From Alphaproteobacteria bacterium (GTDB lineage: Bacteria > Pseudomonadota > Alphaproteobacteria > Rs-D84): a stretch of 36,655 nt of DNA. Below the pieces are notes generated by a model. It was not told the origin of the DNA, did not search any database, and saw only the letters and a program-made list of their open reading frames with translations. The stretch covers positions 1 to 36,655 of the forward strand of contig JAFZUT010000011.1 of assembly GCA_017618175.1 (NCBI GenBank), in the 5' to 3' direction. Position 1 is the stretch's first letter, and each line of letters opens with the position of its first letter. Shown here one piece after another: positions 1-36,655 of the stretch. A program made the position numbers and the translations under genes.

Positions 1-88
1 GTTACACTTTATACATACATAAACAAGCACAACAAAGGAAGAGAATATGAGAATTTCAATTCTTGCATTCGGTGCAATTGCATCGGTT
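1..88. repeat. 88-bp inverted repeat, left copy (promoter, RBS, signal-peptide start)
   Basis: Positions 1-88 recur as the reverse complement at 10511-10598 with a single mismatch (G at 65). The repeat holds a putative -10 TATACA (10-15), the ribosome site AAAGGAAGAG and the first 14 codons of the secreted protein that begins at 47. Identity stops inside the signal peptide. The repeat begins at the window edge, so its true left end is not visible. It could be the product of gene duplication or a substrate for recombination. Confidence 0.9.
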
Positions 89-559
89 ATTACAATCAAT
101 TCAGTTCTGGCAACTTCATCCACGGTTACATCCAAAGATTACGTAGATGCCCAAGATGCATTGAAACAAAATAAGATTCCGGCAACCGGAACCAATGCAT
201 CAACACCCGGTGACACCGTTGTCACATATACCGATACCGCAGGGACGATTGGTGAGCGCGGAATTTGCGATGCGGATAAAGACGAAGTAGAAGGGTGTGA
301 TTATGCCGACATTGTAACTTGGGATTTAGTTGATTGGGCAATAGAAAGAGTGCCAACAATTACAACATCGAAATTGATCTGTATTGATGATCCGGATTGC
401 ACACTATGGCAAGTTGAATGGCAAACTGTAAATGGTGATTGTAGAACCGATGGTTCATGTGAAACACCAGAAACATGTGCGATTGTATGTTGCGATGCAA
501 GGTTTCAGCTGACTAGTTATGGATACGAATGCTACGAGGATTCAGGTGGTCCCCACTAA
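47..559 (+). CDS. Small secreted cysteine-rich protein, family member A
   Basis: A 170-residue protein with a signal peptide over about residues 1-22 (ending SVLA-TSS). It is followed by a DYVDAQDALKQNKIP segment and a module of the type GDTVVTYTDTAGTIGERGI. The same pattern occurs in the proteins at 9923-10552 and 21690-22604, so the three form a local family. The C-terminal 65 residues are rich in cysteine (about ten) and differ from the KQNKMTC...TDANCLLW ending of the other two, although a DCTLW motif remains. The start is preceded by AAAGGAAGAG. Its last bases overlap the convergent yraN gene by 4 bp. I infer an exported or surface protein, with disulfides possible; no enzymatic motif is seen and the function is unknown. 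Confidence 0.75.
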   Translation: MRISILAFGAIASVITINSVLATSSTVTSKDYVDAQDALKQNKIPATGTNASTPGDTVVTYTDTAGTIGERGICDADKDEVEGCDYADIVTWDLVDWAIERVPTITTSKLICIDDPDCTLWQVEWQTVNGDCRTDGSCETPETCAIVCCDARFQLTSYGYECYEDSGGPH

Positions 560-897
560 AACGCCTGTTTAATCCAATTGATATGAAATCCGTGGATTAT
601 AATTACATCGAACCGCGCATTACCCATCCATCGTTTTTGCAACAGGTATGTTTCCGCCGCGGCGCGCAGACGCTTTATTTGCGTCCATGTAATTGCATCA
701 AATCCCGCCGATATGGTTTTGCGTTTTTTGACTTCAACAAAAATAATTAAATTTCCGCGTTTGGCAATTATATCTATTTCGGCGCGCCCCGTGTATCGCC
801 CCGTTGTATATCGCCGTTTCACAATTCTAAACCCGTGCAACATTAAATATGCGCACGCAATGATTTCTGCAAAAATCCCGATTTTATAAGAATTCAT
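556..897 (-). CDS. yraN: YraN/UPF0102 family nuclease-like protein
   Basis: A 113-residue protein matching the UPF0102 (YraN) family, which has a restriction-endonuclease-like fold. Visible hallmarks are the N-terminal G..AE..A..YL..HGF.I pattern, the core GRAEIDIIAKRG (about residues 37-48) and FVEVKKRK (about 53-60), which together give the E-x-D...E-x-K arrangement, and a terminal RFDVIII strand. Family function is unsettled; a role in DNA repair or recombination has been suggested. It is the last gene of the minus-strand run that begins at frr, 6 bp after the preceding gene, with only a weak ribosome site. The family assignment is firm and the role is not. Confidence 0.85.
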   Translation of the reverse strand: MNSYKIGIFAEIIACAYLMLHGFRIVKRRYTTGRYTGRAEIDIIAKRGNLIIFVEVKKRKTISAGFDAITWTQIKRLRAAAETYLLQKRWMGNARFDVIIIHGFHINWIKQAF

Positions 898-903
898 ATT
901 GAA

Positions 904-1725
904 TTAAAACGCATAAGATTTCGCCGCAAAATTGTCGGTTGCACTTTGCATATTTGCCGCGTTGTCTTCCGCCATGCGTCCGCAATCAACCAATTCCAAT
1001 TCGCCATAATATGCGGTCATCATCGGGTCATATGCGTTGTCTGAACTGACCCATTTGTCGGTGTCTGAATTTGGGTTGCCATATTTGTCCAATACATTTT
1101 GCCACCAAGACCAAATTTTTTTGTCGCGTTGGTTGGCAAATTTTTCGGCATCACCTTCGATTTCATCAACATCGTTTTTATAAACAATTTTCCACACGAC
1201 GTTGTCGGTGGCGTTGCTGGTAAAATAAACATCAATCGTTTCACCGGTCACATTCCGCACCAAATGCAATTCGGACGCATACAAAACACCACGATTCCGC
1301 GCCAAAGAATTTATACACGCATTTAATTTTGCGGGCGCATAAACCCCACTGCGCCGACATTCGTAATCAAGGTTATATTTCCAATCTGGATGCATAGAGT
1401 AAATAACACTGTCTTTTGGACGATTGGTATACAGTCCATTTTCGCGCGCAATCAATTGCGCCTCGTCAAAATTCATACCCAACATTATACCGGCGATATC
1501 GAATCCGGAAACTGCGGTGGGTCTGTCACCGGTGTTTATTGATACAACACCCATATTGCACGCGGCATCGGTGTTATTATTCGTTTCAATCGCGTATTCA
1601 TCAAAATTGTCGTATTCGGCATCTTCGGGAAAGCCTTCGTAATCAAAGACATCATCACTTGGTGCAAAGGCCGATTGCGTCACGGCACAGCATATAACGC
1701 ACAATAAAATCCATAAACGTTTCAT
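904..1725 (-). CDS. Exported protein of unknown function
   Basis: A 273-residue protein with a clear signal peptide (residues 1-20, ending QSAFA). A very acidic stretch follows at about 23-50 (many D and E), then a FDIAGIMLGMNFDEAQLIA segment at about 75-93. That segment resembles the 'aGi.LGM...EA' start of small periplasmic domains found in many Proteobacteria, but I cannot name the family. Four or so cysteines are scattered through it. It starts 5 bp after the upstream VirB8-like gene, with GGGGAATAG before it, so it is co-transcribed with that gene. Probably periplasmic; function unknown. Its position next to the VirB7/VirB8-like genes raises the possibility that it belongs to the same complex. 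Confidence 0.7.
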   Translation of the reverse strand: MKRLWILLCVICCAVTQSAFAPSDDVFDYEGFPEDAEYDNFDEYAIETNNNTDAACNMGVVSINTGDRPTAVSGFDIAGIMLGMNFDEAQLIARENGLYTNRPKDSVIYSMHPDWKYNLDYECRRSGVYAPAKLNACINSLARNRGVLYASELHLVRNVTGETIDVYFTSNATDNVVWKIVYKNDVDEIEGDAEKFANQRDKKIWSWWQNVLDKYGNPNSDTDKWVSSDNAYDPMMTAYYGELELVDCGRMAEDNAANMQSATDNFAAKSYAF

Positions 1726-1730
1726 ATCAT

Positions 1731-2384
1731 CTATTCCCCATCAAACATTACATCGGTCACGTGAAATACGAACACAAGCGCCGGATCAATACCACTTAAC
1801 AGTGCCTTTTGAACCGCGTCAATGTTGCTGTACAATCGACCAATCGTGCCGGCATCTTGAATTTTTATATACATTGTGCCACGCGTGATTGTCGGGACCG
1901 CATTCATATCATTTGGTTTATACCACGTTTTTAATTCATAATCAACATGCCAATAATTACTGTCCACTGGGTTAAAAATTTCGTTAAAAACCCGCACAGT
2001 CCTGCGTGCGCCGTTTGATGACAATTCCCGAATTTCTGGGACAAAATTTTGTTCCCATTTGCGCATAACGTTTGAATTTGACATTTGCCTAATAATTGCG
2101 GTGTTTCCGCGTGTTCGTCGTGCGACATTTTCAACGTCCGGCACAACATAGAAATATTCCGTAACGAATTTTTGAATAAGCCAATCCCGCATCTTGCGTT
2201 CGCCTATTTCGGATATATTGCGGGGCATACCGGTTTGATTCATCGCACTTAACCCCGTGCGAAAGAAATACGGTTCAATGGTTTCTTGGTTGGCCGTATC
2301 GTATATCGCACCCGCGATATATATCATCGCGAATACTGCGAATATTGTGGCCAGTCCAATAATGTATCCCAACAGTTTCTTCAT
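1731..2384 (-). CDS. Single-pass inner-membrane protein, VirB8-like (second of a pair)
   Basis: Read from the ATG at 2384 (217 residues), because the upstream stop TAA lies 1 bp before it and AGGGA sits at the right distance; a longer in-frame start at 2402 would overlap the previous gene. The layout is a short cytoplasmic tail, one transmembrane helix (about residues 5-27) and a periplasmic domain of about 185 residues. The C-terminal half alternates strands (YWHVDYELKTWYK, TRGTMYIKIQ, LVFVFHVTDVMF), as expected of an NTF2-like VirB8 periplasmic domain. Its size and topology match the gene just upstream, so the two may be paralogues. The VirB8 assignment rests on architecture and neighbours, not on a signature motif. 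Confidence 0.55.
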   Translation of the reverse strand: MKKLLGYIIGLATIFAVFAMIYIAGAIYDTANQETIEPYFFRTGLSAMNQTGMPRNISEIGERKMRDWLIQKFVTEYFYVVPDVENVARRTRGNTAIIRQMSNSNVMRKWEQNFVPEIRELSSNGARRTVRVFNEIFNPVDSNYWHVDYELKTWYKPNDMNAVPTITRGTMYIKIQDAGTIGRLYSNIDAVQKALLSGIDPALVFVFHVTDVMFDGE

Positions 2385-2385
2385 A

Positions 2386-3081
2386 TTATTCCCTGTATGC
2401 ATTGAACCCCGTTATATAGTATCCCAAGGTTTGTGGATAACGCGATGCGTCATATGCAACCTTGACATACGCAACGATATCAAAATTTCCGTTTATGTTT
2501 GAATAAACACGCGCCCGTGCAACCCATGTGCCACCATTTGCATTTATTACGCCACCCGGAAATACGGTAATCTTGTTCGGGTCAATATGCCAACGTTCAC
2601 CGGCCGATTCGTATGCCGTATATTGCGGTAACACATCCGCCACAAATTTTTGATACATACTTTCCCCGGAAATACAATATATGTCACACCCGCCAACACT
2701 TGCAAACGTATTTGGTACACGCCGTGTGCAATCGGTTTCACGGTTGCAACGTTGCCAATTCAGCGCATTTTTTTCTGTATTGCCGGTCACGGTGAACCAT
2801 TTCTCGGTAAATATGCCAACCAATGCACGTTGCACAGATTGATAATACGGAATATTTTTTTCATCCCTTGGTCGCCCAATCAATTGCCATTCGCCGCGCG
2901 CACTGTCCACATAAATTACAAAAGGATTAATTGTTTGATTGCGCCGCAACCACGGTAATGCGATGCACGCGCCAATAATAACAATGAACGCGATAACAGA
3001 CCATATCCCCATCGTCCGGGAAACGGCAACCCGCTTTCCCGCCGGAAAGGCCGACGTGTCAAAATCATCTGGGTAATCCAA
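2386..3081 (-). CDS. Single-pass inner-membrane protein, VirB8/DotI-like
   Basis: A 231-residue protein with a cytoplasmic tail of about 23 residues, a transmembrane helix at about 25-45 (WSVIAFIVIIGACIALPWL) and a periplasmic domain. The segment after the helix, INPFVIYVDSARGEWQ, resembles the beta-strand entry of VirB8/TrbF/DotI proteins (P.VV.VD..G). A YYQSVQRALVGIFTEKWF helix and a C-terminal run of strands ending YYITGFNAYRE follow. Four cysteines lie between about residues 112 and 136. It follows a 48-residue lipoprotein, which is the virB7-virB8 order of type IV secretion operons. The family call is an inference; an unrelated NTF2-like protein is the main alternative. Confidence 0.55.
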   Translation of the reverse strand: MDYPDDFDTSAFPAGKRVAVSRTMGIWSVIAFIVIIGACIALPWLRRNQTINPFVIYVDSARGEWQLIGRPRDEKNIPYYQSVQRALVGIFTEKWFTVTGNTEKNALNWQRCNRETDCTRRVPNTFASVGGCDIYCISGESMYQKFVADVLPQYTAYESAGERWHIDPNKITVFPGGVINANGGTWVARARVYSNINGNFDIVAYVKVAYDASRYPQTLGYYITGFNAYRE

Positions 3082-3114
3082 TGCTCTCTCCTTGGGCGTG
3101 TTATGGTGCGACCA

Positions 3115-3261
3115 TTATGCGCGATACACCATAATGCATGCACACGGACTAAGTTTCAATTCGTTTGTATCATAACCGACACCAACCGGTTCGCGGTCAT
3201 AAATCTGGCCACATCCCGCCAACGCCAATCCAACAAACAATCCAATAATAATTTTTTTCAT
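3115..3261 (-). CDS. Tiny lipoprotein, VirB7-like in size and position
   Basis: A 48-residue protein with a lipobox LALAGC at about residues 14-19, so the mature lipoprotein has only about 30 residues. It starts at the ATG at 3261, with AAAGGA 5 bp before it; the longer reading from 3330 has no signal at its front. It lies 68 bp after bamA and 33 bp before the VirB8-like gene. Size, lipidation and position fit VirB7, but such short sequences carry little family signal, and a generic small outer-membrane lipoprotein is possible. Two cysteines (CAC) near the C-terminus could form disulfides, as some VirB7 proteins do. Confidence 0.6.
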   Translation of the reverse strand: MKKIIIGLFVGLALAGCGQIYDREPVGVGYDTNELKLSPCACIMVYRA

Positions 3262-3329
3262 ATCCTTTCCCCCATGTCTACTTTGATTATAAGAAAATTT
3301 TGCGCAACCGGTCAAGTGCAAATAATACA

Positions 3330-5588
3330 CTAAAACTGGGTTTCAAATGACAACAAGAAACGCCGTTCACGGTCATGTTTTCCCATCTTTAATGGCCAAC
3401 CCCAACTGAAATTCATTGGGCCCATCGGCGTGTTCCAATAAATACCAAACCCGGCGGATGTGCGAATACCGCTGTCGATATAATTGGGTCGCCCAAGGTA
3501 CGTATCTTCACGGGATGGCGGTTTGCCCAAAATACCATAGTCCGCAAACACAAAACCTTTTATCTGGTATTCATCAGGAATAAATATCGGGAAATTCAAC
3601 TGGGTTGAACCGTTGACCTTCCACATACCACCAAGTGCATAGGAATTATAATACCAATTGCGACTTCCTATGCCGGCAATTTCAAACCCGCGCATTGATT
3701 CACCACCCAAAAAGTACCGATATACACGCGGGACATAATCATCACCAATCGATTGAATATATCCAAAATCCAGTGATGTTTTTAATTGCCACCGGTCGTC
3801 CAAGAATTTCACCATCGCGGTTGCATCCGCACTGTATCGCATAAATGTTTCGGTACCGCCAAACCCGGTGTACGCCACACCCAAATTTCCAACCAAACCG
3901 GTATGAGTGTTTTGTTCAAAATTCGTATCCAGGTTATAGTATTTCAAATATGTCCCCAGTGTGTAAAGTCGCGCATTTTGCCAACCGCCAATTTGTAAAT
4001 CATAGTTTTGATCAAAAGACGCCGATAAACGTAAAGTCTGGGACCAATGATCGGTCAATTGCCACCCAAGCCGCCCCGCAATGGTAAGGGAATCACGGTC
4101 ATAACCGAATCCACCCAAATGTTTATAGTTGTACATTGTGTACGAAACATCAAAACCCGCAGACAACGCACGCCCAAACAGGAACGGTTCGGTAAAACTG
4201 AACAACGCTTGTTTTTGATATTGTGCGATGGATCCGCGCAGTTGCACCGTTTGACCGCGTCCCATAAAGTTATTTTCCGTGATACCGGCGTCCAACATAA
4301 ATCCGTTTATATTTGACCAACCAAACCCACCCGACAATTCACCGGTGGGTTGTTCTTCAACCTTGATATCCAAATTCATCATGTTCGCATCGGCAATGCG
4401 ACTTGGCACCATTTGCACATCTTTGAAATAACGTGTCCGCATTAAACGTTGACGTCCCTGTTCAATTGTTTGCAATGAAAATGGGTCGCCTGCGCGCATA
4501 GGAATCAATTGGTTTATAACCGAATCAAATGTCCGCACATTGCCAAGTATATTCACGGAATTCAAATAAATTCTGTTTGTTTTTTGAATCTTGAAATCTA
4601 AATCTATGGTGCGCGCATCATCATTTTTTGTCGGCACCGGTTCAACATTTATAAACGCGTACCCATAATCAGCAACCGCACCACGCAGTGCCGAAATACT
4701 GGATTCCACTTTGTCTATGTTATATGTATCACCACTGGAAATTTTTAACGCGTCATTCAAAACATCGTCCGGCACATCATCAAACGGATTATCAATACTA
4801 AGTTTTCCAATTTTGTATTTTGGTCCTTCGTCAACATTAAATACCACAGAATAATATTCGCGATCGGGCGTAAAGGTTCCCTTGGCATTTTTCACCTGAA
4901 AATCTACATAACCATTGCGCAGGTAAAATTGGCGCAACATTTGTTGATCATACAATATGCGGTCTTCATCATACACGTCAAATTGTGACATAAAACGCCA
5001 CCACGCGTGTTCGCGCGACAATATTTCACCGCGCAGTGTTCGCGAACTGAATTTCTTATTGCCCTCAAAATCAATATCACGGATATATGTTGGATGCCCT
5101 TCGGTAATTTCATAAACAACATTAACACGATTATCGTCCAGCGATATCTTTTTAGGTTCAATTTTCGTTCCAAAAAAACCTTTGCGCTGGTACACGGTCA
5201 GCATTCGTCCAACATCGGCGCCAATCACAGATTGATCAAATGCGGAACGTTCCTTTAACTTTATTTCTTTTTTCAAATCATCGGTTGAAACCTCGTCATT
5301 ACCTTCAACGGTGACCATATTCACAATTGGCGCCTCGGTAATATCTATTTTCATAACATTCCCGACCATTTGAACCGACACATTGGAAAAATACCCACTT
5401 TCTTGCAGTTGTTTTGCAATTTTATTTGTACGTTCGGTTGTGATATTTTCGCCAATTTTGACATCGGCCAATATTCGCACAGATTCCGCATCCATACGAT
5501 TGTTGCCCACCACATCAATGCGCGAAAGTGTCGCGGCACCTGCGGGTAACGCAAAAATCATCAAAAATAAAAACAAATATTTTTTCAT
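3330..5588 (-). CDS. bamA: Outer-membrane assembly factor BamA
   Basis: A 752-residue Omp85 protein, close to the usual length. A signal peptide (residues 1-18, ending AGA-A) leads into about five POTRA repeats (IDVVGNNRMDAE, VTVEGNDEVS, IDFEGNKKFSS, LSIDNPFDD, VNILGNVRTFD) up to about residue 415. A 16-strand barrel follows, beginning EQPTGELSGGFGWSN. The lid-loop motif appears as MRGFEIAG instead of VRGF, and the protein ends in phenylalanine as barrel substrates do. It inserts beta-barrel proteins into the outer membrane with BamD, which is encoded at 25563-26288. The start overlaps the rseP stop as ATGA, so translation is probably coupled. The usual followers (skp, lpxD, fabZ, lpxA) are absent. 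Confidence 0.98.
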   Translation of the reverse strand: MKKYLFLFLMIFALPAGAATLSRIDVVGNNRMDAESVRILADVKIGENITTERTNKIAKQLQESGYFSNVSVQMVGNVMKIDITEAPIVNMVTVEGNDEVSTDDLKKEIKLKERSAFDQSVIGADVGRMLTVYQRKGFFGTKIEPKKISLDDNRVNVVYEITEGHPTYIRDIDFEGNKKFSSRTLRGEILSREHAWWRFMSQFDVYDEDRILYDQQMLRQFYLRNGYVDFQVKNAKGTFTPDREYYSVVFNVDEGPKYKIGKLSIDNPFDDVPDDVLNDALKISSGDTYNIDKVESSISALRGAVADYGYAFINVEPVPTKNDDARTIDLDFKIQKTNRIYLNSVNILGNVRTFDSVINQLIPMRAGDPFSLQTIEQGRQRLMRTRYFKDVQMVPSRIADANMMNLDIKVEEQPTGELSGGFGWSNINGFMLDAGITENNFMGRGQTVQLRGSIAQYQKQALFSFTEPFLFGRALSAGFDVSYTMYNYKHLGGFGYDRDSLTIAGRLGWQLTDHWSQTLRLSASFDQNYDLQIGGWQNARLYTLGTYLKYYNLDTNFEQNTHTGLVGNLGVAYTGFGGTETFMRYSADATAMVKFLDDRWQLKTSLDFGYIQSIGDDYVPRVYRYFLGGESMRGFEIAGIGSRNWYYNSYALGGMWKVNGSTQLNFPIFIPDEYQIKGFVFADYGILGKPPSREDTYLGRPNYIDSGIRTSAGFGIYWNTPMGPMNFSWGWPLKMGKHDRERRFLLSFETQF

Positions 5589-6640
5589 AATCCAAATACC
5601 CGTACCAAATCATTCCACATTGTCAACGCAAAAACAAATGCCAAGAAAACCCAACCGCACACGATAACAATTTCCATTCCTTTACCACCCAATTTTTTGC
5701 GGGTTATGCCTTCTATTATCAAAATCAGCAAATATCCCCCGTCCAAAACCGGCAACGGCAACAGGTTTATAACACCCAAATTCACCGACAACAATGCGAT
5801 AATCGCCATTAACGCAAAGAATCCGTTGGCCATGGCCTGGCCAGAAACCTGGGCAATGGTGATGAATGAACCCAATTGACGTGAAGAACGATCACCGGTA
5901 ATAATCTGTTTTAATACGGTAAGTAAAGTTTTAGATTGATAATATGTCTCGCGTGCACCAGAATACAGTGCGCCAAAGAAACCTTTTTTGCGGAACTCGG
6001 TCTTACTTCCATCTGCAACCAATCCCCAACGTTCCGCGGGCGCCAACGCCACCTCTAATATTTTCCCTTTGCGGGCAAGCGTTACGCGCGCCGGCCGCGA
6101 TCCCGCCAATTCTTTGGCAATGACCAATTCGCCCCAATTTGTGATTTTCGCGCCGTCAATTTGAACGATTACATCGCCCGAACGTACGCCGGCATTGAAC
6201 GCGACACTTTCACGAATAACCTGGCCCACCACAGGCAACTGAACGGTGCGCGGTTTGAACATAAATATACTTGAATATATTGACCACGCCAAAAGAAAAT
6301 TCATAATAACGCCGGCGGCAATAATAATAAATTGCTTCCACGCGGGTGCGGAAAGATAGTGCCCAACCTTTTTATTCGCGGGCAATTCGTTGTATTTTTT
6401 GCGGTTAAACATATCTTCTTGGCCATATATAGATACATAACCACCCAACGGCAAACATGCAATTTTCCAAACAGTTCCGCGCCGGTCGGTCCATTTTACA
6501 ATTGCGGGTCCAAACCCAATAGAAAACGCATCAACACGAACACCGGCCCAACGCGCCGCCAAAAAATGCCCCAATTCGTGTATGAAAACCACCACACCCA
6601 AAACAATCAAAAGTGCAATAATGGTCGTTATCGTATGCAT
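5585..6640 (-). CDS. rseP: Site-2 intramembrane zinc protease RseP
   Basis: A 351-residue protein with the metalloprotease motif HELGH at residues 21-25 in the first transmembrane helix. A PDZ domain at about 115-200 (AGVRSGDVIVQIDG) follows, and the second zinc-ligand motif NLLPLPVLDGGY lies near residue 290. The usual form of the latter ends LDGGH; the aspartate is kept, so activity is expected. It is shorter than the E. coli protein, which has two PDZ domains, and matches the one-PDZ alphaproteobacterial form. It cuts membrane-bound anti-sigma factors and signal-peptide remnants within the inner membrane. It sits between cdsA and bamA, with GGAAGGA before the ATG. dxr, often found between cdsA and rseP, is missing. 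Confidence 0.96.
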   Translation of the reverse strand: MHTITTIIALLIVLGVVVFIHELGHFLAARWAGVRVDAFSIGFGPAIVKWTDRRGTVWKIACLPLGGYVSIYGQEDMFNRKKYNELPANKKVGHYLSAPAWKQFIIIAAGVIMNFLLAWSIYSSIFMFKPRTVQLPVVGQVIRESVAFNAGVRSGDVIVQIDGAKITNWGELVIAKELAGSRPARVTLARKGKILEVALAPAERWGLVADGSKTEFRKKGFFGALYSGARETYYQSKTLLTVLKQIITGDRSSRQLGSFITIAQVSGQAMANGFFALMAIIALLSVNLGVINLLPLPVLDGGYLLILIIEGITRKKLGGKGMEIVIVCGWVFLAFVFALTMWNDLVRVFGL

Positions 6641-6658
6641 TCCTTCCGTCCTTTCTTG

Positions 6659-7309
6659 TTACGCCAACACCGCCCAGATAATGGGCAACACGTAAATCCA
6701 ACCGTCAAACCGGTCGATAATTCCACCGTGCCCGCCCAAAATATGACTGTAATCTTTGATTTGTAATTTGCGTTTTACAAAACTTGCGGTCAAATCACCA
6801 TATTGTGACAACAATGCAATTCCAATTCCAATCCAAACCAATTGCGAAACAAATGTTCCCAATACCCAGTGTCCATATGCAATTGCCGCGGTGGTTCCGC
6901 CAATTATGCCAAATATTTGTCCCGCCCAGGTTTTGTGTTCTGAAATTCTTTCCCACATTTTATCGCCACCGATTTGCCCACCAAAGAACCACGCACAAAT
7001 ATCGGTCGCGCATACAATTACCAAAATCATCAAAATCAGCATAGGACGCCGCGCCAATGTCAACAAAGACACAAAATCCATACCCAACAATCCCAAGAAT
7101 AACAAAAATATTGCGATGTTTTTGCCATTAAACATTACATCGCGTGGCGCACGCCAAAGGCACACCATAAATTCCACAACCATCGCCAATGCAATGCCGA
7201 TGCAAAGCCAATAAACGCCCGGAATGCCGATGCGTTCCAACAATGCCACCATAACGATAACCGCAAGCATTCCACCCGCCACTAAAATCCTGTTCATTGT
7301 TTCTGACAT
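6659..7309 (-). CDS. cdsA: Phosphatidate cytidylyltransferase CdsA
   Basis: Read from the ATG at 7309, preceded by GAGGAA, giving 216 residues; an upstream in-frame start would lie deep inside uppS. The signature region near the C-terminus reads SFVKRKLQIKDYSHILGGHGG followed by IIDRFDG, matching the CdsA pattern (S...KR..KIKD......GHGG..DR.D). About seven hydrophobic helices precede it. It is shorter than the usual 260-280 residues, mostly by a reduced N-terminal part. The enzyme makes CDP-diacylglycerol from phosphatidate and CTP in the inner membrane for all phospholipids. It begins 10 bp after uppS. Confidence 0.94.
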   Translation of the reverse strand: MSETMNRILVAGGMLAVIVMVALLERIGIPGVYWLCIGIALAMVVEFMVCLWRAPRDVMFNGKNIAIFLLFLGLLGMDFVSLLTLARRPMLILMILVIVCATDICAWFFGGQIGGDKMWERISEHKTWAGQIFGIIGGTTAAIAYGHWVLGTFVSQLVWIGIGIALLSQYGDLTASFVKRKLQIKDYSHILGGHGGIIDRFDGWIYVLPIIWAVLA

Positions 7310-7319
7310 TTTGATTCCT

Positions 7320-8075
7320 CTATTTTTTACGTCCAGAATAGTTTGCCTTTTTGCCACCACCGAAACGGCGATTACGTTTTGCATATTCGTCCAAAACAAA
7401 TTGCCACAGTTTTGTGGATTTTACCAATTCCGGCCAATGCTGGGGTACAAACAATAATTCGGCATATGCCAATTTCCAGAGCAGAAAGTTCGAAATTCTA
7501 AATTCATTGCTTGTTCGCACCATAAGGTCAATAGGTAATAAATCCCCGGTGTCCAAAAACGTTTCAAATGTTTCGCGTGTGACGGGTGTGCCCGCGGCGA
7601 CCGCGGCATTCGCGGCATTTACGATTTCATCTTGCCCACCATAATTCAATGCGAATACAACCGTTCCACCGGTGTTTTCCGCGGATTCGGCCTCTAACCG
7701 GTCGCACATGTCGGCCAATTTTTTTGGCAATCTTTCGCGGGTTCCAATCACACGATAACGCAGATTTTTTTCGATTGCGTGTTTCAAATTCTTTTTTAAT
7801 TCCGAATAGAACAAATCCATCAAGAAATCGACTTCTTCTTTGGAACGGTTCCAATTTTCGGTTGAAAATATAAAGAAAGTAATTGTCGTAACGCCACGCG
7901 CAATAAACCAATCAACCAAATTTTCAAAATTCGAAATACCCGCACGATGCCCCATCAGCGGCGGCAAACCGCGTGCTTCGGCCCAACGGCGGTTGCCGTC
8001 ACAAATAAATGCGATATGCTTTGGAACTTTGACCGGCGTTGCCGATACAGATTTTTTCTTGAACAATCTTAACAT
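7320..8075 (-). CDS. uppS: Undecaprenyl diphosphate synthase (cis-prenyltransferase)
   Basis: Read from the ATG at 8075 (251 residues); a TTG 12 bp upstream is possible. The conserved motifs are in order: HIAFICDGNRRWA (the Asp that binds magnesium), GHRAG, FFIFSTENWNRSKEEV, and DLMVRTSNEFRISNFLLW near the C-terminus. The more common form of the last motif is RTGGE.RISNFLLWQ; SNEF replaces GGEQ/GGEK-like residues here, a modest variation. It condenses isopentenyl diphosphate onto farnesyl diphosphate to make the C55 lipid carrier for peptidoglycan. It lies in the conserved frr-uppS-cdsA order. The C-terminus is lysine/arginine-rich (NRRFGGGKKANYSGRKK). Confidence 0.96.
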   Translation of the reverse strand: MLRLFKKKSVSATPVKVPKHIAFICDGNRRWAEARGLPPLMGHRAGISNFENLVDWFIARGVTTITFFIFSTENWNRSKEEVDFLMDLFYSELKKNLKHAIEKNLRYRVIGTRERLPKKLADMCDRLEAESAENTGGTVVFALNYGGQDEIVNAANAAVAAGTPVTRETFETFLDTGDLLPIDLMVRTSNEFRISNFLLWKLAYAELLFVPQHWPELVKSTKLWQFVLDEYAKRNRRFGGGKKANYSGRKK

Positions 8076-8116
8076 TTTTGTATCCAATGTTTAATATTAA
8101 ATGACGCGCCCAAAAA

Positions 8117-8677
8117 TTACACAGACATAATATCTGCTTCTTTTTGTTTTGCAATAGAATCAACCTCGGCCCCGCGGGCATCAAACACCTTTTGCAGGTC
8201 ACTTTCGAATTTCCGTTGATCATCTTCGGAAATTTCTTTGTCGGTGACGGCGCGTTTGATTTTACCCATTGCGTCTTGGCGAATGTTGCGCATAGAAATC
8301 TTGGCTTCTTCGGCGTATTTTCCGGCAACCTTGGTCAATTCGCGCCGGCGTTCTTCGGTAAGCGGTGGCATATTCAGGCGGATAACCGCACCCGCGCTCA
8401 TTGGGTTCAAACCCAATCCAGAATCACGAATCGCCTTTTCAACGGCGCCAACATTTGACATATCCCACACAGTCACGGCCAACGTTTGATTGTCGGGCGT
8501 TGAAACGGTCGCCAATTGATTCAACGGCATATCAGAACCATACGTGTTCACACGCACCCCATCCAACAGGTGCACAGACGCGCGTCCGGTGCGCAAACCG
8601 GCATATTCACCGCGCAAAACTTCGATTGTCTGGGCGGTTTTTTGTTCGACTTCGGCTTTCAAAGATTGATAATCCAT
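8117..8677 (-). CDS. frr: Ribosome recycling factor
   Basis: A 186-residue protein of standard length. It shows the RRF pattern: RTGRASVHLLDGVRVNTYG (about residues 30-48), LNQLATVSTPDNQTLAVTVWD, and the long C-terminal helix with LTEERRRELTK...AEEAKISMRNIRQDA. With EF-G it splits post-termination ribosomes. It is the first gene of the minus-strand operon; AAGGAG precedes the ATG. A possible promoter is TTGCCA (8727-8732) and a weak -10, divergent from the tRNA-Ala promoter in the same 85-bp gap. Confidence 0.97.
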   Translation of the reverse strand: MDYQSLKAEVEQKTAQTIEVLRGEYAGLRTGRASVHLLDGVRVNTYGSDMPLNQLATVSTPDNQTLAVTVWDMSNVGAVEKAIRDSGLGLNPMSAGAVIRLNMPPLTEERRRELTKVAGKYAEEAKISMRNIRQDAMGKIKRAVTDKEISEDDQRKFESDLQKVFDARGAEVDSIAKQKEADIMSV

Positions 8678-8719
8678 ATATAAAACTCCTTATGCTTAGG
8701 CTTAGGTTAGCAAATCTAT

Positions 8720-8748
8720 TTGACATTTGGCAAGAAGAAATATAGAAT
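8720..8748 (+). promoter_or_regulatory. Promoter of tRNA-Ala
   Basis: TTGACA at 8720-8725 and TAGAAT at 8743-8748 are separated by exactly 17 bp. The predicted +1 is near 8755, 7 bp before the tRNA. This is the best consensus promoter in the window and fits a stable RNA gene. Confidence 0.85.
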
Positions 8749-8761
8749 ACCTTTTCGTTAT

Positions 8762-8837
8762 GGGGTTGTAGCTCAGTTGGTAGAGCACTTGCATGGCATG
8801 CAAGGGGTCGTCGGTTCAAGTCCGATCAGCTCCACCA
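8762..8837 (+). tRNA. tRNA-Ala (anticodon GGC)
   Basis: A complete cloverleaf of 76 nt. The acceptor GGGGTTG pairs with CAGCTCC (with G-U pairs), the D-arm is GCTC...GAGC, the anticodon stem CTTGC/GCAAG encloses the loop ATGGCAT (anticodon GGC), and the T-arm is GTCGG-TTCAAGT-CCGAT. CCA is encoded. It is followed directly by a palindromic segment and a GIY-YIG gene. Confidence 0.97.
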
Positions 8838-8946
8838 TCCGTCTTCGCTTCGCTCCGTCGCGATTGGTACAATCGGGCGGGGCGATGTGATTTTAATCAC
8901 GCGAAGCGGATGTCGCGACGGAGTGCGCCCTGCGCACGCAGACGGA
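8838..8946. repeat. Imperfect inverted repeat between tRNA-Ala and the GIY-YIG gene
   Basis: The left arm 8838-8863 (ending CTCCGTCGCGA) faces the right arm 8913-8946 (beginning TCGCGACGGAG and ending GACGGA). The right arm carries about 8 extra bases that form their own hairpin (GTGCG...CGCAC, 8923-8937). The spacer contains a second palindrome, GTGATT-TT-AATCAC, at 8887-8900. No coding sequence is supported here. It directly abuts the tRNA CCA end and resembles a small mobile or REP-like structure. Confidence 0.75.
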
Positions 8947-8954
8947 CAAAAATT

Positions 8955-9194
8955 ATGTTTTACGTATACATTTTACAGAGTATAAATTTTCCAGATAATT
9001 TTTATATCGGTTATACCGATGATTTGAAAAGGCGCATAAAACAGCATAACTATGATCATGTTGGGCACACAGACAAGTATAAACCATGGCGTATAAAAGA
9101 TTATTTTGCAATTGATGACGAACAAAAGGCAAAAGAATTTGAAAAATACCTAAAATCCCAATGTGGTCGTGAATTTATCAAGAAACACTTTTGA
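8955..9194 (+). CDS. GIY-YIG family nuclease (short, UvrC-N/YhbQ-like)
   Basis: A 79-residue protein with the GIY-YIG fold signature: YVYILQS at residues 3-9, then FYIGYTDDLKRRIKQHN at about 16-32 with the catalytic tyrosines and arginine. The glutamate is likely E60 (KAKEFEKYLK). I chose the ATG at 8955; reading further upstream runs back through the palindrome and the tRNA and is not credible. Ribosome site is weak. Stand-alone copies of this family are common and patchily distributed behind tRNA genes in many bacteria, and their role is unclear. The flanking inverted repeat suggests it came with a mobile cassette. Confidence 0.85.
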   Translation: MFYVYILQSINFPDNFYIGYTDDLKRRIKQHNYDHVGHTDKYKPWRIKDYFAIDDEQKAKEFEKYLKSQCGREFIKKHF

Positions 9195-9254
9195 AACCTG
9201 ATACCTTGCGACAGCAATCGGCGAAGGCGGGCCAAATATATAATGTAATACAAT

Positions 9255-9282
9255 TTGACATCTGTCCCATTTATTTTATACT
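9255..9282 (+). promoter_or_regulatory. Promoter for the histidine phosphatase (leaderless)
   Basis: TTGACA at 9255-9260 and TATACT at 9277-9282 are 16 bp apart. The predicted +1 (9289) is the A of the ATG itself. No Shine-Dalgarno sequence precedes the gene. Confidence 0.8.
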
Positions 9283-9288
9283 GGTCGT

Positions 9289-9891
9289 ATGCTTTACATT
9301 GTACGTCATGGAAAAACTGATTGGAACCTTGAAGACAGAATTCAAGGTGTTGCGGATGTACCGTTAAATGCAACCGGACGGGATCATGCATATAACGTTG
9401 CAGAAAAATTAAGCGGTTTTCAAATTCAAAAAATTATTTCATCGAATCTTTCGCGGGCGCGCGAAACGGCGCAAATAATCGGCGATAAATTACACATTAG
9501 GGTTGATTATGACGCGCGCATTCGTGAATACGATTTTGGAAAATTGACGGGATTAAAACGCGCGGAAATTGACCCATTGGCCGTGCAAATGTTCTTTACC
9601 AACCCAACCGAATTCGGTGCGGAAAGATTGGAAGATGCCTTTGCGCGTGTTGCATGTTTCTTGGAAGATAACGATTACGATAAAAACACTTTGGTTGTCA
9701 CGCATGGTGGGGTTATCAATTTTATAATGTGTTATTTAGAAAACAAAAATACTTTCCACGCGCATTCATACCTTGATAAATGCCTGAATGTAAAAATTGA
9801 TAACGCGTCCGTATTGCGAATCAAAGATTTGAAATCGAATTTAGACATACTGAAAAACACACGTTTTTACCGGTTACAAAAATCAAAATAA
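9289..9891 (+). CDS. Histidine phosphatase superfamily protein (GpmB/CobC-like)
   Basis: A 200-residue protein with the catalytic RHG motif at residues 6-8 (IVRHGKTDWN). It also has the ISSNLSRARETAQII segment at about 50-64, an acidic motif REYDFGKLTG at about 82-91, and the second histidine in VVTHGGVINF at about 139-148. This is the phosphoglycerate mutase/phosphatase branch; the substrate cannot be read from the sequence, and alpha-ribazole phosphatase or a general sugar phosphatase are both possible. It is a single-gene unit between a strong promoter and a terminator. Confidence 0.9.
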   Translation: MLYIVRHGKTDWNLEDRIQGVADVPLNATGRDHAYNVAEKLSGFQIQKIISSNLSRARETAQIIGDKLHIRVDYDARIREYDFGKLTGLKRAEIDPLAVQMFFTNPTEFGAERLEDAFARVACFLEDNDYDKNTLVVTHGGVINFIMCYLENKNTFHAHSYLDKCLNVKIDNASVLRIKDLKSNLDILKNTRFYRLQKSK

Positions 9892-9892
9892 T

Positions 9893-9918
9893 AAAAAACG
9901 CCCAATCGGACGTTTTTT
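9893..9918. terminator. Bidirectional rho-independent terminator
   Basis: A-rich tract, hairpin AACG-CCC-AATC-GGA-CGTT with one mismatch, and a T tract. It lies between two convergent genes. The stem is nearly identical to the terminator at 20566-20590. Confidence 0.85.
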
Positions 9919-9922
9919 TGAT

Positions 9923-10552
9923 TTAGTTTATACTCCACAACAGACAATTTGCATCGGTGTGTTCGTCACCCAACCACTGGGTACAGGTCATTTTATTTTG
10001 TTTGGTGTCAACCACACCGGCGGTCACCAATTTATCTGTATCTGTGGTTGAATCATATGTTGTCGAACCATCGTAAATTGCACGCTCGCTGAAAGCTGCG
10101 CTTCCGTTACTGCTACTTATTGTACCGTTATACGTTACGACACTGCCGGTTGTACCCGGTGTAATTGTTGCCTGTTTTTGGCCAAGGGCATACGATATAT
10201 ATTTTGCGGGCACAAGACTTTGATCCAATTCTTCACCCGTTTTATTCAATTGAGTTTGTAGTCTTAGGCCACCGTCACCACTAAAATCAACTCCGGTTAC
10301 AAGACCAAATTTTATTGCGGTCTCAACGCGGCTGTTGTCGCTTTCCATAATAAATCTTTCCTGAACATCACCGGCGGTTCCGCCATATGTGACGACACTG
10401 CCGTTCGCACCATCTGCGCCGGCGGGAATTTTTTCTTGGAATTTATTATCAACATAATTCTGGGTCGGTATAGTTGATGTTGTTGTTTCTGCAAACGCGT
10501 TTAATGCTAAAACCGATGCAATTGCACCGAATGTAAGAATTGAAATTCTCAT
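9923..10552 (-). CDS. Secreted modular protein, family member B
   Basis: A 209-residue protein with a signal peptide (residues 1-21, ending NAFA). It has two copies of the module seen in member A: YVDNKFQEKIPAG...GSVVTYGGTAG..QERFI at about 32-70, and GQKQATITPG..GSVVTYNGTI...ERAIYD at about 128-165. It ends with a KQNKMTCTQWL...EHTDANCLLW tail that is almost the same as in the protein at 21690-22604. The upstream 88 bp match the start of member A. SD is AGGAAGAG. The repeats and the serine/threonine-rich make-up suggest a surface or fibre-like protein. Function unknown. Confidence 0.8.
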   Translation of the reverse strand: MRISILTFGAIASVLALNAFAETTTSTIPTQNYVDNKFQEKIPAGADGANGSVVTYGGTAGDVQERFIMESDNSRVETAIKFGLVTGVDFSGDGGLRLQTQLNKTGEELDQSLVPAKYISYALGQKQATITPGTTGSVVTYNGTISSSNGSAAFSERAIYDGSTTYDSTTDTDKLVTAGVVDTKQNKMTCTQWLGDEHTDANCLLWSIN

Positions 10553-10598
10553 ATTCTCTTCCTTTGTTGTGCTTGTTTATGTATGTATAAAGTGTAAC
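10511..10598. repeat. 88-bp inverted repeat, right copy
   Basis: Reverse complement of 1-88 with one mismatch. On the minus strand it contains the -10 box TATACA (10584-10589), the RBS and the first codons of member B. Immediately outside it lies the palindrome AAAAAGGTACCTTTTT. Confidence 0.9.
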
Positions 10599-10702
10599 AA
10601 AAAGGTACCTTTTTTTGACCACCCTGCAAGATTTCGTAAGTCATTGATTTTACTGAATCGCACTTTCTAAAAAAAGTGGTGGACAAAAAGGTACCTTTTT
10701 GT
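10599..10702. promoter_or_regulatory. Paired GGTACC palindromes upstream of secreted protein B
   Basis: Two palindromes are present: AAAAAGGTACCTTTTT at 10599-10614 and the perfect 20-bp ACAAAAAGGTACCTTTTTGT at 10683-10702. Their flanks (GGTGG..CA) make them inverted copies of each other around a spacer of about 68 bp. The first lies over the -35 region of the minus-strand promoter, centred about 29 bp before its predicted +1. That placement fits an operator for a dimeric regulator. A small mobile element with inverted ends is an alternative. No gene lies in 10553-10722. Confidence 0.55.
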
Positions 10703-10722
10703 GACCAGGTTAAATCGATGCA

Positions 10723-11643
10723 CTAAATCAAATAAAATATATACGCCGCGTATGAAATTAAAAATATAATTCCGGCGGTACGGGTAAGTTTTGCGCCCCG
10801 TGATGTGAAAATCATCAGCATTATAATGGCCAACATCGCAATTGCGCCGTCAAATATAAATGCCGGGTTAAATGGCAACGGGTGAATCGCCGCCGCCGTT
10901 CCCAAAACAAACAGTATGTTAAATATATTCGACCCGACAATATTTCCAACCGCCATATCATATTCGCGCTTTAACGCGGCGGCAACGCAGACCGCCAATT
11001 CGGGCAAACTGGTCCCTAAGGCAACCAATGTCAATCCAATCACACGATCCGAAACGCCAACACGTGTGGCAATATCCATGGCGGAATCTATGATTAAATC
11101 GCCGCCCAGAACAATGGCGGTGATACCTGCGACAATCATTACAATTGTCATCGGTATGGAAAACTGTCTTATTTCGGGTTCCGGTTCTTTTGAACGCCGT
11201 GCCATAATTATTGTGTATGTGATAAACCCGGCGAACATTGCCAAGAATATAAATGCGGCAATTCGCGATACCGACCCAAACCACATCCCAAAACCAATCA
11301 ACAACAATGTCACCAAACCAACGAACGGTAATTCATATTTCTTGGTGTTTTTATGTATCGGCAATGCGCCAATCAACGCTGTTATTCCCAATATAAGGAA
11401 AATGTTCGTAATATTACTGCCGATGACATTGCCGATTGAAACGCCGTCCGATCCCTTTAATGCTGCGGCAATGCTGATTGCGGCCTCGGGCGCACTGGTA
11501 CCGATGGCGACAAGTGTTGTTCCAATTATAATTGCCGGAATGTTAAATCGGCGCGCAACACCGGCCGCCGCGTCAACAAAAGCGTCCGCACCGCGCACCA
11601 ATAACACAAACCCGATAATCAACAAAATCAAAGGTTCAATCAT
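10723..11643 (-). CDS. yrbG: Calcium/sodium (cation/Ca2+ exchanger family) antiporter
   Basis: A 306-residue membrane protein with the two alpha repeats of the CaCA superfamily. The first contains GTTLVAIGTSAPEAAIS (about 40-56) and IGNVIGSNITNIFLILG (about 69-85). The second contains GLTLVALGTSLPELAV (about 198-213) and VGNIVGSNIFNILFVLG (about 228-244). About ten transmembrane helices are separated by a short cytoplasmic loop (MARRSKEPEPE, about 147-157). It exchanges cations across the inner membrane, probably exporting Ca2+. The symbol follows the E. coli homologue. It has no clear SD, and the -10 box lies 7 bp from its ATG. Confidence 0.93.
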   Translation of the reverse strand: MIEPLILLIIGFVLLVRGADAFVDAAAGVARRFNIPAIIIGTTLVAIGTSAPEAAISIAAALKGSDGVSIGNVIGSNITNIFLILGITALIGALPIHKNTKKYELPFVGLVTLLLIGFGMWFGSVSRIAAFIFLAMFAGFITYTIIMARRSKEPEPEIRQFSIPMTIVMIVAGITAIVLGGDLIIDSAMDIATRVGVSDRVIGLTLVALGTSLPELAVCVAAALKREYDMAVGNIVGSNIFNILFVLGTAAAIHPLPFNPAFIFDGAIAMLAIIMLMIFTSRGAKLTRTAGIIFLISYAAYIFYLI

Positions 11644-11650
11644 ACCAAAT

Positions 11651-11697
11651 AATGTATCATAAATTCACTTTGTTTGAAAGACTTTTTGTGATAGAAT
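11651..11697. promoter_or_regulatory. Divergent promoters for the antiporter and the 1411-residue protein
   Basis: Minus strand: extended -10 TGATACATT (hexamer at 11651-11656), predicted +1 at 11644, one base before the antiporter ATG. Plus strand: extended -10 TGATAGAAT (hexamer at 11692-11697) with TTGTTT at 11670-11675, 16 bp away. The plus transcript has a leader of about 34 nt with the SD GGGGAG. Confidence 0.65.
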
Positions 11698-11737
11698 ATA
11701 CACTGATAAAATTAACGCTTTAGGGGAGATAAAAATT

Positions 11738-14700
11738 ATGCCAGAAATTAATGTTCGTGATAACAATGCTCGTCGTACGACCGATGATAACTTGATTGCG
11801 TTGGCCAAGAATATAGCCCGTGCGTATCGTGCAACCAATGTTTTGACCAGACGCGAATATAAATCTACATGGAACGAGAACAATGTAAATGCGATAAACG
11901 ATGTTATTGCGAATATTCCAAATATGGATGCGGAACAACGTCAAATTTTCTGCAAAAATTTTGTTGCCGATGATACAGAAAACTTTAATGGTGCAACCCC
12001 GGTTATTTTGGCGTATGCCTATCTTGCGACGCGGGGCGAAGATACCCCAATGGCACGTGCGTTGGCGGCGCGCATTGATGATATGTCGGCGGATTTTGCA
12101 AATTCTGGTGGGTTGGTTTTAGATAATGGAACGAAGTGGCCTTTGGTTGATATAACAAATATTGCCGATGTTTATGAAGGCTTTACCGCCGCATTGAACG
12201 CCCGTATTGCGGATTTGGATGAAACGCGTGATGCCGAAAAAATCGCAGAAATTAAATCTAATTTGGTGCAAATGGAAACGGTGATTACCGATTACGACCG
12301 TGCATGGGGACTGGACAAGGCGCGGCCCAATGATGCCGTGGAATATGAACGGCGTTGGGATAAATTAAATGATGTGTTAAATCGTGCAGGTTTGTTTGCA
12401 TCCGGCAAAGATCAGGTCAAAAATTATACTTTTACAGATGAAAACGGTAACCCGATTCCCCAAATTTTAGAAAACGGTGAACTGGACAAAGAAGGTCGTG
12501 CGGCCGCATTATTGGATTTAACGCGTGGTGATATTGCGCGTCGTCGTGTCACCAGGGCCGATGAAAAAATAGATGCAAACGAAATAGAACAAGAATTAAA
12601 TGACGAATTTTTGTTCAAATTGTACGAAGTGGCAAACGCCGACAAAATTGTCCAAATGGCCCAAGAGAACCCTGAGGTATTTACTGACCCGGAAAAACGG
12701 AACGAATTTATTCGTGGATTGATGACCCAGGGCGGAACAATATCAAACGAAGCCTACAATGCCGCATTGGATGAAAATGCAAATGCCACCGCCGGTTGGG
12801 CCGCGCGGTTAAAAACGAAATTGGGGACGGCCGCGGAAAACATTGGTGGATTTTTTGGCAAGGTTTTCCGGCGCAACGAAGATGTTGACCGATTGGCCAA
12901 TGTGCGTATGGCGCGCAGGCCGGTTGATAAACGTCAAAAACGTATAGAACTGTTTAAGCGCGTGTTAAAAGGTTTTGCCAGTGCATTCATCGCCAGTATG
13001 TTAATTACAACCGTCGCCACCGCGGCGGCGGCAACGGCCGGAATATCTTTGGCGGCATCTATGGCGGCAATTGGAATCGTGACCGCAATTGGTATGGGTG
13101 TGGTCCAAGTTAATCGTTGGCGCCGTGCGCAACAGGCGGCGGGATTGCCGACCGATATACGTGCGTTCTTGGCGGATAAACGGCTTGTGACATCGTTGGG
13201 CGTCAGTACCATAGCGGTTGTCGCCATGTGTTTCGGCGCGGCCGGTATGGCCCAGGCGGCCATGGCATTGGGTTATGGCGCGTTGGCGGTTGGCGGTGCC
13301 AAAAATGCGGTCGAATCGTATCGCGATGCGCGTGATTCGCGTATGTCTGTGGCGGAATCTATTGCGTGGGCAATCGCAAATGCGGGCGCGGTTGTTGCCG
13401 GTGGATTGACGGGTCGTTATACTGCGAACGTGGCAATCAACGCATATAATAACGCAAACCAAGAAAATACTTTGTTGCAAAATGCAAACGAACGGACGAT
13501 TAAACATACAAATACCACGACCGAAACGCGCGTGGAATATACCCAAGATGCGTTGGATAACGCGGAAAAAATTGCGAATATGTGGTATCGTGATAACCCG
13601 GACATCCTGCAACAACGTGTTGATGCAATAAATGCGTATAACGCGGAACACGGGACAAATATTGACCCGTATCGTGCAATTATGATAAATGGCGATGCGG
13701 GCGGCCAAACATTTGATAATATGCGCCTGCACGTCAATAACAGTCACATCGACCCGAATGTAAATGATATATACAGTCACGGTCACCATCGTGTCTTGAC
13801 CGATGCATGGGGGCGCGCACACGGATTTACCCACGAAGAATTGAATGCGGCGGCACGGTTATTTAATGCCGATGGTTCGGTTAATGCGAATGGTATGAAT
13901 GTGGTGTCGCGTCTTGATGGCGTGATAAGTGAAACCAACACGGTGGGTGTTGTTCCGGGACGCCCGGTTCAAACAGATGGTTATTTCAAACCAAATGACC
14001 CAAAGGGGTGGACAACATATACCGATGGTCGTCCGGCAATGGTTGAAAATACATATGAAACAACCGAAACGACATATAAAGATGTAACAGATTATACCCG
14101 TGCGCGCGGGGACGGTATGGCGGCATTTGGAAATTATAATCCGCGCGAACGTAAAACGGTACTGCGTGACCGTATCGGCGCGTTTTGGGATAAAATAAAT
14201 CAAAACAAAAAAGAAAAGCCGGTCATAGAACCTGTCTTGACCGATGAACCAAAGGACGAATCACGGGATGATAATCCATTTATTCCTGTTGTATCGTTTG
14301 TTAACGATAAAGACAAAGATAAAGCGGAAACACCGGTCATAGAACCTGTCTTGACCGATGAACCCAAAGATGAAAAGGTCAATTTTGACGATGTGTTTCC
14401 TGGGCCGGGTGATGTGGTTGATACAGAAACGGTTTATACATTGGACCCGGAAAATACCCCGGTCATTGAACCTGTGATTGAAAACGTGGAACAACCGGTT
14501 GCCCCGGTGGCGGACGACAAAATATTGGCAATCACTCGGTCCCAGGCGAAATCTTGGCATGATTTACATGCGCGTTTAGAAAAAAATCAAAAGAAATTAA
14601 GCAAGAGTCCGCATGGTTCCAAAGCGGACAAACTGCACGCCGAAGAATCAAAATTGCAGTATCTTATCAATAAACTGCGCAATGAATTGGGACATTATGA

Positions 14701-15973
14701 TGATGATACAATAGAACGCGCCGCGCGCGAAGCGTTATTGCGTGAAGACCTGAATGCGAAACAGGCGTTGGTTGCCGCGGGTCCGGGTGCGGGCGCGACC
14801 AGGTGGGATGAAGCGGATTGGCGCGGTGAAATTGCAAAATTGGACAACAAAATAAATAAAAAGATAGAACAATGGGGCGCCGATATAGAATCTGGTGCGC
14901 GGGCGGATAAATCCAGATTGCGTTTTCCAACCCCGGTTCCGGGTGTCCAACGTCAAAAGAAAAATGAACGGGGTGATGTAAAATTGCCGACCGAAAACGA
15001 ATTACATCCGCGCGCCCCGGAAATCGTTGTTGAACCACGCGATGAACAACCGGTTCAGGTCAAAGATGCGGAACCTAAGCCGACACGTGCGGAACGCAGG
15101 GCGGTACGCCGTGAACAAAAAATGGAACAAAAGGCCAAACGGCGTGCGGAACACGAAAAAATTGTCGCGTCATTACCGCAAAAGGTTGAACGTTTCAATT
15201 TGTTTGGCGCGTTAAAACGCGCACTTGGCAAAGTGGCGAAAAATAACAAGCCTGAACGTGAATATTTTGTTCCGGAATCGTTGGAACAATTGGTGTACAA
15301 CGCGAACCTTATCAATACGCCAATTACAACAATTCGTGGGGTGCCGGTGCGTCTGTTCGATTTAGGTGGCAACGGAAATCCAATTACGCAAAATCGCGAG
15401 AAACCGATTGTCGTTGTTGAAATGAAACAAAATGTCGTACGCGATGGAATGGCCGATACAGATATAATACGTATCCCATTCTATCTTGCCACCGGAACCG
15501 AAGAAAAGTCTGGGCGTCCAACCGGCCATTGGTATCCTTTGTCAAATATTCGTGCCAATGGGGATATAGTTGTAGACGAAGGTTATAATACACCGGAACT
15601 TATGCACATTGCCAAGGCATTGGATGCAAATATCGGCGATATTCGTAATTGGCGTAATGATACATTGACACAAAAACGCGAATTGGCGGGTCGCACGGGA
15701 TTTGTTGGTGGCGCAGATGCGATGCAGCACGTTAACCCGGAATTGGTAAAGAAAATTGTTGCGGAATCTGTTTATGACAACAAATCATTGTATAATTTCA
15801 GTTCAGAACACACAGCAGTTGCACGCGATTGGATGAACGCCGCGTTGGTTGAAATTCAATCCCCAGACTATGTTGAACACAGACGCAGAATTGGCGCGGG
15901 TATAAAAAATGTTGCACATCGTGCGTTGAATCGTTTTGGATTTGGACGTGACGATTACGAAGATGAACACTAA
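11738..15973 (+). CDS. 1411-residue membrane-anchored protein of unknown function
   Basis: One uninterrupted frame with an SD (GGGGAG) before the ATG. Residues 1-400 are charged and mostly helical. Residues about 410-455, 485-520 and 535-560 are hydrophobic and rich in alanine and glycine, giving three or four membrane passes. Residues about 590-830 are hydrophilic (HGHHRVLTDAWG). Residues about 825-925 are proline/glutamate-rich linkers with a repeated PVIEPVLTDEPKDE unit. A charged coiled-coil stretch (about 945-1000) and a basic segment (RRAVRREQKMEQKAKRR, about 1120-1140) follow. The last 240 residues look globular (IPFYLATGTEEKSGRPTGHWYP). There is no signal peptide and no motif I recognise. 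The length and mosaic layout suggest a structural, secretion-related or effector-like role, but none is shown. It is monocistronic, with its own promoter and terminator. Confidence 0.75.
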   Translation: MPEINVRDNNARRTTDDNLIALAKNIARAYRATNVLTRREYKSTWNENNVNAINDVIANIPNMDAEQRQIFCKNFVADDTENFNGATPVILAYAYLATRGEDTPMARALAARIDDMSADFANSGGLVLDNGTKWPLVDITNIADVYEGFTAALNARIADLDETRDAEKIAEIKSNLVQMETVITDYDRAWGLDKARPNDAVEYERRWDKLNDVLNRAGLFASGKDQVKNYTFTDENGNPIPQILENGELDKEGRAAALLDLTRGDIARRRVTRADEKIDANEIEQELNDEFLFKLYEVANADKIVQMAQENPEVFTDPEKRNEFIRGLMTQGGTISNEAYNAALDENANATAGWAARLKTKLGTAAENIGGFFGKVFRRNEDVDRLANVRMARRPVDKRQKRIELFKRVLKGFASAFIASMLITTVATAAAATAGISLAASMAAIGIVTAIGMGVVQVNRWRRAQQAAGLPTDIRAFLADKRLVTSLGVSTIAVVAMCFGAAGMAQAAMALGYGALAVGGAKNAVESYRDARDSRMSVAESIAWAIANAGAVVAGGLTGRYTANVAINAYNNANQENTLLQNANERTIKHTNTTTETRVEYTQDALDNAEKIANMWYRDNPDILQQRVDAINAYNAEHGTNIDPYRAIMINGDAGGQTFDNMRLHVNNSHIDPNVNDIYSHGHHRVLTDAWGRAHGFTHEELNAAARLFNADGSVNANGMNVVSRLDGVISETNTVGVVPGRPVQTDGYFKPNDPKGWTTYTDGRPAMVENTYETTETTYKDVTDYTRARGDGMAAFGNYNPRERKTVLRDRIGAFWDKINQNKKEKPVIEPVLTDEPKDESRDDNPFIPVVSFVNDKDKDKAETPVIEPVLTDEPKDEKVNFDDVFPGPGDVVDTETVYTLDPENTPVIEPVIENVEQPVAPVADDKILAITRSQAKSWHDLHARLEKNQKKLSKSPHGSKADKLHAEESKLQYLINKLRNELGHYDDDTIERAAREALLREDLNAKQALVAAGPGAGATRWDEADWRGEIAKLDNKINKKIEQWGADIESGARADKSRLRFPTPVPGVQRQKKNERGDVKLPTENELHPRAPEIVVEPRDEQPVQVKDAEPKPTRAERRAVRREQKMEQKAKRRAEHEKIVASLPQKVERFNLFGALKRALGKVAKNNKPEREYFVPESLEQLVYNANLINTPITTIRGVPVRLFDLGGNGNPITQNREKPIVVVEMKQNVVRDGMADTDIIRIPFYLATGTEEKSGRPTGHWYPLSNIRANGDIVVDEGYNTPELMHIAKALDANIGDIRNWRNDTLTQKRELAGRTGFVGGADAMQHVNPELVKKIVAESVYDNKSLYNFSSEHTAVARDWMNAALVEIQSPDYVEHRRRIGAGIKNVAHRALNRFGFGRDDYEDEH
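14219..14475. repeat. In-frame tandem-type repeat in the large protein
   Basis: A 32-bp unit starting CCGGTCATAGAACCTGTC at 14219-14250 is repeated exactly at 14333-14364, and its first 17 bp recur with one change at 14459-14475. The spacing of 114 and 126 bp is a multiple of three, so the repeats encode PVIEPVL.DEPKDE linkers without shifting frame. The copy number could vary between strains. Confidence 0.85.
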
Positions 15974-15980
15974 CGCATAA

Positions 15981-16009
15981 AAATCACGGGAACATCCCGT
16001 GATTTTTTT
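15981..16009 (+). terminator. Rho-independent terminator of the large gene
   Basis: Stem AAATCACGGG / CCCGTGATTT with loop AACAT, followed by a T tract. It lies just after the stop codon at 15973. Confidence 0.9.
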
Positions 16010-16042
16010 AGAATAAAATCTGTTTTATATTATGAATTTTTG

Positions 16043-16051
16043 TGATATAAT
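16043..16051 (+). promoter_or_regulatory. Extended -10 promoter of the barrel protein (leaderless)
   Basis: TGATATAAT is a perfect extended -10 element. The predicted +1 is at 16058, one base before the ATG at 16059. There is no convincing -35 and no SD. Confidence 0.7.
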
Positions 16052-16058
16052 ATCTGGT

Positions 16059-17006
16059 ATGAAAAGAGGAATTTTTGGTTTTTTAATTGCGTCTGTGGCA
16101 CTGAATACTGGTGCGGCGTTGGCGAATTGGCAATATTCCGGCGAATATACGTATGATATGAATTCATATGATAATGGCGGGCGCGTAAGTGTTTCGGTTC
16201 GTGGCGGTGCAACCTACGCAATGTCAAAAATGCACAATGATGTTGGGTCTGTGGTGTATTCGTATTGTATGGATCCCGCAACCGGTGAATTATATTCAAC
16301 GGAATCTGACGGTTCGTGTGCATCGGGATTGGAATATGCCGGCACGGGCAGTTTGGGTTCACTGTCGATGGGCAAATTGGATGAAATCGCGTTCAGTGGT
16401 GGCGCAAGTATCGGTTGGATTTTACCCGAACATCCCCAATGGCGTCTGGAATTAGGTTGGGACCATTTTGCCGAGGTTGATTATAACGAAACCCCACTTT
16501 TTTATGGTGATATGAAGTTAAGTAACGGGTCGGTTGACCGCGGGTTTGCCGCCGGTTCCGTACAATCAACAATGTCCACAGATTTGATAAGTGTGATGGC
16601 GTTTTATGATTTCTTTGATGGATATGTCAAACCGTTGCATACTATGATTCCATACGTTGGAATCGGGTTTGGTTACGCCGATACTAAAACCGTTATGAAT
16701 TTTGCTGATTTGTACGGAAATCTTTCGGATTTCGAAGATTTGACCAACTTTGGCGAATTGGATGGTGGCGTTATTCATTTCTATAAATCAACAACCAATA
16801 CGTCAAATATCGCAGGTGTTGCGGCGCTGGGGTTTTCTTATGGTTTGGTGGATAATCTGTTTTTGGATTTTGGTGCGCGCGTGTCTTATATCCCGCGGGT
16901 TAAATACCGTTTGGTTAATGCAGATGATACCCGCCATATGGATTGGTTCAGTGCCAAGAATTTGATTTACGCCAATATTATGGTTGGTGTGCGTTTGGAA
17001 TTCTAA
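16059..17006 (+). CDS. Outer-membrane beta-barrel protein
   Basis: Read from the ATG at 16059 (315 residues); an upstream ATG at 16032 would put extra residues before the signal peptide. The signal peptide covers residues 1-22 (ending ALA-NWQ). The rest alternates aromatic and glycine-rich strands with loops, and the protein ends MVGVRLEF with a terminal phenylalanine, the sign of a BamA substrate. Strand-like segments include VSVSVRGGATYAM, FSGGASIGWIL, WRLELGWDHF, MIPYVGIGFGYA, IAGVAALGFSYGL and LFLDFGARVSYI, consistent with 8-12 strands. It resembles the small OmpA-like/surface antigen porins of Alphaproteobacteria. Exact function unknown. Confidence 0.8.
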   Translation: MKRGIFGFLIASVALNTGAALANWQYSGEYTYDMNSYDNGGRVSVSVRGGATYAMSKMHNDVGSVVYSYCMDPATGELYSTESDGSCASGLEYAGTGSLGSLSMGKLDEIAFSGGASIGWILPEHPQWRLELGWDHFAEVDYNETPLFYGDMKLSNGSVDRGFAAGSVQSTMSTDLISVMAFYDFFDGYVKPLHTMIPYVGIGFGYADTKTVMNFADLYGNLSDFEDLTNFGELDGGVIHFYKSTTNTSNIAGVAALGFSYGLVDNLFLDFGARVSYIPRVKYRLVNADDTRHMDWFSAKNLIYANIMVGVRLEF

Positions 17007-17012
17007 TTGATT

Positions 17013-18533
17013 TTATTTAACACCGTATTTTCCGCGGTTGATTGGACGGTATGATAATGCCTCGACCAAATCGGGTATTTCTATATCGGGTGCACCACGC
17101 AGATCCGCGATAGTGCGCGCAATGCGTTTAATGCGGTTATACCCACGTGCAGACATCCCCATCTTTTCCGCGGCGGTATTAAGAAAGTTTGTCATTTCAT
17201 CCGACAACGTGGCATATTTTTCCAAATCTGCCCCGTCCAGGCGCGCATTCACATAGCCTTGACGTGACATTTGTGTGGCGCGTGCACGCGCGACACGTTC
17301 GCGGATTAGTGCGCTGGATTCCGCCGGTGCGGAATCGCCCGTTTTCATATCCCACGGATTTACCGCATCAACATCAACGTGTAAATCAATTCTGTCCAAT
17401 AATGGGCCGGAAATCTTGTTTTGATACGCCTCGGCACATCTGGGCGCGCGTGAGCAGGACAGGGCGGCATTCCCCAGATGCCCGCACGGACACGGATTCA
17501 TTGCCGCAATCAATTGAAATTGTGCCGGGTATGTGGCGTTACGCCGGGCGCGTGAAATCATAATCTTGCCCGATTCCATTGGTTGCCGCAGTATTTCCAA
17601 CGTTGCACGGTTAAATTCCGGTAATTCGTCCAAGAACAAAACACCGTTGTGTGCCAAAGATATCTCGCCCGGTCTTGCATCGGACCCGCCACCCGCCAAT
17701 GCAACAGGACTTGCCGTGTGATGAACACTGCGAAACGGACGCTGTGACATCAATGTTTTGCTGTCCAATCCGCCGGCAATAGAATAAATAATCGATGTTT
17801 CTAACATCTCGTCCGCGGTTGGCTTTGGCATAATTGTCGGCAAACGCGATGCCAACATTGTTTTACCCGACCCCGGTGGCCCAATCATCAACATCGCGTG
17901 ACCGCCCGCCGCGGCAATTTCCAATGCGCGTTTGGCGGCGGCCTGGCCATGAACTTCGGCCATATCAAGTTTGGATTCATTCGATTCGTTTAGTGTCGGC
18001 ATATCAGGCACCACAAGTGGGCATTTACCATTAAAATGATTTATCAATTCCAACACGTGATGTGGCGCCAATATGTTGCCGTGTCCGGCCAGGCGCGCTT
18101 CGCCGCCCTGGTCACCCGGACATATGATTCCAAATTTATTTTTACCGGACCAAACACTGGCCGCCAAAACGGCGTTTGTTTTAACAATTGCACCGTTAAG
18201 GCCGACTTCGCCGATAATTATGTATTTAGATAATTCTTCTTGGGGCAGTATATCAAACGCGCATAAAATCCCGCACAGGATGGGTAAATCAAAATGCGCA
18301 CCGCTTTTTTCCACATCCGCCGGCGAAAGATTCACCGTCAAACGCTTTGGCGGCAATTGCAATCCCAATGCAGACAGGACGTTCACAATGCGTTCGGCGG
18401 ATTCTTTGACCGCACGGTCGGCCAGGCCAATTATCTTAAAATCTTGCTTGCCCAATCCAGCGGAAATTTGCACCTGGACATCGATTTTTGTCGCGTCCAT
18501 CCCGTTAAAGATAATAGAATTCAAAGAAATCAT
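17013..18533 (-). CDS. comM: YifB/ComM family AAA+ ATPase
   Basis: A 506-residue protein of standard length. The N-terminal Lon-protease-like ChlI domain (FKIIGLADRAVKESAERI, NLSPADVEKSGAHFDLPI) is followed by the AAA+ core. Walker A is GPPGSGKTMLASRLP (about 217-231), Walker B is GVLFLDELPEF (about 295-305), and the zinc-type motif MNPCPCGHLG is at about 344-353. The C-terminal Mg-chelatase-like domain has the ARGYNRIKRIARTIADL pattern. In other bacteria ComM is a hexameric helicase that extends branch migration during natural transformation. It converges on the barrel gene and shares its promoter region with lepB. No SD is present. Confidence 0.95.
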   Translation of the reverse strand: MISLNSIIFNGMDATKIDVQVQISAGLGKQDFKIIGLADRAVKESAERIVNVLSALGLQLPPKRLTVNLSPADVEKSGAHFDLPILCGILCAFDILPQEELSKYIIIGEVGLNGAIVKTNAVLAASVWSGKNKFGIICPGDQGGEARLAGHGNILAPHHVLELINHFNGKCPLVVPDMPTLNESNESKLDMAEVHGQAAAKRALEIAAAGGHAMLMIGPPGSGKTMLASRLPTIMPKPTADEMLETSIIYSIAGGLDSKTLMSQRPFRSVHHTASPVALAGGGSDARPGEISLAHNGVLFLDELPEFNRATLEILRQPMESGKIMISRARRNATYPAQFQLIAAMNPCPCGHLGNAALSCSRAPRCAEAYQNKISGPLLDRIDLHVDVDAVNPWDMKTGDSAPAESSALIRERVARARATQMSRQGYVNARLDGADLEKYATLSDEMTNFLNTAAEKMGMSARGYNRIKRIARTIADLRGAPDIEIPDLVEALSYRPINRGKYGVK

Positions 18534-18542
18534 GATTTTGAC

Positions 18543-18580
18543 ATTATAGACTTGCCATAATTGAATTCAAGTTCTAAAAT
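18543..18580. promoter_or_regulatory. Divergent overlapping promoters for comM and lepB
   Basis: Minus strand: TTGAAT at 18565-18570, 16 bp, TATAAT at 18543-18548, predicted +1 at 18536 and ATG at 18533. Plus strand: TTGCCA at 18552-18557, 17 bp, TAAAAT at 18575-18580, giving a leader of about 30 nt with the SD AAAGGA. The two promoters interleave, so polymerase cannot occupy both at once. Confidence 0.75.
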
Positions 18581-18616
18581 GCAAAACGTGAAATTTTTGA
18601 AAAGAAAGGAAAAAAT

Positions 18617-19495
18617 ATGCCAATTAAATCTAAAAATCGTGCACGCGAATGGTTTGATACACTGTTTTATGGTATCCTTATCGCCGTTGTTTTTCGCAGT
18701 TTATTTTTGGAACCATTTAATATTCCATCGGGTTCAATGATACCGTCTTTGCACATTGGCGACCATATTTTCGTGACCAAATGGTCGTATGGATATTCGC
18801 GTTATTCTTTCCCGTTTGGTTCGTGGCGGCTTTGGAATGGCCGCGTATTCAAGAAAATGCCCAAGGTTGGGGATGTTATCGTCTTTCGTAACCCCAAGAA
18901 TGAATCTGTGGATTTCGTAAAACGCCTTGTGGGATTGCCGGGCGATGTTATCCAGGTCAAAGAAGGTCGTCTGCACATAAATGGGCAAATGTTGGAACGC
19001 AAAAATCCGCGGCCGTATGTCGTTGCGGTATTACCACGTTCTTTGCGCCGTATTGGATATTTCCGCGATAATATGACGGTGCGCGGCAATAAGATTCTGG
19101 TCGATAATAAACCGGCGGAATTTAATTACACCGTTGAATACAAAGATGACCGCCTGTGTCGCGCAAACGAACGGTTATGCGGTGTATTCCCCGCCACCGA
19201 ATATACCGAGGTTTTACCCAATGGGGTCGAACACCCAATCATAGAATTTTCAGACAGCGAATATATGGATAACACCGTTGAATACACCGTTCCGGAAAAT
19301 CATTTGTTCTTTATGGGTGATAACCGTGATAACAGCAACGACAGTCGCGCCGATGTCGGCTTTGTTCCAATGGAAAATGTGTTGGGACGTGTGTGGTTCA
19401 TTTGGTATTCGCACAATTATGCGGCACCAATGATTGCATTTTGGAATTGGGGTGCTAAGATGCGTTTTGACCGGTTCGGCCAAGGTGTACATTAA
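18617..19495 (+). CDS. lepB: Signal peptidase I
   Basis: A 292-residue protein with a single N-terminal membrane helix (about 15-31) followed by the catalytic box PSGSMIPSL (serine 40). The general-base lysine is K102 in VDFVKRLVGLPGD, and the conserved GDNRDNSNDSR box lies at about 233-243. It cleaves signal peptides of exported proteins, including the secreted family encoded in this window. An inserted loop of about 60 residues between boxes D and E is usual for Gram-negative enzymes. It leads the lepB-rnc-secG operon, with 12 bp to rnc. Confidence 0.97.
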   Translation: MPIKSKNRAREWFDTLFYGILIAVVFRSLFLEPFNIPSGSMIPSLHIGDHIFVTKWSYGYSRYSFPFGSWRLWNGRVFKKMPKVGDVIVFRNPKNESVDFVKRLVGLPGDVIQVKEGRLHINGQMLERKNPRPYVVAVLPRSLRRIGYFRDNMTVRGNKILVDNKPAEFNYTVEYKDDRLCRANERLCGVFPATEYTEVLPNGVEHPIIEFSDSEYMDNTVEYTVPENHLFFMGDNRDNSNDSRADVGFVPMENVLGRVWFIWYSHNYAAPMIAFWNWGAKMRFDRFGQGVH

Positions 19496-19507
19496 AAGGA
19501 CAAAACG

Positions 19508-20140
19508 ATGAAGTTAAAATATAAATTCAAAGACGAAGCATTATTGGATTTGGCAATGACCCAAAGTGGTGCAAATATCGGTCATAATAACGAAAAGTTG
19601 GAATTTGTTGGCGACCGCGTGTTGGGATTGGCGGTGGCATCGTTACTTTATCGTATGTTCCCAAACGAAACCGAAGGCGAACTGGCACGCCGCTTTGCGG
19701 TTTTGGTTTCGACCGACACATTGGCGGCCGTTGCAATGAAGATGGAATTGGATAAATCTTTGCGCCACGGTCATTTTACGGGTGGTCGCAAACGTCACCT
19801 TATTGCGAATGCGATGGAGGCGGTCCTTGGTGCGATGTATTTCGACAGTGGTTTCGAAGAAACATCTAAGTTTATCGCGGAAATTTGGCGTCCATTGGCG
19901 GCGGCCGAGGCCGAGGCCCCCAAGGATTCCAAAACAAAATTGCAAGAATATGTGCAAAAACACGACAACGGTGCATTACCTGTGTATGAATTTCTGGATG
20001 TGACGGGTCCGGCGCACAGCCCGATTTTTACGGCGAATGTGACTGCGATGGGGCAAACGGCGACCGGTTCAGGCACGTCAAAAAAGGCGGCCAGTATCGC
20101 GGCCGCGGCGGGGTTATTCAAAAAACTTGCAATTTCGTAA
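19508..20140 (+). CDS. rnc: Ribonuclease III
   Basis: A 210-residue protein with the RNase III signature NEKLEFVGDRVLGL at 28-41, including E29, E32 and D36, and the EGELARR motif with E58. The second catalytic box reads ANAMEAVLG: E104 is present, but N101 stands where most family members, including E. coli (D114), have aspartate. I recall the same asparagine in some Rickettsiales. A C-terminal double-stranded RNA binding domain covers about 140-208 (TKLQEYVQK...SGTSKKAASIAAAAGLFKKL). It processes rRNA and structured transcripts. The gene follows lepB by 12 bp; era, its common neighbour, is at 29393. Confidence 0.95.
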   Translation: MKLKYKFKDEALLDLAMTQSGANIGHNNEKLEFVGDRVLGLAVASLLYRMFPNETEGELARRFAVLVSTDTLAAVAMKMELDKSLRHGHFTGGRKRHLIANAMEAVLGAMYFDSGFEETSKFIAEIWRPLAAAEAEAPKDSKTKLQEYVQKHDNGALPVYEFLDVTGPAHSPIFTANVTAMGQTATGSGTSKKAASIAAAAGLFKKLAIS

Positions 20141-20183
20141 TTTGATAATTACAATCGAACGGACATAAACAAAGGAATTAAAA

Positions 20184-20549
20184 ATGTTTTCAATATTGTT
20201 GGTTTTGTTGATTATTGTTGCGGTATTTATGACCGGTATCATCTTGTTGCAGAAATCAGAAGGCAGTGGTATGTCCGGTTCGGCCGCGGCGTCCATGTTT
20301 GGTGGGGCGCTTACCGGTGCGGCGGCGGGAAATTTCCTGACTAAACTGACCACTTGGTTGGCGGTTTTGTTCTTTGTGCTGTGTGCGGCGCTGGCGATTG
20401 TTTCGGCGAAATCGGGCATCGGTGATGCACAAAGTGGCCTGCGTGAAGAATTGGCGGCGGATGAATTGGCCGGTGAACCAACCCCGGCACCGCAATCAAA
20501 CATTCCGGCCACCCCGGCCGAGCCTGTATCGGTTGATGACAAAAAATAA
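20184..20549 (+). CDS. secG: Protein translocase subunit SecG
   Basis: A 121-residue protein with two transmembrane helices (about 1-21 and 53-74). Between them is the hallmark loop LLQKSEGSGMSGSAA...MFGG at about 21-41. The hydrophilic tail is proline/alanine-rich. SecG is the small subunit that helps SecA-driven export through SecYEG. SD is AAAGGAA; it is 43 bp after rnc and followed by a terminator. Confidence 0.93.
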   Translation: MFSILLVLLIIVAVFMTGIILLQKSEGSGMSGSAAASMFGGALTGAAAGNFLTKLTTWLAVLFFVLCAALAIVSAKSGIGDAQSGLREELAADELAGEPTPAPQSNIPATPAEPVSVDDKK

Positions 20550-20565
20550 CTATTTTACGGTTAAA

Positions 20566-20590
20566 AAAAACGCCCAATCGGGCGTTTTTA
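20566..20590. terminator. Bidirectional rho-independent terminator
   Basis: Perfect stem AACGCCC/GGGCGTT with loop AATC, flanked by A and T tracts. It ends secG on the plus strand, and the stop codon of the convergent minus gene lies inside its tail. Confidence 0.92.
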
Positions 20591-20959
20591 TTTAGAATTT
20601 TTCTTGCCAAACATACGCGCAAAGAATCCCGTTTTCTTTGGCATTTTGACCCATTCGCCTTTGTCGTTCCTGTAATAATGGTTATCGCGATACCCATAAC
20701 ACTGGTTTTTAATTGCACCGTAAATGTATATAAAATTCCGCGAGTATACATTATTAAAAATGTTTTCTTGACCGTTTGCATTTACATATATTTTATTCCT
20801 TTCAAACACAATTTTGAAGGTGCCTTTGTCCGATTTACCAATAATGGTTTCAAGTTTATTTGTGCCAACTGGTTGAATATCAACATCAAAGTTGCGTCCG
20901 CGCATAATTGTTTTAATTGTACCGATTACGATATTTTCGAATTTTTCTTGTGCGTTCAT
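20588..20959 (-). CDS. Small protein of unknown function
   Basis: A 123-residue protein without signal peptide or membrane helix. Residues 1-90 look like an alternating helix/strand domain (NIVIGTIKTIMRG, GTFKIVFERNKIYVN), followed by a tyrosine-rich segment (QCYGYRDNHYYRN) and a basic tail (GFFARMFGKKNSK). The start at 20959 is preceded by GGGG, and a good promoter lies upstream. I do not recognise the family. It appears intact and expressed on its own. Confidence 0.6.
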   Translation of the reverse strand: MNAQEKFENIVIGTIKTIMRGRNFDVDIQPVGTNKLETIIGKSDKGTFKIVFERNKIYVNANGQENIFNNVYSRNFIYIYGAIKNQCYGYRDNHYYRNDKGEWVKMPKKTGFFARMFGKKNSK

Positions 20960-20986
20960 TTTGTATGACCCCTTTTTTTCAACGAT

Positions 20987-21015
20987 ATTGTATCACAAAG
21001 TGGCAAAAAGTTCAA
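20987..21015 (-). promoter_or_regulatory. Promoter of the small unknown gene
   Basis: On the minus strand TTGAAC (21010-21015) and TACAAT (20987-20992) are 17 bp apart, with TGTGA before the hexamer giving an extended -10. The leader is about 20 nt long. Confidence 0.75.
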
Positions 21016-21037
21016 TTAAAATGGCGTATGTGCATTT

Positions 21038-21051
21038 TTTCTGGCGCACCC
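21038..21051. repeat. 14-bp direct copy of the tRNA-Arg 3' end
   Basis: TTTCTGGCGCACCC occurs here and again at 21228-21241, where it is the 3' end and first trailer bases of tRNA-Arg (minus strand). The 180 bp between the copies contain no gene. Confidence 0.8.
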
Positions 21052-21170
21052 GAACATTGCCTTGATAAACAATAAATAAAATCAAAAAAATCTCCATCTG
21101 TCGATTTTTTAAGATTTTCTTAATTGTTCATCTGCGTATTGTGTGCTGCGCCGATACCGGGCTCGCACAC

Positions 21171-21249
21171 ATCCTTCTGGGTGCGCTGCCACAGAAATTA
21201 AAAACCGGCCAAACGGTCGGTTTTGAATTTCTGGCGCACCCAGAAGGAT
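21171..21249. repeat. Long fold-back: tRNA-Arg 3' part, terminator and inverted copy
   Basis: Arm 21215-21249 includes the last 18 nt of tRNA-Arg and its trailer. Arm 21171-21210 is its inverted copy with two mismatches and five inserted bases. The centre is the hairpin AAAACCGGCC-AAAC-GGTCGGTTTT at 21201-21224, which on the minus strand acts as the tRNA terminator (U-rich tail). Transcription past the hairpin would make RNA complementary to the tRNA 3' end. The same design is seen at tRNA-Gly. Confidence 0.85.
21201..21224 (-). terminator. Terminator of tRNA-Arg
   Basis: On the minus strand AAAACCGACC-GTTT-GGCCGGTTTTT forms a hairpin ending in a T tract, 8 nt after the tRNA CCA. Confidence 0.8.
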
Positions 21250-21308
21250 TCGAACCCTCAGTCTTCTGATCCGTAGTCAGACGCTTTATCCAGTTGAGCT
21301 ATGGGTGC
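21232..21308 (-). tRNA. tRNA-Arg (anticodon ACG)
   Basis: 77 nt including CCA. The acceptor is GCACCCA/TGGGTGC, the anticodon stem TCTGA/TCAGA encloses CTACGGA (anticodon ACG, presumably read as ICG), and the T-arm is GAGGG-TTCGAAT-CCTTC. The D-stem has one mismatch (GCTC against AAGC). Confidence 0.95.
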
Positions 21309-21318
21309 AACGCGTACT

Positions 21319-21346
21319 ATTTTATATCAAAATATAGCGATTGCAA
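21319..21346 (-). promoter_or_regulatory. Promoter of tRNA-Arg
   Basis: On the minus strand TTGCAA (21341-21346) and TAAAAT (21319-21324) are 16 bp apart. The predicted +1 is about 4 bp upstream of the tRNA. Confidence 0.7.
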
Positions 21347-21578
21347 GTAAAAAGTTCTTGCCCAAATTTTGATAGTTTGTTAAAATTGCAAATGAATCGG
21401 ATGGGAATCCGTTTCGGGGCCCTGAGAAGCCCATACTATCCGGTGCCAAAGACATCGTTATTCCGCGATTTCCGTATTTTGGCATCGAAATTCCCCGAAC
21501 ATATTTGGTTCGGGGTGCGGTGGTTATAAAACAGGCATTGCCGAAATCCACTGGGATTACTGATAGTATGATTTCTCA
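21347..21578. other. Gene-free interval with hairpins
   Basis: No credible gene. It contains a perfect 8-bp hairpin CCCCGAAC-ATATTTG-GTTCGGGG at 21493-21515 and weaker pairings around 21398-21412. A 74-residue minus-strand frame is open here, but it starts with GTG, has no SD and matches nothing I know. The promoter for the secreted protein at 21690 must lie here or in the adjacent palindrome. Confidence 0.5.
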
Positions 21579-21656
21579 ACACCCCGACCGTCAATTTCCA
21601 TTGACGGTTCTTTTATTCCCCTCTGGCCAGAGGGGTGGCGCAAAGCGACGGGGTGT
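21579..21656. repeat. Three-way-junction palindromic element before secreted protein C
   Basis: The closing stem ACACCCCG (21579-21586) pairs with CGGGGTGT (21649-21656). Inside are two perfect 9-bp hairpins: ACCGTCAAT-TTCC-ATTGACGGT (21587-21608) and CCCCTCTGG/CCAGAGGGG (21618-21635). It lies 15 bp before the SD AAAGGAG of the gene at 21690. It could be a structured 5' leader or a small non-autonomous mobile element; similar CCCCTCT...GGGGTG palindromes are common in gut bacterial genomes. Confidence 0.7.
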
Positions 21657-21689
21657 CGCAGGGAATAACAGGAAAGGAGAATACAAGCA

Positions 21690-22604
21690 ATGAAATTCAA
21701 CAATATATTACTATTCGTCACAATCGCATCAGTTTTAACACTGAACGCATTCGCGGACCCGGCGACAATCACAACCCAAGATTATGTCGATGCCGCGGAT
21801 GCATTGAAACAGGATAAAATAGAAACTGATACTGTAAGTTTTAGTGGAGAAGGAGGTGAGGGAGCATTTTCTGTTGAGGTGCCCGCGATAATTTCCTATG
21901 ATACAACTGATGATTTGACAGGGGACAAAATAGGGCTTTTGAGTCGATCAACTATAGACAATGTTGATATAATGTTTGAAGAGATAGATGAGAATGTATC
22001 TGATTCACTGGTGCCGACTGTTGGTGCGGTAGATCAGGAACTAGGGTATATATATGCATATACAGGCAGGCTCCATCAAGAACAACAAATGATGATTGGA
22101 AAATCTGGGTATAGTGGGAAGGATAATATGGGCCGATATGACCCTGTGGATGCTCAATATGGCAGTAGTTGGTTAAATTCTATGGTCAAAGGGACTGGCC
22201 TGGTCACAAAAACATCAAATGATGGTCACCTTGGTGAACGTAAGATTTTTGAGGCGAGCGATGTTTCTGGGTATCATGCAACCGGGTTAACACAAATCCA
22301 GAAAGATATCCAGGATATATCAATTCCAACCGTTGGGGCAATGATGGCTGCGATTAGTAATAACCAGGTGACACTGCCAACCGGGACGGCCAACAGCATC
22401 GTTATGTATGATGCCAACGGGAATATCGGTGGTTCGCGCACAATCGCAACATCGGTTGGAACAAACACTTCGGCAACAACGATTCCAACAACTGGTGCTG
22501 TTGTGACCGGATTAAACACTAAACAAAACAAAATGACATGTACGCGGTGGTTGGATAATGCCGAACATACCGATGCAAATTGTTTGTTATGGAATATAAA
22601 CTAA
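21690..22604 (+). CDS. Secreted modular protein, family member C
   Basis: A 304-residue protein with a signal peptide (residues 1-22, ending NAFA-DPA). DYVDAADALKQDKIE at about 30-44 matches member A. The middle (about 45-220) is unique to this copy and acidic, with two VPTVGA/IPTVGAMM-type segments. The C-terminal part has the module LPTGTANSIVMYDANGNIGGSR and ends GLNTKQNKMTCTRWL...DANCLLWNIN, nearly the same as member B. The tail is also conserved in DNA. SD is AAAGGAG. Repeats flank it on both sides, so the gene may be a mobile or duplicated cassette. Probably exposed at the surface; function unknown. Confidence 0.8.
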   Translation: MKFNNILLFVTIASVLTLNAFADPATITTQDYVDAADALKQDKIETDTVSFSGEGGEGAFSVEVPAIISYDTTDDLTGDKIGLLSRSTIDNVDIMFEEIDENVSDSLVPTVGAVDQELGYIYAYTGRLHQEQQMMIGKSGYSGKDNMGRYDPVDAQYGSSWLNSMVKGTGLVTKTSNDGHLGERKIFEASDVSGYHATGLTQIQKDIQDISIPTVGAMMAAISNNQVTLPTGTANSIVMYDANGNIGGSRTIATSVGTNTSATTIPTTGAVVTGLNTKQNKMTCTRWLDNAEHTDANCLLWNIN

Positions 22605-22728
22605 GTTCTCCTCCTGTGGAGGAGTACGGTGTGGAACACCGGGAGGTGGTCTTTAATTCCAGATATTTCATTATGACAGGACCACCCCGCCGGGTGCTAC
22701 CCGGCACCCCTCCGCAGGAGGGGAACTA
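22604..22728. repeat. 125-bp imperfect inverted repeat (MITE-like) after secreted protein C
   Basis: Left arm 22604-22651 (starts AGTTCTCCTCC) and right arm 22679-22728 (ends GGAGGGGAACT) are inverted copies with several mismatches around a spacer of about 27 bp. Each arm also folds on itself: CTCCTCC-TGT-GGAGGAG and CGGTGTGGAACACCG on the left, CGGGTGCTACCCG and CCCCTCCGCAGGAGGGG on the right. It fills the whole gap between the secreted protein and tdk, so it might also act as a bidirectional terminator. There is no open frame inside. Confidence 0.8.
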
Positions 22729-22732
22729 AGCG

Positions 22733-23302
22733 CTATCTTCCGCGGTACATTTCGTTAAAATGTTGTCTGCATACGGACTTGTAATTGCTGTCGCCCAGGG
22801 CGAATTGTTCGCCGGCACGTATAACACGACCGTTTGAATCAAACCGCAAATGGTGTGTTGCCAACCGCATGCATCCCGGAATTTGACAACTGGATTCCAA
22901 CCGATGCAGTTTTGCGCCAACTTCTATTAACCTTTTGGATGCGGGGAACAATTGTTCGTTGCTGTCCACCATTAAACCATAGCACATAACAATTTTGCCG
23001 TGCGCATCGGCAATTTGAACCAATTTATCAATATCGGCGGGTGAAAAGAATTGCACTTCGTCCACCAATAAAACCGCGGTGTTTGGATTGATGCTATAAT
23101 TATTCAAATTGGGCAATGCGACGGCGTCCACCGACAAATCGCCCGCGCGGGATTTTATTTGGGATTCTCCGAAACGGTTATCAAATGCGGGTTTGATGAT
23201 TTCTATATTCGTTCCCTTTTGACGAAAATTATACGCCTCGATAATCAGTTTTGCCGATTTCGAACTGCCCATGACCCCATAATGAAAATGCAGGTTTGCC
23301 AT
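22733..23302 (-). CDS. tdk: Thymidine kinase
   Basis: A 189-residue type II thymidine kinase, read from the ATG at 23302, preceded by AAAGGAG. The P-loop is GVMGSSKS (residues 9-16), with serine where the usual glycine stands before the lysine, a form seen in other thymidine kinases. The Walker B-like LLVDEVQFF and the lasso/zinc region follow, with CQIPGC and a C-terminal C..H (VCRQHF). It phosphorylates thymidine for salvage. It lies 24 bp downstream of htpX, so they are likely co-transcribed. Confidence 0.94.
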   Translation of the reverse strand: MANLHFHYGVMGSSKSAKLIIEAYNFRQKGTNIEIIKPAFDNRFGESQIKSRAGDLSVDAVALPNLNNYSINPNTAVLLVDEVQFFSPADIDKLVQIADAHGKIVMCYGLMVDSNEQLFPASKRLIEVGAKLHRLESSCQIPGCMRLATHHLRFDSNGRVIRAGEQFALGDSNYKSVCRQHFNEMYRGR

Positions 23303-23326
23303 TTCTTTTTCTCCTTTCACAAAACC

Positions 23327-24259
23327 TTAGATAACCATAGATTCCAATTTCTTAATTCTTTTATCCACGGGCGGGTGTGTCGCCAAAATTTCGCCCAAGA
23401 ACGCCCGCCGGCCCAACGGATTTTCAATACATACCGATGCCATCGCGCTTTGGTTGGATAAACTTTGGACATTTGAATTGCCCGATATTTTTCTCAGGGC
23501 GTTTGCCAACGCAATCGGGTTACGTGTAATAAATGCACCGGTCGCGTCCGCCGCATATTCCCGCCGGCGCGAAATCGCCATGCGCAATACCGGCGTAATA
23601 ATCACATTGAACACAGTAAACGCCAACCAAACCATCATTATAACCGCCGCACCGTTATTTTTTTCATCACTGCGATGATTGAAATAAGTGATGTTGCGTA
23701 ATAACACATCTGCAATAAATACTGTGACACCGATACCGGTTATAATAAACATATCCAATCGTATATCGCGATTGCCAATATGTGCCATTTCGTGTGCGAT
23801 TACACCCTCCAGTTCCGTGCGGTCCAACTTTTGAATAATTCCGCGGGTCAGGGCAACCGTTGCATCACGCGGTGACCGCCCGGTCGCAAAGGCATTCAGT
23901 CCACCTTCATTTATCACATACACGCGCGGTGTCGGCAAACCCGCCGCCAACGCAACATTTTCCACAGATTTATAGATATATTTATAATCCGGGTCGGTTT
24001 CATTTATCTGTTTGGCACCGGCCATAGAAAGCATCATAGAATCGCCAAACGCCCATGAAACAAGTGTCCATATTATGCACACCACAAATGTTGGAACGGC
24101 AACCATTGTCGCAGTATTCATCGCGTCTTTCATCGGTTGAACAATCCAAGTGAACAAAAACACCAGCGCGACAAATATAATCGGAAATAAAATTACCAAG
24201 ATTGTGGTCTTGATATTGTTCGCGCGTATATGGTCATAAACGGTTCTAATTTTTTTCAT
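23327..24259 (-). CDS. htpX: Membrane zinc metalloprotease HtpX
   Basis: A 310-residue M48 protease, read from MKKIRTVYDH at 24259; a longer frame upstream lacks support and crosses the opposite gene start. Two N-terminal transmembrane helices (about 17-38 and 48-68) are followed by the zinc motif HEMAH (VIAHEMAHIGNRD), two more helices and the conserved EYAADATGAFIT with the third zinc ligand. It degrades misfolded inner-membrane proteins. The promoter -35 TTGATA and -10 TACCAT leave no room for an SD. Confidence 0.95.
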   Translation of the reverse strand: MKKIRTVYDHIRANNIKTTILVILFPIIFVALVFLFTWIVQPMKDAMNTATMVAVPTFVVCIIWTLVSWAFGDSMMLSMAGAKQINETDPDYKYIYKSVENVALAAGLPTPRVYVINEGGLNAFATGRSPRDATVALTRGIIQKLDRTELEGVIAHEMAHIGNRDIRLDMFIITGIGVTVFIADVLLRNITYFNHRSDEKNNGAAVIMMVWLAFTVFNVIITPVLRMAISRRREYAADATGAFITRNPIALANALRKISGNSNVQSLSNQSAMASVCIENPLGRRAFLGEILATHPPVDKRIKKLESMVI

Positions 24260-24266
24260 ATTGAAA

Positions 24267-24295
24267 ATGGTATTAAAAAAAATAACCCGTATCAA
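24267..24295 (-). promoter_or_regulatory. Promoter of htpX-tdk (leaderless)
   Basis: On the minus strand TTGATA (24290-24295) and TACCAT (24267-24272) are 17 bp apart. The predicted +1 at 24260 is one base before the htpX ATG. Confidence 0.75.
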
Positions 24296-24319
24296 CACAT
24301 TTATTTTTACCCGAAAATG

Positions 24320-24328
24320 TGATAAAAT
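24320..24328 (+). promoter_or_regulatory. Extended -10 promoter of the M23 peptidase (leaderless)
   Basis: TGATAAAAT (hexamer 24323-24328). The predicted +1 is at 24335, within a base of the ATG at 24334. There is no SD. It is back-to-back with the htpX promoter. Confidence 0.65.
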
Positions 24329-24333
24329 GCAGT

Positions 24334-25203
24334 ATGCGATTAAAAATGATGGCGTTTTTATCGGTCGGTCTTTTTTGCGCGGTTGCGGCGCGCGCCGGTT
24401 TTTTGCAACCAACAGAATTCCCCAAGGTTGTTGATGATTTGTCTTTTGTTGACCGAATGATGTTAAAAAGCGCAGATTATGATACACTGGAAAGTGTGTA
24501 TGATGCGAATGGAAATTGTGTGTCGGGATGCGCGTATGTTATGCCAAAATGGGAAGACCAATTGGCCGCGACCGAACGTTGGAATCGTATGGTGCACCAA
24601 GAATTGATAGACGAACACGGATACACCGAAAATGACGATGGTTCTTTGACCCCACCGCCGGCGGAAGATTATGAATATTATACGGATGAACAACCAAAGG
24701 TTGACTTTCCGTCAACCGTGTCCGATACATCGTATGTTGTGGAAAATTCAAATTGTGCAACCCGAAATTCGTCTTTTGCCGCGGTGGATATTCCACGCGG
24801 CAACCCGTTGGGGTATATTGCATGTATAACATCACCATATGGCCCACGCAGCCTTTTTGGTCGCAATTTTCATCACGGTATGGATTTTAATGCAAGAAGG
24901 GGAACGCCCGTCTACGCGCCCGCAAACGGTGTTGTGGAATGGGTGTGCCACGGCAGTAAATCGTGTGGGAACGGTATGCAAATCAAACACGCCAATGGGT
25001 ATTCTACGCGATATTGTCATTTCGATTATGTGGCGGTAAAGCAGGGTGACACTGTGTCGGCGGGTTGTTTAATTGGAAAAAGTGGCAACACCGGCCAAAG
25101 TACCGGGCCGCACCTGCATTATGCGGTTTTGAAAAATGGGACCGCCGTCAATCCCATTGATTATATCGAGATTGGCCATAAAAGTTGTTATGCTAAGAAT
25201 TAA
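24334..25203 (+). CDS. M23 family (LytM-type) metallopeptidase
   Basis: A 289-residue exported protein read from the ATG at 24334. The signal peptide (residues 1-20, ending ARA-GF) is followed by a variable acidic region (about 25-150) and then a LytM domain (about 160-285). Zinc ligands visible: H180 and D184 in HHGMD, and H262 in the HLH motif (260-262), with H260 as catalytic histidine. It has the typical GTPVYAPANGVVEW and GQSTGPHLHYAV surroundings. It cleaves peptide crosslinks in the peptidoglycan or activates amidases. As all metal ligands are kept, it is probably an active enzyme. It overlaps the convergent Smr gene by 11 bp. Confidence 0.92.
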   Translation: MRLKMMAFLSVGLFCAVAARAGFLQPTEFPKVVDDLSFVDRMMLKSADYDTLESVYDANGNCVSGCAYVMPKWEDQLAATERWNRMVHQELIDEHGYTENDDGSLTPPPAEDYEYYTDEQPKVDFPSTVSDTSYVVENSNCATRNSSFAAVDIPRGNPLGYIACITSPYGPRSLFGRNFHHGMDFNARRGTPVYAPANGVVEWVCHGSKSCGNGMQIKHANGYSTRYCHFDYVAVKQGDTVSAGCLIGKSGNTGQSTGPHLHYAVLKNGTAVNPIDYIEIGHKSCYAKN

Positions 25204-25561
25204 TTTGCCGGAATTTTACGGCGAAACTGCCATTATTCAACGGGGTGCAAGAAACAATGTACGGTGTTAAAAGGCTGTTCTGTACCCATTCTTGGAATTT
25301 TATTTTCAATATGCCACTGGCACCCGTGATAATTGTTGCGGTTTTTGTCCCAGACCGCGCAATTTCCATAATTTCACCCCACGCCTGTTCAATAGTATGC
25401 ATATGCAAATCCAGCGTGGTATGTGTTGGTATTTTGACCGGTTTTGGTATGCGTTGCGATAATTTCAATTCTCTGCGTACACGCCGACGTGTATCGTTAT
25501 CATCGGGCGTAAAGGGCGCGCCAATCATATCGGCAATGTCTTGGTCGGTAAGGCGTTTCAT
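25193..25561 (-). CDS. Smr-domain protein
   Basis: A 122-residue protein with an N-terminal linker (about 1-45) and a C-terminal Smr domain. LDLHMHTIEQAW (about 50-61) corresponds to the DLHG...EA start of the family, and IITGASGILKIKFQEW (about 78-93) to the HGKG.G.L....W core. The usual H/G residues of the second motif are changed (TGASG for HGKGxG). Stand-alone Smr proteins act on nucleic acids, often as nicking or ribonucleases. It is 1 bp downstream of bamD. Confidence 0.8.
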   Translation of the reverse strand: MKRLTDQDIADMIGAPFTPDDNDTRRRVRRELKLSQRIPKPVKIPTHTTLDLHMHTIEQAWGEIMEIARSGTKTATIITGASGILKIKFQEWVQNSLLTPYIVSCTPLNNGSFAVKFRQINS

Positions 25562-25562
25562 A

Positions 25563-26288
25563 TTATTTATCTAATTTTTTTGTCCAATCGCTGTCGGGGA
25601 AATTCAATTTCAACATTTGTGCATATCCGTCTGCCTGTTCTTTTAACCCAATTGCGGTGTATGCCTCGGTCAGGCGGTACATCGCCTCGGCCGGCATAAC
25701 GGTTTCCGGCGCATCGGTGATAATTGATTGGAACTTTGTAATCGCCGCACCCCAATTTTCTTTCTTCATATCATTTCGCGCAGAATACATAACTTTGCCG
25801 GCAATATAGTTCTTTAAGATATTGATTTTATTTTTTGCGTTTTGGGCATATGGCGAACGGGGAAATCGATCAACCAATTGTTGAAATTGCTGCAACGCAT
25901 ATACCGACATCCCCGGTTCGCGGCGAACATCGCTGACCTGGCGATAATAACACATTCCGCGCAGGTATAATACATACGGAACATCGCTGTGCCCCGGGTG
26001 GAACCGCATAAACCGGTCGGTGGTCAGTAATGCCCCTGCAAAATCATCATCCAGATATTGCGAATATGCCGCCATAACCAGGGCGTCTGCGGCCCAAGGA
26101 CTGGCCGGATACTGGTTTTCCGCGGTCAAGAATTTTTCCGCGGCATCATCATAATCGTGGTCTTCAAATTCGGCGTATGCGGCATCATACAGGTCCGCCA
26201 ATGGTTCTTGGGGGACAATTTTCTGGGATTCCCCGGCACATCCGGCAAGTATCGCACCAATCAAAGTCGCAAAAAATATTTTTTTCAT
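25563..26288 (-). CDS. bamD: Outer-membrane assembly lipoprotein BamD
   Basis: A 241-residue lipoprotein with lipobox LAGC (cysteine 17) and five tetratricopeptide-like repeats, starting LYDAAYAEFEDHDYDDAAEKF and continuing through SPWAADALVMAAYSQYLDDDF. The motif RGMCYYRQV...REPG and FPRSPYAQNAKNKI are typical of BamD/YfiO. With BamA it recruits outer-membrane proteins. SD AGGA lies 9 bp before the ATG. It is divergent from murJ and its promoter overlaps the murJ promoter. Confidence 0.95.
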   Translation of the reverse strand: MKKIFFATLIGAILAGCAGESQKIVPQEPLADLYDAAYAEFEDHDYDDAAEKFLTAENQYPASPWAADALVMAAYSQYLDDDFAGALLTTDRFMRFHPGHSDVPYVLYLRGMCYYRQVSDVRREPGMSVYALQQFQQLVDRFPRSPYAQNAKNKINILKNYIAGKVMYSARNDMKKENWGAAITKFQSIITDAPETVMPAEAMYRLTEAYTAIGLKEQADGYAQMLKLNFPDSDWTKKLDK

Positions 26289-26304
26289 TTCTTTTAATCC
26301 TGTC

Positions 26305-26334
26305 TTGATTTTGTTATACCCAGGTGAGTATAAT
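26305..26334 (+). promoter_or_regulatory. Promoter of murJ (leaderless)
   Basis: TTGATT at 26305-26310 and TATAAT at 26329-26334 are 18 bp apart. The predicted +1 is at 26341 and the ATG at 26342. On the other strand TATAAC (RC of 26314-26319) may serve bamD. Confidence 0.7.
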
Positions 26335-26341
26335 TCAAACT

Positions 26342-27805
26342 ATGAAACTTGGCAAACATATTTTCGGGGTCGGCGTTATGACCGGGATAAGTCGCGTATT
26401 TGGGTTTGTTCGCGATATGCTGATTGCGCGTGTGTTGGGCGCGGGGCGGCTTTCCGACATATTTTTGGCGGCGTTCAAATTGCCGAATTTGTTTCGCGAT
26501 TTGCTGGGTGAAGGCGCATTGTCCGCGATATTTATTCCTATGTATGCCGATTCCAAACACGACGAATCGTTTGCGAAAAATGTGTTTTCTTGGTTGGCGG
26601 TTGTATTGCTTGGCATAACAATCATATTTGAAATATTTATGCCGATTGTGGTTTGGATTTTGGCGCCGGGGTTTGCGGACGTGCCGGGCAAGATGGAATT
26701 GACGGTTGTTATATCGCGCATAATGTTTTTCTATGTGATATTTATTTGCAGTGCGGCATTTTTGTCGGCGGTATTGAATGCATTCTCGCGCTTTATGTTG
26801 GCGGCGTTTATGCCGGTGTTGTTGAACATAATGCTGATTGGTGCATTGTTGGTATCAATGTCCATTGGGGCATCCGCAACGGTTTTGTATATAATGGCGG
26901 GAACGGTTGTTGCGTCCGGAATAATTCAGTGTTTGGTTTTGTGGACGCGCATAAGGCATAAGCATTTTGGATTGCATTTGGTTGTGCCGCGTTTTACACC
27001 GGGAATCAAAACAATGTTCAAACGTTTCGGGGTAAGTATCATTGGTAACGGTTTCTATCAAATAACAATTATTCTTGGCACTTTGGTGGCCAGTTTTGAA
27101 AGCGGCGCGGTGTCGTGGCTGTATTATTCCGATCGCATTGTTCAATTGCCGTTCGCCATGATTGGTTTGGCGGTTGGAACGGTTTTAATGTCTTCTATTT
27201 CAAACGCATTGGCGGACAAGAATATGCGCAGTGTTTATATTCAACAAAATTCGTCAATGCGTCAATCTATGATGTTGATAATGCCGTGTGTGGCGGGATT
27301 GTTCGTGTTGGCGGAACCAATTATTAGATACCTGTTTGAATATGGTGCGTGGACACCGGAATCGACACATGCGGTCGCCATTGCGATAATGATTCAGGTC
27401 TTTGTTTTGCCCGCCATGTTGATAAGCCAGATTTACAGTAAAACCCTGTACGCATCCCAAGATGTCAAGACCCCGGTAAAAACCAGCATAACATCATTGG
27501 CGGTCGCGTCTGTGATATATGTTGCGTTATTCTGGTTCGTGGGATATTTGGCAATACCGATTGGCGTGGTAATCAGTGGTTATGTTAAAAATTATTTATT
27601 GGGACGTGCGTGCCGTCGGCGTGGCTTGACGCGGGTGGATTCGCGCACGGTTCGTGCGATGGTCTTGTTTGGGGGGCTGTCGGCGGCGTTGGGCGTTGTG
27701 TTGTGGTTTGTGCCGATAACCGGGATTATTTCATTGGGATTGGCAATTGCGGGCTTTGGAATTATTTATTTGCCAATTGCATTTTTACTAAACAGAAAAA
27801 TATAA
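26342..27805 (+). CDS. murJ: Lipid II flippase MurJ
   Basis: A 487-residue protein with about 13-14 transmembrane helices. The family start GVGVMTGISRVFGFVRDMLIA is at residues 9-29, followed by LSDIFLAAFKLPNLFRDLLGEGALSAIFIPMY, the most conserved MurJ stretch, carrying the arginine and other charged residues of the central cavity. QIYSKTLYASQDVKTPVKTS near residue 370 is also typical. It moves lipid II across the inner membrane. A GTG 18 bp upstream is in frame, but the -10 box overlaps it, so I chose the ATG at 26342. Confidence 0.96.
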   Translation: MKLGKHIFGVGVMTGISRVFGFVRDMLIARVLGAGRLSDIFLAAFKLPNLFRDLLGEGALSAIFIPMYADSKHDESFAKNVFSWLAVVLLGITIIFEIFMPIVVWILAPGFADVPGKMELTVVISRIMFFYVIFICSAAFLSAVLNAFSRFMLAAFMPVLLNIMLIGALLVSMSIGASATVLYIMAGTVVASGIIQCLVLWTRIRHKHFGLHLVVPRFTPGIKTMFKRFGVSIIGNGFYQITIILGTLVASFESGAVSWLYYSDRIVQLPFAMIGLAVGTVLMSSISNALADKNMRSVYIQQNSSMRQSMMLIMPCVAGLFVLAEPIIRYLFEYGAWTPESTHAVAIAIMIQVFVLPAMLISQIYSKTLYASQDVKTPVKTSITSLAVASVIYVALFWFVGYLAIPIGVVISGYVKNYLLGRACRRRGLTRVDSRTVRAMVLFGGLSAALGVVLWFVPITGIISLGLAIAGFGIIYLPIAFLLNRKI

Positions 27806-27815
27806 CAAAATAAAG

Positions 27816-27844
27816 TTGAAACTTCGCTTTTTATATGATAGAAT
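27816..27844 (+). promoter_or_regulatory. Promoter of rlpA
   Basis: TTGAAA at 27816-27821 and TAGAAT at 27839-27844 are 17 bp apart, with TGA in front of the -10. The leader is about 23 nt and carries the SD AAGGAG. Confidence 0.85.
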
Positions 27845-27873
27845 GCATTACATAAGAATGTAAGGAGTCCCTA

Positions 27874-28722
27874 ATGAAAAAATTGGTATCATTGGCGGTG
27901 TTGACCGCTTTGCTTGCGGCGTGTGCCGAAACGACTAAACCGGCCGAATATGGAACGGACGGGTTTGGCGAAGAAACGCTTGCCACGGAAACATTTAATG
28001 ACACATATTTGATGGCCGCGGCACCACGCTATTACATTGGTAATGCGTACAAGGTCGAAGATATTCAATATATCCCAACCGAAGATTATGCATATAATCA
28101 AACCGGTATGGCGGGTATAATCCCAACCGAATTAAACGGCACCAAGACAAGCAATGGTGAAACATATGATATGAATCAAATGGTCGCAACCAGTAAAACT
28201 TTGCCGTTGCCGACAATTGCCAAGGTCACGAATTTAGAAAATGGTCAATCGGTCACGGTTCGTGTGAACAATCGTGGACCATTTGTGAATACACGCATTA
28301 TGGATCTGTCGCCGGCAGCGGCGGGTAAAATTGGGCTGACCAATCAATCAAAGGTCCAAGTTCAGGTTTTACCGGAACAATCCATTGCGGTGAAAAATGC
28401 AACAATTGGTGAAAAAGTGACGACCACGGTTGAAGAAACCACAACCGTTACCGCGCAACCGGCGCCGGCCACAAGTGCATCTGGTGACTACAGTGTCCAA
28501 GTCGCGGCGTTCTATGCCGAAGACAGCGCCAACGCGTTGGTCCAAAAAATGCGCGCATATGGTGACGCAACCGTCGTCAAAGAAGGTGATATGTTCAAGG
28601 TTCGTATTGTGAACCTGGATGCACCGTCTGCGCGTCGCGTTATTGATGCATTGCGTTCCAGTGAAGGTATGGCACCGGGTCTGTTAAAGAACGGCCGTTG
28701 GATAAATGCCGACAGCATTTAA
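27874..28722 (+). CDS. rlpA: RlpA-like lipoprotein with SPOR domain, altered catalytic site
   Basis: A 282-residue lipoprotein (lipobox LLAAC, cysteine 17) with a double-psi beta-barrel domain (about 65-170) and a C-terminal SPOR domain (about 205-275, YSVQVAAFYAEDSANALVQKM). The barrel shows TSNGETYDMN, TLPLPTIAKVTNLENG and VRVNNRGPF. Compared with the lytic transglycosylase RlpA of Pseudomonas (E120, D123, H131, D157 as I recall), E96 and D99 are kept, but serine 107 replaces the histidine and asparagine 133 replaces the last aspartate. The SPOR domain should target denuded glycan at the septum. Enzyme activity is therefore doubtful. Confidence 0.92.
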   Translation: MKKLVSLAVLTALLAACAETTKPAEYGTDGFGEETLATETFNDTYLMAAAPRYYIGNAYKVEDIQYIPTEDYAYNQTGMAGIIPTELNGTKTSNGETYDMNQMVATSKTLPLPTIAKVTNLENGQSVTVRVNNRGPFVNTRIMDLSPAAAGKIGLTNQSKVQVQVLPEQSIAVKNATIGEKVTTTVEETTTVTAQPAPATSASGDYSVQVAAFYAEDSANALVQKMRAYGDATVVKEGDMFKVRIVNLDAPSARRVIDALRSSEGMAPGLLKNGRWINADSI

Positions 28723-28744
28723 TCCCTAAGATTTTGGTTATTCA

Positions 28745-28770
28745 AAACCCCGTCAAACGACGGGGTTTCT
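28745..28770. terminator. Bidirectional terminator between rlpA and the dCMP deaminase
   Basis: Stem AAACCCCGTC/GACGGGGTTT, loop AAAC... with flanking A and T tracts, just before the convergent gene stop at 28772. Confidence 0.9.
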
Positions 28771-28771
28771 T

Positions 28772-29281
28772 TTAATATGATTTTTGCTGTAATTTCGTAA
28801 TGCATTGCATCATATCTTGGGCGGTGCCCAAAGATTTGTATTTTACACCGGCTTCGTCAAACATTTGAAACGATATATTAAGTGAATCGCGCCACCCCGG
28901 AATTTGTCTATCGGGTTCAGGATCCAAATAAATTATTTCCCGAATTCCGCTTTGAATTATAGAACCCGCGCAACGCGTGCACGGTGCCATTGTTGCATAT
29001 AAAATCCCGCCATTTAATCTGGTTCCGTTTCGACCCGCATTCAAAAGGGCGTTTTCTTCGGCGTGAACGACAAAATCGTATTTTGTTGGACGGGTCCATC
29101 TGGCGGGAACATTATCTTGTATTCCGCGTGGAAAACCGTTGTACCCCATGGATAGTATTGTTTTATTTGGACTAACAATCACACATCCAACCTTGGTGCT
29201 GTTGTCTTTGGACCATGTGGCGATAAGTTGCGCCATTTGCATAAATCTGTAATTCCATTTGTCATTGAACGTAAGTTCCAT
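28772..29281 (-). CDS. dCMP/cytidine deaminase family protein (ComEB-like)
   Basis: A 169-residue deaminase with the zinc motif HAEENAL (about 73-79) and PCTRC (about 99-103). TKVGCVIVSPNKTILSMGYNGFPRG (about 30-54) is typical of the dCMP deaminase branch. It converts dCMP to dUMP, the precursor of dTMP, and so complements tdk in thymidylate supply. SD is AAGG. A likely promoter on the minus strand is TTGAAA (29344-29349), 16 bp, TAATTT (29322-29327). Confidence 0.92.
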   Translation of the reverse strand: MELTFNDKWNYRFMQMAQLIATWSKDNSTKVGCVIVSPNKTILSMGYNGFPRGIQDNVPARWTRPTKYDFVVHAEENALLNAGRNGTRLNGGILYATMAPCTRCAGSIIQSGIREIIYLDPEPDRQIPGWRDSLNISFQMFDEAGVKYKSLGTAQDMMQCITKLQQKSY

Positions 29282-29376
29282 AATAAGGCCTTTTTATGTT
29301 ACGTTCTCTCTCTAATTGAACAAATTACAATAAATCTGTGAATTTTCAAGTTTTTTGTTCACTTTTGAAATTTGTG

Positions 29377-29385
29377 TGTTATTCT
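29377..29385 (+). promoter_or_regulatory. Extended -10 promoter of era (leaderless)
   Basis: TGTTATTCT (hexamer 29380-29385). The predicted +1 is at 29392 and the ATG at 29393. No SD precedes era. Confidence 0.6.
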
Positions 29386-29392
29386 TTTGGTT

Positions 29393-30286
29393 ATGACAAA
29401 GACATATTCTGGATTTATCGCAATTGTGGGACCCACAAATGCCGGCAAAAGTACCCTGATTAACCAAATTATGGGGCGTAAAGTGTCCATTGTTTCGCAC
29501 AAGGTTCAAACCACGCGAACAAACCTGCGCGCCGTAAAAATGGTGGGGGCGCGGCAACTTATTTTCGTTGATACACCGGGGGTTTTCCGGCCCGCGCGGC
29601 GTCTGGACCGGGCTATGGTTGGTGCGGCGATGGATGCGTTGGCCGATGCGGACGCGGTATTGTTAATAATTGATGCGGGCCACGGTTTGACCGACACAGT
29701 GCGCGGTTTGATTGAAAAAATTCGCGACCATAAAAACCTGTTTGTTGCATTGAACAAGACGGATTCTGTGAAAAAACCGGAACTTTTGCCGATTGCGGCG
29801 GAATTAAATGAATTGGCACCGTTTCGTGAAATATTTATGATTTCGGCGTTGAAAAATGATGGTGTCGCGGAAATGTTAAAGTCTTTGGCGTCGGTTATGC
29901 CGGAATCTCCGTATTTGTTTGATGCGGCGGATTCGGTCGATGTGCCAGATAATTTATACCTTGCGGAATTGACACGTGAAAAGATTTATCGATTTATTCA
30001 CCAAGAATTGCCGTATCACATAAATGTTGTGACGGAGCGCGTTGATGTTGATGACGCGGGCGTTTTGGACATATACCAAAAAATAGTGGTGGCCAGCGAA
30101 GCGCATAAAAAGATTGTTGTCGGGCGTGGTGGCGCGCAATTGAAACAAATTGGTGTGGCCGCCCGTCACGATATACAGGACCAATGGGGGGTAAACGCAC
30201 GGTTGCATTTGTTCGTGCGGGTCGAGGAAAATTGGGAAAATATGGCGGAAAATTATACCGACCAAGGTCTTGAATTTAAAAAATAG
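29393..30286 (+). CDS. era: GTPase Era
   Basis: A 297-residue GTPase read from the ATG at 29393. Motifs: G1 GPTNAGKST (residues 13-21), switch region VQTTRTN, G3 DTPG, G4 NKTD (about 123-126), G5 ISALKNDG. The C-terminal KH domain contains IVVGRGGAQLKQIG and ends near LFVRVEENW. Era binds the 3' end of 16S rRNA and helps small-subunit assembly. Most Era proteins have GRPNVGKS; TNA here is normal for some alphaproteobacteria. It leads a plus-strand operon that runs to about 35538. Confidence 0.96.
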   Translation: MTKTYSGFIAIVGPTNAGKSTLINQIMGRKVSIVSHKVQTTRTNLRAVKMVGARQLIFVDTPGVFRPARRLDRAMVGAAMDALADADAVLLIIDAGHGLTDTVRGLIEKIRDHKNLFVALNKTDSVKKPELLPIAAELNELAPFREIFMISALKNDGVAEMLKSLASVMPESPYLFDAADSVDVPDNLYLAELTREKIYRFIHQELPYHINVVTERVDVDDAGVLDIYQKIVVASEAHKKIVVGRGGAQLKQIGVAARHDIQDQWGVNARLHLFVRVEENWENMAENYTDQGLEFKK

Positions 30287-30296
30287 AGGAATCAAA

Positions 30297-30692
30297 ATGA
30301 AAAAAAATGTAAAAAAATTAACTTTTTTGTCGCTTCTGGCGTTGGCCGGTTGTGCAAACAATAAAAATGTTGTGACCGATGCAACAATGAATCGCGCGGT
30401 TTTGCGCGATATTAAAACCGGTCGTGAACGCGTGTACGATTGTTCATATAACGATGCAATGAAAAGTGTTTTAATCTGGTTGGCGTCGGGTGATACGGTT
30501 CAATTGCAATCCAAAGATTATGCGCGTGGCGTGTTCTTTACACCGGATAATTCGCAACTGATATATGACGATGCCGAATTGGCGCGCAGAAAAGACGCGT
30601 TGGAACGTGAAAAAATCAGACAAATGGTCAAGATTGAATTTGAAAAACAAGAAGAAATGAAACGAAAAATGCGTGACGGTAACCACAGATAA
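30297..30692 (+). CDS. Small lipoprotein of unknown function
   Basis: A 131-residue protein read from the ATG at 30297, preceded by AGAGGA. It has a basic start (MKKNVKK) and lipobox LALAGC (about 14-19). The mature part has a short globular domain with RVYDCSYNDAMKSVLIWLAS and GVFFTPDNSQLIYDD, then a charged helical tail (about 100-131). Its stop codon is immediately followed by the queA ATG. Probably anchored in the outer membrane. I do not recognise the family. Confidence 0.75.
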   Translation: MKKNVKKLTFLSLLALAGCANNKNVVTDATMNRAVLRDIKTGRERVYDCSYNDAMKSVLIWLASGDTVQLQSKDYARGVFFTPDNSQLIYDDAELARRKDALEREKIRQMVKIEFEKQEEMKRKMRDGNHR

Positions 30693-31718
30693 ATGCTGCA
30701 TACATCAGATTTTGATTTTGACCTGCCACCGGAATTAATCGCGTCGCATCCATTGGAACGACGCGATGCTTCACGTATATTGGTGATCCAAGAAAGCGGG
30801 ATACAAGACAAACATATTCGTGATTTTTTGGATTACCTGCGGCCCGGGGATGTCGTCGTGTTTAACAATTCGCGCGTTATTCCGGCACGATTCGATGCGG
30901 ACGGCCATGAAATTACGTTGCACACCGCGGTGGACGACAAGAATTGGTGGGGGCTGTGTAAAAAGTTTAACAAAATCAATATTGGCGATACGCTGACCAT
31001 GGTTAATGGCACAACAATCACCGTTATGGATAAAGATGAAGAAAGTGGATTGTTGTTGCGGTTTAATTGCGATAATGTTTTCGATGTGCTTGGGCGCGTT
31101 GGTAAAATGCCACTGCCACCCTATATGAAGCGCGATGCCGAAATTGCGGACAGCACGCGTTATCAAACGGTCTATGCCGATCCATTGGGGTCAATGGCGG
31201 CACCAACGGCGGGTTTGCATTTTACCGATGAATTGATGCGTGAAATAGAAGCGCGTGGTGCAAAAATTGTAAAAATCACACTACACGTTGGTGCGGGCAC
31301 ATGGATGCCGGTCAAGACCGAAAATTTGAATGAACATAAAATGCACAGTGAATGGTGCTGTATCACACCGGCCCAGGCGGAAATTATAAACAACGCCACG
31401 CGTGTTATCGCCGTTGGCACGACATCATTGCGAACATTGGAAAGTGCAGCACGTGGTGCGGCGCCGTCTGCGCGGGTTGCGCCAATATGTCAAACGACCG
31501 ATATATTTATCACGCCGGGATATAAATTTCGGGCGGTTGATGTATTGTTGACTAATTTTCATCTGCCAAAATCCACACTGTTTATGTTGGTGTCGGCATT
31601 TTCGGGCCTGGATGAAATGAAGTCGGCATACGCGCACGCCATCGCCGAAAAATACCGCTTTTTCAGTTACGGCGATTGTTGTTTATTATTTAGAAAGGAG
31701 AGCACAGATGAAATTTGA
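30693..31718 (+). CDS. queA: S-adenosylmethionine:tRNA ribosyltransferase-isomerase QueA
   Basis: A 341-residue protein of usual length. Typical stretches: FDFDLPPELIASHPLERRDASRIL (about 4-27), VFNNSRVIPAR (about 54-64), PLPPYMKR (about 133-140), TRYQTVYADPLGSMAAPTAGLHFT (about 147-170), THVGAGT-like LHVGAGTWMPV, and FHLPKSTLFMLVSAF near the C-terminus. The more common GSVAAPTAGLHF is GSMAAPTAGLHF here. It makes epoxyqueuosine on tRNA, downstream of Tgt, which lies 1.7 kb further along the same operon. Confidence 0.96.
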   Translation: MLHTSDFDFDLPPELIASHPLERRDASRILVIQESGIQDKHIRDFLDYLRPGDVVVFNNSRVIPARFDADGHEITLHTAVDDKNWWGLCKKFNKINIGDTLTMVNGTTITVMDKDEESGLLLRFNCDNVFDVLGRVGKMPLPPYMKRDAEIADSTRYQTVYADPLGSMAAPTAGLHFTDELMREIEARGAKIVKITLHVGAGTWMPVKTENLNEHKMHSEWCCITPAQAEIINNATRVIAVGTTSLRTLESAARGAAPSARVAPICQTTDIFITPGYKFRAVDVLLTNFHLPKSTLFMLVSAFSGLDEMKSAYAHAIAEKYRFFSYGDCCLLFRKESTDEI

Positions 31719-32982
31719 GGCGACATTACATAAATTATCAAACGGTGTGACGGTAATTCTTGACCCGATGGATGTAGCAACCGATGAAGTATGCATTTGT
31801 TTCCGCACAGGCAGTGGCGATGAAGAACCAAATGAATATGGTATTACCCACTTTTGTGAACACATGTTCTGCAAGGGGACTCCGCGTTTTCCAACATCGC
31901 GTTCCGGTAAAGATTATATTGCCAATAATGGCGGTAATGTAAACGCCGTAACAAGTCTTGATTATTTAAGGTTTGTTGGACGAATAGTATCTGAAAACCT
32001 TTGGATATTGTTGGATTTTTTGGCGGACCGTATACAGAATTCTTTATTTGATGCCGACACAATTGAAAATGAGCGCGGTGTTATTTTGGACGAATTGCGG
32101 CGTTCTTTATCTAAAAATGGTGTTAAACAAACCATTTTTGTGGAAAAAAACTTGTATAACATAGAAGTTCCAAATGGCGAAATGACGCTTGGCAACTCGG
32201 AAAACATAAAATCTTTTAGTCGGCAGGATTTGCTGGATTTTGCCGCCCGTCGCATGTCTGGGAAAAATTGTTTGATATGCGTTTCCGGTAAAATAGAATC
32301 CAAAGATGAATTGTTAAATAAATTGGAAGAACGTTTTAATTTCTTGCCCACACATAATGTAGAAAAAAAACGCCATTGGCAATACACGGCACGCACGGCG
32401 CACAATTTGATGCCTGAATTAAAGAACGATGTTATTGAAATTTTGTTTCCGTGTTTGTGGCCGGCAACAATTGAATACAAATATCAAGACATATGTGTTT
32501 CTAAATTTGAACATCTGTTGCGTGAAAAAATGTTTGATGTCCTGCGCAGCGAAAATGGTTTGGTATATGGTTGCGGTTTTTCGAATCGTGGTGATATACT
32601 TTCACCCGTATGTGGCCCATATACCGAAACGGCACCGGAAAATGTTGCGCGCGTTGTCGGGCTGATTGCGAAAACCGCACATGATGTATATGTATCCGGT
32701 GTGGATGCCGATTTCTTGACCAAGGATAAAAACCTTAACAAATTAAGTCGCGCGAACTTTCTGGAAAGCAATGCCGAACGTTGTCGCAGAAATGTGTGGG
32801 ATTGGGGGTATTTTAACATCGCGCATGATTTCTATCGTGATTGTGAATTGGCGGATTCTGTGACCCCCGGGGACGTCATGAAATATACCCGCGGAATATA
32901 TGATGGGCCAATGTCAATAATCACCCACGGTCCAAAATTCGATGGCGATTTACAACAAATTTGGAAAGATAATTTCAAGTAA
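31708..32982 (+). CDS. M16 family zinc peptidase
   Basis: A 424-residue protein with the inverse zinc motif HFCEH at residues 48-52 and a downstream acidic motif (ENERGVILDEL, about 125-135) that supplies the third ligand. The second half is the inactive-like repeat. It is close to the processing-peptidase-like proteins of Alphaproteobacteria. The N-terminal half is well conserved; the second domain (about 210-424) is less so. Target peptides are unknown. The start overlaps the queA end by 11 bp and has the SD AAAGGAG. No signal peptide. Confidence 0.9.
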   Translation: MKFEATLHKLSNGVTVILDPMDVATDEVCICFRTGSGDEEPNEYGITHFCEHMFCKGTPRFPTSRSGKDYIANNGGNVNAVTSLDYLRFVGRIVSENLWILLDFLADRIQNSLFDADTIENERGVILDELRRSLSKNGVKQTIFVEKNLYNIEVPNGEMTLGNSENIKSFSRQDLLDFAARRMSGKNCLICVSGKIESKDELLNKLEERFNFLPTHNVEKKRHWQYTARTAHNLMPELKNDVIEILFPCLWPATIEYKYQDICVSKFEHLLREKMFDVLRSENGLVYGCGFSNRGDILSPVCGPYTETAPENVARVVGLIAKTAHDVYVSGVDADFLTKDKNLNKLSRANFLESNAERCRRNVWDWGYFNIAHDFYRDCELADSVTPGDVMKYTRGIYDGPMSIITHGPKFDGDLQQIWKDNFK

Positions 32983-32994
32983 AGGGATACAAAA

Positions 32995-33393
32995 ATGATA
33001 AATCCAAAAAATGTCACCAAGGCACAACTTATCGATTTGAACAATCGTTTCCATGGGACGATATTTGGTATGGCACTGTATTTGGGAATATGGCTTGATG
33101 ATGCCGAGATAAAATATATTGAAAATAAAATGCAAACACATAAATTATACAGGTTGGTGTCTGGTAAATCCGCGGGTATAGATTGTCGTGATGTATCAGC
33201 GGCATCATTGTTCAAATTTCAACGCGATTGGTTGTTGGGCTTTATGGATGACCCAGAATTACCGATTGGCGTCCGGGCATTTATATATTATTATGTTGGT
33301 CACGAACAGATGGCAAGGCAATATGGAAAATATGACAGTATCAGCACTGCAGAACGATTTTTGGCACAAAGGTGGATGGAAACATGTCGTTAA
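32995..33393 (+). CDS. Protein of unknown function
   Basis: A 132-residue protein, mostly helical in appearance (FHGTIFGMALYLGIWLDD, FKFQRDWLLGFMDDPELP, RAFIYYYVGHEQMARQYG). SD AAGGG lies 7 bp before the ATG. No signal peptide. It sits between the M16 peptidase and tgt, and its end overlaps tgt by 10 bp, so translation is probably coupled. I do not recognise the family. Confidence 0.6.
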   Translation: MINPKNVTKAQLIDLNNRFHGTIFGMALYLGIWLDDAEIKYIENKMQTHKLYRLVSGKSAGIDCRDVSAASLFKFQRDWLLGFMDDPELPIGVRAFIYYYVGHEQMARQYGKYDSISTAERFLAQRWMETCR

Positions 33394-34496
33394 AATTTAA
33401 TTTGATTAAAACGGATGGAAACGCGCGGCGCGGGTCGGTTGAAACCGCACACGGAACTTTTCAAACCCCAAGCTTTATGGCGGTTGGCACGGCGGCCACG
33501 GTCAAGGCCCTGACCATGGACCAAGTTGCGGCAACCGGCACCGAAGTAATTTTGGGCAACACATATCATTTGATGATGCGCCCGGGTGGCGATTTGGTGG
33601 AACGCATGGGCGGTCTGCACAAATTCGGTGGCTGGCATGGCCCGATTTTGACCGACAGTGGCGGGTTCCAAGTTATGTCGCTGTCTAACTTGGTCAAGAT
33701 GAAAGAAGAAGGCGTGGAATTTACTTCGCACATTGACGGCGGAATTAAACACTTTCTGCGTCCCGAAGATTCTGTGCATATTCAACATCAATTAGATTCT
33801 AATATAACGATGGTTTTGGACGAGTGTTTGCACCTGCCGACTACGCGGGAACGTGCGGAAAAAAATGTTGATATGGTGACGCGATGGGCGGCGCGCAGTA
33901 AAGCTGCGTTTGTTGACCGACCGGGGTATGGAATTTTTGGCATTGTCCAAGGCGCAGACTTCCCCGACCTGCGCGAAAAATCGGCACGCGCATTAACCGA
34001 AATCGGCTTTGACGGATATGCGATAGGCGGTCTTGCCGTGGGCGAACCGCAAAATGTTATGTTTGATATGATATCAACGGTTGCACCGATGTTGCCGACG
34101 GACAAACCGCGTTATTTAATGGGGGTTGGAACACCACTTGATATTCTGGGCGCGGTGGAACGTGGCGTAGATATGTTCGATTGTGTTATGCCAACGCGCG
34201 CGGGGCGCACCGCAATGGCGTTTACTCGCCACGGCACAATGAATATGCGCAACGCAAAGTATCGTGATGATAATGCCCCGTTGGACGATAAATGTAATTG
34301 CCCGGCATGCAAATTGTCGCGTGCGTATTTGCATCACTTGATTAAATGTAATGAAATTTTGGGTGCGACATTACTTACGCAACACAACCTTTGGTTCTAT
34401 CAAGACCTGATGCGCGATATTCGGAAAAGCATAGAACAGGGCCGTTTCGCCGAATTCAAAGCCGAATTTATAAAAAATTACAAGCAAGAAAACTAA
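33384..34496 (+). CDS. tgt: Queuine tRNA-ribosyltransferase
   Basis: A 370-residue protein, read from the ATG at 33384; a GTG 12 bp upstream lacks a better SD. Motifs: TPSFMAVGTAATVKAL (about 27-42), GNTYHLMMRPG, the nucleophile-bearing LTDSGGFQVMSL, GYAIGGLAVGE, the RYLMGVGTP stretch, and the zinc site CNCPACKLSRAYLHHL with the downstream histidine HNL. It exchanges guanine 34 for preQ1 in tRNAs with GUN anticodons. Confidence 0.97.
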   Translation: MSLKFNLIKTDGNARRGSVETAHGTFQTPSFMAVGTAATVKALTMDQVAATGTEVILGNTYHLMMRPGGDLVERMGGLHKFGGWHGPILTDSGGFQVMSLSNLVKMKEEGVEFTSHIDGGIKHFLRPEDSVHIQHQLDSNITMVLDECLHLPTTRERAEKNVDMVTRWAARSKAAFVDRPGYGIFGIVQGADFPDLREKSARALTEIGFDGYAIGGLAVGEPQNVMFDMISTVAPMLPTDKPRYLMGVGTPLDILGAVERGVDMFDCVMPTRAGRTAMAFTRHGTMNMRNAKYRDDNAPLDDKCNCPACKLSRAYLHHLIKCNEILGATLLTQHNLWFYQDLMRDIRKSIEQGRFAEFKAEFIKNYKQEN

Positions 34497-34554
34497 CTGT
34501 TGATTTTATTTTTCAAATGTTGAAATATTCTCTCATAAAAAGAAAGGATTCAAC

Positions 34555-35538
34555 ATGGCAAAAAAAGAAATTGAAGTAATTGACCGCGGTGGTGCAAAAA
34601 CCGTGGCAAAGAAAACATCTGTTATCACGCATGCAAAACGTGTGTTTTTAATTGTTAGTATTTTGTGGCTAACATTTGTTGCAATATTTCCATTGTATGT
34701 AAAATCGCATTATGCATCGCCAATAAAGAAATCAATTGTTGTGTCAATGTTCTTTGATTTGCAACGCAACATTGTTGAACAGTATGAAAAATTACTTGGC
34801 GGAATCAAGAACGCAATCAATTTGGAAAAACCGGTTGGAATCGCAATTCAAAAGGTAAAAATTGTTGAATCCCAGGTTGATAAAGTGACCGATACAACGG
34901 CACGTGCAAAAGAACAAACCGCCAAGGTCAAAGAACAAACATCCGGTGTGCGCGCATTGACCGGTTTGGCAAATAAATTTGGCGTGAAAACCGATGCGGT
35001 TGATAATGTTGTCGATAAAGCGGATGGTGCCGTTGACAAGGCGAATGCCGCGGTGGACAAGGTGGACAATGTTGCCAAAATGGTAAATGAAAAATTAGAT
35101 ACCGTTGAAAAAGAATTAGTCAAAGTCACACAAATCGAAGTCGATAAAATGATTGATGAAGCCGTCAAAAAACAAATCGACAAAAATACCGGTGGATTGG
35201 GAACAACATTGTTGACCAATTATGGCATCAAACACGTGTACCCATGGCGTCCGTCATCGTGGCCGGTTGCGGTTAAAATCTATAACGATTTGGAAAAATC
35301 CAATGTCGGTGTGGTGCAAATTTTAACCCGCACAGTGAATAAATATTTCGGCTATGTTGCGTGGGGTTTGGTAATCGCGGCATGGGCGGTGGGCCTTTAT
35401 ATCTGGATGTTTATATACAAGAAATACAAGGCTACAATTGCACCGTTTATCGTATGCCCGCGCTGTGGCCACGCGTTTGCAGACCGTCGCACGGCGATGA
35501 GTATGTTGAAATTACTGCAACCATGGAAATGGTTCTAA
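34555..35538 (+). CDS. Two-pass membrane protein with coiled coil and C-terminal zinc ribbon
   Basis: A 327-residue protein. A basic start is followed by one transmembrane helix (about 30-50), a long periplasmic coiled-coil-like region (about 95-205) with a semi-repetitive VDK.DNV pattern (VDNVVDKADGAVDKANAAVDKVDN), a globular patch (about 210-260), a second helix (about 262-288) and a cytosolic tail with CPRCGHAF (about 303-310), a one-knuckle zinc-ribbon half. SD is AAAGGA. It ends the era-tgt operon at a strong terminator. I do not recognise the family; a scaffold or stress-sensing role is conceivable. Confidence 0.6.
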   Translation: MAKKEIEVIDRGGAKTVAKKTSVITHAKRVFLIVSILWLTFVAIFPLYVKSHYASPIKKSIVVSMFFDLQRNIVEQYEKLLGGIKNAINLEKPVGIAIQKVKIVESQVDKVTDTTARAKEQTAKVKEQTSGVRALTGLANKFGVKTDAVDNVVDKADGAVDKANAAVDKVDNVAKMVNEKLDTVEKELVKVTQIEVDKMIDEAVKKQIDKNTGGLGTTLLTNYGIKHVYPWRPSSWPVAVKIYNDLEKSNVGVVQILTRTVNKYFGYVAWGLVIAAWAVGLYIWMFIYKKYKATIAPFIVCPRCGHAFADRRTAMSMLKLLQPWKWF

Positions 35539-35541
35539 GAC

Positions 35542-35566
35542 AACGCCCCAGACGGGGCGTTTTTTA
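35542..35566 (+). terminator. Rho-independent terminator
   Basis: Stem AACGCCCC/GGGGCGTT with loop AGAC, then a T tract, directly after the stop codon at 35538. Confidence 0.92.
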
Positions 35567-35583
35567 AAGGATTATTTTTTTGC

Positions 35584-35612
35584 TTGCAAAATGGTTTTTT
35601 GTATGTAAGAAT
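35584..35612 (+). promoter_or_regulatory. Promoter of tRNA-Gly
   Basis: TTGCAA at 35584-35589 and a weak -10 (AAGAAT at 35607-35612) are 17 bp apart, upstream of the tRNA. Confidence 0.55.
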
Positions 35613-35624
35613 AACCCACGCAAT

Positions 35625-35701
35625 GCGAGCGTAGCTCAGTTGGCTAGAGCGCAACCTTGCCAAGGTTGAGGTCGAGGGTTCGAGCCCCTTTGCTCGCACC
35701 A
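35625..35701 (+). tRNA. tRNA-Gly (anticodon GCC)
   Basis: 77 nt with encoded CCA. Acceptor GCGAGCG/TGCTCGC, D-arm GCTC/GAGC, anticodon stem CAACC/GGTTG around TTGCCAA (anticodon GCC), T-arm GAGGG-TTCGAGC-CCCTT. A hairpin terminator follows at 35711-35733. Confidence 0.96.
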
Positions 35702-35764
35702 GATATTTTGGAACCACCCGAAAGGGTGGTTTCTTAAATATCTCGCGCAAAGGGGCGAGAACCC
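35676..35764. repeat. Long fold-back: tRNA-Gly 3' part, terminator and inverted copy
   Basis: Arm 35676-35719 starts in the T-arm of tRNA-Gly and runs through CCA and the trailer. Arm 35724-35764 is its inverted copy with a few mismatches and a 5-nt deletion. The central hairpin GAACCACCC-GAAA-GGGTGGTTTC is the tRNA terminator. The inverted match continues weakly towards the tRNA anticodon arm (35765-35777). Same plan as at tRNA-Arg. Confidence 0.85.
35711..35733 (+). terminator. Terminator hairpin of tRNA-Gly
   Basis: Stem AACCACCC/GGGTGGTT with loop GAAA; the T tract is short (TTC), so termination may be incomplete. Confidence 0.65.
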
Positions 35765-35803
35765 GCAGGGTTGCGAGGCGAGGTGGCGACGCCACCGAAG
35801 TAC

Positions 35804-35816
35804 TTTGCTCGCACCA
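35804..35816 (+). repeat. 13-bp direct copy of the tRNA-Gly 3' end
   Basis: TTTGCTCGCACCA is an exact copy of 35689-35701, the last 13 nt of tRNA-Gly. The 102 bp between the copies hold no gene. It resembles the direct repeats left by elements that insert at tRNA 3' ends. Confidence 0.85.
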
Positions 35817-35824
35817 AAAATTTT

Positions 35825-35849
35825 AAAAACCACCGTTAGGTGGTTTTTT
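35825..35849 (+). terminator. Second hairpin terminator behind the tRNA-Gly copy
   Basis: AAAAACCACC-GTTA-GGTGGTTTTTT. The stem resembles that of the terminator at 35711-35733 (ACCACC/GGTGGT), so it may be the original tRNA terminator displaced downstream. Confidence 0.85.
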
Positions 35850-35914
35850 GATTTTTGCGTCAAACGGGCGATAATTTTTTTATCAAAAACGCCAAAAATC
35901 GCTTGCACCAATCT

Positions 35915-35942
35915 TTGCAATTTTAGTAGGATTTCATATAAC
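35915..35942 (+). promoter_or_regulatory. Promoter and 80-nt leader of the right-edge secreted protein
   Basis: TTGCAA at 35915-35920 and TATAAC at 35937-35942 are 16 bp apart. The predicted transcript starts near 35949 and has a leader of about 80 nt with short hairpins (GGTAA...TTACC around 35974-35992) before the SD AAGGAA. A strong SD-like AAGGGAGG at 35943-35950 is not followed by a usable start codon. Confidence 0.65.
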
Positions 35943-36028
35943 AAGGGAGGTAAAATAATCATCCGTTTTTTTCGGGTAAGGGAAGGTTTTACCGGAATTC
36001 TGGGGATGATACCGGGTTGTAAGGAAAA

Positions 36029-36655
36029 ATGCGAGGATTTTTCGTTGCGATTTTTGTGTCGATAACAAGCGTGTTTATCGGTATGGCTTACGCTGATACA
36101 ACGTGTACCGGCGCGACTTACTATGATGCTTCCAGCAATACGTGTGTCGCATGTCCCACTGGATACACAGATAACACAACATCTGGCAAAACAGATGTGA
36201 GCCAGTGTCAAAGAAGTTGCGCCGCTGGGACATATGTTGCAACACCCGCCACCGTTGGTTCAACCGCATATACACGATTGGAATACATTGAAAACCCGAA
36301 TGGAAAGTATATCGACACCGGATTCACGCATAATGCGAATGCGACCACTGTTCGTGGAGTATTACGTGTTGGCGTATCAAGTACTTTGTCTAGTGGAAAC
36401 TACAACTTCATTGGAAACCAAGTATCTGGAACTGACGCTGGCGGTTATTCTTTGGGATGGCAGGGAAATTTCAAACTTTGGACCGAAGCAACAAAAAATC
36501 GACTTGATGGTCCGGCATATGCGATGACGGCCGGGACCGTTCATGAAGTTGAATACTCGGTAACAAACACATCTCGTTCATTAACATATGATACCGGTGA
36601 AACAAAATCCGACACAATTAAAAACGGTAAAGTAATAACCAGCAATTCAATCCAC
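36029..36655 (+). CDS. Secreted cysteine-rich surface protein, truncated by the window edge
   Basis: An open frame from the ATG at 36029 (SD AAGGAA) to the end of the window, 209 codons so far. The signal peptide covers about residues 1-22 (ending AYA-DTT). A cysteine-rich part follows (CTGATYYDASSNTCVACPTG, SQCQRSCAAG), resembling growth-factor-receptor-like or TNFR-like surface repeats. The next domain starts RLEYIENPNGKYIDTGF, a LEYIE..G.YIDTG pattern that I know from gut bacterial cell-surface proteins with a lectin-like (concanavalin-type) fold. It is likely a large surface protein; ligand unknown. Confidence 0.8.
   Translation, partial: MRGFFVAIFVSITSVFIGMAYADTTCTGATYYDASSNTCVACPTGYTDNTTSGKTDVSQCQRSCAAGTYVATPATVGSTAYTRLEYIENPNGKYIDTGFTHNANATTVRGVLRVGVSSTLSSGNYNFIGNQVSGTDAGGYSLGWQGNFKLWTEATKNRLDGPAYAMTAGTVHEVEYSVTNTSRSLTYDTGETKSDTIKNGKVITSNSIH

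Follow-up and report, generated by a model that had tools for sequence, protein, structure and literature searches.

REP-like repeat units bracketed by copies of tRNA 3′ ends in a genus of Alphaproteobacteria

Within the window (that is, the whole stretch of 36,655 nt analysed here), the tRNA-Gly(gcc) gene is followed by two terminator-like hairpins, between which lie an inverted copy of part of the tRNA, a small hairpin, a structured core and a direct copy of the tRNA 3′ end (Table 1). The core reads GCGAGGCGA-GGTGGC-GAC-GCCACC-GAAGTA. The inverted arms (35676–35696 and 35744–35764) are 21 nt in length and 86% complementary, with a gap of 47 nt, and this match was equalled in 2 of 5,000 Markov sequences. 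The direct copy is the 14-mer CTTTGCTCGCACCA, which occurs at 35688–35701 and 35803–35816 with a spacing of 115 bp and has no third occurrence in the whole window; the naive chance of such a 14-mer within 400 nt is ~1.5 × 10−6. The initial annotation had described an exact 13-bp copy of the tRNA-Gly 3′ end with its own terminator and a fold-back with arms of about 42 nt: the copy, its terminator and the fold-back were all found, but the copy is 14 bp long and the arms reach 42 nt only with the terminator stem included. Its proposal that the segment regenerates the tRNA end gained no support, as tRNA-Gly is intact and the downstream copy comprises only nt 63–76 plus a terminator.

Table 1. Positions of the tRNA-associated features in the window
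Feature	Position	Strand	Remark
tRNA-Ala(ggc)	8762–8837		long TCCGTC..GACGGAC fold-back directly after CCA, then GIY-YIG gene
Fold-back and GIY-YIG gene 3′ of tRNA-Ala	8838–9194		
ORF of small GIY-YIG nuclease gene	8955–9191		Pfam, E 6e-14
Exact 10-nt direct copy in tRNA-Arg(acg) unit	21042–21051	−	GGGTGCGCCA
Unit of same design 3′ of tRNA-Arg(acg)	21042–21231	−	
16-nt inverted copy in tRNA-Arg(acg) unit	21171–21186	−	
tRNA-Arg(acg)	21232–21308	−	
tRNA-Gly(gcc)	35625–35701	+	intact, with encoded CCA; copies derive from its T-arm and 3′ end
First terminator-like hairpin of Gly unit	35702–35742	+	directly 3′ of CCA; A/T-rich outer stem
Inverted copy of tRNA-Gly T-arm/acceptor strand	35744–35764	+	GCAAAGGGGC exact at 35747–35756; T-loop part TC changed to GA
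Small hairpin AACCC-GCA-GGGTT	35760–35772	+	seen in some relatives only
Gly core GCGAGGCGAGG-hairpin-CCGAAGTA	35773–35802	+	inner stem 35782–35796 with compensatory changes between species
Direct copy of tRNA-Gly 3′ end (nt 63–76)	35803–35816	+	14 bp, exact
Second terminator-like hairpin of Gly unit	35817–35856	+	

The same layout had been claimed for another tRNA of the window, and it is borne out at tRNA-Arg(acg), which is followed by an inverted and an exact direct copy of its own sequence; the core of this unit is of another type (type C) and harbours the palindromic repeat ATGAACAATTA..TTATTGTTTATC. Genome-wide counts in the source genome were based on searches plus the tRNA-centred stretches from a tRNA family search. 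Eight of the 42 tRNA genes for which the downstream sequence sufficed (those for Gly, Gln, Pro and Ser, two for Met and two for Arg) repeat ≥10 nt of their own 3′ end in direct orientation no further than 300 nt downstream, versus a mean of 0.07 and a maximum of 2 after permutation of the tails between isotypes; the search for segments flanked by direct repeats of tRNA 3′ ends, as suggested in the initial annotation, was positive. For copies of at least 12 nt the numbers are 6 of 42 observed and 0 permuted, and the longest copies measure 21 nt, at Gln, and 19 nt, at Ser. The excess of inverted copies of at least 9 nt is statistically weaker than that of direct copies (3, against a mean of 0.36 and a maximum of 3 under permutation). 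A further family of repeats, GTGYCGCGGCGTAGC-hairpin-GCGAAGACGGAC, was seen in both orientations 3′ of many CCACCA-ending tRNAs of the source genome, at loci that include L009, L014, L015, L018, L024, L041 and L045 and are devoid of a direct tRNA-end copy. The repeat pattern GGCGTAG..GAAGACGG, of a diverged family, has only 3 exact matches in this genome.

The general plan of the units was derived by searching relatives with the tRNA-Arg and tRNA-Gln units of the source genome and scanning public genomes for a core motif. It can be written as A.B-inverted T-arm copy-GGTTCGA-structured core-B, where A.B is a tRNA gene split in the T-loop after TTCGA, and B is the 3′ part of the tRNA from about nt 59 plus the terminator. 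This layout was found 3′ of at least 14 tRNA species in a genus matching Candidatus Enterousia, a genus of reduced genomes in the order Rs-D84 (PMC12306168); among the matches listed from the scan, the named records are Candidatus Enterousia, the others being from gut Alphaproteobacteria. For type A, the commonest core type, 59 of the 88 listed matches to a core-only pattern lie no more than 130 nt downstream of a same-strand tRNA, with many tRNA species involved, and of the other matches among the 88, most belong to tandem arrays, lie at the edge of a locus or adjoin a displaced tRNA end; tandem arrays hold two or three units. An exact copy of the last 12 nt of the tRNA was found in 40 of the 59 tRNA-adjacent type A matches among those listed. 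Their most frequent extent is 20 nt counted back from A76, made up of nt 59–76 (18 nt) and a GA common to tRNA and core; the junction accordingly falls within the T-loop, behind TTCGA. In 34 of the 52 tabulated type A cores (counted from the table), the end of one and the same tRNA stands on both sides. Direct B copies are often exact while the inverted copies decay, the latter being often degenerate (own-tRNA score of 11.6 versus 9.5 for other isotypes).

The first hairpin of type A has the form GTAG-stem-CGTC and covaries, with 94.5% of cells paired and changes on both sides in 10 of 13 pairs, versus at most 45% in slid controls. The alignment was chosen by a pattern that fixes GGTTCGANAACAAGTAG, ACGGTT and GTAG and leaves CGTC and the stems free, so the conservation of the GGTTCGANAACAAGTAG and ACGGTT letters is partly by construction. 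The type A covariance model found matches in 10 of 13 genomes of the genus, at 0 to 15 per genome (10 in G001, 15 in G002 and none in G012, which is 97% complete), numbers far below those of classic REPs. In a class-wide draw of 289 genomes under stricter filters, type A was present in only two, both of the same genus, and none was found outside the genus in the Alphaproteobacteria searched. The model does not match the Gly unit, which thus shares the plan, not the type A core.

Similarity between type A cores is higher within a genome, at different tRNAs (mean 0.758, n=83), than between genomes at one and the same tRNA (0.707, n=53; P=0.0017, a rough value as the pairs are not independent). 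This pattern in the sequences points to spread of the cores within genomes; part of the similarity within genomes could reflect concerted evolution. At the orthologous tRNA-Gln, the core is of type A in G000, type B in G001 and types A and C in G002. Some type A cores are off tRNA ends, in intergenic mosaics of G001, G002 and G000, and mostly without the GGTTCGA box; this box therefore probably belongs to the target and not to the core. At one locus (L294), a core and a palindromic repeat lie between direct repeats of ~46 bp of non-tRNA sequence, so target duplication may be general. Two type A cores of G001 (L288 and L289) come right after a promoter-like stretch and a start codon and are trailed by (AC)n and a terminator, an arrangement resembling that of a separately transcribed unit. 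A tRNA-Gly(ccc) with its T-loop interrupted by a type A core (L132) was considered as a direct insertion and rejected, since an intact tRNA-Gly and a full unit lie ~900 bp downstream and homologous deletion is the simpler reading. An autonomous element at the contig-end copies of G002 was likewise rejected, intergenic repeats being all that was seen there.

The ORF upstream of tRNA-Gly is orthologous in the genomes compared, with no match listed for G006. The Gly unit is present in G009, G008, G001 (as two tandem copies), G002 and G006 and degenerate in G003, whereas the search for empty sites in relatives proposed in the initial annotation found the tRNA-Gly site empty, next to the orthologous upstream gene, in G004, G007, G010, G011 and G012. 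The genomes compared are separate species, so loss may account for some of the empty sites. The two terminators have the same sequence in G009, where a direct repeat of ~50 bp results. On a tree of the upstream protein from 10 genomes, one or two changes suffice to account for where the unit is present. Core bases outside the inner stem are almost invariant, although the neighbouring protein is only 60–81% identical between the same species, and covariation marks the inner stem, in which 94.8% of cells are paired (slid controls, at most 47%). Complementarity of the 3′ copy is missing at two loci, the first copy of G001 and that of G006. No Gly core was found beyond its own locus, apart from one tandem copy in G001. 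Given its presence in relatives and the one or two changes on the tree, the Gly unit is, on sequence comparison, old, vertically inherited within one clade and strongly conserved. The segment had been taken for a minimal tRNA-targeted insertion made by a process common to different tRNAs. A common process rather than chance is supported by the layout at at least 14 tRNA species, the empty sites, the shared cores joined to local tRNA ends and the grouping of cores by genome; a recent insertion at Gly is not, because the core is confined to a single locus, inherited and conserved in one clade.

An integrase or reverse transcriptase encoded elsewhere, which the initial annotation had suggested looking for, was not found in common among all unit-bearing genomes, beyond presumed XerC and XerD. 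Specifically, the unit-bearing G008, G009 and G010 have only two PF00589 matches each, which we take to be XerC and XerD, and reverse transcriptase (PF00078) is present in 5 of 13 genomes and in neither G001 nor G002, which have 10 and 15 type A matches. Y1 transposase (PF01797) was found in 0 of 13 genomes by a search that detects it in 5 of 14 controls. In G006, an island of ~7.2 kb (L118; G006:C8:82500-91500), flanked by tRNA-Gly on one side and by a 16-bp repeat of the tRNA 3′ end on the other, encodes a tyrosine integrase, T5orf172 and GIY-YIG proteins and a small protein with a weak, below-cutoff match to REP_ORF2-G2P; the Gly unit is outside the island, separated by it from tRNA-Gly, and several other units are directly beyond the ends of tRNA islands. 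In Rfam searches, only tRNAs scored above the gathering threshold, and a phage and plasmid search with the Gly unit gave no match. In viral contigs, matches to the core motif and to a 17-mer fell in unrelated coding-like sequence, and a stricter pattern gave none; none is credible.

A small GIY-YIG nuclease gene lies 3′ of tRNA-Ala(ggc) in the window (Table 1), and similar placements 3′ of tRNAs were seen in relatives (L308, L321, L322, L326 and L331). Of 14 short GIY-YIG frames in the genus, 4 start within 190 nt downstream of a tRNA on the same strand (Gln, Gln, Thr and Ala) and one follows a tRNA-Lys unit; a hairpin of the TCCGTC..GACGGAC type precedes most of the tRNA-adjacent short genes. 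Another of the 14 lies in L331 of G006 (1320–1853, oriented), where a copy of tRNA-Pro(ggg) breaks off within the T-loop, behind GGTTCG, and is followed by a hairpin, the GIY-YIG gene and an intact tRNA-Pro, with 77 bp duplicated. Their positions make these small nuclease genes a lead in the search for a candidate mobiliser. As a universal enzyme, GIY-YIG was rejected for now: G002, with 15 type A matches, has no short frame and a single match in a long UvrC-like frame, and genomes such as this one mean that GIY-YIG cannot be the sole enzyme today.

At a confidence of 0.55, we favour the reading that the Gly segment belongs to a family of very small, structured, REP-like repeats that are non-autonomous and lodge at the T-loop/3′ end of tRNA genes. 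Insertion would go with a partial duplication of the 3′ end of the target, with one inverted and one direct copy, so that an intact tRNA would stay upstream. In such a scheme the cores would move; a break or nick at the universal GGTTCGA box of the T-loop would start the event; hairpin-prone repair, with synthesis turning round at hairpins, would make the inverted and direct copies; and a trans-acting nuclease or transposase would be, or would have been, involved. The universality of the box would explain why many tRNA species are struck at the same nucleotide, and the Gly unit would be a long-standing member, with a short core peculiar to it and with vertical inheritance today. What speaks against this reading is that no insertion was seen between near-identical genomes, the relatives being separate species with empty sites that may in part be losses, that part of the core similarity within genomes could stem from concerted evolution, that the Gly core is single-locus with its presence explained by one or two changes on the tree, that some type A cores are away from tRNA ends, that inverted copies are often degenerate, and that no candidate enzyme is common to all unit-bearing genomes searched. 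Only tentatively do we consider that the units represent a new class of non-autonomous element that would land at GGTTCGA and rebuild the tRNA 3′ end and terminator by a fixed inverted-plus-direct duplication, possibly via small stand-alone GIY-YIG nucleases.

The conservation of the units would also be expected if they were structured RNAs of use to the host, read through from the tRNA and acting in 3′-end maturation, as a charging-like CCA minihelix or in tRNA-level regulation. Consistent with such a role are the near-invariant Gly core beside the more divergent protein, the compensatory changes that preserve the stems of both the type A and the Gly core, the B copies that are often exact despite decay of the inverted ones, and a predicted fold of the Gly unit in which GCGAG pairs with CTCGC before ACCA, as in the tRNA-Gly acceptor. 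We nevertheless regard a host function as unlikely: presence is patchy, with 0 to 15 type A matches per genome and none found in the 97% complete G012, core types are swapped at orthologous tRNAs, and the complementarity of the 3′ copy is gone at the two loci of G001 (first copy) and G006.

Two further explanations invoke site-specific recombination. The units might be remains of tRNA-integrating islands after internal deletion, with the direct copies as attL and attR; real islands do occur at these tRNAs, such as that of G006 with its tyrosine integrase, and several units adjoin island ends. Such an origin is nonetheless very unlikely, as the unit of G006 is outside its island and so seems older, independent deletions would hardly leave a single conserved and covarying core at 14 or more tRNA species, the Gly unit has no phage or plasmid match and no credible one in viral contigs, and an inverted copy is foreign to any att remnant. 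Alternatively, the inverted and direct tRNA copies could pair on a folded single strand and rebuild an attachment site that a tyrosine recombinase, possibly XerCD, would join to the tRNA. By analogy with known folded sites, exchange at core^B would yield exactly A.B-inverted-core-B, and the two copies pair in folded models of several units; but in many units the inverted copy has degenerated too far to serve as a recombinase site, no integron-type integrase was seen, and G008, G009 and G010 have only two integrase-family matches each, presumably XerC and XerD, so that we hold this route to be highly improbable.

The units are real and beyond chance, and are best read as REP-like repeats of a kind tied to tRNA ends; a literature search of open-licence papers returned no report of tRNA-end-bracketed REP-like units. 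They illustrate how repeats can settle at essential tRNA genes in a genome of <1 Mb and leave these genes intact. Among known systems, the folded sites of integron attC and CTX phage have imperfect inverted arms able to rebuild a recombination site on one strand; the arms are alike here, yet they match tRNA genes. Integrative elements that target tRNAs (islands, ICEs and satellites) likewise leave a direct tRNA 3′-end copy at the distal junction, and the T-loop is a known attachment place, for example of phage Ms6 (PMC1762012), whereas the units here are ~100–235 bp and gene-free, lack a universal integrase, and possess an inverted copy and a shared structured core. REPINs and their RAYT (Y1) REPtrons (PMC3116915) are also non-autonomous hairpins spreading within genomes, but no Y1_Tnp gene is present in the 13 genomes and the target-like duplications here are long. 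The nearest described class is the GTAG/CGTC-tagged REP superfamilies, including the Rickettsia palindromic elements, which are short, lineage-specific, multi-copy intergenic palindromes mostly 3′ of genes; CGTC-type palindromes prevail in Alphaproteobacteria and are without a dedicated transposase or a known mobilising enzyme (PMC3733652). With one universal, short and functionally constrained landing site and a readable duplication per insertion, the units would make the mobiliser question for these palindromes testable. The type A hairpin resembles them in that its two feet carry GTAG and CGTC, respectively; the hairpin foot of the Gly core has neither tag, so the Gly unit is not classed among them. 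Unlike those REPs, the units described here are placed at tRNA 3′ ends, within a partial inverted and direct duplication of the local tRNA end and with their junction in the T-loop.
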